The notes under the pieces were generated by a model. The model saw only the letters and a list, made by a program, of their open reading frames with translations, had not been told where the DNA came from and did no database searches. Below, piece by piece: positions 1 through 64,000 of a stretch of DNA of 64,000 bases (position 1 is the stretch's first letter; the number at the start of each line of letters is the position of its first letter). This DNA comes from Rhodobacter sp. GTDB lineage: Bacteria > Pseudomonadota > Alphaproteobacteria > Rhodobacterales > Rhodobacteraceae. Made by a program: the position numbers and the translations under genes. The stretch is from assembly GCA_013821825.1 (NCBI GenBank), contig PNJK01000002.1:1-64000 (forward strand), given 5' to 3'.

Positions 1-502
1 GAAACGCGGCGCCGCGTCCCGCACCTTCCTTGATCACCAGCCAGCCGGTCGGAAACATCACCACATTGGACTTGCTGCCGGGCAGGCCTTCTTCCGCCAT
101 CCGGCCTTCGTCAAACAGTGGGACAACCGAGGCGTGCTGGAGTTCGAACCCCAGCACGCGGGTCTTGGTGCGGGATTTGCGACGGCGGTCGCCGGCCTCG
201 GTTTCGCGCGGGCGCGGGCGCGGGACCGGTACGGGCTCTGGCTCGCCGTCCATGTCCCAGATGTTGACCGCAGGAACGGGGCCGACTTTTGCAACGGTCG
301 CGCTGTTGGCCGTCCGCGTCAGCACTTCGGGCGAGGCGTCGGCAAGCTTGGGAAAACGGCCATCGGCGGGGCCTTCGCCCAGGGCAACCTTGTCGATTGC
401 AGCCTTCGTGGCCTTGATCTGCGCGGTCTCGGACCCGCGAAACTGCGCCCCTACATGCCGCCCCTTCGGCTTTCGGCGAAACAGCCAGTCGATGAAGCCC
501 AT
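1..502 (-). CDS. FHA domain-containing protein, C-terminal part missing
   Basis: This is a partial gene whose 3' end lies beyond the window edge. The 167 visible residues start MGFIDWLFRRKPKG, pass through a charged Pro/Arg-rich linker (PEPVPVPRPRPR) and a conserved SKTRVLGFE-like stretch, here TKTRVLGFELQ, and end in GWLVIKEGAGRGAAF. That last stretch corresponds to the first strand and loop of a forkhead-associated domain, which binds phosphothreonine peptides. The layout (basic start, disordered acidic or proline linker, C-terminal FHA) matches a family I know from roseobacters and Rhodobacter. The FHA recognition residues themselves are outside the window, so the assignment rests on the N-terminal pattern. 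About 290 bases separate it from the upstream polyprenyl synthase gene on the same strand, so it probably has its own promoter. Confidence 0.7.
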   Translation of the reverse strand, partial: MGFIDWLFRRKPKGRHVGAQFRGSETAQIKATKAAIDKVALGEGPADGRFPKLADASPEVLTRTANSATVAKVGPVPAVNIWDMDGEPEPVPVPRPRPRETEAGDRRRKSRTKTRVLGFELQHASVVPLFDEGRMAEEGLPGSKSNVVMFPTGWLVIKEGAGRGAAF

Positions 503-791
503 TCTGAACACTCCCGCCCTGCCAATACGACAGGTTTCCCATCAATTCAGACTGCTTCCGAGCATCGGTGTCAGTCTTTCAAGGGCTTCAGGGCAGGCTG
601 CATAGCCTGGCTGTCACCCTCAAGAACCTGTACCTGACCTGTCGCCCATGGCGCTGGAGCGCCATTTTCTTCGGCAGCCGGTCTTCGGTCATCAATCCTT
701 GTTATTTATCCTGATCGATCTCTATACATAGACTTGGGCCAAAAAGTGATCCCATTTCGGTCATTTCGCGTTTCGGGACCGCCGGAATCCG

Positions 792-1799
792 CTAAGCCAC
801 CCGTCCTACAACGTAGTCCGCAAGCTCGGATAGCATCGCCCGCAGTTCACTCTCCGGCAGGTTGCAGAGTGCCTGGCGTGAGCGCTCGGCCCAGCCCAGC
901 GCCACATTCCGGGCATGGTCGATTGCACCGCGTGATTTGAGAATCGCTGTCGCGCGGTCAAGGTCGCCATCTTGCTGGTCGCCCTTCTCGATCACGCGGA
1001 CCCAGAAGGCACGCTCATCGGCATCGGCCTTCGCCACAGCGTAGATCACCGGGAGGGTCAGCTTGCGCTCGCGAAAGTCATCGCCGGTGTTCTTGCCGAT
1101 CACGGCGTCCGTGCCGCCATAGTCCAGGATGTCGTCCACGATCTGGAAGGCGATCCCCAGGGCGTCGCCATAGTCGAACAGCGCCCGCACCTGCGGTTCT
1201 GGCGCGCCTGCGATCACGCCGCCCACCTCGGTCGCCGCCGAAAACAGCGCCGCCGTCTTGCCGCGCACCACCTGAAGATAGATCCGCTCATCCGTCCGCA
1301 GGTCTTGCGCGGCGGTCAGTTGCAGAACCTCGCCCTCTGCGATGGTGGCCGAGGCATTGGCCAGGATGTCCAGCACCCGCAGACTGCCGGTTTCCACCAT
1401 CAGCTGGAAGCTGCGGGAAAACAGGTAATCGCCGACCAGCACAGAAGATTTGTTGTCCCACAGCAAGTTGGCCGTTGGTCGCCCTCGCCGGCGCTGGCTT
1501 TCATCGACCACGTCATCATGCAGAAGCGTGGCGGTGTGGATGAATTCAACCGTCGCTGCCAGCTTGAGATGATCCGTGCCGGCGTAGCCCAGCATCCGTG
1601 CAGCAGCCAGGGTGAGCATTGGTCGCAGCCGCTTGCCGCCCGCCTCGATCAGATGCGCCGTCACCTCGGGGATGCGCGGCGCGTGTTCGGACGCCATCCG
1701 GTCCCGGATCAGCCGGTTCACGGCCGCCATGTCTTCGGCCAGCCAGTCAGCCAGCCGGTCCTGCGGCGCCTTCGCCTTTGCTTCGCCCGAACCGTCCAT
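792..1799 (-). CDS. ispB: Polyprenyl (octaprenyl/decaprenyl) diphosphate synthase
   Basis: This 335-residue trans-polyprenyl synthase would elongate farnesyl diphosphate with isopentenyl diphosphate to make the ubiquinone side chain. Both aspartate-rich motifs are present: DDVVDE (first, about residue 105) and DDILDYGG (second), with GGKRLRP near the N terminus for substrate binding. Length and motif order fit the IspB/SdsA family. The start chosen is MDGSGEAKAK, preceded by a purine-rich CAAGGGG; a longer open frame upstream runs antisense to the divergent neighbours and is not credible. Chain length (8, 9 or 10 isoprenes) cannot be read from the sequence; Q-10 would be usual in Rhodobacterales. 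It is divergent from the small DUF2007 gene, with 45 bases between starts. Confidence 0.93.
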   Translation of the reverse strand: MDGSGEAKAKAPQDRLADWLAEDMAAVNRLIRDRMASEHAPRIPEVTAHLIEAGGKRLRPMLTLAAARMLGYAGTDHLKLAATVEFIHTATLLHDDVVDESQRRRGRPTANLLWDNKSSVLVGDYLFSRSFQLMVETGSLRVLDILANASATIAEGEVLQLTAAQDLRTDERIYLQVVRGKTAALFSAATEVGGVIAGAPEPQVRALFDYGDALGIAFQIVDDILDYGGTDAVIGKNTGDDFRERKLTLPVIYAVAKADADERAFWVRVIEKGDQQDGDLDRATAILKSRGAIDHARNVALGWAERSRQALCNLPESELRAMLSELADYVVGRVA

Positions 1800-1844
1800 C
1801 CGCGCCCCTTGCCCCGGCCGCACAGGCGGGGTTAACTCCGTGCC

Positions 1845-2060
1845 ATGAAGGAACTTCTGCGCACGACTGACCCTACTGTGATCGCCTTCGCCACGGTCCT
1901 TCTTGAGGGCGAGGGTATAACGGCCTTTCCGCTGGACGTCCACATGAGCATCCTTGACGGAAGCCTTGGAATCCTGCCGCAACGGCTGATGGTCGCAGAT
2001 CGTGACCATTTCCGTGCAACGGCCGTCCTGCGCGACAACGACATCCCCACGAGTGTCTGA
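1845..2060 (+). CDS. DUF2007 domain-containing small protein
   Basis: This 71-residue protein matches the DUF2007 pattern: an N-terminal KELLRTTDPTVIAFATVLLEGEGI segment followed by an HMSILDGS core and a C-terminal LMVADRDHFRA strand. DUF2007 proteins are small alpha/beta units thought to act as signal-transducing or PII-like modules, but no biochemical role is firmly established. The stop codon overlaps the next start by one base (TGATG), so it is translationally coupled to the downstream methyltransferase. The same pairing of a DUF2007 gene with a TrmN6-like methyltransferase next to ispB is familiar in Rhodobacterales. Confidence 0.85.
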   Translation: MKELLRTTDPTVIAFATVLLEGEGITAFPLDVHMSILDGSLGILPQRLMVADRDHFRATAVLRDNDIPTSV

Positions 2061-2818
2061 TGTTTGCCGAAACCGAACTGTCGGATGACAAGTTTCTGGG
2101 CGGTCGTCTGCGCCTGCTGCAACCCTTGGTAGGCTACCGCGCGGCGACCGATCCGGTGCTGCTGGCCGCAGCCTGCCCGGCAGGACCGGGTGACAGCGTG
2201 CTTGATCTGGGGTGCGGGGCAGGGGCTGCGGCCCTGTGTCTGGGGATGCGGGTGCCCGGGGTGCGGCTTGCGGGGTTGGAGCTTCAGCCCGACTATGCCG
2301 CCCTTGCCCGCGAAAATGCGCAGCGCAACGGCATCCCGGTCGAGGTTCATCAGGGAGACCTTGCGCAGATCCCCAAAGACCTTCGCCGCGATTTCGACCA
2401 TGTGATCGCGAATCCACCCTATTATCCGCCCGGTGGCAGCCCTTCGCCCGTTCCGGGACGGGCGCGGGCCATGCAGGTGGAAACCCCTCTGGCCGATTGG
2501 GTCGCCGCCGCCGGCCGCCGCCTGCGCCCGGGTGGCTGGCTTACCCTGATCTGCGGCGCGGATGGATTGCCGCAGGTCCTGGCCGCCATGGGCACGAAGC
2601 TTGGCTCTGCTGCTGTACTGCCGCTTGCTGCGCGTGACGGGCGCCCTGCGCTGCGGATCGTGCTTCAGGCCCGAAAGGGTGGTCGCGCCGCTTTTCGCCT
2701 TCTTTCCCCGTTCGTGATTCATGCCGGGCCCGCCCATGACGGTGACCGCGAAAGCTATACGCCCGAAGCCAATGCCGTCTTGCGCGAAGGCGCCGACCTT
2801 CTGGCGAGTTTTCGCTGA
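2060..2818 (+). CDS. TrmN6-like SAM-dependent methyltransferase
   Basis: This 252-residue class I methyltransferase has a VLDLGCGAGAAALCL motif I for S-adenosylmethionine binding (about residues 48-62), an acidic residue at the end of strand 2 (GLELQ), and the NPPYYPPG motif typical of N6-adenine and N5-glutamine methyltransferases. The opening DKFLGGRLRLLQPLVGYRAATDPVLLAA is characteristic of the tRNA1(Val) adenine-37 N6-methyltransferase family (YfiC/TrmN6). The likely substrate is therefore an adenine in tRNA, though in alphaproteobacteria this is inferred from family membership only. It starts inside the stop codon of the DUF2007 gene. Confidence 0.88.
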   Translation: MFAETELSDDKFLGGRLRLLQPLVGYRAATDPVLLAAACPAGPGDSVLDLGCGAGAAALCLGMRVPGVRLAGLELQPDYAALARENAQRNGIPVEVHQGDLAQIPKDLRRDFDHVIANPPYYPPGGSPSPVPGRARAMQVETPLADWVAAAGRRLRPGGWLTLICGADGLPQVLAAMGTKLGSAAVLPLAARDGRPALRIVLQARKGGRAAFRLLSPFVIHAGPAHDGDRESYTPEANAVLREGADLLASFR

Positions 2819-2914
2819 ATTCGCCGCATCATTCTGTCGCAGATCCGTAACAGGGGATGACACGACTCGGGTTTCGTGTTGCATTCGATCTACAGGCAAC
2901 CAAGGAGGACGACC

Positions 2915-3082
2915 ATGACGATCGCATCGCATCTGGTGGAACTGCGCAGGAAGCACGAAACGCTCTCCGAAATGGTGGAGCAGGCCCAGCGCAGCCCCGG
3001 CTCGGATGCCTTGAAGATTGCCGAACTGAAAAAGCAGAAGCTGCGGATCAAGGAAGAGATCAACCGCCTCACAACGCACTAG
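2915..3082 (+). CDS. YdcH-like small coiled-coil protein
   Basis: This 55-residue, highly charged helical protein (SHLVELRRKHETLSEMV ... LKKQKLRIKEEINRL) matches the YdcH/DUF465 family. Its role is unknown; the heptad-like pattern predicts an antiparallel helical hairpin. The start is fixed by a strong AAGGAGGA ribosome-binding site five bases upstream. An in-frame upstream ATG lacks such a site. The gene converges with the EamA exporter gene and overlaps its 3' end by four bases. Confidence 0.88.
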   Translation: MTIASHLVELRRKHETLSEMVEQAQRSPGSDALKIAELKKQKLRIKEEINRLTTH

Positions 3083-3942
3083 GGCCGTCTGGCGCTGGTC
3101 CGCGCGGCCAGCGCCGCCCCACCCGTAATCAGCACCGCAGCCAATGCGATGGTCCAGCTTGGCTGGGATATCCCTGCCGCGACCAGCGCCAATGTCGAGA
3201 GCAACGGCGCAGCATAGGATGCGACCCCCAACAGTTGGATGTCGCCGCGCTTCATGCCGATGTCCCAGGTGAAGAAGGCAATTCCCACCGGTCCGATCCC
3301 CAGCCCCGCGATCGAGGCCCAACCGAGCGCGGTCTCTGGCCAAACCGTCGTCTCCAGCAACAGATGCGCGATCAGCGACAGGACTGCCGCCGCCAGGCAG
3401 AAGACCGTCACCACTTCGGTAGGGGCCGATCCGGTCAACCGCGACAGCACCGAATAGGAAGCCCACCAAAGCGCAAACAGAAGTGCGACGGCAAAGCCCG
3501 CCAGCCCGCCCTCAGCCATGGTCAGCCCTCCCGACAGGACGATCACCGCCGTCCCGGCAAAAGCGGAAAGCGCACCCGCAATGTGCCGTAGCCCCAGCCG
3601 TTCTCCCGGCAAGGCACCCGACATCAGCACGATCAGAAGCGGCCAAAGGTAAGCAATCAAACCCGTCTCGGCCGAAGGCGCCAACCGGAACGCCGTGAAA
3701 TACAAGAGATGTGCGCCAAACAGGCCAATCGTTCCAAAGGCATAGACCTTCCAGCCGACACCCTTTAACACGGCAAGGCCCTTCCGCGCTGTCCAGACCA
3801 GACCAATCACCCCGCCAATCCCGAAGCAGATCGCATTAAGCTGCAACGGCGGGACCGGGGCCGAGCCGATGGTGAACAGCGCCAGAAGTGACCACATCAG
3901 AACCGCCGTGAAACCGATTGCGGTCGCCTTGCCCTGCGTCAT
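3079..3942 (-). CDS. EamA/DMT-family exporter (YddG-like)
   Basis: This 287-residue integral membrane protein has about ten hydrophobic segments in two repeated EamA halves, as in drug/metabolite transporters. Several local features resemble the aromatic amino-acid exporter YddG: SLLALFTIGSAPVPPLQ near the N terminus, APSAETGLIAYLWPLLIVL in the first half and FFTWDIGMKRGDIQLLG in the second. A role in export of aromatic amino acids or related small molecules is a family-based inference. The gene appears to be monocistronic; the 346 bases upstream hold no gene. Confidence 0.85.
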   Translation of the reverse strand: MTQGKATAIGFTAVLMWSLLALFTIGSAPVPPLQLNAICFGIGGVIGLVWTARKGLAVLKGVGWKVYAFGTIGLFGAHLLYFTAFRLAPSAETGLIAYLWPLLIVLMSGALPGERLGLRHIAGALSAFAGTAVIVLSGGLTMAEGGLAGFAVALLFALWWASYSVLSRLTGSAPTEVVTVFCLAAAVLSLIAHLLLETTVWPETALGWASIAGLGIGPVGIAFFTWDIGMKRGDIQLLGVASYAAPLLSTLALVAAGISQPSWTIALAAVLITGGAALAARTSARRP

Positions 3943-4242
3943 TCATTGTCCTTCCGGCGCCTTGCCGCGCCGGCTCATTCCTGCCCCAGCAGACGGTCGG
4001 CGTCCAGCCATCCTCGGGACCGGCAAGCCTACAGGTATGGGATAGCCTTCGATCCGGGCTTCTTGCCCAGATCCGCGGCGCTGGCTTCACGAGCAGCGCG
4101 CCGTCGGCCCTTGACGCGGCCGCTCAGCCACCAGCAACCGGCGCAGCGAGGCAATCCTGCAGGCATGGACCGATGCCGGGTCAAAGTGGCGATCTGGCAG
4201 GCTGCTCTTGAAAACTGGCGGCATCGGGACACCAAAGGAAAA
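3943..4242. other. Gene-free spacer upstream of the EamA gene
   Basis: No open frame here has coding character in either strand, and no RNA gene was recognised. It should contain the promoter of the leftward EamA gene; no convincing -10/-35 pair could be picked by eye. Confidence 0.5.
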
Positions 4243-4264
4243 GGGCGGGCCAAACGACCCGCCC
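4243..4264 (-). terminator. Rho-independent terminator after phaB
   Basis: GGGCGGG and CCCGCCC form a 7-bp GC stem around an 8-base loop. On the minus strand the stem is followed by TTTTCCTTT. It lies 24 bases beyond the phaB stop codon. Confidence 0.8.
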
Positions 4265-4288
4265 CTCAGTCCGCCTGCCTTGACAGGC

Positions 4289-5014
4289 TTATACGAAGAA
4301 CTGACCGCCGTTCGCGGAAATCGTCGATCCGGTGATGAAACCCGCGTCGTCCGACGCAAGGAAAGTCACGATCCGTGCAATCTCTTCCGGTTCACCCAGA
4401 CGGCCGACCGGGATTTGCGGAATGATACGCTCGGCCAACACCTTCTCGTCGATCGCCTTGACCATCTCGGTCCCGATGTAGCCCGGGCAGATCGCGTTCA
4501 CCGTGATCCCGGCCCGAGCGCCTTCCTGCGCCAGGGCCTTGGTAAACCCGAGGTCCCCCGACTTGGCCGCCGAATAGTTGGCCTGCCCGGCCTGCCCCTT
4601 CTGACCGTTGATCGACGAGATGTTGATCACCCGCCCGAACTTCCGGTCGCGCATGCCGGACCACAAGGGATGCGTCATGTTAAAGAGGCCGGTCAGGTTG
4701 GTGTCGATAACCTCTTTCCACTGGCCCGGAGTCATCTTGTGGAACATCGCGTCGCGCGTGATGCCGGCGTTGTTCACCAGCACGTCAACCGGTCCAACCT
4801 CGGCCGCGACCTTGGCGATGCCCGCGACACATGCGTCGTAATCCGCGACCGACCACTTGTAGGTCGGGATCCCGGTCTCCTTGGTGAACGCCTCGGCCGC
4901 GGCGTCATTTCCCGCGTAATTCGCCGCAACCTTGTATCCCGCCGCCTTCAGCGCCACCGAGATTGCCGCGCCGATGCCGCGCGACCCACCCGTGACCAGT
5001 GCAACCCGAGCCAT
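4289..5014 (-). CDS. phaB: Acetoacetyl-CoA reductase
   Basis: This 241-residue short-chain dehydrogenase reduces acetoacetyl-CoA to (R)-3-hydroxybutyryl-CoA with NADPH, the second step of PHB synthesis. It has the TGGSRGIGAAI nucleotide motif, NNAGI, the catalytic Ser in INISSINGQKGQAGQ and the YSAAK active-site motif. The whole sequence, including FHKMTPGQWKEVIDTNLTG and the C-terminal STISANGGQFFV, is very close to known PhaB/PhbB proteins. A CAGGAGGAG ribosome-binding site precedes the ATG. It lies downstream of phaA on the same strand but has a terminator-like hairpin between the two genes, so it can be transcribed on its own. Confidence 0.96.
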   Translation of the reverse strand: MARVALVTGGSRGIGAAISVALKAAGYKVAANYAGNDAAAEAFTKETGIPTYKWSVADYDACVAGIAKVAAEVGPVDVLVNNAGITRDAMFHKMTPGQWKEVIDTNLTGLFNMTHPLWSGMRDRKFGRVINISSINGQKGQAGQANYSAAKSGDLGFTKALAQEGARAGITVNAICPGYIGTEMVKAIDEKVLAERIIPQIPVGRLGEPEEIARIVTFLASDDAGFITGSTISANGGQFFV

Positions 5015-5075
5015 GATAGTCTCCTCCTGAGGTATGCTTTAGTATGCCGTTGAAATCCTGTTACCGAAACAAGAA

Positions 5076-5102
5076 TGGGCGCGCAAGATTATTGCGCGCC
5101 CA
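5076..5102 (-). terminator. Strong hairpin terminator after phaA
   Basis: TGGGCGCGCAA and TTGCGCGCCCA form a perfect 11-bp stem with a GATTA loop. On the minus strand it is followed by TTCTTGTTT. It sits between phaA and phaB and would partly uncouple the two genes. Confidence 0.82.
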
Positions 5103-5126
5103 GCTTCAAATCGAGGTTGAAACAGA

Positions 5127-6302
5127 TCAGGCGCGCTCAAGGCACATGGCGACACCCATGCCCCCGCCAATGCACAGGGTCGCCAGACCCTTCCTTGCAT
5201 CGCGACGCCCCATTTCATGGAGCAGCGTGTTCAGGATGCGGCAGCCGCTGGCGCCGATCGGGTGGCCGATGGCAATGGCACCGCCGTTCACGTTCACGAT
5301 CGACGGATCCCAGCCCATGTCCTTGTTCACGGCGCAGGCCTGGGCGGCAAAAGCTTCGTTCGCCTCGACGAGATCCAGATCGCCCACCTTCCAGCCTGCC
5401 TTGGTCAAGGCTTTGCGGCTGGCATGGATCGGACCCACGCCCATGATCGACGGGTCAAGACCAGCCGTCGCATAGGAGGCGATCCGCGCCAGGATCTTCA
5501 ACCCGCGCTTCGACGCCTCGGCTTCGGTCATCAGCAGCACCGCCGCCGCGCCATCGTTGATGCCGCTGGCGTTACCGGCGGTGACCGAGCCATCCTTGGT
5601 GAAGGCGGGGCGCAGCTTCTGCATGCTTTCCAGCGTGGCGCCGTGGCGGATGTATTCGTCCTGATCGACCACGATATCGCCCTTGCGGGTCTTCACGGTG
5701 AAACCGATGATCTCATCCTTGAACTTGCCGGCCTTCTGGGCGGCCTCAGCCTTGTTCTGGCTGGCCAGCGCGAATTCGTCCTGCATGTCGCGGGAAATCT
5801 GCCACTGGCTGGCGACGTTTTCCGCCGTCTGGCCCATGTGATAGCCGTTGAAGGCGTCCCAGAGGCCGTCCTTGATCATGCTGTCGATGAAGTTGAGGTC
5901 ACCCATCTTCTGACCAGCGCGCAGATGCGCGACATGGGGGGACAGCGACATGCTTTCCTGCCCGCCCGCAACCACGATCCGTGCATCGCCCAACTGCACG
6001 TGCTGTGCGCCCAGCGCCACGGCGCGAAGCCCCGATCCGCAGACCTGGTTCAGCGACCATGCGCTTGCCTCTTTCGGCAAGCCGGCCTTGATATGCGCCT
6101 GGCGTGCCGGGTTCTGGCCCTGCCCGGCGGTCAGCACCTGACCCAGGATCGTTTCCTCGACCTCGGCCTTGTCGACGCCAGCGCGGGCGACAACCGCCTC
6201 GATCACCGCAGCCCCAAGGTCATGCGCCGGAGTGCCGGCGAAGGCGCCGTTGAAACTGCCCACGGCGGTGCGGCCCGCCGCCACGATTACGACATTGGTC
6301 AT
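5127..6302 (-). CDS. phaA: Acetyl-CoA C-acetyltransferase (beta-ketothiolase)
   Basis: This 391-residue biosynthetic thiolase condenses two acetyl-CoA to acetoacetyl-CoA for PHB formation. The acyl-accepting cysteine is C88 in NQVCGSGLRAV; the NEAFAAQ motif, the C-terminal GGAIAIGHPIGASG histidine motif and the CIGGGMG cysteine are all present. Length and sequence match PhaA/AtoB thiolases throughout. It is followed by phaB on the same strand. The PHA synthase that would use the product lies about 15 kb away in a different operon. Confidence 0.96.
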   Translation of the reverse strand: MTNVVIVAAGRTAVGSFNGAFAGTPAHDLGAAVIEAVVARAGVDKAEVEETILGQVLTAGQGQNPARQAHIKAGLPKEASAWSLNQVCGSGLRAVALGAQHVQLGDARIVVAGGQESMSLSPHVAHLRAGQKMGDLNFIDSMIKDGLWDAFNGYHMGQTAENVASQWQISRDMQDEFALASQNKAEAAQKAGKFKDEIIGFTVKTRKGDIVVDQDEYIRHGATLESMQKLRPAFTKDGSVTAGNASGINDGAAAVLLMTEAEASKRGLKILARIASYATAGLDPSIMGVGPIHASRKALTKAGWKVGDLDLVEANEAFAAQACAVNKDMGWDPSIVNVNGGAIAIGHPIGASGCRILNTLLHEMGRRDARKGLATLCIGGGMGVAMCLERA

Positions 6303-6498
6303 CTGGATCCTCTCCCACTGCGTCCGTGCTGATACACCACGGCACGAGGGGATCGCGCCGCGTCACCCCATGCCCTAAACGGCGAATGCCGCAAGTGCAA
6401 GAATGTTGGCGCAATCAGACCACTTCCGGGAACCTGGCAAGGCACAGGCGATGGCGTGTCAAGCCTTTTTTCAGCGCGTCGGTCCGGTCCTGCACCTG

Positions 6499-7368
6499 TC
6501 AGTTGATGCCACCGGCCAAGTCAGACCGACCATGTCGAAAGGCGCGGAAGTCCGGTGTCACTGTCGGCGGGCCGAAAAGATAGCCCTGCATGCAGCCGGC
6601 CCCTGCCTCACGCAGCCAGTTGGCCTCACCCTCGGTTTCGACGGCTTCCGCGACCACATACATCCCCATTTCCTGCGCCACCGCGATGGCGGCCCGTACC
6701 ATCGCCTGCTGGTCCGGCAGCCGGTCAACCTCACGCACCAGAACGCCGTCGATCTTGGCAACTTCAAAGTGCAGATCCCGCAACAGGCGAAGCGAGGTCA
6801 GGCCCGCGCCGAAGTCATCCAGAGCGAAGACAATGCCGTGATCGCGCATTTCGGACATGAAGGGTCTCAGAACATCGGGCACCAGCATGGCCGAAGCTTC
6901 GTTGATCTCAAGGATCAGGTTATGGCCCAGCCGGGGGGTTTCCCGCAGCGCCTTGCGCAGGATTGCCGCCCACGGCCCATAGCCGACCGACCGCGCCGAC
7001 ATGTTGACCGATACCCGGATCTGCGGATTTCGCTGCATCGCCATCAGTCCCATCCGCAGAGCGGCGCAGTCGATTTCCCGTCCCAGTTCGTGCTGTTCGA
7101 CCGCGCCCATGAAATCGCGCGCTGGAATCACCTGATCCCGCAGGTTCAGCAGGCGGATGAAGCCCTCGAAGAACCCGATGACAGAAGGATCGGCCGCATA
7201 GACCACAGGCTGAAACGCCAGCCGCATCCGCCGATCCCTGAGGGCAGAGGTGACCAGCATCAGAGTTTCCCTGTCCTGCGCCGAGATTGCGGCATCCAGC
7301 GGACTGACCAACGCAGGATCCCGGTCGAACTTTGACGTATTGCGATCCTTCATGAGACTCATGCGCAT
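6499..7368 (-). CDS. EAL domain protein (cyclic-di-GMP phosphodiesterase-like)
   Basis: This 289-residue protein consists almost entirely of one EAL domain. The signature EALLR reads EGFIR, keeping the first glutamate; NMSAR, LEINEAS, LDDFGAG, AKIDGVLVR and VAEAVET follow in the expected order, and QGYLFGPP closes the domain. Most metal-binding residues of active c-di-GMP phosphodiesterases seem kept, but the changed signature (EGF for EAL) and NEAS for TES leave activity uncertain. No sensory, GGDEF or membrane segment is visible, so it is probably cytosolic. The start is ambiguous between three close ATG codons; the first was taken. It is divergent from tag. Confidence 0.87.
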   Translation of the reverse strand: MRMSLMKDRNTSKFDRDPALVSPLDAAISAQDRETLMLVTSALRDRRMRLAFQPVVYAADPSVIGFFEGFIRLLNLRDQVIPARDFMGAVEQHELGREIDCAALRMGLMAMQRNPQIRVSVNMSARSVGYGPWAAILRKALRETPRLGHNLILEINEASAMLVPDVLRPFMSEMRDHGIVFALDDFGAGLTSLRLLRDLHFEVAKIDGVLVREVDRLPDQQAMVRAAIAVAQEMGMYVVAEAVETEGEANWLREAGAGCMQGYLFGPPTVTPDFRAFRHGRSDLAGGIN

Positions 7369-7478
7369 GCCCCCGGACAGTGATTTCCTGATGACAACCT
7401 AATGGGGCAAGGGTAAATGGTGACTTAACATTCACATTTTGTTCTAATTGTCAGTATCCTGCCGAAAGCAAGCAACCC

Positions 7479-8063
7479 ATGGAAAACATGATAGACTCCG
7501 GTCGATGCCCCTGGTGCGGAACCGATCCGCTTTACGTCGCATACCATGACAACGAATGGGGCCGTCCCGAACGCGATCCGAACAAGCTGTTCCAGCTTCT
7601 GATTCTCGAAAGCTTCCAGGCCGGGCTTTCCTGGATCACCATCCTGCGGAAACGCGAAAGCTTTCGCGCCGCCTTCCAGGACTTTGACCCCGAAACCCTT
7701 GCGAAATGGGGCGAGGCCGACGTGACACGCCTTCTGGCCGACCCGGGCATCGTTCGCCATCGCGGCAAGATCGAAGGCACCCTTCGCGGCGCACAGGCGT
7801 TCCTTCGGATCGAGGCAGCCGGGGGCTTCTCGTCCTTCCTGTGGTCCTTTGTGGGCGACCGTCCGCTGCAGCCCAGGCCGGCACGGCTTGCCGATGTCCC
7901 CGGCCAGACGGTCGAATCCCAGGCCATGTCCAAGGCTCTGAAACGTGAGGGTTTCAACTTTGTCGGCCCCACCATCACCTATGCCTTCATGCAGGCCTCC
8001 GGCATGGTGAACGATCACCTCACAACCTGCCCATGCCACGCGGAAGTTGCGGGCTTGGCCTGA
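7479..8063 (+). CDS. tag: DNA-3-methyladenine glycosylase I
   Basis: This 194-residue base-excision enzyme removes 3-methyladenine from alkylated DNA. The N-terminal RCPWCGTDPLYVAYHDNEWG, the ESFQAGLSWITILRKRE segment and the C-terminal NDHLTTCPCH are diagnostic of the TagI family; the N-terminal cysteine and the C-terminal His/Cys cluster form its structural zinc site. The length matches E. coli Tag closely. It starts a rightward run of housekeeping genes. Confidence 0.95.
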   Translation: MENMIDSGRCPWCGTDPLYVAYHDNEWGRPERDPNKLFQLLILESFQAGLSWITILRKRESFRAAFQDFDPETLAKWGEADVTRLLADPGIVRHRGKIEGTLRGAQAFLRIEAAGGFSSFLWSFVGDRPLQPRPARLADVPGQTVESQAMSKALKREGFNFVGPTITYAFMQASGMVNDHLTTCPCHAEVAGLA

Positions 8064-8127
8064 TCGCCCCCTTGGCCTTTCGCAACCCAGTCGCCATATA
8101 TGGGCAAACAGCCAGATGAGGGGTGAG

Positions 8128-9030
8128 ATGCTGGGTCTGGGCGAAAAACCGCAAGCGCAAGGCGATCTGATCAAGGACGCGACCGAGGCCAGCTTCATGG
8201 CCGACGTCATCGAAGCCAGCCAGACGGTCCCCATCATCGTGGATTTCTGGGCAACCTGGTGCGGTCCCTGCAAGACCCTGGGGCCGATGCTGGAGGCAGC
8301 CGTCAAGGGCGCTGGCGGCAAGGTGAAGATGGTCAAGGTCGATGTTGACCAGAACCAGCGCATTGCCGGCCAACTTCGGATCCAGTCGATCCCGACTGTC
8401 TATGCCTTCTGGCAGGGCCAGCCGGTTGACGGTTTCCAGGGCGCGGTGCCCGCGTCCGAACTCAAGGCCTTCATTGGCCGCGTCTCGGCCCTGGCTGGGG
8501 ACGGTGGCCTTGCCGATGCGCTGGCTGCCGCCGAAGAAATGCTGACAGAAGGCGCCGCCGCCGATGCCGCCGAGACCTTCGCCGCCATTCTTGAGGAAGA
8601 CGCCGAAAACGTCGGTGCCTATGGCGGGCTTGTGCGTGCCAATCTCGCGCTTGGCAATCTTGATCAGGCTGAGAGTCTCTTGAATGCCGCCCCCGCCGCC
8701 ATCGCCAGGTTGAAAGACCTTGATGCCGCCCGCGCGCAGCTGGAACTCGCGCGGCAAGCCGCCAATGCGGGGCCCGAGGCCGAATTGCGCGCCATGGTTG
8801 ACGCGAAACCCGACGGTCATCAGGCCCGCTTTGACCTTGCCGCCGCCCTTCTTGCCGCGGGCAACCCGGCCGAGGCCGTGGACCAGCTTCTGGAACTGTT
8901 CCGCCGGGATCGGGAATGGAATGAAGGTGCCGCCAAGGCCCAACTCTTCACCATCTTCGACGCGCTGAAGCCGCAGGACCCGATCGTTCTCGCCGGTCGC
9001 CGGCGCCTGTCGTCGATGATATTTGCTTAA
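8128..9030 (+). CDS. Thioredoxin/TPR co-chaperone (CnoX/YbbN-like)
   Basis: This 300-residue protein has an N-terminal thioredoxin domain with an intact WCGPC active site (about residue 47) and the cis-proline segment IPTVYAF, followed by a helical TPR-like region (DALAAAEEMLTEGAAADAAETFAAILEEDAENV and on). This is the CnoX/YbbN architecture, which protects client proteins from oxidative aggregation. E. coli YbbN has SXXC in place of CXXC; here both cysteines are kept, as in the Caulobacter type. The ATG chosen follows GAGGGGTGAG; an upstream in-frame start would run back into tag's 3' end. Confidence 0.9.
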   Translation: MLGLGEKPQAQGDLIKDATEASFMADVIEASQTVPIIVDFWATWCGPCKTLGPMLEAAVKGAGGKVKMVKVDVDQNQRIAGQLRIQSIPTVYAFWQGQPVDGFQGAVPASELKAFIGRVSALAGDGGLADALAAAEEMLTEGAAADAAETFAAILEEDAENVGAYGGLVRANLALGNLDQAESLLNAAPAAIARLKDLDAARAQLELARQAANAGPEAELRAMVDAKPDGHQARFDLAAALLAAGNPAEAVDQLLELFRRDREWNEGAAKAQLFTIFDALKPQDPIVLAGRRRLSSMIFA

Positions 9031-9050
9031 CCGCCCCGGCGGCCTAACTC

Positions 9051-9713
9051 ATGTCCATGATCAACGCGGCTGACCTGCCGGACACCATTCCGGTCTTCCC
9101 CTTGCCGGGGGCTCTCATGCTCCCCCGGGCACGTCTTCCCTTGCACATCTTCGAGCCGCGCTACCTGGCGATGATCGAGGATTGCCTCAAGACGAAGCAC
9201 CGGCTGATCGGCATGATCCAGCCGCGCGAAACCCCCGCATCCGGCAATCGCCCGGCCGAAAGACGCCTTCAGGCCATCGGTTGCGCGGGCCGTCTGACCG
9301 GGTTTTCCGAAACCGAGGACGGACGCTATATGATCACCCTGTCCGGGGCTTCGCGCTTTCGCGTGAAAGAGGAGGTGCAGGGTTTCACCCCGTACCGGCG
9401 CTGCCTTGTCGATTGGGGCCCCTTCGGTCGCGACCTTGGCCCGACTGAGGATGACCCCAGCTTCCGCCGGGAAGCCTTCATGGCCCTTCTTGGCCGCTAC
9501 TTCGTGAAGATGGAACTTGCAACCGACTGGGACAGCCTGAAAGAGGCCGAGCCCGAGTTGCTGATCAACTCGCTGTCCATGCTGTGCCCCTTCAGCCCCG
9601 AGGACAAGCAGGCGCTTCTTGAGGCCCCGACCCTGGTCACCAGACGCGAAACACTTGTCACGCTTATCGAATTCGCTCTGCGTGGCGGTGCGGATGAGGA
9701 GATGATGCAATGA
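9051..9713 (+). CDS. LON substrate-binding domain protein
   Basis: This 220-residue protein is a stand-alone Lon N-terminal domain. The hallmarks are [30 protein letters not shown] at the start, [29 protein letters not shown] in the middle, and a helical C-terminal half. It lacks any AAA+ or protease domain. Such proteins are widespread in alphaproteobacteria next to Trm112-like and thioredoxin genes; their function is not established. It overlaps the next gene by four bases (ATGA). Confidence 0.92.
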
Positions 9714-9886
9714 ACGATTCCGCCGACCGCCGGATGCTTGAGGCCCTGGTCTGCCCTGTCACCCATGCCGTCCTGAGCTATGATGCCGAGCGGCAGGAGC
9801 TGGTTTCGAAGGCCGCCCGCCTTGCGTTCCCGATCCGCGACGGCATTCCGGTAATGCTGGTCAGCGAGGCGCGGCAGCTGGACTGA
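9710..9886 (+). CDS. Trm112-family protein
   Basis: This 58-residue protein reads [21 protein letters not shown] and then [12 protein letters not shown], the typical YcaR/Trm112 pattern. The usual zinc site is incomplete: only the Cys of VCPVT is present, and the second Cys pair is absent, which is common in alphaproteobacterial members. Trm112 proteins activate methyltransferases in eukaryotes; the bacterial role is unclear. Its ATG overlaps the stop of the LON-domain gene, showing translational coupling. Confidence 0.85.
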
Positions 9887-10003
9887 CCCCTGACGGCGGC
9901 CACGGCTGTCTTCTGGGTCCGCCACATTTCCGGAACCCGTCCGGCGCCATCTCGAAGGCGATGTCTGCTGCGGGCCATCCCGAAACCGTCGGGTTCCTCC
10001 AGA

Positions 10004-10915
10004 TCAGTCAGGAAGAAACGGCTCAGTCTGAAAACCCATCTCCTCGACCAGCCGCAGCGGGTCAGCGGCGCGCCGGATAGCCTCTCTCAAGGCCGGGCCG
10101 GTCGTATGCGGGAAGGCCTGCGCAATGGCAGCCTCGGCCCGCGTGGTGGTTTCCAGCCCAGCCGCAAGCTCGGCGTTCTGCTCGATCGACTTCCGTATCC
10201 GGCGTCGGTGCGCGCCATCCGTGTGAAACAGCGCTTCGTATCCCGACGTGTTGTTGGCGCTGTGCAGCGTGTAGTGGTAGGCGGGAAAGGTCGGATCCGA
10301 AAAACACGGAACCATGTCGGAATGCCGCATATGCTGGATCTGGAACGGTTGGCGCGGGAATTGGGGCGGATTGACCAAGGCAAGCCCGATTGCAATCGAA
10401 GGCTTCCGAAAAGTGCAATGCCGCGCGACCTCTCCGTCCAGAAAGCCCAACACGCCGCTTGGGAAAGTGATCATGCCCCCCGGGTCCATGCGTTGCGCCG
10501 CCAGCCGGAGCCTGGCCACATAGTCGGTCGAGACGGCATCATCGTCGTCGATCCGGAAATGCACCGATGGATGCGTGAAATCGTCGCTTGCCTCGGCCAT
10601 CACCGGCTTCAGCGCCTTCGACAGGTCGGTGCGCTCGGTCCGCAGGACACGGACCTGAGGGATGCCGGAGGTGATGCGATCCAGACGGTCCTGAAACGGC
10701 TCTGGCAGCATCTTGCTGGTCGTGATGACCAATGTGAAGTCGGGGTCAGTCTGGGCGCGGATTGCAGGCAGGCAGATCGTTTCAAGAAGGTGAAACCGCA
10801 CCGCCATGCGGACCGGGTGCCACAACTTGAGAAAGGCACTTTCGACAGTCTGGATCGCGCGGCCGGTGTCGGTGAAGCCATAGAAAGAAAAGCGGCAATG
10901 ACCGCAGATCTTCAA
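10004..10915 (-). CDS. Putative rhamnosyl-transferase-family glycosyltransferase
   Basis: This protein of about 303 residues resembles the putative rhamnosyltransferase family (Pfam Rhamno_transf). It has an HFRIDDDDAVSTDYV acidic motif that would bind the nucleotide-sugar metal ion, and an N-terminal KICGHCRFSFYG segment typical of roseobacter members. I place the start at a TTG preceded by AAGGGGCGG, because family members begin at this point; an ATG 78 bases further upstream is the alternative. A GT-A-like fold and transfer of a sugar to surface polysaccharide or protein are inferred, not shown. It is convergent with the Trm112 gene. Confidence 0.75.
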   Translation of the reverse strand: MKICGHCRFSFYGFTDTGRAIQTVESAFLKLWHPVRMAVRFHLLETICLPAIRAQTDPDFTLVITTSKMLPEPFQDRLDRITSGIPQVRVLRTERTDLSKALKPVMAEASDDFTHPSVHFRIDDDDAVSTDYVARLRLAAQRMDPGGMITFPSGVLGFLDGEVARHCTFRKPSIAIGLALVNPPQFPRQPFQIQHMRHSDMVPCFSDPTFPAYHYTLHSANNTSGYEALFHTDGAHRRRIRKSIEQNAELAAGLETTTRAEAAIAQAFPHTTGPALREAIRRAADPLRLVEEMGFQTEPFLPD

Positions 10916-11095
10916 CTTCCGCCCCTTTTGCCAATGAACGCCGATCAGGACCGGTCGCTGCAGCGAAACTAGCGCAGCCCGACGATGGGGCACAAGCGAC
11001 CCCCTGCGTCGCAGTGCAGAGGCCCCGGCCCCCAGAATCGGGTTTCACCGCGAAGGATCATCGCTTATGCCACTGCAATCGGAAGGGAGACCGAA

Positions 11096-12196
11096 ATGAG
11101 CCTCAACAGTTTTGGACATCTTTTCCGAGTCACCACCTGGGGCGAAAGCCACGGGCCGGCGATTGGCTGCACCGTTGACGGCTGTCCGCCGGGCTTCGCC
11201 TTGTCCGAGGCGGACATCCAGCCCTGGCTGGACCGCAGGAAGCCCGGCCAGAACAAATACACCACCCAGCGGAAAGAACCGGACGAGGTGCGCATCCTGT
11301 CGGGTGTGTACGAGGGCATGACCACCGGCACGCCGATCCAGCTGATGATCGAAAACACCGACCAGCGCTCGAAAGACTACGGCGAGATTGCGCAAAGCTT
11401 TCGCCCCGGCCATGCCGACATCACCTATCACCAGAAATACGGCATCCGTGACCCGCGCGGCGGCGGGCGGTCTTCGGCGCGGGAAACCGCCAGCCGCGTC
11501 GCTGCGGGAGGCGTGGCACGGGCGGTGCTGGCCGGGATGGTGCCGGGGCTGAAGATCACCGGCTACATGGTGCAGATGGGGACGAAGGTGATCGACCGAA
11601 GCCGGTTCGACGCGGCAGAGATCGAGCGCAATCCGTTCTGGGTGCCCGACGCTCAGGCGGCTGCGGATTGGGCGGTTTACCTTGACGAGCTGCGCCTGTC
11701 ACACAATTCCGTCGGCGCGGTAATCGAGGTTGTCGCCGAAGGCGTCCCCCCCGGCCTCGGCGCGCCGCTATACGCCAAGCTGGATTCTGATCTTGCAGCT
11801 GCGATGATGTCGATCAACGCGGTCAAGGGCGTCGAAATCGGCGAAGGCATGGCCTCGGCCGCGCTGACCGGGGTCGAAAACGCCGACGAGATTCGCATGG
11901 GGCCGGACGGGCCAGAGTTCCTGTCGAACCACGCGGGCGGCATTCTGGGCGGGATCTCCACCGGTCAGCCGGTCGTCTGCCGGTTCGCGGTCAAGCCGAC
12001 CTCCAGCATCCTGACCCCGCGCAAGACGGTCACCCGGGATGGCAACGAGGTGGATCTGGTCACCAAAGGCCGCCACGATCCTTGCGTCGGTATCCGCGCC
12101 GTCCCGGTGGGCGAGGCGATGATGGCCTGCGTGATCCTGGACCACTTGCTGCTGGACCGTGGCCAGACCGGCGGCGTGCGCGGCCAGATCGGCTGA
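11096..12196 (+). CDS. aroC: Chorismate synthase
   Basis: This 366-residue enzyme converts 5-enolpyruvylshikimate-3-phosphate to chorismate using reduced FMN, the last common step to aromatic amino acids. It has the three family signatures: [35 protein letters not shown] and the C-terminal [17 protein letters not shown]. SVNxDxK-like FMN contacts are present as expected. The start is set by GGAAGGGA upstream of ATGAGCCTCAACAGTTTT. The length matches alphaproteobacterial AroC. Confidence 0.97.
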
Positions 12197-12197
12197 C

Positions 12198-13001
12198 CTA
12201 GTAGCCGCCCGGACCCTTCTTGGGGCTTTCGCCGGACGTCAGCTTGCGAAACCCCGCCACCGCCTCGGCCGCGCCGTTCGAGAGAAACCGCGTGTCACCC
12301 CCCACCGTCGTCATCCGGTAACCCCATCCGATGGCGCGGGCGGCATAGTTCGGCGTTCCGCAATGCAGCGCGGCAATGATCCCCCGGCGCTGACAGGCAA
12401 CGGCGATCTCCTGCAGCGCCGCGATCATCTCGGGCTCTTCCCGGTCCATCCCGGCAGCAAGCTTGCCCTGGCTCAGCGACAGCGACAGGTCGGCGGGGCC
12501 GACATAGATGCCGTCGAGGCCGGGGGTCGAGACGATTTCGTCCAGATTTGCAAATCCTTCGGCGGTTTCGATCATGGCGAAGGCCAGCATGTCGGCATTG
12601 GCCCTGACGGCATAGTCGGCGCCATGCGCAAAGGCCGCGCGGGTGGGGCCAAAGCTGCGGGAGCCCAGCGGCGGATAGCGCATGTAGCTGACCAGCCGCG
12701 CAGCCTCTTCCGCGGTGTTCACCATCGGGCAGATGATCCCTTCGGCGCCAGCATCCAGCGCCTTCATCACGGCTGCCGGGTCCAGCCACGGCACCCGGGC
12801 CAAAAGCGTGGCCCCGCTGGCCCGCATCGCCTGAAACATGGGCAGCAGGTCACTGTAATCCAGCGCCCCGTGCTGCATGTCCACAGTGACCGAGTCGAAC
12901 CCCTGTGCGGCCATGATTTCGGCCGTGAAGGCATTGCCGATGGAACACCATGCGTTCAGTGTCGGGCGGCCCTCGCCCCAAAGCGCGCGAAGCCGGTTCA
13001 T
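12198..13001 (-). CDS. HpcH/HpaI-family aldolase
   Basis: This 267-residue class II pyruvate aldolase has the family pattern: [13 protein letters not shown] near the N terminus, the catalytic-Arg segment LLARVPW, a metal-binding Glu in MIETAEG and Asp in [12 protein letters not shown], and a C-terminal HCGT. It would cleave or form 4-hydroxy-2-oxoacids; the natural substrate is unknown. The ATG has no ribosome-binding site of its own. A strong one (GGAGGAGAGG) lies in front of an overlapping ten-codon frame whose stop overlaps this ATG. It is divergent from an SDR gene that may act on the same compound. Confidence 0.87.
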
Positions 13002-13030
13002 TGCATGGCCCGGAAAGGTGTGTGGTCCAT
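12998..13030 (-). other. Ten-codon overlapping frame at the aldolase start (leader or frameshift scar)
   Basis: ATG GAC CAC ACA ... CAA TGA encodes [10 protein letters not shown], follows a strong GGAGGAGAGG site, and ends in TGA overlapping the aldolase ATG (ATGA). Related aldolases often start with a few extra residues before NRLRALW, so this may be the old N terminus separated by one lost or gained base. A genuine leader peptide is possible but less likely. Confidence 0.5.
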
Positions 13031-13113
13031 GGCGTCCTCTCCTCCTTGATCGGCCAATCATTGCGTGCCGCAAACCCCGCCGATATGCAAGCCGGGCCAG
13101 GGGAGGGTGGATC

Positions 13114-13917
13114 ATGAACCGGATGGATGGGAAAGTCTGCGTTGTGACCGGCGCGACGCAGGGCCTTGGCGCCGCAATTGCGCGCCGACTTGCGGCGGCA
13201 GGGGCGGCGGGCGTTGTCGTCACAGGCCGCAATGCCACGCGTGGCCAAGCGGTCGCGGACAGCTTGTCCTGCCCGGCGCTGTTCGTGCAGGCCGATCTGG
13301 CCGAGGTTGCGGATTGCCGCAGCGTGATTGCCAAGACCGAAGCACGTTTTGGCCGTCTCGACGTTTTGGTGAATGCAGGCGCGCTGACCGACCGGGGGAG
13401 AATCGTCGACACCTCACCCGAACTTTTCGACCGCATGTTCGCGACCAACGTCCGTGGCCCCTTCTTCCTGATGCAGGACGCGATCCGCCTGATGATCCGC
13501 GACGGAATTGCCGGATCTATCCTGAACATCGGCTCTACTGCGGCCATGGCGGGCCAGCCGTTCATCAGCGCCTATTGCGCTTCGAAAGGGGCACTGACCA
13601 CGCTGACGGCGAACACGGCATTTGCGGTGATGGGCAACCGGATCCGGGTGAACCAGTTGAACCCCGGCTGGATGGCCACTGATCACGAGCGTGCCCTCCA
13701 GCAATCAGAAAGAGGCGATCCCGACTGGGAGGCCAAGGCCAGCGCCTCTCTGCCGTTCGGACGCCTTGTCGATCCCGAAGAAGTTGCCCGGGCGGTAAAC
13801 TTCATCGTCTCGGAGGATGCCGGCCTGATGACCGGGGCAACCGTCAACTTCGACCAGTCGGTCTGGGGCGCATTCGCAGCTGGCCCGCCAGTGCCCAAGG
13901 CCCCCATGGCCATCTGA
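13114..13917 (+). CDS. SDR-family oxidoreductase
   Basis: This 267-residue NAD(P)-dependent oxidoreductase has the [12 protein letters not shown] nucleotide-binding motif, a modified NAG motif (VNAGALTD), the catalytic Ser in [11 protein letters not shown] and the YCASK active site. After the core it carries a short Pro/Ala-rich tail ([13 protein letters not shown]). GGGGAGGG precedes the ATG. The substrate is unknown. Divergent pairing with the HpaI-type aldolase suggests a shared catabolic pathway for a sugar acid or hydroxy-acid; that is inference. Confidence 0.88.
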
Positions 13918-13967
13918 CCGGGCGCACTTCCCGGCATGCCCGCAAGCAAAGCCCGAATACGCAGGAA

Positions 13968-13981
13968 ATGACCTCAATCAA
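13968..13981 (+). promoter_or_regulatory. FNR/FixK-like box upstream of the acs-pdh-phaC operon
   Basis: ATGAC-CTCA-ATCAA has one mismatch to the TTGA(C/T)-N4-(A/G)TCAA form used by FnrL/FixK regulators in alphaproteobacteria. It lies 59 bases before the first start codon of the operon, a reasonable activator position. Binding is not shown; the site was found by eye. Confidence 0.5.
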
Positions 13982-14040
13982 CGACACCCGCAGCAGGGAC
14001 CTTGATGATTCGCCAAGGCCCATGCAGAGGGAGGATGTCG

Positions 14041-15762
14041 ATGACGCATGCGATCATTGCCAAGAAGGCGCCGGAAGGTGGCCAGAAGCCCCTGCCGACC
14101 GGCTGGGACGCGGCGCGGTCGCGGCTGGCGGGATTGCCGGGAGGCGGTCTGAACATCGCGCATGAGGCGGTGGACCGGCATGTTGCCGCGGGGCATGGGG
14201 CACAGGACGCACTGATCTGGCTCGGCCGCGAGGGCGAGCGGCAGGTGCTGACCTATGCCGATCTGGCCGCCGATGCCGCGCGCTTTGCCAATGTGCTGCG
14301 CGCCCATGGCGTTGCGCAGGGCGAACGGATGTTCCTCTTGTCAGGCCGGGTGCCCGCGCTTTATGCCGCGACCCTCGGCGCGCTGAAGGCCGGGGTGGTT
14401 GTCAGCCCACTCTTCGCCGCCTTCGGCCCGGAACCGGTGCGCGCGCGGATGGAGATCGGTGGGGCCAGTGTGCTGGTCACCACCGAGGCGCAGTACCGCC
14501 GCAAAGTGGCCGACTGGCGGGCAAGCATGCCGGGTCTGAAACTGGTGCTGATCATCGGCGAGGAGGCACCTGAGGGCTGTGTCGCCCTTGGTCCGGCGAT
14601 GGCGGCGGCTTCGGACCGGTTCGAGACGGTCCGCACCAGTCCCGAGGACATGGCGCTGTTGCATTTCACCTCGGGCACCACCGGGCTGCCCAAAGGCGTC
14701 GTGCACGTGCATCAGGCGGTCGTCGCCCACTCTGAAACCGGGCGCCTCGCTCTCGACCTGAAGCCCGGCGACATCTACTGGTGCACCGCCGATCCCGGCT
14801 GGGTGACGGGGATGAGCTATGGCATCATCTCGCCCCTGTGCAACCGCGTGACCATGGTGGTGGACGAGGCCGAGTTCGACCTTGACCGCTGGTACGGCAT
14901 CCTGGAGCGCGAAAGGGTCCAGGTCTGGTACACCGCCCCCACCGCCATCCGCATGATGATGCGGGCGGGCGAGGCAGCTGCCGTCGGGCATGATTTCTCG
15001 GCGCTGCGGTTTCTGGCCAGCGTAGGTGAACCCCTGAACGCGGAATGCGTGATCTGGGGGCAGAAGGTGTTCGGCAAGCCGTTTCACGACAACTGGTGGC
15101 AGTCGGAAACCGGCGGCATAATGATCGCGAACACCGCCGACATGGCCATCAAGCCCGGCGCGATGGGCAAGCCATTGCCGGGGATCGAGGCCGGGATCGT
15201 GACCCGCGAGGACGGGTCGGTGAAGGAAGCCGCTCCCGGCGAGATCGGCGAACTGGCGCTGCGGCCCGGCTGGCCCTCGATGATGCGGGCCTATCTCGGC
15301 CAGCCCGAACGCTACGCCAAGTGCTTTGCCGGCGGCTGGTACCTGACCGGCGACCTCGCCATGCGTGACAGCGACGGGTATTACTGGTTCGTCGGCCGCG
15401 CCGATGACCTGATCAAATCCTCCGGCCACCTGATCGGCCCGTTCGAAGTGGAAAGCGCGCTGATCGAGCATCCCGCCGTGGCCGAGGCGGCGGTGATCGG
15501 CATTCCGGATGAGACGGCGGGCGAGGTGGTCAAGGCCTTCGTCACCCTCAAGGCCGGGTATGACGCTGGCGAGGCGCTGGAGCGCGACCTGCGCGGACAT
15601 GCCAGGAAACGGCTTGGCCCCGCCGTCGCCCCGCGCGAGATCGTGTTTCGCGACAGCCTGCCGCGGACGAGGTCAGGCAAGATCATGCGGCGGCTGCTGC
15701 GGGCGCGCGAGCTGGGCCTGCCGGAAGGCGACCTCTCGACGCTGGAGGGGGATGCGCGATGA
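14041..15762 (+). CDS. Acetate--CoA ligase-like AMP-forming synthetase
   Basis: This 573-residue ANL-superfamily enzyme would activate acetate or a short acyl acid to its CoA thioester via an acyl-adenylate. It has the P-loop [11 protein letters not shown] (about residue 207), the [15 protein letters not shown] and [10 protein letters not shown] motifs shared with acetyl-CoA synthetases, GWYLTGDLA, and the C-terminal catalytic lysine in [10 protein letters not shown] (about residue 545). It is about 80 residues shorter than housekeeping Acs. Two ATGs lie six bases apart; the second has the better spacing to AGAGGGAGG. It opens a six-gene operon and overlaps the E1 gene by four bases. Confidence 0.9.
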
Positions 15763-17753
15763 CGATAAAGGTGAAGCTTGACCACGCCCATATGCACGAT
15801 CTTCTGCGCGGAATGATCCGCATCCGGCGCTTTGAAGAGGCCAGCTACCAGCTTTACACCAAGGAAAGGATTCGCGGTTTCCTGCATCTTTACGATGGCG
15901 AAGAGGCAGTGGCGGTGGGCGTATCCGCTGCGCTGGAGCCGCGCGACCGGGTGGTGTCCACCTACCGCGAGCATGGGCATGCCTTGGCGCGTGGGCTGAG
16001 CATGCAGTCCGCCCTTGCCGAGATGTATGGCAAGGCCACCGGCTGCGCCGGCGGGCGCGGCGGGTCGATGCATATGTTCGACGCCGAGACCAATCTTTAT
16101 GGCGGCAACGCCATCGTCGGCGGTGGGCTGCCCTTGGCGGCGGGTCTGGGACTGGGCGACAAGATGCAGGGGCAGGACCGGGTGACGGCCTGCTTCTTTG
16201 GCGATGGCGCGCTGGCCGAGGGCGAGTTTCACGAGGCGATGAACCTCGCCGCGCTGTGGAAGCTGCCGGTGCTGTTCGTGCTGGAAAACAACCTCTACGC
16301 CATGGGTAGCGCAGTGGCGCGGGTTCAGGCCAACACCGATTTCGTGCCCCGCGCCGGCAGCTATGGGATGCCTGCCGAAAGCGTGGACGGAAATGACGTG
16401 GTGGCGGTCGAGGCCGCCGCGCGGCGGCAGGTCGCGGCAGCGCGGGCGGGCGGCGGGCCGCAGTTCCTGGAATGCCGCACCTACCGGGTCAGACCACATT
16501 CGATGTTCGACGCCGAGAAATACCGCGACAAGGCCGAGGTCGAGGAATGGCGCAAGAAAAGCCCGATCGTCCGGTTTCAAAGCTGGCTTCTGGACAACAA
16601 CCTGATGCATCAGGAAGAGGTCGACGCCATCGAGGCCGAGGTCGAGGCGCAGGTATCCAATGCCATCGCCGCCTGCGAACAGGCCCCTTGGGAACCGGTC
16701 GAAGACCTGCTCCGCCATGTGGTGGCCGAAACCCGGCCCGCTCCGCCCCAGGCGCCGGCCCCCGGCGCGCCCGTCGACAGCACCTACCGCGAGTGTTGCC
16801 GGGCTGCGATTACCGAAGCACTGCTGCGCGACGACCGCGTCTTCATGATGGGCGAGGATATCGGCGCCTATGGCGGCTGCTATGCGGTGTCGATGGGGCT
16901 TCTGAAAGAATTCGGCCCCGACCGCATCCGCGACACGCCGCTTTCGGAATCCGCCTTCACCGGGGCGGGGATCGGGGCGGCCCTGGTCGGTATGCGTCCA
17001 ATCGTCGAGATCATGACCGTCAACTTCTCGCTGCTGGCGCTGGACCAGATCCTGAACACCGCCGCCACCATCCGGCACATGTCGGGAGGGCAGTTCGGCG
17101 TGCCCCTGGTGATCCGCATGGCGACCGGCGCAGGTCGCCAGCTGGCCGCGCAGCATTCGCATTCGCTGGAAGCATTCTTTGCGCATATCCCCGGCCTGCG
17201 GGTCGTCGCCCCCGCCACGCTGGAAGACGCGCGAGGGATGCTGGCGACCGCATTGCAGGAGCCTGACCCCGTCATCATCCTGGAACATGTCATGCTTTAC
17301 AACATGGCCGGGAAGATCGCCGGGAACGCGGGCGCGGTCGATATCGACCGCGCGGCCGTCCGGCGGCCAGGGCGCGACGTGACGCTGATCGCATGGTCGA
17401 ACTGTCTGTGGAAGTCGCTGGAGGCCGCAGAGGCGCTGGCGAAAGACGGGATCGAGGCCGAGGTGATCGACCTTCGGGTGCTGCGCCCGCTGGATGACGC
17501 GACGATCCTTGAATCGGTGCGCCGCACCCGCCGCGCGGTGATCGTGGACGAGGGCTGGCGCAGCGGATCGCTGTCGGCCGAAATTGCCGCGCGGGTGCAG
17601 GAGGCGGGTTTCTGGCATCTTGACGCGCCGGTTGGCCGGGTCTGTTCCGCCGAGGTGCCGGTGCCCTATCCCAAGCATCTGGAAACCGCCGCGCTGCCTC
17701 AGGTAGAGGATATTGTCGCAGCGGTGAAGGCGCTGCCGGGGATAGCGCGATGA
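15759..17753 (+). CDS. 2-oxoacid dehydrogenase E1, fused alpha and beta subunits
   Basis: This 664-residue protein joins two normally separate chains. Residues 1-325 are the E1 alpha subunit, with a thiamine-diphosphate motif [17 protein letters not shown]...LENN; a Pro/Ala linker ([10 protein letters not shown]) follows; residues from about 342 form E1 beta, starting with the usual [11 protein letters not shown]...MGEDIG block and containing [15 protein letters not shown]. It would decarboxylate a 2-oxoacid, most likely pyruvate, and acylate the lipoyl group of the adjacent E2. Substrate (pyruvate, acetoin or branched-chain oxoacid) cannot be fixed by eye; the PDH/acetoin type fits best. It overlaps both neighbours by four bases. 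Confidence 0.9.
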
Positions 17754-18943
17754 GCATCTTCGCAATGCCCTCGCTGGGCGCGGACATGGAAGAGGGCAAG
17801 CTGATCGAATGGCTGGTAAAGCCCGGCGACCGCGTGTCGAAGGGCGACATCGTGGCGGTGGTCGAAACCCAGAAGGGCGCCATCGAGATCGAGATCTTCG
17901 AGGCGGGCGAGATCGGCGCGCTCTTGGCCGAACCGGGACAGACACTACCGGTCGGCGCCCCTCTGGCCCGGCTGGGCGCGGCGGCCGAAGCGAAGGCCGC
18001 GCCCGCCCCGACGCCGGCGGCACCCAAGCCCGCACCGGAACCCGAGGTCGCAGCGAAACCGCCTGCCGCACCGGTCGCGCCGGTTCCGCCAGCTACCGCC
18101 CAAGGTGGCGTGCTTGCGTCGCCCGCCGCGCGAACCCTGGCGGCCGAGCGCGGCATCGCGCTGGAGACCGTCGCAGGGTCGGGCCCCGGCGGGGCGATCC
18201 TGTTGGCGGATGTCGAAAGCCAGGCCCAGCCCGCGCCAAGGCCAGAGGCGGAAAGGCCGAAGGGCAAGCCGGGCCTCGACATGGCCGAGATGCGCCGCGC
18301 CATCGCCGCCGCGATGAGCCGCGCCAAGCGCGAGATCCCGCATTACTACCTCAGCCACGAGATCGACCTGCAATCGGCGCAGGACCGGCTGACCGCTCTG
18401 AACGCGAACCGCACCCCGGACCAGCGGCTCTTGATGGGGGCAGTTCTGATCCGGGCAACGGTCCGGGCGCTGGCCAAGGTGCCAGAGCTGAACGGCCGCC
18501 TCGAGGCCGACCCCTATGCGCCGTCAGAGGCAGTGCATTGCGGGCTGGCCGTGGCGATGCGCGGCGGCGGGCTGATCGCTCCCGCGATCCTGGATGCCCA
18601 GGGCATGGACCTTGACCTGATCATGTCGGCGATGCGCGACCTTGTGGCCCGAACCCGCACAGGGCGCCTTCGCAACAGCGAGATCACCCAGGGCACGATT
18701 ACTGTCTCTTCCCTGGGAGAGACCGGCGTCGATGCGCTTTTTGGCGTGATCTATCCGCCGCAGGTGGCGCTGGTGGGCTTTGGTGCCCCGCGTCTGCGGC
18801 CTATGGTCCATGACGGCAGCGTGCAGCCGCGCCTTGCCGTGACGGCAACCCTTGCCGCCGACCACCGGGTCAGCGATGGCCGCCGTGGCGCGCTGTTCCT
18901 GGCCGAGATCGACCGCCTGCTACAGGAGCCCGAAACCCCATGA
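17750..18943 (+). CDS. Dihydrolipoyl acyltransferase (E2 component)
   Basis: This 397-residue E2 has one N-terminal lipoyl domain with the lipoylated lysine K42 in VETQKGAIE, an Ala/Pro-rich hinge (residues 80-120), a peripheral subunit-binding domain ([14 protein letters not shown] ... GSGPGG) and a C-terminal catalytic domain ending with the DHRVSDG active-site motif. The reading VETQKGAIE differs from the common VETDKA. It accepts the acyl group from the upstream E1 and passes it to CoA. No E3 (dihydrolipoyl dehydrogenase) gene is in the operon, so a housekeeping E3 must serve. The next gene overlaps by four bases. Confidence 0.92.
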
Positions 18944-19188
18944 CCCCCACCGACATCCGCGCCGGCTTTATCGCCGACTTGACCGCCGTCGCCCCGGACC
19001 TTGATCCGGGAAGCATCGGCGATACCGACCATCTGCAGGATGACCTTGGTCTTGATTCCATGGATTTTCTGAACCTCGTCAGCGCCTTGCACAAGCGGTT
19101 CGGCCTGCCGATCCCTGAAGCCGACTACCCGCAGCTGGCGACGCCGGAAAAGTCCGTGGCCTATCTGGCCAGCCAGCTGGCGACGTGA
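18940..19188 (+). CDS. Acyl carrier protein
   Basis: This 82-residue protein has the acyl-carrier fold pattern and the phosphopantetheine attachment motif GLDSMD with S40 as the modified serine. It is acidic, as expected, but diverges from fatty-acid AcpP in both termini. It overlaps the E2 gene by four bases and lies ten bases before ftsH. Its place between a 2-oxoacid dehydrogenase and a PHA synthase is unexpected, because both partners normally work with CoA. It may carry an acyl group between these enzymes or regulate one of them; neither is shown. Confidence 0.92.
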   Translation: MTPTDIRAGFIADLTAVAPDLDPGSIGDTDHLQDDLGLDSMDFLNLVSALHKRFGLPIPEADYPQLATPEKSVAYLASQLAT

Positions 19189-19198
19189 CCATCAAAGG

Positions 19199-21028
19199 AT
19201 GACGCCGACCATGGACCGAAAGCAGCAGATCCATTTGTGGTATTTTCTGGCGGCCTTCATGGGGCTGATGCTGGTGCAGTCCTGGCTGTCGCAGGCCTCG
19301 GTCACCCAGCGCATTCCCTACAGCACTTTCCTAGAGCATCTTGAAGCCGGCAGGATCGCGTCGGTAACCGTGCGGGCCGAACAGATCGAAGGTCGCTATG
19401 TCGACCCGATCGAAGGCAACACGCATTTCATCACCAACATCGTGCCGCCTGACCTGACCGAGCGGCTGGAACAGTCTGGTGCCGAGTTCGATGGCACGGT
19501 GCAGAACACCTTCCTGTCTACCCTTCTGTCCTGGTTCCTGCCGATGCTCCTGATCTTTGCCCTGTGGAGCTTCTTCTTGCGTGGGGCGATCGAGAAGCAG
19601 GGCCTGGGCGGGATGATGAGCGTCGGCAAGTCGCGCGCCAAAATCTACGTGGAACGCGACACCGGCGTCACTTTCGACGATGTGGCTGGCGTGGACGAGG
19701 CCAAGGCCGAACTGAAGGAGATCGTCGATTTCCTGAAGGAACCGAAGAAGTTCGGCCGGCTTGGCGCCCATATCCCGAAGGGGATCCTGCTGACCGGCCC
19801 GCCCGGCACCGGCAAGACGCTCTTTGCCCGTGCCATCGCGGGCGAGGCCGGGGTGCCGTTCTTCTCGATCTCGGGCAGCGAGTTCGTCGAGATGTTCGTG
19901 GGCGTCGGCGCGGCGCGGGTGCGCGACCTTTTCGATCAGGCGCGCAAGGCCGCGCCCTGCATCATCTTCATCGACGAGCTGGACGCCCTGGGCCGCCGTC
20001 GCGGCATTGGCGGCTTTGGCGGCGGGCATGACGAGAAGGAGCAGACGCTGAACCAGCTTCTGGCCGAACTTGACGGGTTCGATCCGCGCGAAGGCATCGT
20101 GCTTCTGGCCGCGACCAACCGGCCTGAAATCCTTGACCCGGCGCTGATGCGGGCCGGGCGGTTCGACCGTCAGGTGGTGGTGGACCGGCCCGACAAGACC
20201 GGCCGGGCCGCGATCCTGCGGGTGCATCTGCGCAAGGTGGCCGTCGATCCCGCGCTGGATATCGACGCGGTGGCCGGGCTCACTCCGGGCTTCACCGGCG
20301 CGGAGCTGGCCAATCTGGTGAACGAGGCGGCGATCCATGCCACAAGGCGCGGTGGGGTTGCAGTGGGGATGGCCGACATCACCTCGGCAATCGAACGCGT
20401 CGTGGCCGGGATGGAGCGCAAGGGCCGGCTACTGAACGCCCGTGAACGCGAGACCGTTGCCTGGCACGAGATGGGCCACGCGCTGGCCGCCGCCCGCCTG
20501 CCGGGGTCCGACCCGGTGCACAAGGTGTCGATCATCCCGCGCACCATCGGCGCTCTGGGCTATACCATGACCCGCCCGACAGAAGACCGGTTCCTGATCA
20601 CCCTGACGGAACTGGAAAACCGCATGGTGATGCTGCTGGCCGGGCGCGCGGCGGAACAGATCCGCTTTGCCGAGGTGTCGACCGGGGCGGCGGACGATCT
20701 GGTGCGTGCCACCGACATCGCGCGCCAGATCGTCACCCGTTTCGGCATGCATGAAACCCTCGGCCAGGCGGTTCTGGAACAGGACCGCGGCGGTTTCCTG
20801 GGCGAGGACCGGCTAAGCTTTACCCCGCGCGACCATTCCGAAGCCACCGCGCGCGAGGTTGATCTGGCCGTGCGCGGGCTTCTGGAAGATGCCTATCAGC
20901 AGGCGCTCGCCCTGCTGAAAGAGGTCCGCGCCGATCTGGAGGCCGGGGCCAGGCTCCTCATGGAACGCGAGACGATTACCCCTGCCGACTTCCCGCCCCT
21001 GAATCCGAAGGAGGCCCGCGCCGCATGA
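19199..21028 (+). CDS. ftsH: FtsH-type membrane AAA+ zinc metalloprotease (operon paralogue)
   Basis: This 609-residue protein has the FtsH layout: a first membrane segment near residues 13-33, a periplasmic domain, a second membrane segment near 101-126, an AAA+ domain with Walker A GPPGTGKT (about 200) and Walker [34 protein letters not shown], and the M41 zinc motif HEMGH (about 422-426). HEMGH replaces the usual HEAGH but keeps all zinc and catalytic residues. It is a little shorter than housekeeping FtsH, mainly at the C terminus. Its position inside this operon suggests a specialised paralogue controlling the dehydrogenase, ACP or PHA granule proteins. It overlaps phaC by four bases. 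Two start codons 12 bases apart are possible. Confidence 0.93.
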
Positions 21029-22911
21029 CCCGCCCCCCTACCCGCCCCCCAACCCGCCGCCCCTCCCGAAAGCCGACCCAGACGCCGACCCGCCTGCGTC
21101 CTGCCTTGGTTGCCAAGGATGCCTCCCAACTGCCAGCGGTCATCCCGCAACTGGTGGCACCCTCCGGCAAGCCCGCGGAGCGCGAAGACGCTAAGCACCA
21201 CCACGCGGCCATTGATCGCGGCGTCATGGCCAGCCTGGCGCAAATGACGGCGGGGCTTTCGCCCCACGCCATGTTCGATGCCTGGAACGACTGGGCGATG
21301 CATCTTTCCCGCGCTCCGGGGCGGCAGCTGGAGCTGATGGAGCGGGCACAGGCCAATTGGCTGAAGCTGTCGCAATTCGCCCTTGCCGCTGTCCTGGGCA
21401 AGTCACCGGAAAAGCCCTTCCAGCCCGGTCCCTATGACACGCGCTGGTCGCATGAAGGCTGGGACAAGGCGCCCTTCGCGCTGTGGCAGCAGGGGTTTCT
21501 GGGCCTGCAGGATTGGTGGCAGGCCGCCACGGCCGACCTGCCGGGCCTGCGCCACCAGAACGCCCAACGCGCCGGCTTCATGATGCGGCAGTTGCTGGAC
21601 ACCGTGTCGCCGTCCAACTTCCCGCTCGCCAATCCTGAGATCCTGGAGAAGACGCGCAAGACCCATGGCCGAAATCTGATCGACGGGGCCGCGCATTTCG
21701 CAGACGACGCCCGCCATATCCTTGCCCATGAACACCGGCCCGTGCCGGAAGCCTTTGCGTTGGGCAAGGTGCTAGCCTGCACCCCCGGCACCGTGGTCTT
21801 TCGCAACGAATTGATGGAATTGATCCAATATGCCCCCGCAACCGAGATGGTGCACGCCGAGCCGGTGCTGATCGTCCCGGCCTGGATCATGAAATACTAC
21901 ATCCTCGACCTTTCCCCGGAGAACTCGTTCATCCGCTGGCTGGTCAGCCAGGGTTACACCGTCTTCTGCATCTCGTGGTGCAACCCGACGGCAGATCAGG
22001 GTGGCGTGTCGCTTGAGGACTACCGGACCCAGGGCGTCATGCAGGCGGTAAAGGTCATCAACGAGATCCTGCCTGGCCAGAAGATCCATGCCAACGGCTA
22101 TTGTCTTGGCGGAACGCTTCTGGCGATTGCGGCCGCCACTATGGCACGCAATCACGATGACCGCTTCGCATCGGTGACGCTGATGGCCGCCCAGGTCGAT
22201 TTTGCCGAGGCGGGCGAGCTTTTGCTGTTTCTCGATGAAAGCCAGGTGGCCCTGCTGGAAGACCTGATGTGGGCGCAAGGCTATCTTGACAGGCCACAGA
22301 TGTCGGGCGCCTTCGCGGCGATCCGGTCGGAAGACCTGATCTGGTCGCGCGCCACGCGCCGTTATTTTCTGGGACAGCCTGACCTGCCGACGGACATGAC
22401 CGTCTGGGTCAACGACACCACAAGAATGCCGGCGCGGATGCACTCGGAATACCTGCGGGGGGTGTTTCTGGAAAACCGCATCACTGCCGGCCGGTTTTCT
22501 GTCGAAGGCCGCGTCATCGCCCTGAAGGATATGGAGGTGCCGATGTTCGTCGTGGCGACAGAGACTGATCACATCGCGCCATGGCGGTCTGTCTACAAGA
22601 CCTCGCTGTTCACCGATTGCGACCTGCATTTCCTTCTGACCAAGGGCGGCCACAACGGCGGCATCCTGTCCGACCCCGGCCGCAAGGGGCGTCACTACCG
22701 GATCGGGCATCGCCCGGCCGGTGCCCATTACCGCGACCCCGACAGATGGCTGGCGACCCATGATCCCAAGCCCGGATCCTGGTGGCCGGAATGGGCGCAA
22801 TGGCTGGATGGGCTAAGCGATGACCTTGTCCCCGCGCGTCATCCCGCAGCAGCGCAACCCGGCGATCCACCCCGCGATCCGGCCCCGGGGCGCTATGTCA
22901 TGGTGCCGTGA
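21025..22911 (+). CDS. phaC: Polyhydroxyalkanoate synthase, class I type
   Basis: This 628-residue alpha/beta-hydrolase-fold enzyme polymerises (R)-3-hydroxyacyl-CoA. The lipase-like box reads GYCLGG with the catalytic C360; D515 (ETDHIAPW) and H543 (KGGHNGG) complete the triad. The conserved PHA_synthase_N region (FPLANPEILEKTRKTHGRN...) and IVPAWIMKYYILDLSPENS, FCISWCNP are present. The first 40 residues are a low-complexity Thr/Pro/Arg stretch (RPPTRPPTRRPSRKPTQTPT) that is not part of the catalytic core. It ends the six-gene operon. The class I assignment rests on its single-subunit length; no phaE or phaR is nearby. Confidence 0.95.
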   Translation: MTRPPTRPPTRRPSRKPTQTPTRLRPALVAKDASQLPAVIPQLVAPSGKPAEREDAKHHHAAIDRGVMASLAQMTAGLSPHAMFDAWNDWAMHLSRAPGRQLELMERAQANWLKLSQFALAAVLGKSPEKPFQPGPYDTRWSHEGWDKAPFALWQQGFLGLQDWWQAATADLPGLRHQNAQRAGFMMRQLLDTVSPSNFPLANPEILEKTRKTHGRNLIDGAAHFADDARHILAHEHRPVPEAFALGKVLACTPGTVVFRNELMELIQYAPATEMVHAEPVLIVPAWIMKYYILDLSPENSFIRWLVSQGYTVFCISWCNPTADQGGVSLEDYRTQGVMQAVKVINEILPGQKIHANGYCLGGTLLAIAAATMARNHDDRFASVTLMAAQVDFAEAGELLLFLDESQVALLEDLMWAQGYLDRPQMSGAFAAIRSEDLIWSRATRRYFLGQPDLPTDMTVWVNDTTRMPARMHSEYLRGVFLENRITAGRFSVEGRVIALKDMEVPMFVVATETDHIAPWRSVYKTSLFTDCDLHFLLTKGGHNGGILSDPGRKGRHYRIGHRPAGAHYRDPDRWLATHDPKPGSWWPEWAQWLDGLSDDLVPARHPAAAQPGDPPRDPAPGRYVMVP

Positions 22912-22960
22912 CGGGCGAGGCCGGGGATGCTGCTTGGCCAGGCCGCACTTTGGCAGCGCC

Positions 22961-24190
22961 TCAGATCGGTCGCCCTGTCAGCAGCTTCGGCAGTTCCCCG
23001 GTCAGCCCCGCCGCCTGCCGGATGAACCCGCGCCGCACTCCCGGCAAGGCCGAGACGACACCCATCCCCAGATCCCGCCCCAGCCGAAGGACGGGGTTGT
23101 CGGTGGAAAACACCCGGTTCACCGCGTCCATCCCCAAGGCAAGCACGGTGGCATCGAACCGCCGCCAGCGCTGATATTCCTCCAATGCCATCGCGTTTCC
23201 CGGCTCCTCGCCGCGACGGCGGGCCAGGATCAGCACTTCGGCCAAAGCCGCCACATCCCGCAGACCAAGGTTCAGCCCCTGCCCGGCAATCGGATGCACC
23301 CCATGTGCCGCATCGCCCACAAGAGCGACCCGCTCGGCCACGAAGCGTTCCGCCAGCGACAGCGACAGCGGATAGGTGAACCGCGTTCCGGCAAGGCTGA
23401 TCTCGCCGAGGAAATCGCCAAAGCGGGGTCGCAGCGCCGCAAGATACTGCTCATCCGGCAGCGCCTGAATGGCGGTTGCCGCATCCTCGTCCTCGCTCCA
23501 GACGATGCTGGAATGGTGCCCGCCCTTCAAGGGCAGGATGGCCAGCGGGCCCGAGGGCATGAAGAACTGCTGCGCTATGCCCATGTGGTCGCGCTCGTGC
23601 CGGATCGCGGTGACAAGCGCCGTCTGTCCGTAGCCCCAGCCGACACGCTTGATCCCAGCCCGCGTGGCCGTCCCTGATCCACGGCCATCGCAGCCGACCA
23701 GAAGCCCCGCTGTCTGCACCCGACCAGAGGCCAGTGTCACCGTCACGCCCGACGCCGCCACCTCCTGCGCAACGACCGCCTCGCCTGACATGAGGGCAAT
23801 CCCCGGTTCCGCCTTCATCGCCGCCAGAAACGCCGCGTAAAGGTGCCGATCCTCCAGCATGTGGCCCATCGGGCCTTCCTCGATCTCGGCATGGTCGAAA
23901 TGCAGGAAAAACGGCGCCGCACCCTCGCCCGGCCTGCCGTCGCTGGCCTTGATCTCCAGGATCGGCTGCGCCATGTCGGCCACGGCAGCCCAGACACCGA
24001 TCGCCTTCAGCAATCGCGTCGAGGCAATGGCCAAAGCATAGGCTCGCCCGTCGAACCCTGCCTCGGCCCGCGCGGGGGCTGGCCGTGCGTCAACCACCGT
24101 GACCCGGAACCCCCCCTGTGCCAGCGCCAAAGCCAAGGCCGGGCCGTTCAAGCCCCCACCCGCAATCAGGATATCCGTGTCCCATGTCAT
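22961..24190 (-). CDS. UbiH/UbiF/COQ6-family FAD monooxygenase
   Basis: This 409-residue flavoprotein hydroxylase most likely acts in ubiquinone ring hydroxylation. It has the N-terminal ADP-binding ILIAGGGLNGPALALALAQ, the DG motif LLVGCDGRGSGTA, and the family signature VALVGDAAHGVHPIAGQGLNLGLRD. The start is MTWDTDILI; the longer frame upstream is antisense to the amidase start. Which ring carbon it hydroxylates cannot be told. It is divergent from the amidase gene and convergent with phaC. Confidence 0.92.
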   Translation of the reverse strand: MTWDTDILIAGGGLNGPALALALAQGGFRVTVVDARPAPARAEAGFDGRAYALAIASTRLLKAIGVWAAVADMAQPILEIKASDGRPGEGAAPFFLHFDHAEIEEGPMGHMLEDRHLYAAFLAAMKAEPGIALMSGEAVVAQEVAASGVTVTLASGRVQTAGLLVGCDGRGSGTATRAGIKRVGWGYGQTALVTAIRHERDHMGIAQQFFMPSGPLAILPLKGGHHSSIVWSEDEDAATAIQALPDEQYLAALRPRFGDFLGEISLAGTRFTYPLSLSLAERFVAERVALVGDAAHGVHPIAGQGLNLGLRDVAALAEVLILARRRGEEPGNAMALEEYQRWRRFDATVLALGMDAVNRVFSTDNPVLRLGRDLGMGVVSALPGVRRGFIRQAAGLTGELPKLLTGRPI

Positions 24191-24269
24191 GCCCCAACAG
24201 ATACCTTGCGCTGCCGGATTGTCCATGCTTCCCCAAACCGCTAGCGTGCAGACAAAACGGGGAACCTTG

Positions 24270-25601
24270 ATGACCGGCACCTGGGCGAACATGACGGCGG
24301 CCGAGCTTGGTCGCGAAATCGGCCAGGGTCGCATCCATCCCGTCGAACTGACCGAGGCGTTCCTCGACGCCATCGACACCCACCCGCTTGCCCCCCGCAT
24401 CTACGCCCGCTCTACCCCCGCTCGCGCAAGGGGAGAGGCGATGGCCGCCGCCGGCAGGGCAAAGGCTGGCCTGCGCCGGGGCTTGCTGGATGGGGTGCCG
24501 ATCAGCTGGAAGGACCTCTTCGACACCGCAGGCATCGCGACCGAGGCTGGCTCCGCCCTTCTGAAACACCGCACCCCCACCCGCGATGCCGCCGTGCTGG
24601 AAACCGCCACGCTTCAGGGCCTCGTCTGCCTGGGCAAGACCCATATGTCGGAACTGGCCTTCTCCGGCCTTGGCCTGAACCCTGTCACCGCCACGCCGCC
24701 CTGCCTGAACGACGACCGCGCCGCGCCGGGCGGCTCGTCCTCCGGCGCTGCCGCCTCGGTCGCCTTCGGCCTTGCCCCTGCGGCGATCGGGTCCGACACC
24801 GGCGGCTCGGTCCGCATCCCCGCCGCCTGGAATGACCTTGTCGGCCTGAAGACCACTGCGGGCAGCCTGCCCCTGACCGGCAGCGTCCCGCTATGCGAGG
24901 CGTTTGACACCATCGGCCCCCTTGCCCATTCGGTCGAGGATTGCGCCCACCTCCTTGCCGCGCTGCAGGGTTCACGCGCAGCCGACCTCACCGGCGCCAG
25001 CCTGACCGGCAAACGCCTTGCCATTCTTGAAACCGTTGCGCTGGACGACGTTCGAGACCGTCCCGCCGCGGGCTTCGAAGATGCCACCCGGCGCCTCGCC
25101 CGCTCCGGGGCCATCCTCGACCGGATCAAACTGCCCGAGGTGGCCGAGGCGATGGGGCTTGCTGCGATTCTCTTTACCGCCGAAGCCTATGGCATTTGGC
25201 GCGAAACCATTGAAAAGGCGCCGGAAAAGATGTTCCCCCGCATTCTGGAGCGCTTTCGCTCCGGTGCCAGCTTCAGTGCCATGGATTATGTTGCCGCCTG
25301 GCGCCGTCTGCATGCGATCCGTGCCATCTGGGCCGACCGCACGGCCGGTCATGACGCGGTGATCCTGCCGACCTCGCCCATCCTGCCGCCCAATGCGAAC
25401 CGGCTGATGACCGACGACGCCTATTACGTGACCGAGAACCTGCTGGCGCTGCGCAATACAAGGATTGGCAACCTTCTGGGTCTTTGCGCCCTCAGCCTGC
25501 CCACCTCGCAACCGTCCTGCGGGATCAGTCTGATGAGCGCCCCTGGCACCGAGGCAAGGCTTCTCCGCCTCGGCTCGGCCGCCGAACGGGCGCTGCGGTA
25601 G
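24270..25601 (+). CDS. Amidase-signature-family protein
   Basis: This 443-residue serine amidase has the full Ser-cisSer-Lys triad: the lysine in ISWKDLFDTAG, the cis-serine in GGSSSGAAASVAFGL and the nucleophile in SDTGGSVRIPAAW. It lacks GatA-specific features and no gatC or gatB is adjacent, so it is probably a general amidase of unknown substrate. The start MTGTWANM follows ACGGGGAACC; an upstream ATG in the divergent intergenic region is less likely. The order UbiH-like, amidase, aminotransferase, ftsK is familiar in Rhodobacterales. Confidence 0.9.
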   Translation: MTGTWANMTAAELGREIGQGRIHPVELTEAFLDAIDTHPLAPRIYARSTPARARGEAMAAAGRAKAGLRRGLLDGVPISWKDLFDTAGIATEAGSALLKHRTPTRDAAVLETATLQGLVCLGKTHMSELAFSGLGLNPVTATPPCLNDDRAAPGGSSSGAAASVAFGLAPAAIGSDTGGSVRIPAAWNDLVGLKTTAGSLPLTGSVPLCEAFDTIGPLAHSVEDCAHLLAALQGSRAADLTGASLTGKRLAILETVALDDVRDRPAAGFEDATRRLARSGAILDRIKLPEVAEAMGLAAILFTAEAYGIWRETIEKAPEKMFPRILERFRSGASFSAMDYVAAWRRLHAIRAIWADRTAGHDAVILPTSPILPPNANRLMTDDAYYVTENLLALRNTRIGNLLGLCALSLPTSQPSCGISLMSAPGTEARLLRLGSAAERALR

Positions 25602-25754
25602 GTCAGGGTTCACCCCGACTCCGCTCTCGCTCTGCCAAAAAGCCACAACCTGCCCGGCCAACCCCCTAACCCGGCTGGTTTTTCTGGACCTGGCCTGCCT
25701 GACTGGCTATCGTTCCCATAAATGGGGCGCATAGACCCCGAACTTGAGGCAGCA

Positions 25755-26933
25755 ATGGCGTTTCCTGAGCGGTTTTCGAACCTGCCAGACTATGCGTTTC
25801 CGCGCCTGCGGAAACTTCTGGACGCGCACCCACCCGGCGGTGTGCCAATATCCATGACTATCGGTGAACCGCGCCATGCCATGCCCGATTTCGTCGGTAG
25901 GGTCCTTGCCGCCAACCTGGCGGGCTTCGGCGTCTACCCTCCCAACGACGGTGCGCCGGAACTTCTGGCCGCGATCTCCGGCTGGATCGCGCGGCGTTAT
26001 GGCGTGAACCTGTCCGAAGACCGGCTCATGGCCCTGAACGGCACGCGCGAGGGGCTTTTCAACGCGGCCATCGCACTTTGTCCGGAAAGCAAGGCGGGGC
26101 AAAAGCCTGTCATCCTGATGCCGAACCCATTCTATCAGGTCTATGCCGTCGCGGCCCTGACCGTTAACGCAGAGCCGGTCTATGTGCCCGCAACCGCTGC
26201 CACGGGCCACCTGCCGGATTACGGCAGCCTGCCCAAGGATGTGCTTGACCGGACCGCGCTGGTCTACATCTGCTCACCCGCCAATCCGCAAGGGGCGGTG
26301 GCTTCGGCTGACTACCTGGCCGACCTGCTGACGCTGGCTGAAAAGCACGATTTCCGCATCCTCGCCGACGAATGCTACTGCGAGATCTGGCGTGACGCGC
26401 CGCCTCCAGGACTTCTCCAGATTGCTCAACACCAAGGCGCCGATCCCGAACGCGCGCTGGTGTTCCATTCGTTGTCGAAACGGTCGAACCTTCCGGGGCT
26501 GCGGTCAGGTTTTGTCGCGGCGGGGCCAGAGTGCATGCTGCGCCTGCGCCAACTGCGCGCCTTCGCCGGTGCACCACTGCCCCTGCCGTTGCAAAAGGTG
26601 GCCGAGGCGTGCTGGCAGGATGAGGACCACGTCACCGCCTCGCGTGCGCTCTATCAGGCGAAGTTCGCCGACGCAGACCGCATTTTCGCGGGTCTGCAAG
26701 GCTATCAGGCCCCGGATGGGGGCTTTTTCCTCTGGCTGCCTGTCGACGATGGCGAAGCCGCGGCACTGAAACTCTGGCGCGAAACGGGGGTGCGGGTTCT
26801 GCCCGGCGCTTACCTGTCGCGTGAAGTTGGGGGCCAGAACCCCGGCAAAGGCTATATCCGGGTCGCCCTTGTGGCCCCGGCAGAAGAAACGCAGCGCGGG
26901 CTGACCCAGCTTCGCGACTGTCTATACGGGTGA
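25755..26933 (+). CDS. Class I/II aminotransferase (DapC-like)
   Basis: This 392-residue PLP enzyme has the fold-type I pattern: [12 protein letters not shown] near the N terminus, a PNPFYQVY loop, [24 protein letters not shown] with the PLP-contacting aspartate, and [15 protein letters not shown] with the Schiff-base lysine. The closest type by eye is succinyldiaminopimelate/aspartate-family aminotransferase, so a role in lysine and peptidoglycan precursor synthesis is possible. The start chosen (MAFPERFS) has a GAGG site upstream; an ATG 33 bases earlier is in frame. It ends seven bases before ftsK. Confidence 0.88.
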
Positions 26934-26940
26934 GGTGACC

Positions 26941-29880
26941 ATGACTTCCTTTCAGGCACGGCAGCGCGATCCGCTTTTGGACCAGGGCACGCAGGCGATG
27001 CTCGAACGCCGCGGGTGCGAGCTTATCGGGCTGGCCCTGATCCTTCTGGCGCTTGCCTTCATCCTGATCCTGGGCAGCTATTCCGCCGACGATCCCGGCT
27101 GGATGGTCGCGACCGAGGAACCGGCGCAGAACTTTTTCGGCCGCTTCGGAGCCGCAGTCTCGTCGACGCTGATCATCCTGATCGGGCGCGGCGCCTGGGC
27201 GATTCCGGTGATCTTCGCCGTCTGGGGAGCGCGGTTCATGCTGCATCGCGGAGGCGAACGCGCGCTGGGCCGCGTGGTCTTCGCCGTTATCGCCGTGGCC
27301 TTCGCCGCCGTCTATTCCGCAACCCTGATCCCCGGAGACAGCTGGACCCACACCTTCGGTCTGGGCGGCCTCTTTGGCGATACCGTCCTTGGTTCGCTGC
27401 TCGGCGTCATTCCGGGAAGCGCCGGGTTCGGACTGAAGTTTCTTTCGCTTCTCTCCTTCGCCGGGCTTGTGGTGATGATGCTTTACGTCACCGGCTTTGA
27501 TATGGCCGAATTGCGGGCGATCTGGCGGTTCCTCCTGGTCGGGTCGATCATGGGCTATTCGGCGCTGGCCTCGGGTCTTGGTACCGGCGCACGCGGGGCC
27601 GTCAGCGGCGCCCGCAGTCTTCAGGCCCGCAGAGGCGCCGCATCAGCAGCGGCACCCGTGGGGCGTCAAGGCGACAGTTACCGCCGTACGCTTCCCCCGG
27701 TGACCGGCGCAGGAATGACGCCCGAACCCTTGCGCGCCAATCCAGCCCGCACCATGCCCGCCGCCTTCCAGGCCGCGCCGCGCATGGAGTCACGCGCCGA
27801 ACAACGGCACGACTACGCGCCCGAACCTGCCCCGGTGCGCGAAAAGCCCGGCTTCCTGGCCCGCCTGCGCCGCGCCGCCGGCCCGCAACCGGAATTGGTG
27901 GACCGGCCCCTGGCCGATGCCGCCTGGGACGCAAGCCTGCCCAGCGAAGACCGCATCAAGGCCCGCATCACGGATGTGATCCGCAACCGTGTCCAGCGCG
28001 TGCCCGATCCTGCGCCCGCCACACCGACCGTCCGCATGGAACCCCCGGTGATGCGCCCGCGCGGACCGGCTGTCCTTATGGCCGACACCCGCCCCTTTTC
28101 TGCCCAGCCACGCATCGCCACCCCGCCCCTGACCGCGCCCGAACCCCAGTGGGGGCCGGTGGTCGAGGTCGATGACGCTGACGTGCCGGTCAACATGTTT
28201 GCCGAAGACGCCCCGTGGGAGGACGAGGATGACGTGATCGAAGACGCCGCCCCCCGCCTTTTCGGGGTCGCGACCGACCGGCGCGGCGTCGTGCAGCATG
28301 CTGCGAAGAAGGCCTCCCCGTCGCGGCAGGCGATGGCCGAAACCCAGCCCGCCCTGCGCTTTGACGAAGCCGGCTCGAACTACGAACTGCCGCCGCTCAA
28401 CCTTCTGTCCGCCACCGTCACGATCCAGCGCACCCAGCTGTCCGACGAAGCGCTGGAGGAAAACGCCCGGATGCTGGAAAGCGTCCTTGATGACTACGGC
28501 GTCAAGGGCGAGATCGTCGCCGTCCGCCCCGGCCCGGTCGTAACCATGTATGAACTGGAGCCCGCGCCCGGCCTGAAAGCCAGCCGCGTGATCGGCCTTG
28601 CCGACGATATCGCCCGCAGCATGTCCGCACTCTCTGCCCGCGTCTCGACCGTCCCTGGGCGGTCAGTCATCGGCATCGAACTTCCCAACGCCATCCGGGA
28701 AAAGGTGGTCCTGCGCGAAATCCTTTCGGCCCGCGATTTCGGCGACAGCCAGATGCGCCTGCCGCTTGCGCTTGGCAAAGACATCGGCGGCGACCCGATC
28801 GTCGCCAACCTTGCGAAAATGCCCCACCTCCTGATCGCGGGCACCACCGGTTCGGGTAAATCCGTCGCTATCAACACCATGATCCTTTCCCTCCTCTACA
28901 AGCTCTCGCCCGAGGAATGCCGGATGATCATGATCGACCCGAAGATGCTGGAACTTTCCGTCTACGACGGTATCCCGCACCTTCTCTCCCCCGTCGTCAC
29001 CGACCCGAAGAAGGCCGTCGTCGCGCTGAAATGGGTCGTTGGGGAAATGGAGGAACGCTATCGCAAGATGTCGAAGATGGGCGTGCGCAACATCGAAGGC
29101 TACAACGGGCGCGTCCGCGAGGCGCTCTCGAAGGGCGAGTTGTTCAAGCGCACCATCCAGACCGGCTTTGACGAGGATACCGGCGATCCGATCTTCGAGA
29201 CCGATGAGTTCCAGCCCGTCACCATCCCTTATATCGTGGTGATCGTGGACGAGATGGCCGACCTGATGATGGTCGCCGGCAAGGAAATCGAAGCCTGCAT
29301 CCAGCGCCTTGCCCAGATGGCCCGCGCCTCTGGCATCCACTTGATCATGGCCACCCAGCGGCCTTCGGTCGATGTCATCACCGGCACGATCAAGGCCAAC
29401 TTCCCCACCCGGATCTCTTTCCAGGTCACCTCCAAGATCGACAGCCGCACGATCCTTGGCGAACAGGGCGCCGAACAGCTTCTGGGCATGGGCGACATGC
29501 TTTACATGGGCAACGGAGCCAAGATCACGCGTATCCACGGCCCCTTTGTCAGTGACGAGGAAGTCGAGGAGATCGTCAACCACCTCAAATCCTTCGGACC
29601 GCCGGTCTATATGTCCGGCGTCGTCGAGAGCGTGGATGACGAACGCGACAACGAGATCGATGCCGTCCTTGGTCTGAACAGTGAAGGCGACGACACGCTT
29701 TACGATCAGGCCGTCGCGATCGTCGCGCGCGATCGCAAATGCTCCACTTCCTACATCCAGAGAAAGCTTGGCATCGGCTACAACAAGGCCGCCCGTCTGG
29801 TTGAACAGATGGAGGAGGAGGGCGTCGTCACCCGTGCCAACCACGTGGGCAAACGCGAGATTCTGGTCGAGGAGCGCTAG
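26941..29880 (+). CDS. ftsK: DNA translocase FtsK
   Basis: This 979-residue protein has four N-terminal membrane segments (about residues 25-200), a long Pro/Ala/Arg-rich linker (about 210-470) and a C-terminal motor. The motor contains Walker [15 protein letters not shown] (about 633) and Walker [17 protein letters not shown], followed by [12 protein letters not shown] and a winged-helix gamma domain ([32 protein letters not shown]) that reads KOPS sites. It pumps the chromosome termini through the septum and activates XerCD. GGTGAGG precedes the ATG; a GTG two codons upstream is also possible. Confidence 0.97.
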
Positions 29881-29917
29881 GCGCCGCTACCGGATCCCGG
29901 CCATCTCGAATCGGTAA

Positions 29918-29936
29918 GACGGCGATAAGCGCCGTC
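29918..29936. terminator. Hairpin after ftsK, possible terminator
   Basis: GACGGCG-ATAAG-CGCCGTC forms a perfect 7-bp stem 37 bases after the ftsK stop. No T-run follows on either strand, so it may be a weak terminator or an mRNA-stabilising stem. Confidence 0.4.
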
Positions 29937-30167
29937 GTGACCGCAAGATTGCCGTCGGCTCGCGGGCCTTTGCCCGGCATCGGCACGATCTTAGAAACAA
30001 TGACCCCATTGTCTGATTCATTACAACTCCGTCACAGTACGGCGCCGTAAAGCCGCCCGAAAAAGGTTGCAATCCAAGGTTGTGGAGTCATAGTTAGAAT
30101 TATCCCCAGGATGGCATTCGCAGCCTTGGCCTGGGTCAGGGCTCTGTTGCTGGGGGGCTAGAACACA

Positions 30168-31226
30168 ATGGCTTTCGACAGGATGACCGACAGTGCAGTT
30201 GATGCCGACTGGACGGATGAATTGCTGCCCGGAACTACCCTTCTGCGCGGCCAGTACCGGATCGGGAAATTCCTGAACAGCGGCGGTTTCGGGATCACCT
30301 ATCTGGCGAAGGACAGCCTCAACCGCGACGTCGTCCTGAAGGAATGCTACGTCGCGGCCTTCTGCCGTCGCAGCCAGATCAGCGTCAGGGCCAGATCTGA
30401 AAGCAGCAAGCCGCACCTGCAGACGGTGATCCGCAGCTTTCTGAACGAGGCGCAGACCATCGCATCGCTGTCACACCCGAACATCGTGCAGGTGCATCAG
30501 GTCTTCGAGGACAATGACACCGCCTATATGGCGCTGGACTACATCAAGGGCTACGACCTTCTGGAAATCATTGATGAAAAAAAGGCCCCACTGACGCCGC
30601 AACTTATCGTCGCCATGGCGCGCAAGCTCATCTCGGCGATCGGCCACATCCACGACCAGCAGCTTCTGCATTGCGACATCTCGCCCGACAACGTCTGCGT
30701 GCGCACGTCGGATGGCGAACCGATCCTGATCGACTTCGGCGCAGCCCGCAAAAGCGCCTCTGGTATCGGGCAGAAACATTCCGGCTTCAGCCAGGTGAAG
30801 GACGGCTACTCTCCCTACGAGCTTTACTCGACCGGCGGCACCTGTGGCCCATGGAGCGACATCTACTCGCTCGGCGCCACGCTTTATCATGCGGTCAGCG
30901 GCGCGGCACCGGTCGACTGCCAAAGCCGCCTGTCCGCCATCGTCGAACGGCGGCCCGATCCCTTGAAGCCGCTGGCTGGCCGGATTCGGGGCTATCCGCC
31001 GGGGTTCCTGGAAAGCATCGACAAAGCGATGAGGATCAAGCAGGCCGAGCGGCACCAGTCGGCGCAGGACTGGCTTGGGATGCTTGTTGCGCCCCGGCCC
31101 CCGCGCGACCGGGCCGTCGTCCTGTTGCGCAGGGTTGCGTCCACGGCCAGCCTTGGCCGTCAGGTGGAAAACCGGGTCTTGACGGCCCGGGTGCGATGGG
31201 CCCAGGTCTCATTGGCCCAAGTCTGA
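30168..31226 (+). CDS. Serine/threonine protein kinase-like protein
   Basis: This 352-residue protein has a bacterial Hanks-type kinase domain: glycine loop LNSGGFGITYLA, lysine K58 in VVLKE, catalytic loop HCDISPDN (168-175), and DFG at 189-191 (IDFGAARKS). The catalytic loop has Cys where the usual HRD arginine sits and Ser in place of the lysine of HRDxKPxN. Asp170 and Asn175 are kept, so activity is plausible. The APE motif reads SPYELY. No membrane segment or sensor is visible; the C-terminal tail is about 45 residues and ends in a short imperfect repeat (AQVSL-AQV). No phosphatase or obvious substrate gene is adjacent, though an FHA protein is 30 kb away. Confidence 0.87.
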   Translation: MAFDRMTDSAVDADWTDELLPGTTLLRGQYRIGKFLNSGGFGITYLAKDSLNRDVVLKECYVAAFCRRSQISVRARSESSKPHLQTVIRSFLNEAQTIASLSHPNIVQVHQVFEDNDTAYMALDYIKGYDLLEIIDEKKAPLTPQLIVAMARKLISAIGHIHDQQLLHCDISPDNVCVRTSDGEPILIDFGAARKSASGIGQKHSGFSQVKDGYSPYELYSTGGTCGPWSDIYSLGATLYHAVSGAAPVDCQSRLSAIVERRPDPLKPLAGRIRGYPPGFLESIDKAMRIKQAERHQSAQDWLGMLVAPRPPRDRAVVLLRRVASTASLGRQVENRVLTARVRWAQVSLAQV

Positions 31227-31284
31227 TTGACCCGTTCGCTCCGTGGCAAGCGGGGCGAAGTCCGGGACAATGTCCGCGTCCTGA

Positions 31285-31542
31285 TCAGAACCGGAAGGCA
31301 TAGCCCACGCTCACATAACCCGCCCCGGCACTGTCGCTGTCAATTTCGGCGGTCGTCGCGGTGGTGTCGACATCAGGGAACCTATCGATCCCATTGCCGA
31401 CCACGGGCAGGACTTCATACCCGACCTCGAACACAAGCCTTCCGTTGTCAGAAAGACTGCGCTCCAGCCGCGCCGACATCCGGGGACGAAACGGCCATGC
31501 CTCTGCCGGATGCAGCAACATCCTGACCGGACTGCGGAACAC
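31285..31542 (-). pseudogene. C-terminal remnant of an outer-membrane beta-barrel protein
   Basis: The open frame encodes LERSLSDNGRLVFEVGYEVLP and ends SAGAGYVSVGYAFRF followed by stop. Alternating hydrophobic residues and a terminal Phe are the mark of an outer-membrane protein's last strands. The frame is blocked upstream by a TAG just before a GTG, and the upstream 300 bases give only a short frame of different phase (MHDEFEHAYSNAVNAV and so on). It therefore looks like a truncated, frame-shifted remnant and not a working gene. No family name can be given. Confidence 0.45.
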
Positions 31543-31899
31543 CTACCGCGTTGACCGCATTGGAATAGGCATGCTCGAACTCGTCGTGCATCGCGCAAAG
31601 GCTTCCCGAACGCCGCACCAGCGTACCGCGCCGTTCGGGTTCGACAACGTTTCCTGCAAGCCGTTGAGGGGGCATGGACTCACGCTGCCAGGCCGGAAGA
31701 ACCGGCGATACCGGCAATAGGGGCAGCGGCCCCTCTGTCGTAGCCGCCTCCGCCGCCGGAAACCGCTGTCCAAGCGGGGGGACTGCCGCCATTCAGGGAC
31801 GGAAAGAAGACGGCAATTACCGATGCTTCGCGCTTGCACCGCTGCGCATCATCCGGGATTGCCGCGTCAATTCATCCGGCCAGGCGGACGAGCGAACCC
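31543..31899. other. Gene-free stretch between the OMP remnant and dadA
   Basis: No frame with clear coding character was found in either strand. A 114-codon minus-strand frame spans much of it but resembles nothing known and may be part of the decayed outer-membrane protein locus. Confidence 0.4.
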
Positions 31900-33204
31900 T
31901 CACGCCGGAACCGGCACCCCGCCGCCGACGCGCATCCCCTTGCGACCGTCGCGCAGATAGCGCCCATAGCCCAGATCAACCGCCTCAATCTCGGTCCGCC
32001 GGCCACTGACGATGTCGGCCAGCATCCGCCCCGACCCCGCCGCCATGGTCCATCCAAGCGTCCCGTGCCCGGTGTTCAGGAACAGGTTCTGCACCGGCGA
32101 CCGGCCCACGACAGGCGTTCCGTCCGGCGTCATCGGCCGCAGGCCGCACCAGAAGGCCGCACGCGACTGATCCCCGGCGCCGCCGAACAGATCCTCGACC
32201 GAATGGGTCAGGGTGGCCTGCCGTTTCGGGCTCAGGCTCATGTCGAATCCGGCAATCTCGGCCATGCCGCCGACCCGGATCCGGTCGCCCAACCGGGTGA
32301 TCGCGATCTTGTGGGTCTCGTCCATCACCGTTGACACCGGCGCGCGGTCCGCGTCCACGATCGGCACGGTGATCGAATAGCCCTTCACCGGATAGACCGG
32401 CAACCTGATCCCCAGCGGAGCCAGCAGCATCGGCGAATAGGACCCCAGGGCCACCACGAAAGCATCCGCCGTTACCCGGCCTTGCGAAGTGTGGACCGCC
32501 ACGATCCGCCCGCCGTCAGCCTCCAGCCGGTCGATCCCCACGCCATGCCGGAAGGTCACGCCGGCGGCCCGGGCCATGTCGGCCAGTGATTGCGTGAACT
32601 TGAAGCAATCCCCGGTCTCGTCCCCCGGCAACCGCAGCCCGCCGGCGATCTTGGCCCTTGCCGCAGCCAGCCCCGGTTCCGCCGCCACGCAAGCGTCCGC
32701 GTCCAGCACTTCGAACGGCACCCCGTCGGCCCTCAGCACGGCGATATCCTTCGCCGCTGCCGCAACCTGCTTTTCCGTGCGGAACAGCTGCAACGTGCCC
32801 CGCGTCCGCTGGTCATAGGAAATCCCGGTCTCGGCCCGCAGTTCGATCAGGCAGTCGCGGGAATATTCCGCCAGCCGCACCATGCGGGACTTGTTCACCG
32901 CATAGGCATCCGCCGTGCAGTTCATCAGCATCCGCGCCATCCAGGACAGCTTGGTCCAGTCCATCTTGGGCTGGATGATCAGGGGCGAGTGCTGCATGAA
33001 CATCCATTTCAGCGCCTTCACCGGGATGCCCGGCGCCGCCCAGGGCGAGGAATAGCCGGGGCTGATCTCACCCGCATTGGCAAAGCTGGTTTCCAGCGCT
33101 GCGGCGGGCTGGCGGTCGATCACCGTGACCTGATGCCCTGCCTGCGCCAGATACCAGGCCGAAGTCACCCCGATCACGCCCGCACCAAGAACCACGACCT
33201 GCAT
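31900..33204 (-). CDS. dadA: D-amino acid dehydrogenase
   Basis: This 434-residue FAD enzyme oxidises D-amino acids (chiefly D-alanine) and passes electrons to the respiratory chain. It starts with the FAD motif [20 protein letters not shown] and has [20 protein letters not shown], a DadA hallmark, and the C-terminal [23 protein letters not shown]. The length equals that of E. coli DadA. The start MQVVVLGAG is the family start; a second ATG six codons upstream is possible. No alr/dadX racemase accompanies it. It is divergent from lolA across 259 bases and lies in the probable insertion between ftsK and lolA. Confidence 0.95.
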
Positions 33205-33463
33205 CTTCGCCACCCGATCCATCTGCCCATGTCAGGCAGGAGATACTGCCGCACCAGAGGAATATCTTGGGTATTTCAACTGCAACAGACCAAGAACTAC
33301 GAAGAACACTGCGCTAAAATCCGAAATTGGCGAAGAAATGTTCTCCATCCGCGAATCCCTCCGCATCCCGTCCCGCTTCACGCCCCACCACTCATCGGCA
33401 CGTCCTTGTGATTGGACTGTCACCGGGGGTGCATCCGCCCCTGGCCGGGGCTATATACGCCGC

Positions 33464-34060
33464 ATGAACCGTCGCTTTGCCCTTCTGGCCCCGCTCGCCC
33501 TCCTGCTGCCGCTTCCGGCGGCGGCCGAGAAGCTTTCCCTTGCCGCGCTGTCGGACTATCTGAACGGTCTGACCACGGTGGAAGCCGACTTTACCCAGAT
33601 CAACTCGGACGGCACCATCTCGACCGGCAAGATCTACATCCGTCGTCCAGGGCGGGTGCGGTTCGAATATGCTCCGCCCGACCGCAGCCTTGTCATCGCC
33701 GGGGGCCAGCAGGTCGCGATCTTCGACGCCAAATCGAACCAGCCGCCAGAGCAGTACCCGCTGAAGCGCACTCCCCTCAACCTGATCCTTGCGGCTGATG
33801 TCGACCTTGGGCGCGCAAGGATGGTCGTCGGGCATGAAGATGACGGCACCTCGACCCGCGTCCGCGTTCAGGACCCCGAAACGCCGGAATACGGCACGAT
33901 CGAGCTGGTCTTCACCGCCAACCCGGTCGAACTGCGGCAATGGATCATCACGGACGATCTTGGCGCGCAGACGACCGTGATCCTGGGCGAGATGAAGAAG
34001 GGCGGGCAGTTGGGCTCCAGCCTCTTCGACATCACCGCCGAGACGAAAAAGCGGCAGTAA
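33464..34060 (+). CDS. lolA: Outer-membrane lipoprotein carrier protein LolA
   Basis: This 198-residue periplasmic protein carries lipoproteins from LolCDE to the outer membrane. It has a signal peptide (RRFALLAPLALLLPLPAAAEK, cleavage after the AAA), then LSDYLNGLTTVEADFTQINSDGTISTGKIYIRRPGRVRFEY, the typical LolA opening with the FTQ motif. The ATG chosen gives the shortest sensible signal peptide. In many Rhodobacterales lolA directly follows ftsK; here about 3.5 kb separates them. Confidence 0.93.
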   Translation: MNRRFALLAPLALLLPLPAAAEKLSLAALSDYLNGLTTVEADFTQINSDGTISTGKIYIRRPGRVRFEYAPPDRSLVIAGGQQVAIFDAKSNQPPEQYPLKRTPLNLILAADVDLGRARMVVGHEDDGTSTRVRVQDPETPEYGTIELVFTANPVELRQWIITDDLGAQTTVILGEMKKGGQLGSSLFDITAETKKRQ

Positions 34061-34072
34061 ATCCCCCGGGCG

Positions 34073-34651
34073 CTAGCGGCAGTATTGCAGCTGGCTCCGG
34101 TACAATTCGGCCCGCGCGCTGACCTTGGCGGCAACCTCGACCAGCCATGGCTTGCTCAGATAGGACTGGTTGGCAAACCCCGTGCGCCCTTCGTGATAGG
34201 CCAGGTATTGCGACCCCGCGTCGCTCCTGGAGATACCAAGCTTGCGGGCGCTTTCGTCCATGTACCAGCCCATGAAATCGGTCGCATCGCGGATGTCGTC
34301 GCGCTTGGCCCGGCGGCTTCCCGCACTGCGCTGATATTCCTCCCAGGTCCCGTTCAGCGCCTGGCTGAAGCCATAGGCCGTGCTTTGCCGCCCCATCGGG
34401 ATCACACCAAGTGCAAATGTGTGCGGCGTCCGCGCATTGCCAATGAATTTCGATTCCTGGTAGATCGCGGCCATCTGGACATGCACCGGAACACCCCAGC
34501 GCCGTTCCGCCGCTTCCATCGCGCGCAGATACTGCGGGCGTTCCTGAACAATCGCGCAGGCGTCGTCCAATCGTCTTGGCGCCGAAAAGTTGCCGGCCCC
34601 GCAAGAAGCCAGAGTCAGCAACAGAACCGACGCACGGAGAAACCTGCTCAT
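34073..34651 (-). CDS. Transglycosylase SLT-like lipoprotein
   Basis: This 192-residue lipoprotein has a signal peptide and a lipobox LASC with C17 as the acylated residue. The mature part has a lysozyme-like pattern: MAAIYQESKFIGNA with the candidate catalytic Glu, ALGVIPMGRQSTAYGFSQALNGTWEEYQ, and YLAYHEGRTGF. This fits the soluble-lytic-transglycosylase fold, so it may cut peptidoglycan glycan strands at the outer membrane. The family is common but poorly studied in Rhodobacterales. It is convergent with lolA, 12 bases apart. Confidence 0.8.
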   Translation of the reverse strand: MSRFLRASVLLLTLASCGAGNFSAPRRLDDACAIVQERPQYLRAMEAAERRWGVPVHVQMAAIYQESKFIGNARTPHTFALGVIPMGRQSTAYGFSQALNGTWEEYQRSAGSRRAKRDDIRDATDFMGWYMDESARKLGISRSDAGSQYLAYHEGRTGFANQSYLSKPWLVEVAAKVSARAELYRSQLQYCR

Positions 34652-34867
34652 TTGCCCCTCGTGCATTTTTTGCTTGGTCTTTTGCAGATAACCTTAGCCC
34701 ATTCGCCGCTGCGATGAAATGGGGAACTCCTGATTGCGCCATCAGAAAACCGCGAGGGGCCCGTACTGTAGGTCATAGGTTCACAGACTGTTTCCCCAAT
34801 TCCAGACGCTGATTGGTGGACATTAAATGCCCTAGGGGCGTAAAAGGGGTGCATGGGGACAGCACGC

Positions 34868-35194
34868 ATGCAGACAACCCGCGCCAAGTACCATCTCGGT
34901 CAGGTGCTCCGTCATCGGAAGCATCCGTTTCGGGGTGTGGTCTTTGACGTCGATGCAATGTTTTCCAACACCGAGGAATGGTACGACAACATCCCCGAAG
35001 ACAGCCGCCCCTCGAAGGACCAGCCTTTCTATCACCTGCTGGCCGAAAACGATCAAAGCTATTACGTCGCCTATGTTTCCGAACAGAATCTTGTTCCGGA
35101 CGAAACCGGCGAACCGGTGGACCACCCCGACCTGTCCGATCTTTTCGGCGATTTCGAGGATGGGCGCTATCCGCTGACCTTCCAGCTGAATTGA
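34868..35194 (+). CDS. hspQ: Heat shock protein HspQ
   Basis: This 108-residue protein has the HspQ/YccV pattern: KYHLGQVLRHRKHPFRGVVFDVDAMF, EEWYDNIP, KDQPFYHLLAEN and YVAYVSEQNLVPD. HspQ is a hemimethylated-DNA-binding-like domain that in enterobacteria promotes degradation of mutant DnaA and acts as a Lon specificity factor. The start MQTTRAKYH matches the family; an ATG five codons earlier is also in frame. No sigma-32 promoter was convincingly found. Confidence 0.92.
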   Translation: MQTTRAKYHLGQVLRHRKHPFRGVVFDVDAMFSNTEEWYDNIPEDSRPSKDQPFYHLLAENDQSYYVAYVSEQNLVPDETGEPVDHPDLSDLFGDFEDGRYPLTFQLN

Positions 35195-35256
35195 CGGTTA
35201 CGGGTTGCTAACCCTTTCCCCGTAGCTTGCCCGAGAGCGAGCCAAGGGGAACCGTC

Positions 35257-35598
35257 ATGCAACTGCAACTCCAGACCCTGCCCAAAGTGCTTTCCGTTCT
35301 GGTGATGGAAGACCGGATCGACGCCGCCAGTGCCATCCAGTTCAAGGAACGCTTGCGCGATCTGACGCAAGAAGGCGACCAGCGCGTCGTGCTGGATCTG
35401 GCGCGGGTGCAATTCCTGGATTCCAGCGGGCTTGGCGCAATCGTAGCGGTGAAAAAGCTCCTGGGTCCCGACCGGGTTCTGGAACTGTCCGGCCTGACCC
35501 CCACCGTAGAAAGGGTCTTTCGGCTGACCCGGATGGATACGATCTTTACCATCCATCTCACGCATGAGGCGGCCCTGTCTGATGTCACCGGCGCCTGA
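35257..35598 (+). CDS. STAS-domain anti-sigma factor antagonist
   Basis: This 113-residue protein is a single STAS domain of the SpoIIAA/RsbV type. The phosphorylatable serine lies in FLDSSGLGAIVAVKKLL, with conserved VLDLARVQ before it. It would bind and inhibit the anti-sigma kinase encoded next to it when unphosphorylated. AAGGGGA lies six bases before the ATG. The following kinase gene starts inside its last codons (17-base overlap). No sigma factor or PP2C phosphatase is adjacent, so the rest of the partner-switch must lie elsewhere. Confidence 0.93.
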   Translation: MQLQLQTLPKVLSVLVMEDRIDAASAIQFKERLRDLTQEGDQRVVLDLARVQFLDSSGLGAIVAVKKLLGPDRVLELSGLTPTVERVFRLTRMDTIFTIHLTHEAALSDVTGA

Positions 35599-36031
35599 TC
35601 AAGGGTCGGGGGGCCTGACCATTCGGCTTGCTCTTGCTGCCAACCCGGGATCGGTCCGCGCCGGGCTGGCCCAGCTTCTGGACGTGCCAGCGCTGGCTGA
35701 CCTTTCCGAAGATCACCGCGCGACGGTGGAACTTGTGCTGGCCGAGGTGCTGAACAATATCGCCGAACACGCCTATGCCGCTGGCGCTGGCGCTACCTCG
35801 GTGACCCTCCGGTTGATCAGCACGGGGCTATCCTGCCAATTTTCCGACTGCGGCCTTCCAATGCCCGGTGGCCGCCTGCCTGACGGGAAGCTGTCCGTCA
35901 CCCCCGTCACCCCGACAGCCGATCTGCCCGAAGGCGGCTTCGGCTGGCACCTGATCCGCAGCCTGACTCAAGACCTCCACTACACCCGGGCAGACGGGCA
36001 GAACCGCCTTGCCTTCCTGATCCCCGGTTAG
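35582..36031 (+). CDS. RsbW/SpoIIAB-like ATP-binding anti-sigma kinase
   Basis: This 149-residue protein has a minimal GHKL ATPase fold. The N-box reads VLAEVLNNIAEHAY with the catalytic Glu and Asn, the G1 box FSDCGLPMPGG, and the G2 box GGFGWHLIRSL. It lacks a histidine-kinase dimerisation domain, so it is the serine kinase of a partner-switching pair with the upstream STAS protein. The target could be a sigma factor or, as in some proteobacteria, another regulator. The 17-base gene overlap implies coupled synthesis of the two partners. Confidence 0.88.
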   Translation: MSPAPDQGSGGLTIRLALAANPGSVRAGLAQLLDVPALADLSEDHRATVELVLAEVLNNIAEHAYAAGAGATSVTLRLISTGLSCQFSDCGLPMPGGRLPDGKLSVTPVTPTADLPEGGFGWHLIRSLTQDLHYTRADGQNRLAFLIPG

Positions 36032-36252
36032 CGCCCCCAATCGCCCGGCTTGTCCACAATGGCCGCAAAGCTGCCACTTCGGCAGGCCACTTTCGCCTCA
36101 TCCCTCAGTCAGGTTCCTCCTTGCGGCCAGACACGGCTGCGCCCTGGCACGCGGACCAATCGTCCCCGACCCAATCCGCGTGCCGGGGTTCCCTGTCGCC
36201 CCTTGGCTTCCCCATCCGGCAGCCCTAGATTTGGGCGAATCCGGGGGCCCCC

Positions 36253-37827
36253 ATGCGCGATCTTCATTTTCCGGGCCGATCTGCCGTCTACGCGCGGAAC
36301 GGCCTTTGTGCCACGTCTCATCCCATCGCGGCCCAGGTCGCGATCGAGGTTCTGAAAGCCGGCGGCAATGCTGCCGATGCCGCCATTGCCGGCGCCCTTG
36401 TGCTTGGCATCGCCGAACCGCAGATGACCGGGATCGGCGGCGATTGCTTTGTTCTGGTGAAACCGGCCGGCACGGAAGAGATCGTGGCCCTCAACGGCTC
36501 GGGCCGCGCGCCGATGGGCCTTGATGCCGCAACTCTCCGCGCCAAGGGCCTGACCGAGGTTCCCAAGCAAGGTATCGAGTCCGTTACCCTGCCCGGCGCG
36601 ATCGACGCCTTCTGCCGGCTGAACAGCGACTACGGTCTTCTGACCCTCGCCGACAGCTGCGCCCCCGCGATCCGCTACGCCGAGGAAGGCATCCCCGTCG
36701 CTCCCCGCGTCGCTTTCGACTGGTCCGCAAACCTGTCTTGCCTCAGCGGAGCCGCGCGCGATTTCTTCACCCTGGGCGGTCGGGCCCCGACCGCAGGCCA
36801 GATCTTCCGCGCCCCCGGCCAGGCCGAAGTCCTGCGCCGCATTGCCCGCGAAGGCCGCGCCGGGTTCTATGAGGGCGAAGTGGCCGAGGACATGATCACC
36901 TCGCTGCAGGCCCTTGGCGGCACCCATACGCATGACGACCTGGCCGCCACCGCCAGCGACTACACCACCCCGGTCTCGGGCCCCTACCGCGACATCGACC
37001 TGGTCGAGCACCCGCCAAACGGCCAGGGCGCGACGGCGATCCTGCTACTTAACATCCTGAAACACTTCGATCTTCAGTCAATGGACCCATTCGGCGCCCC
37101 GCGTGCGCATATCGAGGCCGAGGCGGCAAAGCTGGCCTGTGACGCCCGCAACCGCTTCATCGCCGACCCGGATCACACGACGCGCCTTGACCACATTCTG
37201 TCACCGGAAACCGCCGCCAGGCTTGCCGCGCTGATCGATCCCGACCGTGCGATGCCCGCCGCCGCGCCCCTGACCGAGGCGATCCACAAGGACACCATCT
37301 GCATCACCGTGGTCGACCGTGACCGCATGGCCGTCTCGCTGATCTACTCGATCTTCTGGGGCTTCGGTTCCGGCCTCGCCTCGACCAAATTCGGCATCAA
37401 CTTCCAGAACCGCGGCGCCGGTTTCACCCTCGCCCCCGGCCACCCGAACGAGGCCGCCGGCGGCAAGCGCCCGATGCATACCATCATCCCGGGCATGATC
37501 CGCAAAAGCGGTCGCGTCACCATGCCCTTCGGCGTGATGGGTGGCGCATACCAGCCCACCGGCCATGCCCGCTTTGTCAGCAACCTCACTGATTACGGGA
37601 TGGACCCGCAATCCGCCATCGACGCGCCGCGCTGTTTTTCGGGCGCCAAAGGCATGCTTGTCGAACGCGGCTATTCCGACACCGTCCGCGCCGAACTTGC
37701 CGCGATGGGGCATGATGTCAACGTCGCTGACGCGCCGCTCGGCGGGGCACAGGCAATCCTGATCGAAGGCGATATCCTGATCGGCGCCTCGGACCCAAGA
37801 AAGGACGGCTGCGCCCTTGGTTACTGA
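36253..37827 (+). CDS. ggt: Gamma-glutamyltransferase family protein
   Basis: This 524-residue protein is an Ntn-hydrolase of the gamma-glutamyltransferase family. AAQVAIEVLKAGGNAADAAIAGALVLGI, GIGGDCFVLV, GSGRAPMG and the PPNGQGATAILLLN box are present. The self-cleaving nucleophile would be T348 in HKDTICITVVD; the usual reading is TTHxSVVD, so the residues after the threonine differ. No signal peptide is visible, unlike periplasmic E. coli Ggt, so it is probably cytosolic and may act on another gamma-glutamyl or amide substrate. It overlaps the next gene by 11 bases. Confidence 0.85.
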   Translation: MRDLHFPGRSAVYARNGLCATSHPIAAQVAIEVLKAGGNAADAAIAGALVLGIAEPQMTGIGGDCFVLVKPAGTEEIVALNGSGRAPMGLDAATLRAKGLTEVPKQGIESVTLPGAIDAFCRLNSDYGLLTLADSCAPAIRYAEEGIPVAPRVAFDWSANLSCLSGAARDFFTLGGRAPTAGQIFRAPGQAEVLRRIAREGRAGFYEGEVAEDMITSLQALGGTHTHDDLAATASDYTTPVSGPYRDIDLVEHPPNGQGATAILLLNILKHFDLQSMDPFGAPRAHIEAEAAKLACDARNRFIADPDHTTRLDHILSPETAARLAALIDPDRAMPAAAPLTEAIHKDTICITVVDRDRMAVSLIYSIFWGFGSGLASTKFGINFQNRGAGFTLAPGHPNEAAGGKRPMHTIIPGMIRKSGRVTMPFGVMGGAYQPTGHARFVSNLTDYGMDPQSAIDAPRCFSGAKGMLVERGYSDTVRAELAAMGHDVNVADAPLGGAQAILIEGDILIGASDPRKDGCALGY

Positions 37828-38290
37828 TATCGACCGCCCCGCAATCACTCAGGCCGTTCGCGCCCTCACCCATGGCGAGACGGACACCGTCGCCCTCATG
37901 GCCACCGTCGCCTGTGAGCTTCACAACGCCCACCCCTTTGCCGACTGGACCGGCTTCTACCGCGTCGTGGCGCCGGAGCTTCTGAAAATCGGCCCCTACC
38001 AGGGCGGCCACGGCTGTCTCGTCATCCCGTTCAGCCGCGGCGTCTGCGGCGCCGCCGCCCGCACCGGCCAGGCCCAGAACGTGCCCGATGTCGAGGCTTT
38101 CGCCGGCCACATCGCCTGCTCCTCCAGCACGAGATCAGAACTCGTCCTGCCGGTCTGGAACGGGCAAGGCGACCTGCTCGGCGTCCTCGACCTCGACAGC
38201 GACACCCCCGCCGCCTTCACGGCAGAGGACGAAGCCTGGCTGGTCCCCCTCCTCGCCGAGGTTTTCCATGACGCGAGCCCGGCAATTTGA
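37817..38290 (+). CDS. GAF-domain free methionine-(R)-sulfoxide reductase
   Basis: This 157-residue GAF protein fits the fRMsr family, which reduces free methionine-R-sulfoxide. WTGFYRV, LKIGPYQGGHGC and FSRGVCGAAARTGQ, PDVEAFAGHIACSSSTRSE are conserved, and C67, C77 and C101 have exactly the 10- and 24-residue spacing of the three catalytic cysteines in yeast fRMsr. The start is probably a TTG overlapping the end of ggt; no ATG is suitably placed. The next gene is homocysteine S-methyltransferase, so the context is sulfur amino-acid metabolism. Confidence 0.88.
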   Translation: MVTDIDRPAITQAVRALTHGETDTVALMATVACELHNAHPFADWTGFYRVVAPELLKIGPYQGGHGCLVIPFSRGVCGAAARTGQAQNVPDVEAFAGHIACSSSTRSELVLPVWNGQGDLLGVLDLDSDTPAAFTAEDEAWLVPLLAEVFHDASPAI

Positions 38291-38332
38291 ATAAAATTGT
38301 GTTCCTCTCTGCAGAAATATCCCACGGGAGGT

Positions 38333-38355
38333 CCGGAGGGTGTGAAACCCTCCGG
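38333..38355 (+). promoter_or_regulatory. Intergenic hairpin before homocysteine methyltransferase
   Basis: CCGGAGGG-TGTGAAA-CCCTCCGG is a perfect 8-bp stem with a 7-base loop, 24 bases before the start codon. The flanking AAATATCCCACGGGAGGT resembles an intergenic element seen often in Rhodobacterales genomes. It may act as a terminator of the upstream genes, an attenuator or an mRNA processing site. No SAM or SAH riboswitch consensus was recognised. Confidence 0.5.
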
Positions 38356-38378
38356 GGCCAGCCCAAGGAGACGACGCC

Positions 38379-39272
38379 ATGACTGACATCACCCTCCTTG
38401 ACGGCGGCATGGGCCAGGAACTCGTCGCCCGCTCGGGCGACGATCCCACGCCGCTCTGGGCCACCCGCGTCATGCTGGACCACCCCGGCCTCGTCCGCGA
38501 CATCCACGCCGATTACTTTGCCGCCGGGGCGACCATCGCCACCACCAACACCTACGCCATCCACCATGACCGGCTGGCCCGCTTCGGCCTTGATCCGATG
38601 TTCCACGCCCTTCACCTCCGCGCCCTCGCCGAGGCACATGAGGCCCGCGCCAACCATCCCAGTACCCGCATCGCCGGATCGCTCGGTCCGCTGCAGGCCA
38701 GCTACCGCCCCGACCTGACCGAACCTGTCACCGAAGCCGCGCCGAAATACGCCGAGATCGCCCGTATTCTTGGCCCGCATGTCGACCTGATCCTGATCGA
38801 AACCGCCGCCTCGATCGAGGCGGCCGAAGGTGCCGTCATCGGTGCGCAAGCGGCGGGCAAGCCCGTCTGGCTCTCCGTCTCGGTCGACGACCACGATGGC
38901 AGCAAACTCCGCTCTGGCGAGCCCGTAACCGATCTCGCCCGCCTCCTTGGCCACCCCATTGCCGCGCTTCTCGCCAACTGCTCGGTGCCCGAGGCGATGG
39001 CTGACGCCCTCACCGCGCTGAAACCCATGGGCAGACCCTTCGGAGCCTATGCCAACGGCTTCACCCATATCTCCGGCAACTTCCTGAAAAACGCGCCAAC
39101 GGTGAAGGAACTGACCCACCGCCACGACCTGACGCCCAAGAAATACGCCGACTTCGCGCTGCAGTGGGTCGCGCAAGGTGCCACCATCATCGGCGGCTGC
39201 TGCGAGGTCGGTCCGGCCCACATCCGCCACCTCCACGCCCGCCTCATGGCGGAGGGACACCGGATTGTCTGA
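38379..39272 (+). CDS. Homocysteine S-methyltransferase family protein
   Basis: This 297-residue protein has the (beta/alpha)8 homocysteine methyltransferase pattern: LLDGGMGQEL at the N terminus, a first zinc Cys in LLANCSVPE, and the zinc-binding GGCCEVGP at the C terminus. It would transfer a methyl group from S-methylmethionine, SAM or betaine to homocysteine. There is no cobalamin domain. CCAAGGAGACGACGCC before the ATG gives a good ribosome-binding site. It follows a methionine-sulfoxide reductase gene, in keeping with a methionine-related role. Confidence 0.92.
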   Translation: MTDITLLDGGMGQELVARSGDDPTPLWATRVMLDHPGLVRDIHADYFAAGATIATTNTYAIHHDRLARFGLDPMFHALHLRALAEAHEARANHPSTRIAGSLGPLQASYRPDLTEPVTEAAPKYAEIARILGPHVDLILIETAASIEAAEGAVIGAQAAGKPVWLSVSVDDHDGSKLRSGEPVTDLARLLGHPIAALLANCSVPEAMADALTALKPMGRPFGAYANGFTHISGNFLKNAPTVKELTHRHDLTPKKYADFALQWVAQGATIIGGCCEVGPAHIRHLHARLMAEGHRIV

Positions 39273-39930
39273 ACCCTCCCGCATTCCCGATTTCGACTAC
39301 TTTCCACCTGACACCCCGCTGCAGTTCCTGCATGAGGACGCGCAGATCCTTGTCATGGACAAACCGGCAGGTCTCCTCACCGTCCCCGGAAAGCTGGAAG
39401 GCCGGCAGGACAGCCTCCTCACCCGCTTGCAAGCTGCCCGCTGGGACGCGCTCCTCGTCCATCGGCTCGACTGCGATACCTCCGGGGTTATCATCTTCGC
39501 CCGCACCAAACAGGCGCAGGGTTTCCTCGGTCAGGAGTTTGAACAGCGCCGCGCGCAAAAGACCTATGTCGCCCGCGTCCACGGAAGGATCGCGGAAGAC
39601 AGCGGCACCATTGACCTCCCCCTTGCCAGCGACTGGGAGTATCGGCCGCGCCAGAAGGTCGACCCGCAGGGCCGCCCGGCGCGGACCGACTGGCAGGTGA
39701 TCGACCGCAGCGCTACCGAAACCCGCGTCCGCCTCACCCCCCACACGGGCCGCAGCCACCAGCTTCGCGTCCACATGCTGGCCCTCGGCCACCCGATCAT
39801 CGGCGACCAGATCTACGCACCGGAAACCTCACGCCAGTACCTCCGCCTGATGCTCCACGCCGAGACCCTGTCGCTCCACCACCCGGCGACCGGCGACTGG
39901 GTCAGCTTCACGGCTCCGCTCCCCTTCTGA
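39265..39930 (+). CDS. RluA-family pseudouridine synthase
   Basis: This 221-residue enzyme isomerises uridine to pseudouridine in rRNA or tRNA. The catalytic Asp lies in VHRLDCDTSGVIIFA; the opening ILVMDKPAGLLTVPG and the later TGRSHQLRVHMLALGHPIIGD complete the family signature. No S4 domain is present, as in RluA. A TTG start eight bases after GGAGGGA fits best; it overlaps the methyltransferase gene by eight bases. The rRNA or tRNA target cannot be fixed by eye. Confidence 0.9.
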   Translation: MSEPSRIPDFDYFPPDTPLQFLHEDAQILVMDKPAGLLTVPGKLEGRQDSLLTRLQAARWDALLVHRLDCDTSGVIIFARTKQAQGFLGQEFEQRRAQKTYVARVHGRIAEDSGTIDLPLASDWEYRPRQKVDPQGRPARTDWQVIDRSATETRVRLTPHTGRSHQLRVHMLALGHPIIGDQIYAPETSRQYLRLMLHAETLSLHHPATGDWVSFTAPLPF

Positions 39931-39997
39931 ATCCCGTTAACGAGGCTTCAAGCTCCGTGGTCAATGCAGGTCAGACCGAACCGGGGCCAGCTCAGCC

Positions 39998-40518
39998 ATG
40001 CAGGCCAACATTTTCAGCTTCCGCTACGTGCTGATCACCTGGCCCGCGATCGTTGCGGTTACGGCCTTGGTCCTGAGGGCCTTTTCCCCGGCCGGGTCCG
40101 GTGCTCCTGTCCTTCGCGGCGCTCTGGATCGCCTCGATTCTGATCGGCATTCATGACTTGCGCCGGACCTGCCGGCCATTCCTGCTTTTCCACCCCTGTC
40201 GACCTTCCGGAATTCGCGGCCGAGACGCGCGGACTTTCGGGCGGCAAGCCCGCAGGCTACAAGCTTTGCATCAGCCAGCCGTGGGAATTTATGGCGGACG
40301 GCAAGGAGGGCGGCACTGGTGCCGCACCCTGGAAATTCATGGGCCATTTCGGCAAGCTGCTGCGCGATGGTCTGTCCTTCGTCCGCAACGCCCTTGTCGG
40401 CATCGGCGTCCGCGACCGCATCCGCGCGGGGTGCGACACGGAACTGATTCGCGAAACATGGTTACTGACACTTCCATCCGCCGTGCGTAGAGACAGAAGG
40501 AAGACGGAAAGAAGATAG
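39998..40518 (+). pseudogene. Decayed FMN-binding glutamate synthase family gene
   Basis: Pieces of one protein are found in order but in different frames. First comes an N-terminal membrane segment (MQANIFSFRYVLITWPAI), then, after a frameshift, VLLSFAALWIASILIGIHDL, then, after a large deletion and another frame change, GHSCFSTPVDLPEFAAE, LSGGKPAGYKLCI, QPWEFM, EGGTGAAPWKFM and LSFVRNALVGIGVRDRI. These blocks match the FMN-binding glutamate-synthase-like family (about 500 residues normally). The FMN and Fe-S parts and the C terminus are missing. The gene is clearly inactive. A purine-rich short tandem stretch follows its end. Confidence 0.82.
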
Positions 40519-40572
40519 AAAGAAGACGCAGGATATGCCCCTAACCCGTTGATCTAACAAACCGAACGCTGA

Positions 40573-42549
40573 TCAGAGCGCCAGCCCCACCTTTCGCCCC
40601 TCATGAAACGCATAGGCCCCCAGCCGAGGGGCTGCGCAGTCGCCGATCCGGTGCAGCACCTTGCCGGGGACCACCTCGGGAAACGGATCGAAAGCCCGGT
40701 TGGTCGTGGCCATCACCAGAGCCGAGGCCGCGATCACCTCCTCTTCTCCCGTCAGGAACGACCGAACCGTCACTCCGTTGCCATGCCAGCGCACCAGCCG
40801 ATGCTCTGCCAGCATCCGCACCCCCAAGGCGCCCAGCCGCCGCCGCACCACGCCATCTGCGGCGGTGCGGGAAAGTTCTTTCCCGACAAGGGGTTCCGGC
40901 GTCACTATGGCCACTTTCTTCCCCTGTTCCGCCAGCGCCCATGCCGTCCCGACGCCCCGCCAATTGCCGCCCTCGTCAAAGACCACCACCACATCCCCCA
41001 GCCGCGCCTCGCGCCGTAGCACGGCTTCCGGGGACCACACTCCCCCCGTTTCGATCCCTGGCAGCGAAGCCTCGCCCGGAACCCAGCGCTGAAATCCGGT
41101 CTCGTCCGGCAGCGAGCCGGTCGCGATCACGACCACATCCGCCGGATGCGCTGCGACCTCGTCCCGATCAAGGAAAGTGTTCAGCCGCAGCCGCACCCCC
41201 AACCGCTCGAACTGCCGCTCGTACCAGTCCATCAGTTCCAGAATCTGCCCTCGTCTCGGCTGCATCCCTGCCAGTCGGAACTGGCCGCCAACCACCTGTG
41301 CAGCCTCGACAATTTCAACCCGATGCCCTCGCTCGGCAGCCACTCTCGCGGCCTCCAGCCCGGCCGGACCGGCCCCGACCACCAGCACGTCCTTCGGCTG
41401 TGGTGAGGATAGAAACCGGTCTCCGCCCCATTCGGACTCGCGTCCTGCCGAGGGGTTGATCAGGCAGGAAATCCAGTAATCCCGCGACCGCCGCCCCCAG
41501 CACATCTGGTTGCAACTTATGCAGCCCCGCACATCCGAAGCGCGCCCCTCGGCCACTTTCCGCGCCAGATGCGGATCGGCGATCTGGCCCCTGACGATGG
41601 ACACCAGATCGGCCAGCCCCGAAGCAAGGATCGCCTCGCCATTCTCTGGCGTCCGCACCCCGGCCTCGGAGGTGACAACCGCATGTTTCAAAAGCGATTT
41701 CAGCTGCGCCGTCAGGGGTGTGGTCAGTTTCTCGGCATGGGTGAAAGGCGGGATGATCGCCTCGAATTCAAGATACGACCCCGAACCAACGGTCACATAG
41801 TCCACATGGCCCGTTCGGTCATGCAGGTCGACGATCTCGCACAACGCCTCGGCCTGCAACGTCACCTCGTAGCTGGTCGAATAGCTGATTGCGAGGCCGA
41901 CGATGAAGTTTTCGCCGCAGGCCCGCCGCACCCTTTCTATCAGCTCGCGGGAGAACCGGGTGCGGTTTTCCAGAGACCCACCCCAGCGGTCCGTCCGCTG
42001 ATTCGACCAGGGGGTCCAGAACTGGTCCAGCAGCGAATGATAGGCCGCCCAGACCTCCACCCCTTGAAACCCCGCTGCCTTTGCCCGCACCGCCGCCGCG
42101 ACATGGGCTTGCAACAGCTCCTCTATCTCGGCCTCGGTCATCGCATGCGACCCGTCGCTGTCATGGTACGATGGCCCGCCCGAAGGCGACCAGTGGGGCG
42201 CGAAACTCAGGTCGGAATCGCCATGCGCGCCAACATGATAGAGTTGCTGCACGATCACCGCGCCGGCAGCTTTCACCTCATCGGTGATGGTCCGGAAAGC
42301 CGGGATCACGGCATCATCGGAATGCAGGAAATTGCCCCGCGTCAGCACCCCGGTCCGGTGCACCGGCACCGGTTCGGCCACGATCATCGCCGCCCCGCCA
42401 AGCGCGCGTTCCAGAAGATATTTGCCAAAGCGCGGCCCCGGCATCCCCTGATCCGACATGTTGGCGGTATGCCCGCCAAAGACGATCCTGTTGCGCAGGG
42501 TTTCGTCGCGCAGCTTCAGGGGCGACATCAGGCGGGGGTGCTGGGTCAT
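40573..42549 (-). CDS. 2,4-dienoyl-CoA reductase/trimethylamine dehydrogenase-type flavoenzyme
   Basis: This 658-residue protein has an N-terminal FMN-binding old-yellow-enzyme barrel (MSPLKLRDETLRNRIVFGGH...), an Fe-S cluster motif CISCNQMCWGRRSRDYWISC (about 340-360), and a C-terminal FAD/NAD(P) domain beginning VLVVGAGPAGLEAARVAAERG. This is the layout of dienoyl-CoA reductase, trimethylamine dehydrogenase and dimethylproline- or stachydrine-type demethylases. The active-site Tyr/His pattern was not decisive, so the substrate is open; an N-methyl compound is a guess from related Rhodobacterales enzymes. An aldehyde dehydrogenase gene lies upstream on the same strand and could process the product. 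Confidence 0.88.
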   Translation of the reverse strand: MTQHPRLMSPLKLRDETLRNRIVFGGHTANMSDQGMPGPRFGKYLLERALGGAAMIVAEPVPVHRTGVLTRGNFLHSDDAVIPAFRTITDEVKAAGAVIVQQLYHVGAHGDSDLSFAPHWSPSGGPSYHDSDGSHAMTEAEIEELLQAHVAAAVRAKAAGFQGVEVWAAYHSLLDQFWTPWSNQRTDRWGGSLENRTRFSRELIERVRRACGENFIVGLAISYSTSYEVTLQAEALCEIVDLHDRTGHVDYVTVGSGSYLEFEAIIPPFTHAEKLTTPLTAQLKSLLKHAVVTSEAGVRTPENGEAILASGLADLVSIVRGQIADPHLARKVAEGRASDVRGCISCNQMCWGRRSRDYWISCLINPSAGRESEWGGDRFLSSPQPKDVLVVGAGPAGLEAARVAAERGHRVEIVEAAQVVGGQFRLAGMQPRRGQILELMDWYERQFERLGVRLRLNTFLDRDEVAAHPADVVVIATGSLPDETGFQRWVPGEASLPGIETGGVWSPEAVLRREARLGDVVVVFDEGGNWRGVGTAWALAEQGKKVAIVTPEPLVGKELSRTAADGVVRRRLGALGVRMLAEHRLVRWHGNGVTVRSFLTGEEEVIAASALVMATTNRAFDPFPEVVPGKVLHRIGDCAAPRLGAYAFHEGRKVGLAL

Positions 42550-42645
42550 GGCGGCCTCACATGGGTTGCGGGGCCAGCCTAATCCTGTCAGCCCGCCCGG
42601 CGTTAGCAAGGCGGGCGACAGATGCGGGTCTGAAAGCGTCAGTCG

Positions 42646-44103
42646 CTATTCGGCGGCCACATCAAGGCTGGTATCCCAGCCCGATATCGCCTTGACCTCA
42701 AGGAATTCCTCGATCCCCCAGATGCCGCCTTCCCGGGCCCGGCCCGATGACTTGACCCCGCCGAACGGGGCGCCTGCGCCGCGCGACTTGCCGTTCATCT
42801 CGATCATCCCGGCGCGCAGTTGCCGCGCGAGACGGTTGCGCCGCGCGCCATCCTGGCTTTGGACATAGTTGGTCAGCCCGTAGGGCGTGTCGTTGGCGAT
42901 CCGGACGGCTTCCGCTTCGGTTTCGAAGGGCAGGATGCTGACGACCGGGCCGAAGATTTCCTCGCGTTCGATGGTCATGCCGGGCTTTACATCGGCAAAG
43001 ACCGTAGGGCGGACATAGAAGCCCTTGTTCATGCCTTCCGGCAGGCCAAGGCCCCCGGCGACCAGCCGCGCGCCTTCATCGATCCCTTTCTGGATATAGC
43101 CCTGGATCTGGTCCCATTGCCGCTTGTTGACCACCGGCCCGATGTGTTTGCCCGGCAGGCTGGCCGGGCCAACCCTTATGGACGAAGCGACCTCGGCCGC
43201 GATTTCGACGGCGCGGTCATAGAAAGGCCGTTCCACCAGCATCCGGCTGGGCGCGTTGCACGACTGGCCCGAGTTGTTCATCATGTGACGCACGCCGCGT
43301 TCCACGGCCTTGGCATCGGAATCGGCGAAGACAAGGTTGGCACCCTTGCCGCCCAGTTCCAGCGTGACCCGCTTCAAAGTCTGGGCCGCGGCAACCGAGA
43401 TTGCCCGGCCCGCGCGGGTGCTGCCGGTAAAGCTGATCATTTCGATATCCGGATGGCTGGAGAGCTGGCTGCCCACCCCCGGACCGTCGCCATTGACCAG
43501 GTTGAACACCCCCGGAGGCACGCCCGCGTCATGGCAGAACTCGGCAAAGAGCATCGAGGACAGGGGCGACTCCTCTGACGGTTTCAGCACGCAGGTGCAG
43601 CCGGCCAGAAGGGCGGGGATCACCTTCAGCGTCACCTGGTTCATCGGCCAGTTCCACGGCGTGATCAGGCCGACAACGCCGATCGGTTCCAGCGCGATCT
43701 TGGTGTCCGGCGCGTGCGGACCAAGCGGACGGATCCATTCGATGTGGTCGAAGGCTTTCAGGAAGTTCTTCAGATGCCAGGGCAGGCATTCCGCCTGATC
43801 GTCACGGCTCATGTCGATCGGGGCGCCCATTTCCAGGCTGATGGCATGGGCCATTTCTTCCTTGCGGGCATAGTATTGCGCAAGGATGCCTTCCACCGCG
43901 CGGCGGCGCTCAGCCGGCGGGGTGGCGGCCCAGGCTGGAAAGGCGGCCTTGGCCGCGGCAATGGCAGCATTGGTGTCGGTTTCGCCGCCCAGCGAGATGA
44001 TCGCGCAGGTGTCTTCGGTCGATGGGTCGATGACCGGGCAATCCCTTGCTACCTTCGGCGCGACCCATGCCCCGTTGATATAGAACTCGCGCTTGGTGAT
44101 CAT
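42646..44103 (-). CDS. Aldehyde dehydrogenase family protein
   Basis: This 485-residue NAD(P)-dependent aldehyde dehydrogenase has PWNWPMNQ in the cofactor site, the catalytic Glu in LELGGKG, the nucleophilic Cys in NSGQSCNAPSR and the EEIFGPVVSILPF motif. The C terminus is acidic (SLDVAAE). The substrate is unknown. It lies 96 bases upstream of the dienoyl-CoA-reductase-like gene on the same strand, so the two may form a short catabolic operon. Confidence 0.93.
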   Translation of the reverse strand: MITKREFYINGAWVAPKVARDCPVIDPSTEDTCAIISLGGETDTNAAIAAAKAAFPAWAATPPAERRRAVEGILAQYYARKEEMAHAISLEMGAPIDMSRDDQAECLPWHLKNFLKAFDHIEWIRPLGPHAPDTKIALEPIGVVGLITPWNWPMNQVTLKVIPALLAGCTCVLKPSEESPLSSMLFAEFCHDAGVPPGVFNLVNGDGPGVGSQLSSHPDIEMISFTGSTRAGRAISVAAAQTLKRVTLELGGKGANLVFADSDAKAVERGVRHMMNNSGQSCNAPSRMLVERPFYDRAVEIAAEVASSIRVGPASLPGKHIGPVVNKRQWDQIQGYIQKGIDEGARLVAGGLGLPEGMNKGFYVRPTVFADVKPGMTIEREEIFGPVVSILPFETEAEAVRIANDTPYGLTNYVQSQDGARRNRLARQLRAGMIEMNGKSRGAGAPFGGVKSSGRAREGGIWGIEEFLEVKAISGWDTSLDVAAE

Positions 44104-44218
44104 GGCTCAGGCTCCGGTTGAAAGGAAATTTGATCATATTCTGACAGGCTCGGGACGAAGGGGCAAGAGTGCGGGATGTCGGGCGGCGAAACCTTGTCAG
44201 ATGGGGCGGGGGCGGGAC

Positions 44219-44866
44219 CTAACCTGTTGACGGCGTCGGTTTGTGGACATCTGCGTTCAGGGGGGCGGGTGGTGCTGTGGCTTTCAGCGGTCGCACCATC
44301 GTGGTCGAGGTCGCGAATCCGAAGAGGTGCCGCAGCAGTCCCATGCTTTCGGTTTGGGTGGCCATGAACCCATGCCGTTCATAAAGCGCGCGCGCTCGCC
44401 AGTTCGCATCGACCACATCCAGCCGGACCGACCGATAGCCCCGCGCGGCCGCCTCAACATAAAGCGCGGACAAAAGCTGGGTGCCGACCCCCTTGTTGCG
44501 GTGCTGTCGGGCGACGCAGATGCCGTCGACAAGGAAGCGGTCATTGTCGATGTCCTGGGTCAGCGACCACAGCACCCACCCGCGCCAGCGCCCGCCGAAG
44601 CGTCCGTAGATCGCCTTCAGGTCGGCCCAGCCGCCGCCGGCGAAACTGCCGCCGGGGGTCTTGTAGCCCGCGAGCCCGACCAGCGCGCCGCCGTCGTCCA
44701 GCGCGGCAAGGCACAGGTCGGTGCGGATCACCCGCTCGAAGAACGCCAGCGCCTTTTCATCGGGCCCAAGGACGCGGCCAAGTTTGCCGCCGAATGCCTC
44801 CCAATAAAGCCGGGCAGCCTGGGCACGCAGGTGCGGGTGGAGGCCCGAGAAGATCGTCACCCCCAT
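44219..44866 (-). CDS. GNAT-family N-acetyltransferase
   Basis: This 215-residue protein has a GNAT fold with the acetyl-CoA-binding motif A, here VDGICVARQHRNKGVGTQLL, and motif B VVDANWRARALYERHGFM. A C-terminal Pro/Ala-rich tail is not conserved in the fold. The acetyl acceptor is unknown. It overlaps the Mob-linked unknown gene by ten bases and is probably the last gene of the mobA operon. Confidence 0.88.
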   Translation of the reverse strand: MGVTIFSGLHPHLRAQAARLYWEAFGGKLGRVLGPDEKALAFFERVIRTDLCLAALDDGGALVGLAGYKTPGGSFAGGGWADLKAIYGRFGGRWRGWVLWSLTQDIDNDRFLVDGICVARQHRNKGVGTQLLSALYVEAAARGYRSVRLDVVDANWRARALYERHGFMATQTESMGLLRHLFGFATSTTMVRPLKATAPPAPLNADVHKPTPSTG

Positions 44867-45732
44867 ATCAGCGCCTCCTGCAACAGGGGGGCGTGTCCGG
44901 CACCAAGGATCCAGCCCTCCTCGGCGGCAATGGGTGGCGCAACCAGCAAGGGGGCCAGGAGATCGCGGTCCGACAGGGCCAAAAGCGCGCGCGACAGCAG
45001 CCGGACCTGGGCTTGATCGGCGGGCAGTCCTTCGGCATTTGCCAGGATGGCGACGGGACCGGCCAGCAAGGAGGGGTAAACCTCGGCTACGACGACTGCC
45101 GCGTCGGCCGCGGGCTCAAACGGCCAGACGACAACCTCGGGGTTCTGGCTGAGCCGGTGGATCATCGGCAGTCCAAGCAGGCTTTGGGACCCGACAGAGC
45201 CTGGGTTGAACAGCATCCAGGGACTTTTCGCGCGCGGAACCGCTTCCTCGGCGGCGCGGATCTCGGCCAGGCCAAGGGCCGCATAGTCGATGCCGACCCG
45301 GCGGTCTGGCAGGCCGGGCCAATGCTGGCCAGTCGGATGGCTCCAGAACGGGCCGGGCCCTTCGGGGAAGGTGGCGTTGATCCGGGCGGCGACGGCAAAG
45401 CGGTTGTTGGCGTTTTCGGCGGTGTCGTTGACCGCCTCGGCCAGCCAGGCCCAGACCGCCTGTGCCTTGTCGGTGCCGGTCAGGCGGGTTGCGAAGCCGG
45501 AGGGATAGCCCATTGCGAAGTCGAAGCCGACCAGCAGGCGCAACCCATCGGCACGGGCGGTCGCGATCAGGGCATGGATCTGGCTCTCGGCTTCGGAGCG
45601 GGTGCGATGGTGCCATTCGATGCCGCCTTCGCTGTCGTGACAGCCGATCCAGATCGAATTGGCACGACGAGTTGGGCTGGTGGGCAGGTTCGCTGCCGAC
45701 CAGTCCACCACGATGACCCGGTCAAACCGCAA
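44857..45732 (-). CDS. Mob-linked conserved protein of unknown function
   Basis: This 291-residue protein is not assigned to a family by eye. It starts DRVIVVDWSAANLPT, which resembles the first strand of an RNase H-like/DUF429 fold, and contains LLVGFDFAMGYPSGFA, PFWSHPTGQHWPG and WMLFNPGSVGSQSLLGLP. It overlaps mobB by 11 bases and the GNAT gene by ten, so it is part of the mob operon. Similar genes are found next to mobA/mobB in Rhodobacterales. A role in molybdopterin-guanine-dinucleotide metabolism is inferred from position only. Confidence 0.75.
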   Translation of the reverse strand: MRFDRVIVVDWSAANLPTSPTRRANSIWIGCHDSEGGIEWHHRTRSEAESQIHALIATARADGLRLLVGFDFAMGYPSGFATRLTGTDKAQAVWAWLAEAVNDTAENANNRFAVAARINATFPEGPGPFWSHPTGQHWPGLPDRRVGIDYAALGLAEIRAAEEAVPRAKSPWMLFNPGSVGSQSLLGLPMIHRLSQNPEVVVWPFEPAADAAVVVAEVYPSLLAGPVAILANAEGLPADQAQVRLLSRALLALSDRDLLAPLLVAPPIAAEEGWILGAGHAPLLQEALIWG

Positions 45733-46216
45733 GGCCTGCCTCGCGCAGGATGAAATCGGCGACCATTGCGGTATCGTTCAGGTCCAGAACCGGAACCGGC
45801 AGTGTCAGGGCCGCATCAGTCGCGACGGCGCGGATCAGCGGGTCGGAGGGTTGGATCAGCGGCTGGCCGGTCTCTTGCCGCCAGACCTCGATCTTCGGGT
45901 GGGCATCGCGCTTGTAGCCTTCGACCAGCACCAGATCGACTTCTGCAAGCCGGGCCAGAATGGCGGGCAGTTCCGGTTCCGGACCCCGGTGTTCAACCAT
46001 CAGCGCAAAACGGTCGGCCGAGGCCAGCACAACTTCGCGCGCGCCGGCTTGGCGGTGGCGGAAGGTATCCTTGCCGGGCTGGTCGAGGTCGACCGCATGG
46101 TGGACGTGCTTGACGGTCGAAACGCTGAGGCCGCGCCCAGTGATTTCAGCCACCAAACGCTCCATCAGGCCGGTCTTGCCAGAGTTTTTCCAGCCGATCA
46201 CACCGTAAACCTTCAT
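45722..46216 (-). CDS. mobB: Molybdopterin-guanine dinucleotide biosynthesis adaptor MobB
   Basis: This 164-residue GTP-binding protein has the P-loop GWKNSGKTGLMERLV, KHVHHAVDLDQPGKDTFRHRQAGA and VLVEGYKRDAHPKIEV, all typical of MobB. It assists MobA in making the guanine dinucleotide form of the molybdenum cofactor. It overlaps mobA by four bases and the Mob-linked unknown by 11, showing an operon. Confidence 0.95.
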   Translation of the reverse strand: MKVYGVIGWKNSGKTGLMERLVAEITGRGLSVSTVKHVHHAVDLDQPGKDTFRHRQAGAREVVLASADRFALMVEHRGPEPELPAILARLAEVDLVLVEGYKRDAHPKIEVWRQETGQPLIQPSDPLIRAVATDAALTLPVPVLDLNDTAMVADFILREAGLAV

Positions 46217-46803
46217 GCCGCCCCCTTCAGCATCGCCTCGGCAAGCCCAAGGTCTTCGGGTGTGTTGAGGTTCAGGAAGGCGCGCGCGTCGGCAAACGTT
46301 GCGCGCGCGGCATGGTGGGCGTCGGTGAAGCGGGTGACCTTTGCCTCGCCCTCAGCCAGAAACCCTTTCAGGGCAGGGGCCAGCGTCACCGGCCAAAGCG
46401 CGGTTGTCGGGTGGTCGCCGTCGGCGGTCCGGGCCAATGCCAGGCCTTCGGGCGCGCTTTCGGCCGCAAGCAGCAACAGGGGCACCAGATCGCCGGGCAG
46501 GAACGGCGTGTCGACCGGCGTCGAGACCAGATGCGTCGCGCCAAGCTCTCCGGCCCGGATCAGCGCGGCCAGGATGCCGGACAGGGGGCCTTGCGGGGTG
46601 GCATCGGGCACCACCTCCAGCCCGAAGGGCGCGAAACGGGACGCATCCCCATTGGCCGAAATCAGCAACTGGTTCACCTGCGGTTCCAGCCGGTCAATGA
46701 CGTGGGCAAGCAGCGGCTTGCCCGCCAGCGGCAGCAGCGCCTTGTCGGCGCCGCCCATGCGACGTGCCTGACCGCCGGCAAGAATGACCCCAATGATGCG
46801 CAA
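46213..46803 (-). CDS. mobA: Molybdenum cofactor guanylyltransferase MobA
   Basis: This 196-residue nucleotidyltransferase attaches GMP to molybdopterin. It has the GTP-binding opening VILAGGQARRMGGADKALLPLAGKPLL and the LVSTPVDTPFLPGDL motif (PxDxP with metal-binding Asp). Its presence implies molybdoenzymes of the DMSO-reductase family in this organism. It is the first gene of the mobA-mobB-unknown-GNAT operon. Confidence 0.95.
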   Translation of the reverse strand: MRIIGVILAGGQARRMGGADKALLPLAGKPLLAHVIDRLEPQVNQLLISANGDASRFAPFGLEVVPDATPQGPLSGILAALIRAGELGATHLVSTPVDTPFLPGDLVPLLLLAAESAPEGLALARTADGDHPTTALWPVTLAPALKGFLAEGEAKVTRFTDAHHAARATFADARAFLNLNTPEDLGLAEAMLKGAA

Positions 46804-46885
46804 ACCCTGGACCCTTCACCGGGTGACTGTCAGGGCCGACCGTAGTCCCTGAGGCGGAAGGTGCAAGGGGCCGCAGACCTCGCGC

Positions 46886-47500
46886 CTAGCCCTCCAGCGG
46901 GTTGCCGTTGGCCTGCACCAGCAGGATGCCGTGATTGCTGTCGTCGTCATCGTCGGTGATCCGGCGGGTGCTGACGCCGGGAATCTCGCCGAAGGCGTCA
47001 GCAAGTTTCTTCGGAAACCAGGTCGCGGGCATCGATTCGAACCCCGGAATCCCGCGGAGCACGGTCGAGTTGGCGACAGTACACATCGCCTTTGGCACCG
47101 CGCCGTATTCCTTCACCCGGCGCATGGCAAGTTCGGCCACCTCGGGAGAGACGAAGACCTTCTGCTCGATCACGTCATAGGTCTTGCGCGCGTGATAATC
47201 GACGTAGAACGCGATGGCCTTGTCGGTCATGCCGAAATGCACGTCGTTGCGTTCGGGAAGGCGGGGGTGCGTCCATGTGCCGGCCGGATCGAAGATCAGC
47301 CGTTCCGAACCGTTGATCAGAATGGCCGAATGCGCTCCGGAGCCGGAGGATTTGTTCACCACGGTGTAAAGCGTGATCGAAGTCGGTTCTTCGGACACAA
47401 AGCGCGCGGCCTGCACCTGTTCTTCAGGGGCCCATTTCGGCTCGGCACCGCAGGCGGCAAGACCGAGCAGGGCCACGAGGCTTAGAGCTAGACGAAGCAT
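46886..47500 (-). CDS. Lipoprotein, possible permuted papain-like (DUF4105/YiiX-type) fold
   Basis: This 204-residue protein has a signal peptide and lipobox LAAC (C17), so it should be anchored in a membrane facing the periplasm. The mature part reads SGAHSAILINGSERLIFDPAG with a candidate catalytic His, then much later MCTVANSTVLRGIPG with a candidate Cys. A His before a Cys is the order in permuted NlpC/P60 hydrolases. That makes a peptidoglycan or lipid hydrolase possible, but this is inference. The name of the family is not certain. It precedes a cytochrome oxidase subunit gene on its upstream side. Confidence 0.72.
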   Translation of the reverse strand: MLRLALSLVALLGLAACGAEPKWAPEEQVQAARFVSEEPTSITLYTVVNKSSGSGAHSAILINGSERLIFDPAGTWTHPRLPERNDVHFGMTDKAIAFYVDYHARKTYDVIEQKVFVSPEVAELAMRRVKEYGAVPKAMCTVANSTVLRGIPGFESMPATWFPKKLADAFGEIPGVSTRRITDDDDDSNHGILLVQANGNPLEG

Positions 47501-47522
47501 GGGACCCCCGGCTGCGTGCGGA

Positions 47523-47669
47523 TCAGGAGTTGACGAGGGCCGCGAAGATCAGGACCCCGATCGAGATTGCCGCGACCCAGACGGACATGCGGACAAAGCC
47601 CGCGAAGGTCTTTTCGTGGTCACGGATGTTCATCGAGCCGTGCTTGTGTTCGGCGTTGTGGTCGGCCAT
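47523..47669 (-). CDS. aa3-type cytochrome c oxidase subunit IV
   Basis: This 48-residue membrane protein reads MADHNAEHKHGSMNIRDHEK, then TFAGFVRMSV, then one membrane helix VWVAAISIGVLIFAALVNS. This is the pattern of the small subunit IV of aa3-type oxidases in Rhodobacter and Paracoccus. It stabilises or accompanies the oxidase core; a direct catalytic role is not known. No other oxidase genes are in the window. The start lies near CAAGGATCC-like upstream sequence (minus strand CCTTGCC), which is not a strong site. Confidence 0.85.
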   Translation of the reverse strand: MADHNAEHKHGSMNIRDHEKTFAGFVRMSVWVAAISIGVLIFAALVNS

Positions 47670-47763
47670 GGCAAGGATCCCTCTGGTCTGCTTATCCTGC
47701 CCAATAGCCTATTCGTCCGGGCCTGTCACGGGGTAGGAACGTGGGCGGGTGAGCGCATTCAGC

Positions 47764-48141
47764 TCATCCGGCAGACCCATCGCCGGAATCGCCTCCGGTC
47801 CAGCCGGTCGTCAGCTGGAACCCGATGCGGCGGGGCGGATCGTCACCTTCGGTCACTTTCGCCACGGCGCGCAGGGTCACCGACAACTGGCTGACATGCT
47901 GGATAAGCTGGGTCCGCGCGCCGGATTCGTCGAAGCCGTAGAAGGTGACGATATCGGGCTCGAAAAAGCCGATGCCCTGGATGCGCAGCACCCCGGCCGC
48001 GTCGCCCGCGAAGCCCATGGCAATCTCTTGCCGCGCGTCCAGCTGGGCTTCGAAGTTGCGGATGTAGAGGACAAGCCGGTCATGCGCCCATTCAGCGGGA
48101 CTTTTCGGCTTGTCGGTCTGCGTCGTGGGTTCCTTCGCCAT
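47764..48141 (-). CDS. DUF6173 family protein
   Basis: This 125-residue protein matches what I know as DUF6173: KSPAEWAHDRLVLYIRNFEAQLDARQEIAMGFAGDAAGVLRIQGIGFFEPDIVTFYGFDE in conserved order, ending with a strand-rich tail. It is cytosolic and has no known function. Its ATG overlaps the stop of the MBL hydrolase gene by one base (TGATG), so the two are translationally coupled, but a functional link is not established. Confidence 0.8.
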   Translation of the reverse strand: MAKEPTTQTDKPKSPAEWAHDRLVLYIRNFEAQLDARQEIAMGFAGDAAGVLRIQGIGFFEPDIVTFYGFDESGARTQLIQHVSQLSVTLRAVAKVTEGDDPPRRIGFQLTTGWTGGDSGDGSAG

Positions 48142-49166
48142 CAGAGCCGTTCCCATGAAAATGCGCCCGCAGGCGTCAGGGAACGGGAAACCAGGCCGCG
48201 CCGCAAGAGGCAGTTCAGGTGGGCGATGGCCTCGACCAGGGCAAGCGGGAATTCAGCGGGCCCGATCTGGCGCAGGAAAAGCGGCGGAAAGCACTGGGCC
48301 GAGGTTCTGGGCGTGGACAGATGGTCCAGCAGCCGGATCAGCGCGTTTTCGTGGTTTTCGATCATCTGGCCAAGCCGGAAGGGCAGGCCGGTGAACGGCA
48401 GCTTGTGGCCGGGAAGGATCAACTGGTCATCGCGGGCATGCGGCATGAAGGCGCGGCAACTGTCCAGCCAGTCGGTCAGGGGGTCGGCCTCGGGTTCTGT
48501 CGCATAGACGCCGATATTGGCCGAAATGCCGGGCAAAAGCTGGTCACCGCCAAGGACGATGCCATCATCGGACCACAGCGTTGCGTGGTCCGGCGCATGA
48601 CCGTGACCGATGCGGATGGTCCATGTCCGGCCGGCGGCCTGAAGCCGGGTGCCTTCGGTCAGGCGGGTAAAACCCTGCGGCATCGGATCGACGATGTCGG
48701 CGAAGTTGAACGGACGCTCGACGGCGCGCTTTGCCAGGTCGGCGTCCGACAGGCCCGCGCGACGCAGGAACTTCAGCGCTTCGGGGGTGGGGACCTCTTG
48801 CACGTCAAGCGTAAGCATCCGCGCATAAAGCCAGGCGGTGCGGGTGGCCAGAAGTTCCGCGCCCTTTGACTGGAACCAGCCGGCAAGGCCCACATGGTCG
48901 GGATGGTGATGGGTAAGGATCACCCGGGTCACCGGCTTGCCGGAAAGCGGTCCTGAAAGCAGCGCCTCCCAGACGGCCCGGGACCGGCGCGAGGACAGGC
49001 CCGTGTCGATGATCGTCCAGCCATCGCCGTCATCAAGGGCGTAGATGTTCACATGGTCCAGCACCATCGGCAGCGGCAGGCGCAGCCAGAGGATGCCGGG
49101 CGCAACCTCGGTCGCTCCACCTTCCGCGGGAGGGGCGTCGTACGGGTGGAGGATGCCTGCGGTCAA
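48141..49166 (-). CDS. MBL-fold metallo-hydrolase
   Basis: This 341-residue protein has the metallo-beta-lactamase fold with THHHPDHVGL for two metals, DTGLSSRR before it and GHGHAPDHATL and GGDQLLPG later. A C-terminal helical extension follows the fold. The substrate is unknown; glyoxalase II-like or acyl-thioester hydrolysis is typical. It overlaps the acyl-CoA dehydrogenase gene by four bases (ATGA), so it may act on a thioester or lactone from that pathway. Confidence 0.9.
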   Translation of the reverse strand: MTAGILHPYDAPPAEGGATEVAPGILWLRLPLPMVLDHVNIYALDDGDGWTIIDTGLSSRRSRAVWEALLSGPLSGKPVTRVILTHHHPDHVGLAGWFQSKGAELLATRTAWLYARMLTLDVQEVPTPEALKFLRRAGLSDADLAKRAVERPFNFADIVDPMPQGFTRLTEGTRLQAAGRTWTIRIGHGHAPDHATLWSDDGIVLGGDQLLPGISANIGVYATEPEADPLTDWLDSCRAFMPHARDDQLILPGHKLPFTGLPFRLGQMIENHENALIRLLDHLSTPRTSAQCFPPLFLRQIGPAEFPLALVEAIAHLNCLLRRGLVSRSLTPAGAFSWERL

Positions 49167-50866
49167 GCGGCGAAGTCCTCATGCGTCAGGGCGTAAAGCC
49201 CGTCCGCCCCCTCGCGGGACTGGACGAAAAGCGCCACATGCTCGGGCATCAGGCGGCGGATCATCACGCGGGCAAGAGGCTCCCGGGCGACGTCGGCCAG
49301 TGCCGCCTTCAGATGCGCGTGGCCGCCCAGAACCCGGGCAAAGCCCCGCAGATAGGGCACGGCCCCGGCGAAACGGTCGTTCAGCGGTTGCGCCAGCAAG
49401 GCCTCGGTCGTCTCGCGGAGGGTTTCGGACGCCTGCCAGACATCGCCCGCCAGATCGGCAAAGCCGAGGCGGGCGGCCTCGGCATCGCGTTGGACTTCGT
49501 CGATCAGGCGGAAAGCGGCTTCGCCCCGGTCCGCCATCTTGCGCGCGACAAGGTCCATGGCCTGAATGCCGTTGGTGCCTTCGTAGATCGGCGTGATCCG
49601 GGCGTCGCGCAAGTACTGGGCGGCGCCGGTTTCCTCGACAAAGCCCATGCCGCCATGGATCTGCACGCCCAGATGCGCCACCTCGCAGCCGATGTCGGTG
49701 CCATAGGCCTTGGCGATGGGGGTCAGCAGGGCCGCGCGGGCTTGCCATTCGGCGCTGCCGGTGGCGGTCGCCAGGTCGATGGCCACGGCACAGGACAGCG
49801 CGATGGACCGGGCCGCGAAGACCTCGGCGCGCATGGTGGCCAGCATCCGGCGCACGTCGGCGTGGTCGATGATCGCGCCATCCGGAGACAAGAGAGTGGC
49901 GCCCTGCTTGCGGTCGGCGGCGTAGGCCAGCGCGTGCTGCAACGCGGCCTCGGCCACGCCCACACCCTGGGCCGCGACGGACAGACGGGCGTTGTTCATC
50001 ATCGTGAACATCGCGGCCATGCCCTTGTGCGGCTTGCCCACCAGCCAGCCGGTCGCCCCGTCGAACTGCATCACGCAGGTTGGGCTGCCATGGATGCCCA
50101 ACTTGTGTTCCAGGCTGACGACCCGCAGCGTGTTGCGGCGGCCGGGGTTGCCGGCGGCATCGGGAATGAACTTCGGCACCATGAACAGGCTGATGCCCTT
50201 CGTGCCCTCCTGACCGTCCGGCAGCCGCGCCAGAACCAGATGGCAGACATTCGACACCAGATCGCTGTCGCCCCAGGTGATGAAGATCTTCTGGCCGCTG
50301 ATCGCATAGGATCCGTCGCCATTCGGCACTGCCCTGGACCGCAGGGCGCCCACGTCGGACCCTGCCTGCGGTTCGGTCAGGTTCATGGTGCCCGACCATT
50401 CGCCCGAAGTCAGCTTTGGCAGGTACAGCGCCTTGATCTTGTCCGAGGCGTGATGTTCCAGCGCCTCGATCTGGCCCTTGCTGAGCAAGGGCTTCAGATG
50501 CAACGCTAGGCAGGCGCCGGACATCATGTCATCTACCGCCAGCGCCAGCGCAATCGGCAAGCCCATGCCGCCATGGTCGGTGCTGGCGGCCATGCCGACC
50601 CAGCCGCCCCCGGCAATGGCGCGGTAGCCTTCCGCAAAACCCGGCGACGACACGACCGCGCCGTTTTCGAGCCGGGCGGGGTGCTTGTCGCCCGAGCGGT
50701 TCAGCGGCGCAAGAACATCGGTCGCAATCCGACCCGCCTCGATCAGGATCGCTTCGGCCATGTCTGGCGTCGCCTCGGCAAAGCGGGGGGTGGCGACGAC
50801 CCGGGCGAAGTCCACCACGTGATCGAGGATGAAGCGGATGTCCTTGACCGGGGCGCGATAAGGCAT
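49163..50866 (-). CDS. Acyl-CoA dehydrogenase, DmdC-like
   Basis: This 567-residue flavoprotein has the long form of acyl-CoA dehydrogenase with an added N-terminal helix and C-terminal domain, as in the methylmercaptopropionyl-CoA dehydrogenase DmdC. Seen are GTMNLTEPQAGSDVGALRS for FAD, KIFITWGDSD, the MMNNARLSVAAQGVG block and IYEGTNGIQAMDLV with the candidate catalytic Glu. DmdC acts in DMSP demethylation, but these long dehydrogenases also act on fatty acyl-CoAs, so the substrate is not settled. It leads the MBL-DUF6173 operon. Confidence 0.9.
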   Translation of the reverse strand: MPYRAPVKDIRFILDHVVDFARVVATPRFAEATPDMAEAILIEAGRIATDVLAPLNRSGDKHPARLENGAVVSSPGFAEGYRAIAGGGWVGMAASTDHGGMGLPIALALAVDDMMSGACLALHLKPLLSKGQIEALEHHASDKIKALYLPKLTSGEWSGTMNLTEPQAGSDVGALRSRAVPNGDGSYAISGQKIFITWGDSDLVSNVCHLVLARLPDGQEGTKGISLFMVPKFIPDAAGNPGRRNTLRVVSLEHKLGIHGSPTCVMQFDGATGWLVGKPHKGMAAMFTMMNNARLSVAAQGVGVAEAALQHALAYAADRKQGATLLSPDGAIIDHADVRRMLATMRAEVFAARSIALSCAVAIDLATATGSAEWQARAALLTPIAKAYGTDIGCEVAHLGVQIHGGMGFVEETGAAQYLRDARITPIYEGTNGIQAMDLVARKMADRGEAAFRLIDEVQRDAEAARLGFADLAGDVWQASETLRETTEALLAQPLNDRFAGAVPYLRGFARVLGGHAHLKAALADVAREPLARVMIRRLMPEHVALFVQSREGADGLYALTHEDFAA

Positions 50867-50994
50867 GGGGTCTCCTTCCCAAGTCTGCTTGGCAAAACGG
50901 GGGGCCTCACGTAAGGACGGCCCAGCCAGACGCTATTCGTTTCACGCTGCCCTTCAAGCCGGACGCAGCGTCAGATGCCGATGACCGGAACACC

Positions 50995-51939
50995 ATGACC
51001 GTGACCCTCGCGCCAGATGACATAGGAATTGCCGCAGCCGCAAGGCTGCTTGGCCAAGGCATGCTCGTCGCCTTCCCGACCGAGACCGTCTACGGTCTTG
51101 GCGGGGATGCGCGGTCGGACCCTGCCGTCGCGCGGATCTATGCGGCGAAGGGGCGGCCAGGTTTCAACCCGTTGATCGTGCATCTGCCGGACCTTGCGGC
51201 GGTTGAGGTGATCGCCGAGGTGGGGCCGAAGGCGCGCGCGCTTGCGGCGGCGTTCTGGCCGGGGCCGTTGACGCTGGTCTTGCCCCTGCGCGCTGGCGCT
51301 GGCGTTTCGCCCCTTGTGACGGCGGGGCTGGAGACGGTGGCGGTCCGGGTGCCCGCACATCCCTTGGCTCAACGCCTGCTGCGGGAATTCGGCGGGCCGG
51401 TGGCGGCACCGTCGGCCAATCCATCGGGCCGGGTCTCGCCCACGCAGGCGGCGCATGTGCTGGAGGGACTGTCGGGACGGATTGCCGCAGTCCTTGATGG
51501 CGGGGCCTGCGCCGTGGGGCTGGAGTCGACCATTGTCGCCGCCGACCCGCATCCGGTGCTGCTGCGTCCGGGCGGCGTTCCGGTCGAGGCGCTGGAGGCG
51601 GTGCTGGGCGAGCCCGTGGCGCTTGGCGGGGATGCGGGGAAGCCTACCTCCCCCGGTCAGCTGGCATCGCATTACGCGCCCGAGGCGGGGGTGCGACCGG
51701 ATGCGGTCAACGCACTCCCTGGCGAGGTACTGGTCGGCTTTGGCCCGGTCCAAGGCGACATAAGCCTGTCGCCCTCAGGCGATCTGGTCGAGGCGGCCTC
51801 GCGGTTGTTTCACATCCTGCGCGAGGCCGACCGGCTGGCTGGCCCCGGCGGGCGCATTGCTTTCGCGCCGGTGCCCGAAGAAGGGTTGGGGCGCGCGATC
51901 AATGACCGTCTGCGCCGGGCCGCCGCGCCCCGCGCTTAG
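50995..51939 (+). CDS. Threonylcarbamoyl-AMP synthase (Sua5 type)
   Basis: This 314-residue protein makes threonylcarbamoyl-AMP for the t6A modification of tRNAs that read ANN codons. The YrdC domain has FPTETVYGLGGDA, KGRPGFNPLIVHL and APSANPSGRVSPT for substrate and ATP; a C-terminal Sua5 domain follows (PTSPGQLASHYAPEA...). Both domains show it is the Sua5, not the TsaC, type. It converges with the GST gene and overlaps its stop by four bases. Confidence 0.95.
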   Translation: MTVTLAPDDIGIAAAARLLGQGMLVAFPTETVYGLGGDARSDPAVARIYAAKGRPGFNPLIVHLPDLAAVEVIAEVGPKARALAAAFWPGPLTLVLPLRAGAGVSPLVTAGLETVAVRVPAHPLAQRLLREFGGPVAAPSANPSGRVSPTQAAHVLEGLSGRIAAVLDGGACAVGLESTIVAADPHPVLLRPGGVPVEALEAVLGEPVALGGDAGKPTSPGQLASHYAPEAGVRPDAVNALPGEVLVGFGPVQGDISLSPSGDLVEAASRLFHILREADRLAGPGGRIAFAPVPEEGLGRAINDRLRRAAAPRA

Positions 51940-52631
51940 GCCCGCGGCGGCTGGGCCAGCCCCCGCTGCACGGCGGGGCGGGCAAGGAAGTTGTCCAGAT
52001 AGGCGGGAACCCGTTTCAGCTGACCCCACCCGGCGATATCGGCGGCCTTGTAGAAATCGCGCAAGGTGCGCAGCCAGGGGCCGATGGCGATATCCGCGAT
52101 GGAATAGTCGCCGACGATCCAGTCTTTTCCCGCCAGCGCCCCGTCCAGCACCTTCAGCAGCCGCTCCGCCTCGGCCCGGTAACGTTCCTTGGGTCGCGGG
52201 TCAGCAACGTCTTTGCCGGCAAAATGGTGGAAGAACCCAAGCTGGCCGAACATCGGCCCGATGCCGCCCATCTGGAACATCAGCCATTGGGTCACTTCCC
52301 AGCGCTTGCCCTCGGGGATCAGCTTGCCCGACTTCTCAGCCAGATAAAGCAGGATCGCCCCGCTTTCGAACAGCGCCAGCGGCTCGCCGTCCGGGCCTGC
52401 GGGATCGATGATCGCGGGGATCTTGTTGTTGGGGTTCAGGCTCAGGAACTCCGGGCTGGTCTGGTCGTTCTTGCCGAAGTCCACCAGATGCGCGTCATAA
52501 GGCAGGCCCATCTCCTCCAGCGCGATAGAGACCTTGACGCCATTGGGTGTCGGCAACGAGTAAAGCTGGATCGCGCTCGGGTTGCGGGGGGGCCAACGGT
52601 GGGTGATCAGGTGGTTGCCGAGCTCTGACAA
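51936..52631 (-). CDS. Glutathione S-transferase family protein
   Basis: This 231-residue protein has an N-terminal thioredoxin-like domain (IQLYSLPTPNGVKVSIALEEMGLPYDAHLVDF, PNNKIPAII with the cis-proline, FESGAILLYLAEK) and a helical C-terminal domain (GPMFGQLGFFHHFAG, DWIVGDYSIADIAIGPWL). It is the YghU/YfcG-like disulfide-bond type in layout. The best start is a TTG preceded by GGAGAAC; a longer upstream frame would begin in the mscL promoter region. It is divergent from mscL. Confidence 0.88.
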   Translation of the reverse strand: MSELGNHLITHRWPPRNPSAIQLYSLPTPNGVKVSIALEEMGLPYDAHLVDFGKNDQTSPEFLSLNPNNKIPAIIDPAGPDGEPLALFESGAILLYLAEKSGKLIPEGKRWEVTQWLMFQMGGIGPMFGQLGFFHHFAGKDVADPRPKERYRAEAERLLKVLDGALAGKDWIVGDYSIADIAIGPWLRTLRDFYKAADIAGWGQLKRVPAYLDNFLARPAVQRGLAQPPRA

Positions 52632-52780
52632 AGCGTTCTCCTTCGCGGGACACTGTACGAAGGTAGGGAAAAATTCCCCGTTCGAAACCCGATTAGTTGT
52701 GCGACAGTTCAATCAGGCCTGTGCGCCTGAGCAATCAAGAAGTCTGCCGTTCAAGGCGGGCAAACATAGGGAACCGTGGA

Positions 52781-53149
52781 ATGCTTAACGAATTCAAGGC
52801 CTTTATATCCAAAGGCAATGTCATCGACCTCGCCGTTGGTATCATCATCGGCGCGGCTTTCACTGCCATCGTCTCGTCGCTGGTGGACGATCTGATCCAG
52901 CCGCTGATCGGCATGATCATCGGCGGGATCGACTTCTCAAGCTGGGGCTTCTCGATTGGCGAAGCGAAATTCGCCATTGGCAACTTCATCACCGCAGTGA
53001 TCAAGTTCCTGGTCATCGCCTGGGTGGTGTTCCTGCTTGTGAAGGCCATGAACAAGATGATGCCCAAGAAGGACGAGGCGCCGGCCGCGCCGGCTGGTCC
53101 GTCGGACAACGATCTGCTGAAAGAGATCCTGGCCGAACTGAAGAAGTAA
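52781..53149 (+). CDS. mscL: Large-conductance mechanosensitive channel
   Basis: This 122-residue protein is MscL. It has the [40 protein letters not shown] first helix, a periplasmic loop, a second membrane helix ([18 protein letters not shown]) and a charged C-terminal helix ([14 protein letters not shown]). It opens on membrane tension to protect against osmotic downshock. The [11 protein letters not shown] matches the family. A terminator follows the gene. Confidence 0.96.
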
Positions 53150-53169
53150 TCCCGGCGCAATCGCCGGAC

Positions 53170-53198
53170 AAAGGCCCCCGATCCGCCGGGGGCCTTTT
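53170..53198. terminator. Bidirectional terminator between mscL and ald
   Basis: AAAGGCCCCC and GGGGGCCTTTT form a GC-rich stem around an 8-base loop, with T-runs on both strands. It lies 20 bases after mscL and seven bases after the ald stop on the other strand. Confidence 0.85.
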
Positions 53199-53205
53199 CA
53201 TTGGG

Positions 53206-54324
53206 TCAGAGGGCCAGGGCCTCGGCTGCCGTGATGGTCGGCAGACCAAGTGCCACGCCAACCGCCTCGTAGGTCAGCCGGCCAGCATGAACGTTAAGGC
53301 CCGCCAGAAGGTGCTTGTCCTCGGCGCAGGCCTTTTTCCATCCCTTGTCGGCAAGGGCGAGCATGAAGGGCATCGTCGCGTTGCCCAGGGCCAGAGTCGA
53401 GGTGCGGGCCACCGCGCCTGGCATGTTGGCCACGCAGTAATGCATGATCCCATCCACCTCGTAGATCGGGTCCTGGTGCGTTGTGGCCTTCGAGGTTTCA
53501 AAACATCCACCCTGGTCGATGGCGACGTCGACCAGCGCCGCACCCGGCTTCAGCTCTTTCAACTGTGCCTTCGAGATCAGTTTCGGCGCTGCTGCTCCGG
53601 GGATCAGCACCGCGCCGATGATCAGATCAGCCTCGCGCGCCAGGGCGATGGTGTTGCCGGCGCTGGCATAGGCGTTCTTGAACTGCCCGCCAAAGACATC
53701 GTCCAGATAGCGCAGCCGGTTGATCGAGCGGTCCAGCACGGTGACATCCGCGCCCATGCCCGAGGCGATCTTGGCGGCATGGGTGCCCACGACACCGCCA
53801 CCGATGACGAGCACCCGGCCGGGCGACACGCCGGGCACACCGCCCAGCAGCACACCGCGACCACCATTGGCCTTCTGCAGCGTCCAGGCGCCCACCTGCG
53901 GGGCCAGACGGCCCGCCACCTCGGACATCGGAGCCAGCAGAGGCAGGCCTCCGCGATCGTCAGTCACGGTTTCATAGGCAATGCAGGTCGCGCCGGATTT
54001 CAAGAGGTCCTTGGTCTGTGCCGGATCGGGGGCAAGGTGCAGGTAGGTGAAAAGCACCTGTCCCTCGCGGAGGCGTTTGCGCTCTACCGCCTGCGGCTCC
54101 TTGACCTTGACGATCATGTCGGACTTCTCGAAGACCTCTTCGGCGGTATCCACGATCTTGGCACCGGCCGCCTTGTAGTCGGCATCCGAGAAGCCAGCGC
54201 CCAGACCGGCGCCTTTCTCGATCATGACCTTGTGGCCATGGGCCACAGCTTCGCGCGCCGCATCCGGCGTCATGCCGACGCGGAACTCCTGCGGCTTGAT
54301 TTCCTTCGGGCAACCGATCTTCAT
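53206..54324 (-). CDS. ald: Alanine dehydrogenase
   Basis: This 372-residue enzyme interconverts L-alanine and pyruvate plus ammonia with NAD. It has the opening GCPKEIKPQEFRVGMTPDAAREA, the active-site Lys in MIVKVKEPQ, HLAPD, the Rossmann motif VLVIGGGVVGTHAAKIASGMGADVTVLD and NMPGAVARTSTLALGNATMPF. All fit the Ald/PntA-like family. GGGAGAG precedes the ATG. An Lrp/AsnC regulator is divergent from it, 147 bases apart, and probably controls it. Confidence 0.97.
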   Translation of the reverse strand: MKIGCPKEIKPQEFRVGMTPDAAREAVAHGHKVMIEKGAGLGAGFSDADYKAAGAKIVDTAEEVFEKSDMIVKVKEPQAVERKRLREGQVLFTYLHLAPDPAQTKDLLKSGATCIAYETVTDDRGGLPLLAPMSEVAGRLAPQVGAWTLQKANGGRGVLLGGVPGVSPGRVLVIGGGVVGTHAAKIASGMGADVTVLDRSINRLRYLDDVFGGQFKNAYASAGNTIALAREADLIIGAVLIPGAAAPKLISKAQLKELKPGAALVDVAIDQGGCFETSKATTHQDPIYEVDGIMHYCVANMPGAVARTSTLALGNATMPFMLALADKGWKKACAEDKHLLAGLNVHAGRLTYEAVGVALGLPTITAAEALAL

Positions 54325-54471
54325 TTGCTCTCTCCCTGCGGGACTGATCCCTTGTGGGGACAGTCTTTGCCTCTTCCGCTGGCAATGCTTTGAATTCTTG
54401 ATGACGCCGGGGCGGTTTGGCAGTAGATTTCCCGGCGCAACCGCCCTTTTGTCGAAGAAATCTCCAGAAAC

Positions 54472-54930
54472 ATGGATCTTGACGCCACAGACCGCCGCAT
54501 CCTGACAGTCCTGCAAAAGAACGGAAGGATCACCAACGCGGAATTGTCCGAGGCGGTGAACCTGTCGCCTTCAGCCTGTCACCGCCGCGTGCAGCGGCTG
54601 GAGGAAGAGGGGTATATCGCCGGTTACGTCGCCCTTTTGGACGCCCGCAAGATGGGCAGGCTGACCACGGTCTTCGTGGAGATCACCCTGCAAAGCCAGG
54701 CCGAGGACCTGCTTGACGCCTTTGAACGCGAAGTTGCCCGGGTGCCGGACCTGCTGGAATGCCATCTGATGGCAGGGACGGCGGATTATCTGTTGAAGAT
54801 CATGGCCGAGGATACCGAGGATTTCGCCCGCATCCACCGCCAGTTCCTGTCACGCCTGCCGGGGGTGCGGCAGATGCAGTCCTCCTTTGCGCTGCGCACG
54901 GTGGTCAAGACCACGGCCCTCGCGGTCTAG
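54472..54930 (+). CDS. Lrp/AsnC-family transcriptional regulator
   Basis: This 152-residue regulator has an N-terminal winged helix-turn-helix (DLDATDRRILTVLQKNGRITNAELSEAVNLSPSACHRRVQRLEEEGYIAGY) and a C-terminal RAM ligand domain (FVEITLQSQAEDLLDAFEREV ... ECHLMAGTADYLLKIMAED). Its divergent position next to ald suggests it activates or represses alanine catabolism in response to alanine, as in other Ald-Lrp pairs. The intergenic region holds no clean Lrp palindrome visible by eye. Confidence 0.93.
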   Translation: MDLDATDRRILTVLQKNGRITNAELSEAVNLSPSACHRRVQRLEEEGYIAGYVALLDARKMGRLTTVFVEITLQSQAEDLLDAFEREVARVPDLLECHLMAGTADYLLKIMAEDTEDFARIHRQFLSRLPGVRQMQSSFALRTVVKTTALAV

Positions 54931-54933
54931 GTT

Positions 54934-55947
54934 TCAGACGCGGTAGTAATCCCGATACCAGGCGACGAAGGCCGCAACCCCATCGCGGATCGAGGTTTCG
55001 GGCCGATAGCCGGTCAGACGCTGCAAGAGGCTGCAATCGGCCCAGGTTTCCGGTACGTCACCCTTCTGCATCTCCAGGAACGTCTTCCGGATCTCCAGGC
55101 CCAGGGCACGCTCGATCTCGGCAATGTAGTCCATCAGCGGCACCCGCTGGCTGTTGCCGATATTGACCGTCCGGAACGGCGCGACCGGGCTGAGGCTGTC
55201 GCCGGGGGCAATCGCTTCCGGCGTGACGGGCTGGATCGGGGGCAGGTCGATCAACAGCCGGATACCGCGCACCAGATCGGTCACATAGGTGAAGTCGCGT
55301 GCCATCCGGCCGTGGTTGTAGACATCGATCGCTTCGCCTGCCAGAGCGGCCCGGACGAACTTGAACAGGGCCATGTCCGGCCTCCCCCAGGGGCCATAGA
55401 CGGTGAAGAAGCGGAACATTGTGGTCGGCAGCTTCCACAGATGGGCATAGCTGTGGCCCATTGCCTCGTTCGCCTTCTTGGTTGCTGCATAGAGGGTCAG
55501 TGGGGTGTCGGTCTGCTGCGTCTCGGCAAAGGGCATGGCGGTGTTTGCGCCATAGACCGACGAGGTAGAGGCCATCAACAGATGCCCGACCCCCAGCGTC
55601 CGGGCGCATTCCAGCACGTTGAAGGTGCCGATCAGGTTCGATTCGACATAGGCCCGCGGGTTTTCCAGCGAATGCCGGACACCCGCCTGTGCCGCCAGAT
55701 GCACGATGATCTCGGGCCGTTCCTGGTCGCACAGTGCCTGCAGGCGGGACATGTCTTCCAGCATCCCCTCCGCGCAGGAAAATCCGGGCGATTGCAGGAG
55801 GATCTGGTGCCGGTGCCGCTTTAGCGCCACATCGTAATAGGGGGTCATGCCGTCATAGCCGACGACGCGAAAGCCGTCCTTCAGCAGCAGCTGGGCCAGG
55901 TGAAAGCCGATGAAGCCCGCCGTGCCGGTGATCAGGACAGTTCGCAT
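54934..55947 (-). CDS. UDP-glucuronate epimerase-like NAD-dependent epimerase
   Basis: This 337-residue extended SDR has ITGTAGFIGFHLAQLLL for NAD, VHLAAQAGVRHSLENPRAYVESNLIGT, the catalytic STSSVYG and YAATKKANE (YxxxK), and FRFFTVYGPWGRPDMAL. These features match UDP-glucuronate 4-epimerases, which make UDP-galacturonate for surface polysaccharide. The final product may be another UDP-sugar. It converges with the Lrp gene. A glycosyltransferase lies elsewhere in the window, but no polysaccharide cluster is next to it. Confidence 0.92.
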   Translation of the reverse strand: MRTVLITGTAGFIGFHLAQLLLKDGFRVVGYDGMTPYYDVALKRHRHQILLQSPGFSCAEGMLEDMSRLQALCDQERPEIIVHLAAQAGVRHSLENPRAYVESNLIGTFNVLECARTLGVGHLLMASTSSVYGANTAMPFAETQQTDTPLTLYAATKKANEAMGHSYAHLWKLPTTMFRFFTVYGPWGRPDMALFKFVRAALAGEAIDVYNHGRMARDFTYVTDLVRGIRLLIDLPPIQPVTPEAIAPGDSLSPVAPFRTVNIGNSQRVPLMDYIAEIERALGLEIRKTFLEMQKGDVPETWADCSLLQRLTGYRPETSIRDGVAAFVAWYRDYYRV

Positions 55948-56055
55948 GTGCAGGCTTTCCCGTTTCTTGCACAGGGGTTCCCTGTCCGGCGCCCCGATGT
56001 CAAGGCTTTGACCGCAACCGGCCCTGAAATCGATCGAAAGCCGATGGCAATGAAA

Positions 56056-56081
56056 AACCCCCGGCCTCGCGGACGGGGGTT
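56056..56081 (-). terminator. Rho-independent terminator after rpsU
   Basis: AACCCCCG and CGGGGGTT form an 8-bp stem with a ten-base loop. On the minus strand it is followed by TTTTTCA. It lies about 40 bases after the rpsU stop. Confidence 0.8.
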
Positions 56082-56120
56082 GATCGGGCGGGCATCGCTG
56101 CCCCAGTGTCGCAAGACGTC

Positions 56121-56327
56121 TTACAGACCGCCTTCACGCTGAAGCTTCTTCCGGGCAAGTTTCCTTGCACGGCGCACGGCTTCGGCCTGTTCGCGTGCCT
56201 TCTTGACGGAGGGCTTCTCGAAATGCTGCTTGAGCTTCATTTCCCGAAACACCCCTTCGCGCTGAAGTTTTTTCTTCAGGGCACGGAGAGCCTGTTCGAC
56301 GTTATTGTCGCGGACGCTGACCTGCAT
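56121..56327 (-). CDS. rpsU: 30S ribosomal protein S21
   Basis: This 68-residue basic protein is S21: [49 protein letters not shown] and a highly basic C terminus. It sits near the anti-Shine-Dalgarno end of 16S rRNA. AAGGTGG lies upstream of its ATG. It is divergent from COQ9, and a strong terminator follows it. Neighbouring rpsU and coq9 is a common arrangement in alphaproteobacteria. Confidence 0.97.
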
Positions 56328-56435
56328 GTGGTTGTCACCACCTTCCTAGGTTAAAGTTGCACTGACTTGTGCAGGCCCGCGCCCTATAACAAAGGGCAGA
56401 TGGCTTGTCCACCGCAGCGCGGAACGGAGGCGACG

Positions 56436-57107
56436 ATGACCGACAACAGCAAGGACCGGGTGCTGGACGCAGCGCTTGCGCATGTGCCCTTTGACGGCTG
56501 GTCGGAAAAGACCCTGCGCGCAGCGGCGGCCGAGGCGGGGGTCGACGCCGCCCTTGCCCGCGCGCTGTTCCCGCGCGGTGGGGTCGATCTGGCGCTGGCC
56601 TTTCACGCCCGAGGTGACGCCGAGATGGCGGCCCGGCTGGCCGCGATGGACCTCACCAGCCAACGCTACCGCGACCGGATCGCCACCGCCGTCCGCACCC
56701 GTCTTGAGCTGGCAGATCTGGAACTCGTGCGCCGGGGCACCACGCTTTTTTCCCTGCCGCAGCACGCAGGCGACGGGGCAAAGGCGGTCTGGAGCACCGC
56801 TGACAAGATCTGGACGGCGCTGGGCGACACCTCGCAGGACCTGAACTGGTACACCAAACGTGCCACTCTTTCGGCGGTCTATGCCGCGACGGTGCTTTAC
56901 CGGCTGGGGGACTGCACGCCCTTCCATCAGGCCACGTGGGAGTTTCTGGACCGCCGGATCGACGGCGTGATGCAGGTGGAGAAGCTGAAGGCCAGCCTGC
57001 GGGAAAACCCCATCGGCAAGGCGTTCATGGCCGGGCCGGGAAAGCTTATGGAAAGCGTTCGTGCGCCAAGACAGCCCGACAACCTGCCGGGCCGCCACCA
57101 AGGCTGA
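56436..57107 (+). CDS. COQ9 family protein
   Basis: This 223-residue protein has the TetR-like N-terminal helices and lipid-binding COQ9 domain. DRVLDAALAHVPFDGWSEKTLRAAAAEAGVDAALARALFPRGG is typical, then WSTADKIWTALGDTSQDLNWYTKRATLSAVYAATVLYRLGD, which is the COQ9 signature. In mitochondria COQ9 binds isoprene lipids and presents quinone intermediates to COQ7; the bacterial protein should act likewise in ubiquinone synthesis. ACGGAGG precedes the ATG. Confidence 0.93.
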   Translation: MTDNSKDRVLDAALAHVPFDGWSEKTLRAAAAEAGVDAALARALFPRGGVDLALAFHARGDAEMAARLAAMDLTSQRYRDRIATAVRTRLELADLELVRRGTTLFSLPQHAGDGAKAVWSTADKIWTALGDTSQDLNWYTKRATLSAVYAATVLYRLGDCTPFHQATWEFLDRRIDGVMQVEKLKASLRENPIGKAFMAGPGKLMESVRAPRQPDNLPGRHQG

Positions 57108-57128
57108 CTCTGTCTGGAAAGATCTCTG

Positions 57129-58121
57129 ATGACCCTGTCGCACACCATGCTTGCCGTTGAAATCTCGACCCCCGGCGGGCCAGATGTCCTGGTCCCCTGT
57201 TCCGTTCCGGTACCGGTGCCCGGCCATGGCCAGATCATCATCCGCATCGCCTATGCCGGGGTGAACCGGCCCGATGCGCTACAACGCGCCGGGGCTTATG
57301 CACCCCCTTTGTCGGCGTCCCCCCTGCCGGGGCTGGAATGCTCCGGGACTGTGGTCGAGGTCGGGCCCGGCGTGTCGCGCTGGCAGATCGGCGATCAGGT
57401 TTGCGCGCTGCTGCCCGGCGGCGGCTATGCCGAGTATGCCGTCACGCATGAGGCGCATGCCCTGCCCATCCCCGCCGGCCTCAGCCTGCGCGATGCGGCC
57501 TGCCTGCCTGAAACCTGCTTTACCGTCTGGTCCAACATGGTGATGCGCGGCGGGCTGCAAGCGGGTGAACGCTTCCTTGTCCACGGCGGCACCTCTGGCA
57601 TCGGGACCACCGCCATCCAGATCGCCGCCGCTCTTGGCGCCCGCGTCTTCACCACCGCCGGCACCGATGACAAATGCGCCGTCTGCCGTGAGCTTGGGGC
57701 TGAACTGGCCCTGAACTACCGGACCACGGATTTCGTGCCCGCCGTCAAGGCCGAAGGCGGAGCGAACCTGATCCTCGACATGGTCGGCGGCCCCTATATC
57801 GAACGCAACATCAGGGCGCTGGCCGATGACGGCCGCCTAGTCCAGATCGCGTTCCTGCAAGGCCCGAAGGTCACGCTGAATTTTGCCGAGCTTATGATGC
57901 GGCGCCTGACCCTCACCGGATCGACCCTTCGCCCGCAGTCCGACCTCGCCAAGACCCGGATCGCCCGCGAGGTGGAAACCCATGTCTGGCCGATGATCGC
58001 CCGGGGTGCCCTGCGCGTGGTTATCGACAGCGAGTTTGCCCTGACCGAAGCCGCCGCCGCCCATCGGCGGATCGAGGCCGAGGGACATGTCGGCAAGATC
58101 GTCCTGAAGGCTGAAGGTTAG
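57129..58121 (+). CDS. Quinone oxidoreductase-type zinc-free MDR (PIG3-like)
   Basis: This 330-residue NADPH-dependent oxidoreductase is a medium-chain dehydrogenase/reductase. It has YAGVNRPDALQRAGAYAPP, ECSGTVVEVGPGVSRWQIGDQVCALLPGGGYAEY and the NADP loop VHGGTSGIGTTAIQIAAALGARVFTTAGT. No structural or catalytic zinc Cys set is visible, as in quinone reductases. It follows COQ9 by 21 bases, so the two may be co-transcribed. Its stop codon is the point where the decayed gene on the other strand loses recognisable homology. Confidence 0.9.
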   Translation: MTLSHTMLAVEISTPGGPDVLVPCSVPVPVPGHGQIIIRIAYAGVNRPDALQRAGAYAPPLSASPLPGLECSGTVVEVGPGVSRWQIGDQVCALLPGGGYAEYAVTHEAHALPIPAGLSLRDAACLPETCFTVWSNMVMRGGLQAGERFLVHGGTSGIGTTAIQIAAALGARVFTTAGTDDKCAVCRELGAELALNYRTTDFVPAVKAEGGANLILDMVGGPYIERNIRALADDGRLVQIAFLQGPKVTLNFAELMMRRLTLTGSTLRPQSDLAKTRIAREVETHVWPMIARGALRVVIDSEFALTEAAAAHRRIEAEGHVGKIVLKAEG

Positions 58122-58805
58122 AGGCGGACGCAACGGCCCCGATGATGGCGCCCAAAGGCCCGCCGATGGCGGTGCCGACCGTGCCGCCGATGAGCCCGCC
58201 AAGGGCCAGACCCGCCGCAGCACCCACAGCGGCCACGATGATAGCCACCGCGTCTTTGATCGCCTCCCACAGGTCCTGCAGGAACCGCGACATGCCACCG
58301 TTGTCTTTTCGGCCATCGCAAGAACCATCAGGAAATCAGCAGGATAGCTGACATTATCCAGCGAGGAGGTCTTCGGCAACCGCGGTGGCGAACAGGTCAT
58401 GGATTCGCTGTCGTCAAAGTCGTCGCGCACTATGAACTCTGGCGCCTTGGTCGGGTATCCGGCCCCGGGGGAACGGCGGTGCTGCCCATGGCAATCCGGT
58501 CATCGCCGGGCCATTCGGGGCTGGTCTTTTCGATGCACTTCACCTTGTGCAGGCGGAAATGCAGTCCTTTGTTGACGCGATCGGGTCCTGGAACTTGGCG
58601 TTGAACAGGGGCTGGCCGGACTTGAATGCGACGGCCTTGGTCATCTGGAACTTCATCAATGAAAAGATCTTCGGGGAAAACACGGTGGAAAATGCCACTG
58701 CAGCATGATGGTGCGCCGGTCGGGCCCGCCCGGGACGGTTTTGAATTCCATATGCAGATTCGGGTCGGAAGCTGCGACTTGCAGGCTCTTTTTTTGCAGG
58801 GTCAC
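58120..58805 (-). pseudogene. Frameshifted glycine-zipper protein gene
   Basis: Reading the minus strand from a GTG start, one protein appears in pieces through three frame changes. The pieces are VTLQKKSLQVAASDPNLHMEF and TIMLQWHFP, then FSLMKFQMTKAVAFKSG and PLFNAKFQDP, then VNKGLHFRLHKVKCIEK and SPEWPGDDRIAMGSTAV, then APEFIVRDDFDDSESM and FLMVLAMAEK, and last MSRFLQDLWEAIKDA with a glycine zipper (LALGGLIGGTVGTAIGG). One missing base between AMAEK and MSRFL, and one change in a five-C run, join neighbouring pieces cleanly. The C terminus is lost where the quinone oxidoreductase gene ends. The family (unknown function, C-terminal zipper) is recalled, not named. Confidence 0.72.
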
Positions 58806-59022
58806 GCGATTAACGGTTCTTTCACGCGCAGCCCGCAGCAGGCTTTGCTAGTTCCATGTTCGGCGGGATTGGAAAATTCATCCAGAACTAAGCCGACCGG
58901 CAGTTCCCCAGCTGCCCCGGCAACGGACATTTTACCAAGTTATTTCCCCTTTGCTTCCCCTCGAAATGCCTTTTTCTTCCCGGTCCCGCCACTCTCCCGT
59001 TACGACCTGGAAAGACAGCGAC
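58806..59022. other. AT-richer gene-free spacer
   Basis: This stretch has long T- and C-rich runs and is poorer in GC than its surroundings. No coding frame was accepted. It may hold the old promoter of the broken zipper gene. Confidence 0.4.
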
Positions 59023-59661
59023 CTACCGCACCGGTTCCAGAACCGCGTCCTGAAGCCGGCAGTCGCGGATCGTGTCTTCGCCGCAGCGCCGGAAGCCAAG
59101 ATCCTTGGTCAGGCAAATCCGCGCCTCCTGGATCAGGCCACCCTTACAGGTGATGGTGATCTGGTCGCGCGAAAGACTTGGGTTGGCCTCCAGAAAGGCA
59201 TCCTCGATCACGCTTGCCGGCAAGGTCAGCGGGCGTGAGACTTCGGCCAGGAACTCTGGAACCGAAATGGTTTCATAGGCTTGGCGGGCAGTCCGGAAAT
59301 AGTCACCGGCTGCAAGGCCGGAACAGCGCCCGTGCTTTTTCCATTGGTAGAATGCCGACCCCGCACCACCCATGATATCGGCCATGGCTGCTGTCATGCT
59401 GCGGGACGGGTCCCGTTCCCCCGTGCGGCACCAGGATGGCCATCCCTCCTCGTACTGCGGCCAAAGGCCGTGTACCACGAAGGTCAGACCCCGGCCCGCA
59501 TCGCATTGCGGATCGTCCCGCGCATCGCCTTCAAGCGCGCACCAGGCTGACGACCACGAGAGCGACAGGACGTAATAGTCGAAGTCGCCCGCCCTCTCAC
59601 CCTCGGCCTGTGCGATGGGCGCCCAGCACAAAGCCACGAGGGTCACAAGGATCAGGCGCAT
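59023..59661 (-). CDS. Ribonuclease T2 family protein
   Basis: This 212-residue secreted nuclease has a signal peptide (MRLILVTLVALCWAPIAQA) and both catalytic histidine segments of RNase T2: FVVHGLWPQYEEGWPSWC and WKKHGRCSG. Cysteines are spaced for disulfides. It degrades RNA in the periplasm or outside the cell, as E. coli RNase I does. The ATG at MRLILV gives the shortest signal peptide; the longer frame upstream is antisense to trcR. It is divergent from trcR. Confidence 0.92.
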   Translation of the reverse strand: MRLILVTLVALCWAPIAQAEGERAGDFDYYVLSLSWSSAWCALEGDARDDPQCDAGRGLTFVVHGLWPQYEEGWPSWCRTGERDPSRSMTAAMADIMGGAGSAFYQWKKHGRCSGLAAGDYFRTARQAYETISVPEFLAEVSRPLTLPASVIEDAFLEANPSLSRDQITITCKGGLIQEARICLTKDLGFRRCGEDTIRDCRLQDAVLEPVR

Positions 59662-59785
59662 TTCCGCTTTTCCTTCTTCTCGACAGGCCGTATATGGGCG
59701 ATTGAATTCCCAGAAAACGTGGAACTCGCGGGCCCGCCCGCCGCCGTTTTCCCGGCCCGGGAGAGATTTGTAAAGGAGAGATCCG

Positions 59786-60547
59786 ATGTCGATGTCAAAG
59801 CCGCTCATGGCCAAGGCCACCGCTGTCTGGCTGGTGGACAACACGACCCTCAGCTTTGCCCAGATCGCCGATTTCTGCGGGCTGCACGAGCTGGAGGTGC
59901 AGGGCATTGCCGATGGCGATGTGGCTGGTGGGGTCAAGGGCTTCGACCCGATCGCCAACAACCAGCTTGATCCGGTCGAAATCGACCGCGCCCAGGCCGA
60001 TCCCCTCTACCGCATGAAGCTGAAGTTCAACGCCGCCGCCGTGGGCGAGGAAAAGCGCCGTGGTCCGCGCTATACCCCGCTGTCCAAGCGTCAGGACCGC
60101 CCCGCCGCGATCTACTGGCTGGTGAAGTTCCACCCGGAGCTGTCGGACGGCGCGATTGGCAAGCTTGTGGGGACGACGAAGCCCACCATCCAGTCGATCC
60201 GCGGGCGGAGCCACTGGAACATCTCGAACATCCAGCCGATCGACCCGGTGGCGCTGGGCCTGTGCAAGCAGTCGGAACTTGATACCGCCGTGCAGGCCGC
60301 AGCCCGCAAGAAGGCGGCAGATGGCGTGGTGATGTCGGACGACGAGCGCCGCAAGCTGGTGTCGACCGAGCAGTCGCTGGGCATGGACCCTGCGCCGAAA
60401 GTGCCCTCGGGGCTGGAGGTCTTTGGCGACGAGGAGAAGGACGACACCCCGGCGGGCGATTTCTCCGACGCGGAAAGCTTCTTCAACCTGCCGCAGGGCG
60501 GGCATGACGATGATGAGGACGACGAGGACAACAAGCGCCGTCGCTAA
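59786..60547 (+). CDS. trcR: Cell cycle transcriptional regulator TrcR (DUF1013)
   Basis: This 253-residue protein is the alphaproteobacteria-specific DUF1013 family, TrcR. MSKPLMAKATAVWLVDNTTLSFAQIADFCGLHELEVQGIADG starts a helix-turn-helix-like domain; KRQDRPAAIYWLVKFHPELSDGAIGKLVGTTKPTIQSIRGRSHWN is the second DNA-binding block. The C terminus is very acidic (GGHDDDEDDEDNKRRR). AAAGGAGAG precedes the ATG. The family is tied to CtrA/GcrA cell-cycle control; direct targets here are unknown. Confidence 0.95.
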   Translation: MSMSKPLMAKATAVWLVDNTTLSFAQIADFCGLHELEVQGIADGDVAGGVKGFDPIANNQLDPVEIDRAQADPLYRMKLKFNAAAVGEEKRRGPRYTPLSKRQDRPAAIYWLVKFHPELSDGAIGKLVGTTKPTIQSIRGRSHWNISNIQPIDPVALGLCKQSELDTAVQAAARKKAADGVVMSDDERRKLVSTEQSLGMDPAPKVPSGLEVFGDEEKDDTPAGDFSDAESFFNLPQGGHDDDEDDEDNKRRR

Positions 60548-60899
60548 GAGCGCAGGGATCGCCGGGGCTCTGTCGCAAGAAGTCGGCTGACCGTCGGGGC
60601 CCCACTTTCCCCGGACAGACTAATCCCATGGTTTCGGTGACGGGAATGCCTGTCGCGGTGAAGCCGTTGGGAACGGCGACGGACCTGCAACTCAGCGACC
60701 TGACGGTTCAAGTCAGGCGTTGGCCCGGCAGTCTTGCAGATTCCATCCTGATCGATGCCGCTTCGGCGGTGGCGGCTGCGAATCTGTCGCCAGATCGTCC
60801 ACCCAAAACCCTTGGAGATGGGCCTGCGCCTACCTTCCAGCTGTCACGTTTGGTTCGGAAGACGAATCCTGCGCGCGGTTATCCGGCCATCTTCTTTCC
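60548..60899. other. Gene-free stretch after trcR
   Basis: No credible gene was found. A plus-strand frame of 117 codons (SLADSILIDAASAVAAANLSP and onward) crosses it, but it resembles nothing known and may be chance or a remnant. Confidence 0.4.
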
Positions 60900-61085
60900 T
60901 CAGATCACATCCCGTTCCACGACGCGCTCGCCCTTGGCAAAGCGTGCGCAGAGGAAGGGCGTCAGGCCCATGGACTTGTAGCGGCCATGGATGCCCTCCT
61001 CGGTCACGAAGTCATCGGGCGACACGGTGTCATCCGACCTTGGGACTCTGGCTTCGGCGCGAGGGATCAAGCCGTGCAGGTTCAT
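60900..61085 (-). CDS. Small unassigned protein or C-terminal gene fragment
   Basis: This 61-residue frame reads SDDTVSPDDFVTEEGIHGRY and KSMGLTPFLCARFAKGERVV before ending in ERDVI. The composition is protein-like and the KGERVVERDVI end is reminiscent of a SAF-type strand. It begins 33 bases after the SDR stop on the same strand but has no good ribosome-binding site. It may be the tail of a lost larger gene in this decaying zone. Confidence 0.35.
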   Translation of the reverse strand: MNLHGLIPRAEARVPRSDDTVSPDDFVTEEGIHGRYKSMGLTPFLCARFAKGERVVERDVI

Positions 61086-61118
61086 CGTTCGGGGGAGTTC
61101 TCGAGGCAGGGTCCATCG

Positions 61119-61829
61119 TCACACACCCCGCGTTGCACCACCATCGACGCGGATGTTCTGGCCGGTGATGAAGCCGGCCCCTTCGGAGGCGAGGAAGGCA
61201 ATGGTGGCTGCGATCTCTCCGGCCTTGCCATAGCGCCGCATCGGCACGCCAAGGCGGCGCTCATCGGTTGCGGGCAGGCTGTCGATCCAGCCCGGAAGCA
61301 CGTTGTTGATGCGGATGTTTTCCGCCGCATAGGTATCGGCATAAACCTTGGTGAACGAAGCTAAGGCCGAGCGCGCCGCCGCCGAAGTCGGGAACATGTC
61401 TGAAGGCTCGAAAGCCCAGGCCGTCGAGATATTGATGATCGACCCGCCCTTCTGCGCCTGCATGAAGGGCGTCACCAGCCGGATCGGGCGGATGGCAGAG
61501 AGGAAGTATATGTCCATCCCCGCCTGCCAATCGGCGTCGGTCAGTTCCAGGATCTGCTTGCGCGGACCGTGACCCGCACTGTTCACCAGAACGTCGATCC
61601 GGCCCCACTTGCTGCCAACCGCATCGACCAGCCGCTTCACATCATCATTGGACAGGTTCGAGCCAGTGACACCGACGCCGCCCAGCTCTGCCGCCAGCGC
61701 CTCGCCCCTGCCTGACGATGACAGGATGCCAACCTTGTAACCGTCCGAGGCCAGACGGCGCGCCGTAGCCGCCCCCATGCCCGAACCGCCCGCCGTAATG
61801 ATCGCGACCTTTTCCGTTGACAACTGCAT
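61119..61829 (-). CDS. SDR-family protein without the YxxxK motif
   Basis: This 236-residue protein has the short-chain dehydrogenase fold with AIITAGGSGMGAATARRLA for the nucleotide (TGxxxGxG altered to TAGGSGMG), NSAGH in place of NNAG, and INISTAW at strand 5. Where YSASK is expected it reads TSAAR, so both the catalytic Tyr and Lys are replaced. The following TKVYADTYAAENIRINNVLPGWIDSLP is typical of a subfamily known to lack the motif. It may bind a nucleotide and act as a reductase by other residues, or be non-catalytic. A degenerate IS element lies directly upstream. Confidence 0.85.
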   Translation of the reverse strand: MQLSTEKVAIITAGGSGMGAATARRLASDGYKVGILSSSGRGEALAAELGGVGVTGSNLSNDDVKRLVDAVGSKWGRIDVLVNSAGHGPRKQILELTDADWQAGMDIYFLSAIRPIRLVTPFMQAQKGGSIINISTAWAFEPSDMFPTSAAARSALASFTKVYADTYAAENIRINNVLPGWIDSLPATDERRLGVPMRRYGKAGEIAATIAFLASEGAGFITGQNIRVDGGATRGV

Positions 61830-61889
61830 TCTCCAAATGACAAGGCCAACCCGTCAAGGGTCAGCGGTTTCTCAGGAACTACTGGATTT

Positions 61890-62600
61890 GCGGCCGTGAG
61901 CAACTCCCAATCTCCTGGACAGTTTCCTGTGCGAGTTAGGCGGCTGTCCGCACCTGCTGGCCTGGTTGGGCGTCGTGGATTGCCCGCCGACGGAACACGG
62001 CGGCCGGGGGCGGCGGTGCTGATTGTAGAACGCCATCCTGCGCGCGATGCCTGCTTTGGCATGCGATCCGCTGTCCCAGGCGTGCCGGTCAGCGCATCCA
62101 GGCTTCGATGATCGCATGAGCCAATCGATGAGGACATTGTCGATACAGCGGCCTTTGCCGTCGCTCAAGATGCGGCTGCCCTCCCGTTTCAGCCGGTCGG
62201 TCCAGGCCAAGGACGAGAACTGGCTGCGCTGGTCGGTGTTCATCATGTCCGGCGCGCCCGACCTGTGGGCAGCTTCGCTCAGCGCCTTCGCGGGTTTGCT
62301 GGTATCGGGGGGCCGACAGATCGGCATCACCCCATCAAGCGCATCAGCCGCCGGATGCGTTTCCCGTTAATGGGGTGGCCTTCGTTGCACAAGTGCCAGG
62401 TCTTCAGCCGCGCGCCATAGACCGGCGCGTCGAGGAGCTTCCTGTCGATCTCCCGCCTGAGGCCGATGTTGATTTCCGCTTCGTTCAAGAGACTGTAATA
62501 GAACAACGATCTGGAGATTGGCAGCAGGCGGCTCTGCCTGCCATTCGACAATACCGGCTGATCTGGCGTAATCATCCGACGCCTCCTTTCCCGATCCATG
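61890..62600 (-). mobile_element. Degenerate IS3-family transposase (orfB) remnant
   Basis: Two pieces of an IS3-type orfB are read on the minus strand. The first (62599 to 62327) has RLLPISRSLFYYSLLNEAE, DAPVYGARLKT and RIRRLMRLMG. After a frameshift the second (62330 to about 62000) has RPPDTSKPAKA, then jumps by a large deletion to MMNTDQRSQFSS, DGKGRCIDNVLIDWLMRS and AFYNQHRRPRP. These are DDE-domain blocks in IS3 order; the first Asp block (WAMDIT) is gone. Near 61910 a CTGTCCAGGAGATTGGGAG stretch resembles an IS3-type end. No orfA and no second end were found. Confidence 0.82.
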
Positions 62601-63158
62601 GCTTGAGTTTTCTGGCAGAAGATTCTTGGCCACTACCGGATCGACGCCGTGCGGATGCCACCGTCTGGTTGTTTGATCCCGGAGTTCGATGGTGCGATCC
62701 TTTCCTTGGAATGGATGGAGGCACGAGGGGACAGCTTCTTCACGGTATGAGCCGGGCCAGGTTTTCATCCAGTGGATGGGAATGCCGGTGATTGGCTACG
62801 ACGACAGAGGCAGTCCGTCACCTGTCGTGTATCCCCGGCGGATGGCGAACCAGGATTGAACGTCGATCCGCCCACAGCCGAACGTCAAACGCCAAAATTT
62901 CCGACTACCCGCCCCGGCCCTTTGCGGCCAGAAGCCGGGGCATGCCCCATTCCCCTGGGTGACATCCGGCAGGAAGCCGCAGCCTCCAAAGGGGGTAACT
63001 ACTTGAGCAATCGAAGACAGTGTCGCCACCAGTGAAAAGAAAAAGTCTGGCGACCGCCTTGGCGTCAATCCGGGTTGCGGTCCCGAGGACTTGCCGTTCG
63101 ATTGCGTCGTTCCTCGCTGGCCTTCAGCGGTTTGGCGCCGGTGGGCGACAAGGAACGG
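62601..63158. other. Gene-free stretch between IS remnant and aldehyde dehydrogenase
   Basis: No frame in either strand shows coding character or resembles a known protein. It is probably debris around the former insertion; no orfA homology or terminal repeat was recognised. Confidence 0.4.
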
Positions 63159-64000
63159 TTACCCATGCTTTACCATCACATGCCGGACGACAGTGTAGTC
63201 CTCCAGCGCGTACGCGCTCATATCCTTGCCATAACCGCTCTGCTTCAGCCCCCCATGCGGCATTTCGTTGGTCAGCATGAAGTGGGTGTTGACCCAGGTG
63301 CAGCCGTAGCGAAGCCGGGCCGCGGTGGCCATGGCGCGGCCCACGTCCTTGGTCCAGACCGATGAAGCAAGGCCGTAGTCGCTGTCGTTGGCCCAGGCAA
63401 CCGCGTCGTCGACATCGGAAAACGGGGTGACCGAAACGACGGGACCGAAGACTTCGCGCCGGACGATCTCGTCGTCCTGCTTGGCTCCGGCGACGACGGT
63501 CGGACGGTAGTAGAAGCCCTGATCCATCGCCTCGCCGCCCGTGGTGATCTGGACGTGGTTCAGTTCCCGCGCGCGGTTGACGAAGCTGGCGACGCGGTCG
63601 CGCTGGCGCTGGCTGATCAGGGGGCCGATTTCGTTCGTGGTGTCGTCCTCGGCCCCCAGAGTGATTGATGCGGCGGCGGAGGTAAGGTCGGCGACGAGAT
63701 TGTCGTAGACCTTCTTTCCGGCATAGACGCGGCAGGCGGCGGTGCAGTCCTGCCCGGCGTTGTAGAAGCTGAAGGCGCGCAGACCTTCGACGACAGACGC
63801 GATATCGGCGTCATCGAAGACGATGACCGGGGCCTTGCCGCCAAGCTCCAGATGCGTGCGTTTCACGGTCTTTGCGGCGGCGTCCAGCATCTTCTTGCCG
63901 GTGGCGACGTCGCCGGTCAGGCTGATCATGTCGACCTGCGGATGGTTGATCAGGTAGCTGCCGACGGTCTGGCCGCGCCCGGTGATCACAGAGACGACGC
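63159..64000 (-). CDS. Gamma-aminobutyraldehyde dehydrogenase-like ALDH, N-terminal part missing
   Basis: The gene continues past the window end; about 280 C-terminal residues are visible. They contain [18 protein letters not shown] with the catalytic Glu, the nucleophile region [16 protein letters not shown], and the C-terminal [22 protein letters not shown] plus [24 protein letters not shown] and the last block are very close to PatD/YdcW enzymes, which oxidise 4-aminobutyraldehyde to GABA in putrescine catabolism. Related betaine-aldehyde-type activity is possible. Confidence 0.9.

Follow-up and report, generated by a model that had tools for sequence, protein, structure and literature searches.

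The window, a stretch of 64,000 nucleotides from a contig of Rhodobacter sp. (PNJK01000002.1), contains six genes in the order acs, E1, E2, ACP, ftsH and phaC. This is how the initial annotation had placed them, and the coordinates and the matches to Pfam and NCBIfam models bear out its description: the gene pairs acs/E1, E1/E2, E2/ACP and ftsH/phaC overlap by 4 nt each, and ACP and ftsH are spaced by 10 nt. The FNR-like box that had been noted before the first gene was also found. The predicted features are as follows:

13968..13981, + strand: predicted FNR/Crp-type box ATGACCTCAATCAA, matching TTGAT-N4-ATCAA at 8 of 10 positions
14041..15762, + strand: acs, AMP-forming acetate--CoA ligase of the AcsA type (PRK04319)
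15759..17753, + strand: fused pyruvate-dehydrogenase-type E1 alpha and beta (TIGR03182, PRK09212)
17750..18943, + strand: E2 acyltransferase of a distinct clade (lipoyl motif ETQKG, active site DHRVSDG)
18940..19188, + strand: probable dedicated acyl carrier protein (PP-binding; serine site DSMD)
19199..21028, + strand: ftsH, the second FtsH of the genome, a likely lineage-specific addition (FtsH_fam)
21025..22911, + strand: phaC, the third PHA synthase of the genome, divergent, a likely lineage-specific addition (PhaC_N)

The start of acs could be the ATG at 14035 or 14041 and possibly also the TTG at 14002, with the end at 15762 in each case. When the proteins were compared with Pfam and NCBIfam models and their cut-offs, Acs matched the acetate-CoA ligase model PRK04319 with 850.9 bits (cut-off 729), and the alpha and beta portions of E1, which share one reading frame, matched TIGR03182 (423.6; cut-off 393.9) and PRK09212 (405.8; cut-off 321), respectively; against PRK11892, the beta portion remained below the cut-off (389.6 vs 454). 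E2 contains a lipoyl domain with the lipoyl Lys, an E3-binding domain and a catalytic domain with the D-H-R active site and reaches the cut-off of no NCBIfam E2 model. The ACP has a PP-binding domain (41.1 bits) and scores at best 37.2 bits against the NCBIfam ACP models, below the cut-off of 71 for assignment as AcpP. FtsH contains AAA and M41 protease domains and matches FtsH_fam (TIGR01241) with 745.8 bits (cut-off 600). PhaC is above the cut-off of PhaC_N but below that of the class I model PHA_synth_I (TIGR01838; 495 vs 623) and is therefore considered divergent. A promoter and terminator scan of the operon yielded nothing beyond chance, and there is no E3 gene in the operon.

The genome (4.0 Mb in 234 contigs) encodes, at other locations, another FtsH, a second Acs that is 40% identical to the one in the operon, and a housekeeping pyruvate dehydrogenase (PDH) E2 adjoining E1 beta. 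The presence of this housekeeping PDH and Acs rules out the first four genes of the operon as the sole PDH or Acs of the cell; the operon is an addition, not part of the basic machinery.

Judging from gene content and order, the acs-E1-E2-ACP array is a widespread conserved core. The fused E1 was searched for in 289 genomes of Alphaproteobacteria, 398 of Pseudomonadota and 295 of the family (overlapping samples), and 51 neighbourhoods with an E1 identity of at least about 60% were inspected. The four genes follow each other in this order throughout, with the exception of one locus consisting of E1 and E2 only (L118), one that is broken (L132) and three that are cut off ahead of ACP (L047, L101 and L116); E1 is divided between two genes in many of these neighbourhoods. 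In a scan of named genomes with the E2 alignment, the best 80 of at least 588 relatives were taken, and all four core genes were found by phmmer or tblastn in 70 of these 80. In one more (L261), the ACP was detected by profile only; seven (L186, L195, L202, L205, L208, L231 and L241) are truncated by contig ends; L196 encodes E1, E2 and ACP, with no acs found within 2.8 kb before E1; and L211 consists of just the end of E1, E2 and ACP, with no acs. These 80 relatives span, among others, Pseudomonas, Pontibacterium, Desulfuromonadaceae, Myxococcota, Acidobacteriota and Mycobacteriales. E1 matches were obtained in 120 plasmid records; of these, 11 core loci were inspected, which add Cupriavidus, Burkholderia, Rhodococcus and Streptomyces. 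The record from Photobacterium was unannotated. The core thus occurs in Alpha-, Beta- and Gammaproteobacteria, Actinomycetota and a few further phyla. Across 121 loci including the window, E1 is encoded as a fused protein in 80 and by separate genes in 37, with 4 unresolved. Taken together with its occurrence on plasmids, this distribution suggests that the core is an accessory, horizontally mobile module.

The predicted box upstream of acs is weak on its own in the window (8/10) yet corresponds to one that is conserved in front of acs at other loci. The motif TTGAT-N4-ATCAA, which we take to be of the Fnr/Crp type, was counted in 120 loci (143 supplied, 130 with usable upstream regions, 120 after dereplication), with expected numbers derived from dinucleotide shuffles. 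It is present with at least 9 of 10 positions matching in 36 loci (0.7 expected) and with at least 8 of 10 in 85 loci (11.1 expected). The remaining 19 arrangements of the half-site gave at most 2 and 12 loci at these two thresholds, and spacers other than 4 gave at most 4 and 24. Because these controls were run on identical sequences, kinship alone does not account for the enrichment. Among the Crp/Fnr proteins of the genome, inspection of the cysteines identified none that can be named Fnr with certainty. In Actinomycetota, one OsdR-like site with 12 of 12 positions matching is present at -271 in a divergent intergenic region of Streptomyces (L178), and DevR-like sites with 9 of 12 matching are found in L255 and L258; these are uncontrolled observations, too few to count.

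The surroundings of the core, which frequently hold genes typical of low-oxygen or dormancy islands, point in the same direction. On plasmids, its neighbours include, in varying subsets, universal-stress proteins, Hsp20, CBS, BON and Crp/Fnr proteins, P-type ATPases, PEP synthase or pyruvate phosphate dikinase, and nicotinate phosphoribosyltransferase. In 20 matched genomes of the family, at least one gene of a marker set selected beforehand from other loci was found at 10 of the 20 core loci, the other 10 having none, and in 2 of 20 control stretches from elsewhere in these genomes (one-sided Fisher test, about 0.007). Passages on the OsdR regulon of S. coelicolor describe stress proteins, alcohol dehydrogenase, nitroreductase and pyruvate phosphate dikinase (PMC5069765), and those on the lxa locus of Burkholderia cenocepacia describe six stress-protein genes (PMC9733578). 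Universal-stress proteins are shared by the lxa locus, the OsdR/DevR regulons of actinobacteria and the surroundings of the core. In Streptomyces fungicidicus, the latter also include alcohol dehydrogenase, nitroreductase and pyruvate phosphate dikinase, as in the OsdR regulon, and in Rhodococcus, stress-protein genes lie beside the core, as in the low-oxygen regulons. The core itself is not mentioned in these passages on OsdR and lxa, and the core may belong to the lxa locus. Where the terms acyl carrier, acetyl-CoA synthetase and dihydrolipoamide were sought in the available parts of the literature on low-oxygen regulons, they do not appear. The use at low oxygen that the initial annotation had suggested from the box is thus well supported by sequence comparison, both by the box common to distant relatives and by neighbours known from low-oxygen regulons, and the core is very likely under low-oxygen control.

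The reading that we prefer, with a probability of roughly 70%, is that the core is a module for making acetyl groups that a Crp/Fnr-family regulator turns on at low oxygen. E1 and E2, together with the E3 of the housekeeping PDH, would convert pyruvate to an acetyl group on the lipoyl arm of E2, and Acs would convert acetate to acetyl-CoA. Both routes would feed one acetyl pool, with ACP drawing on or carrying acetyl; less certainly, the phosphopantetheine arm of ACP might itself be the acetyl acceptor. Against this explanation, the match to PRK04319 and the intactness of the D-H-R and E3-binding motifs are in keeping with plain production of acetyl-CoA, which needs no ACP. As a rival explanation, the core could be an ordinary extra PDH and Acs making acetyl-CoA, with the ACP a passenger or a helper in fatty acid synthesis, as might be expected from curated models that identify a plain acetate-CoA ligase and PDH E1.

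After dereplication at 90% E2 identity, 121 of 130 full-length E2s were kept. The D-H-R motif, described as conserved in E2s in passages of PMC8421416, is retained in all 121, as would be expected of an ordinary PDH, and Asp376 in 118. Like the canonical PDH complex (E1p/E2p), the core includes E1 alpha and beta and an E2 with lipoyl, E3-binding and catalytic domains and D-H-R. It differs from that complex in that no E3 gene is part of the core, the operon contains ACP, Acs and the Fnr-type box, and E2 forms a clade of its own. In a FastTree phylogeny with SH-like support, the 121 E2s of the core are split by one branch (support 96) from 16 other E2s, two of them long branches, that were taken from the loci of weaker E1 matches and from the genome's own PDH. 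Arg188 and Glu191, each present in 14 of the 16 other E2s, are replaced by Ala and Arg, respectively, each in 116 of the 121. The lipoyl Lys, which lies in a D-K-A context in 16 of 16 other E2s, is mostly found in Q-K-G (Q in 100 and G in 111 of 121).

The coupling of E2 with the ACP is nearly invariant. Across 143 loci (some genomes were fetched twice), ACP directly follows the core E2 in 138, in 120 of them with an overlap of exactly 4 nt, and of the five others, four are contig ends and one is L118; none of the 143 loci yielded a fusion of E2 and ACP. After dereplication, ACP follows E2 in 120 of 121 loci, 104 with exactly 4 nt of overlap, L118 being the sole miss. A mere passenger would hardly be retained at such a frequency, with a fixed overlap and across phyla. 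With a profile of the core ACPs, 18 matches of at least 73 bits were obtained in the 289 Alphaproteobacteria, the next best reaching 48, and 17 of these 18 adjoin the core E2. In the partly overlapping sample of 398 genomes from the phylum, all 14 matches above 80 bits lie beside the core E2. Other ACPs score far lower; in the same sample, three weaker matches lie, by eye, between reductase- and fabF-type genes, and another (L360) stands alone. An ordinary extra PDH with an incidental ACP thus appears rather unlikely, and the core probably has a dedicated carrier protein.

Two loci tie this ACP to Acs, each being a single case. In G148, an Acs of the core kind directly precedes the ACP and E1 and E2 are absent from 17 kb, whereas L118 is the mirror image, with E1 and E2 and neither acs nor ACP; L196 and L211, mentioned above, speak against strict pairing of Acs and ACP. 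The E2-ACP coupling, the acs-ACP pair of G148, the joint absence in L118, the R188A and E191R replacements and the Q-K-G context allow, and do not prove, a carrier-protein-terminated PDH, in which, at low oxygen, E2 and Acs would load acetyl onto ACP instead of, or besides, CoA. This can be put forward only tentatively, and so can its consequence, an acetyl-ACP pool separate from acetyl-CoA.

Alternatively, the ACP could serve lipoylation, as a dedicated octanoyl-ACP donor that keeps E2 lipoylated at low oxygen. E2 requires lipoyl groups, its adjacency to ACP is near-universal and, according to the abstract of PMC9307952, C8-ACP is the source of the octanoyl chain that LipB takes. In L334, the copy of the core is followed by a lipoate-protein ligase gene. 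The substrate of LplA, however, is free lipoate, not ACP; the housekeeping ACP should suffice as a donor; and the pair in G148 occurs without E2 in the 17 kb read. Furthermore, the helix after the serine in the core ACPs is near neutral (means of 2.3 acidic and 2.2 basic residues, His counted, out of 16; n=109), a value that stands without a housekeeping comparison. A role in lipoylation is therefore improbable.

Irrespective of the fate of the acetyl group, the core is a variant form of a textbook complex, one that includes a carrier protein of its own and appears to be controlled by oxygen. It is conserved in several phyla and has neither a name nor an assigned function in the literature searched. 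The search by title and beginning of the abstract, with subscription papers mostly outside its reach, returned no description of the unit, and none of the terms sought for it is present in PMC4999443. If the carrier indeed accepts acetyl, bacteria that survive without oxygen would possess a new branch point in their central carbon metabolism; even if it does not, the core would serve as a clear marker of low-oxygen islands.

Finally, ftsH and phaC, encoding an accessory membrane protease and a PHA synthase, appear to have been appended to the core in the lineage of the window. The initial annotation had treated all six genes as one module in which, at low oxygen, surplus pyruvate and acetate would be turned into PHB as an electron sink and FtsH would control its amount, and the tight spacing and overlaps of the six genes are compatible with this proposal. 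Conservation beyond close relatives, proposed as a check, holds for the four-gene core and fails for the six-gene form. Of the dereplicated loci, 116 extend at least 1 kb past E2 (106 of them at least 4 kb). In these 116, an intact FtsH on the same strand follows the core in four (the window, L183, L184 and L188), and PhaC lies behind that FtsH in only three (the window, L183 and L188, the latter cut by a contig end), all near kin. A survey of all 135 loci with 1 kb added only the remnants in L098/L192, earlier dropped as near-copies. In other near relatives, the two genes are missing, present singly or decaying: ftsH is reduced to its ends next to an intact PhaC in L097 and is in pieces with PhaC kept in L187, and both genes are remnants in L098 (= L192). 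FtsH without PhaC is found in L184. From this distribution, the six-gene unit is rejected as a conserved module.

PhaC is also present near the core in other contexts, which could be taken in favor of a link to storage: behind ACP without FtsH in L127, on the opposite strand in L185 and L250, and in Sulfitobacter SK012, where the core adjoins PhaC, FabI, a MaoC-Pta fusion and AckA. The loss of FtsH while PhaC remains in L097 and L187 argues against the six-gene proposal, however, as do the two other PhaCs in the genome and the lack of phaA and phaB in the operon, and storage as PHB by a six-gene module seems quite unlikely. The intact FtsH copies are 88-93% identical to the window FtsH and, given this identity, are probably functional. 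The 40 best plasmid matches of the window FtsH are 60-65% identical and mostly come from rhizobia and Paracoccus. On plasmid pSF45436d of Sinorhizobium fredii, an accessory FtsH gene is separated by 2.6 kb from this core; unlike in the window, it is on the opposite strand and separate from the core operon.

The locus itself is a variable site, as indicated by a relative from the same genus (G945), in which about 10 kb of different genes lie between the same flanks, with aroC, an aldolase and an SDR gene on one side and ubiH on the other. In the other 10 stretches from the genus, just ubiH and its amidase neighbour were recognised.

A whole-genome search of the window's own genome identified E2 catalytic domains of 2-oxoacid dehydrogenases in two places only, in PDH and in the module. 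A 2-oxoglutarate E2 was not found anywhere in this genome, perhaps because of a gap in the assembly.

In one genome, a module-type ACP directly follows acs (L333:8082-10143), and neither E1 nor E2 was found across the 17 kb read around this pair, which adjoins a GH3-family gene and an ATP-grasp acyl-CoA ligase-type gene. The mirror image is locus L118, where the module E1 and E2 are present (L118:4528-7661) but both acs and ACP are missing alongside. Another module copy is followed, 94 nt downstream, by a lipoate-protein ligase gene (L334:4703-5719). On a plasmid of Sulfitobacter SK012 (L180:1-8585), the acs-E1-E2-ACP core is adjoined by genes for ATP synthase, PhaC, FabI, a MaoC-Pta fusion and AckA, a set that resembles a pathway in which PHB units would yield butyrate and ATP.

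The accessory ftsH on a Chelativorans plasmid (L174:403-14348) is flanked by two copies of a TniQ/TniB/transposase set; the two sets carry identical protein accessions, which suggests that this gene moves by transposition. In a relative from the same genus, the flanks of the window operon enclose instead about 10 kb of different genes (L336:4996-14874), judged by eye to be monooxygenase-, dehydrogenase- and ABC-transporter-like.
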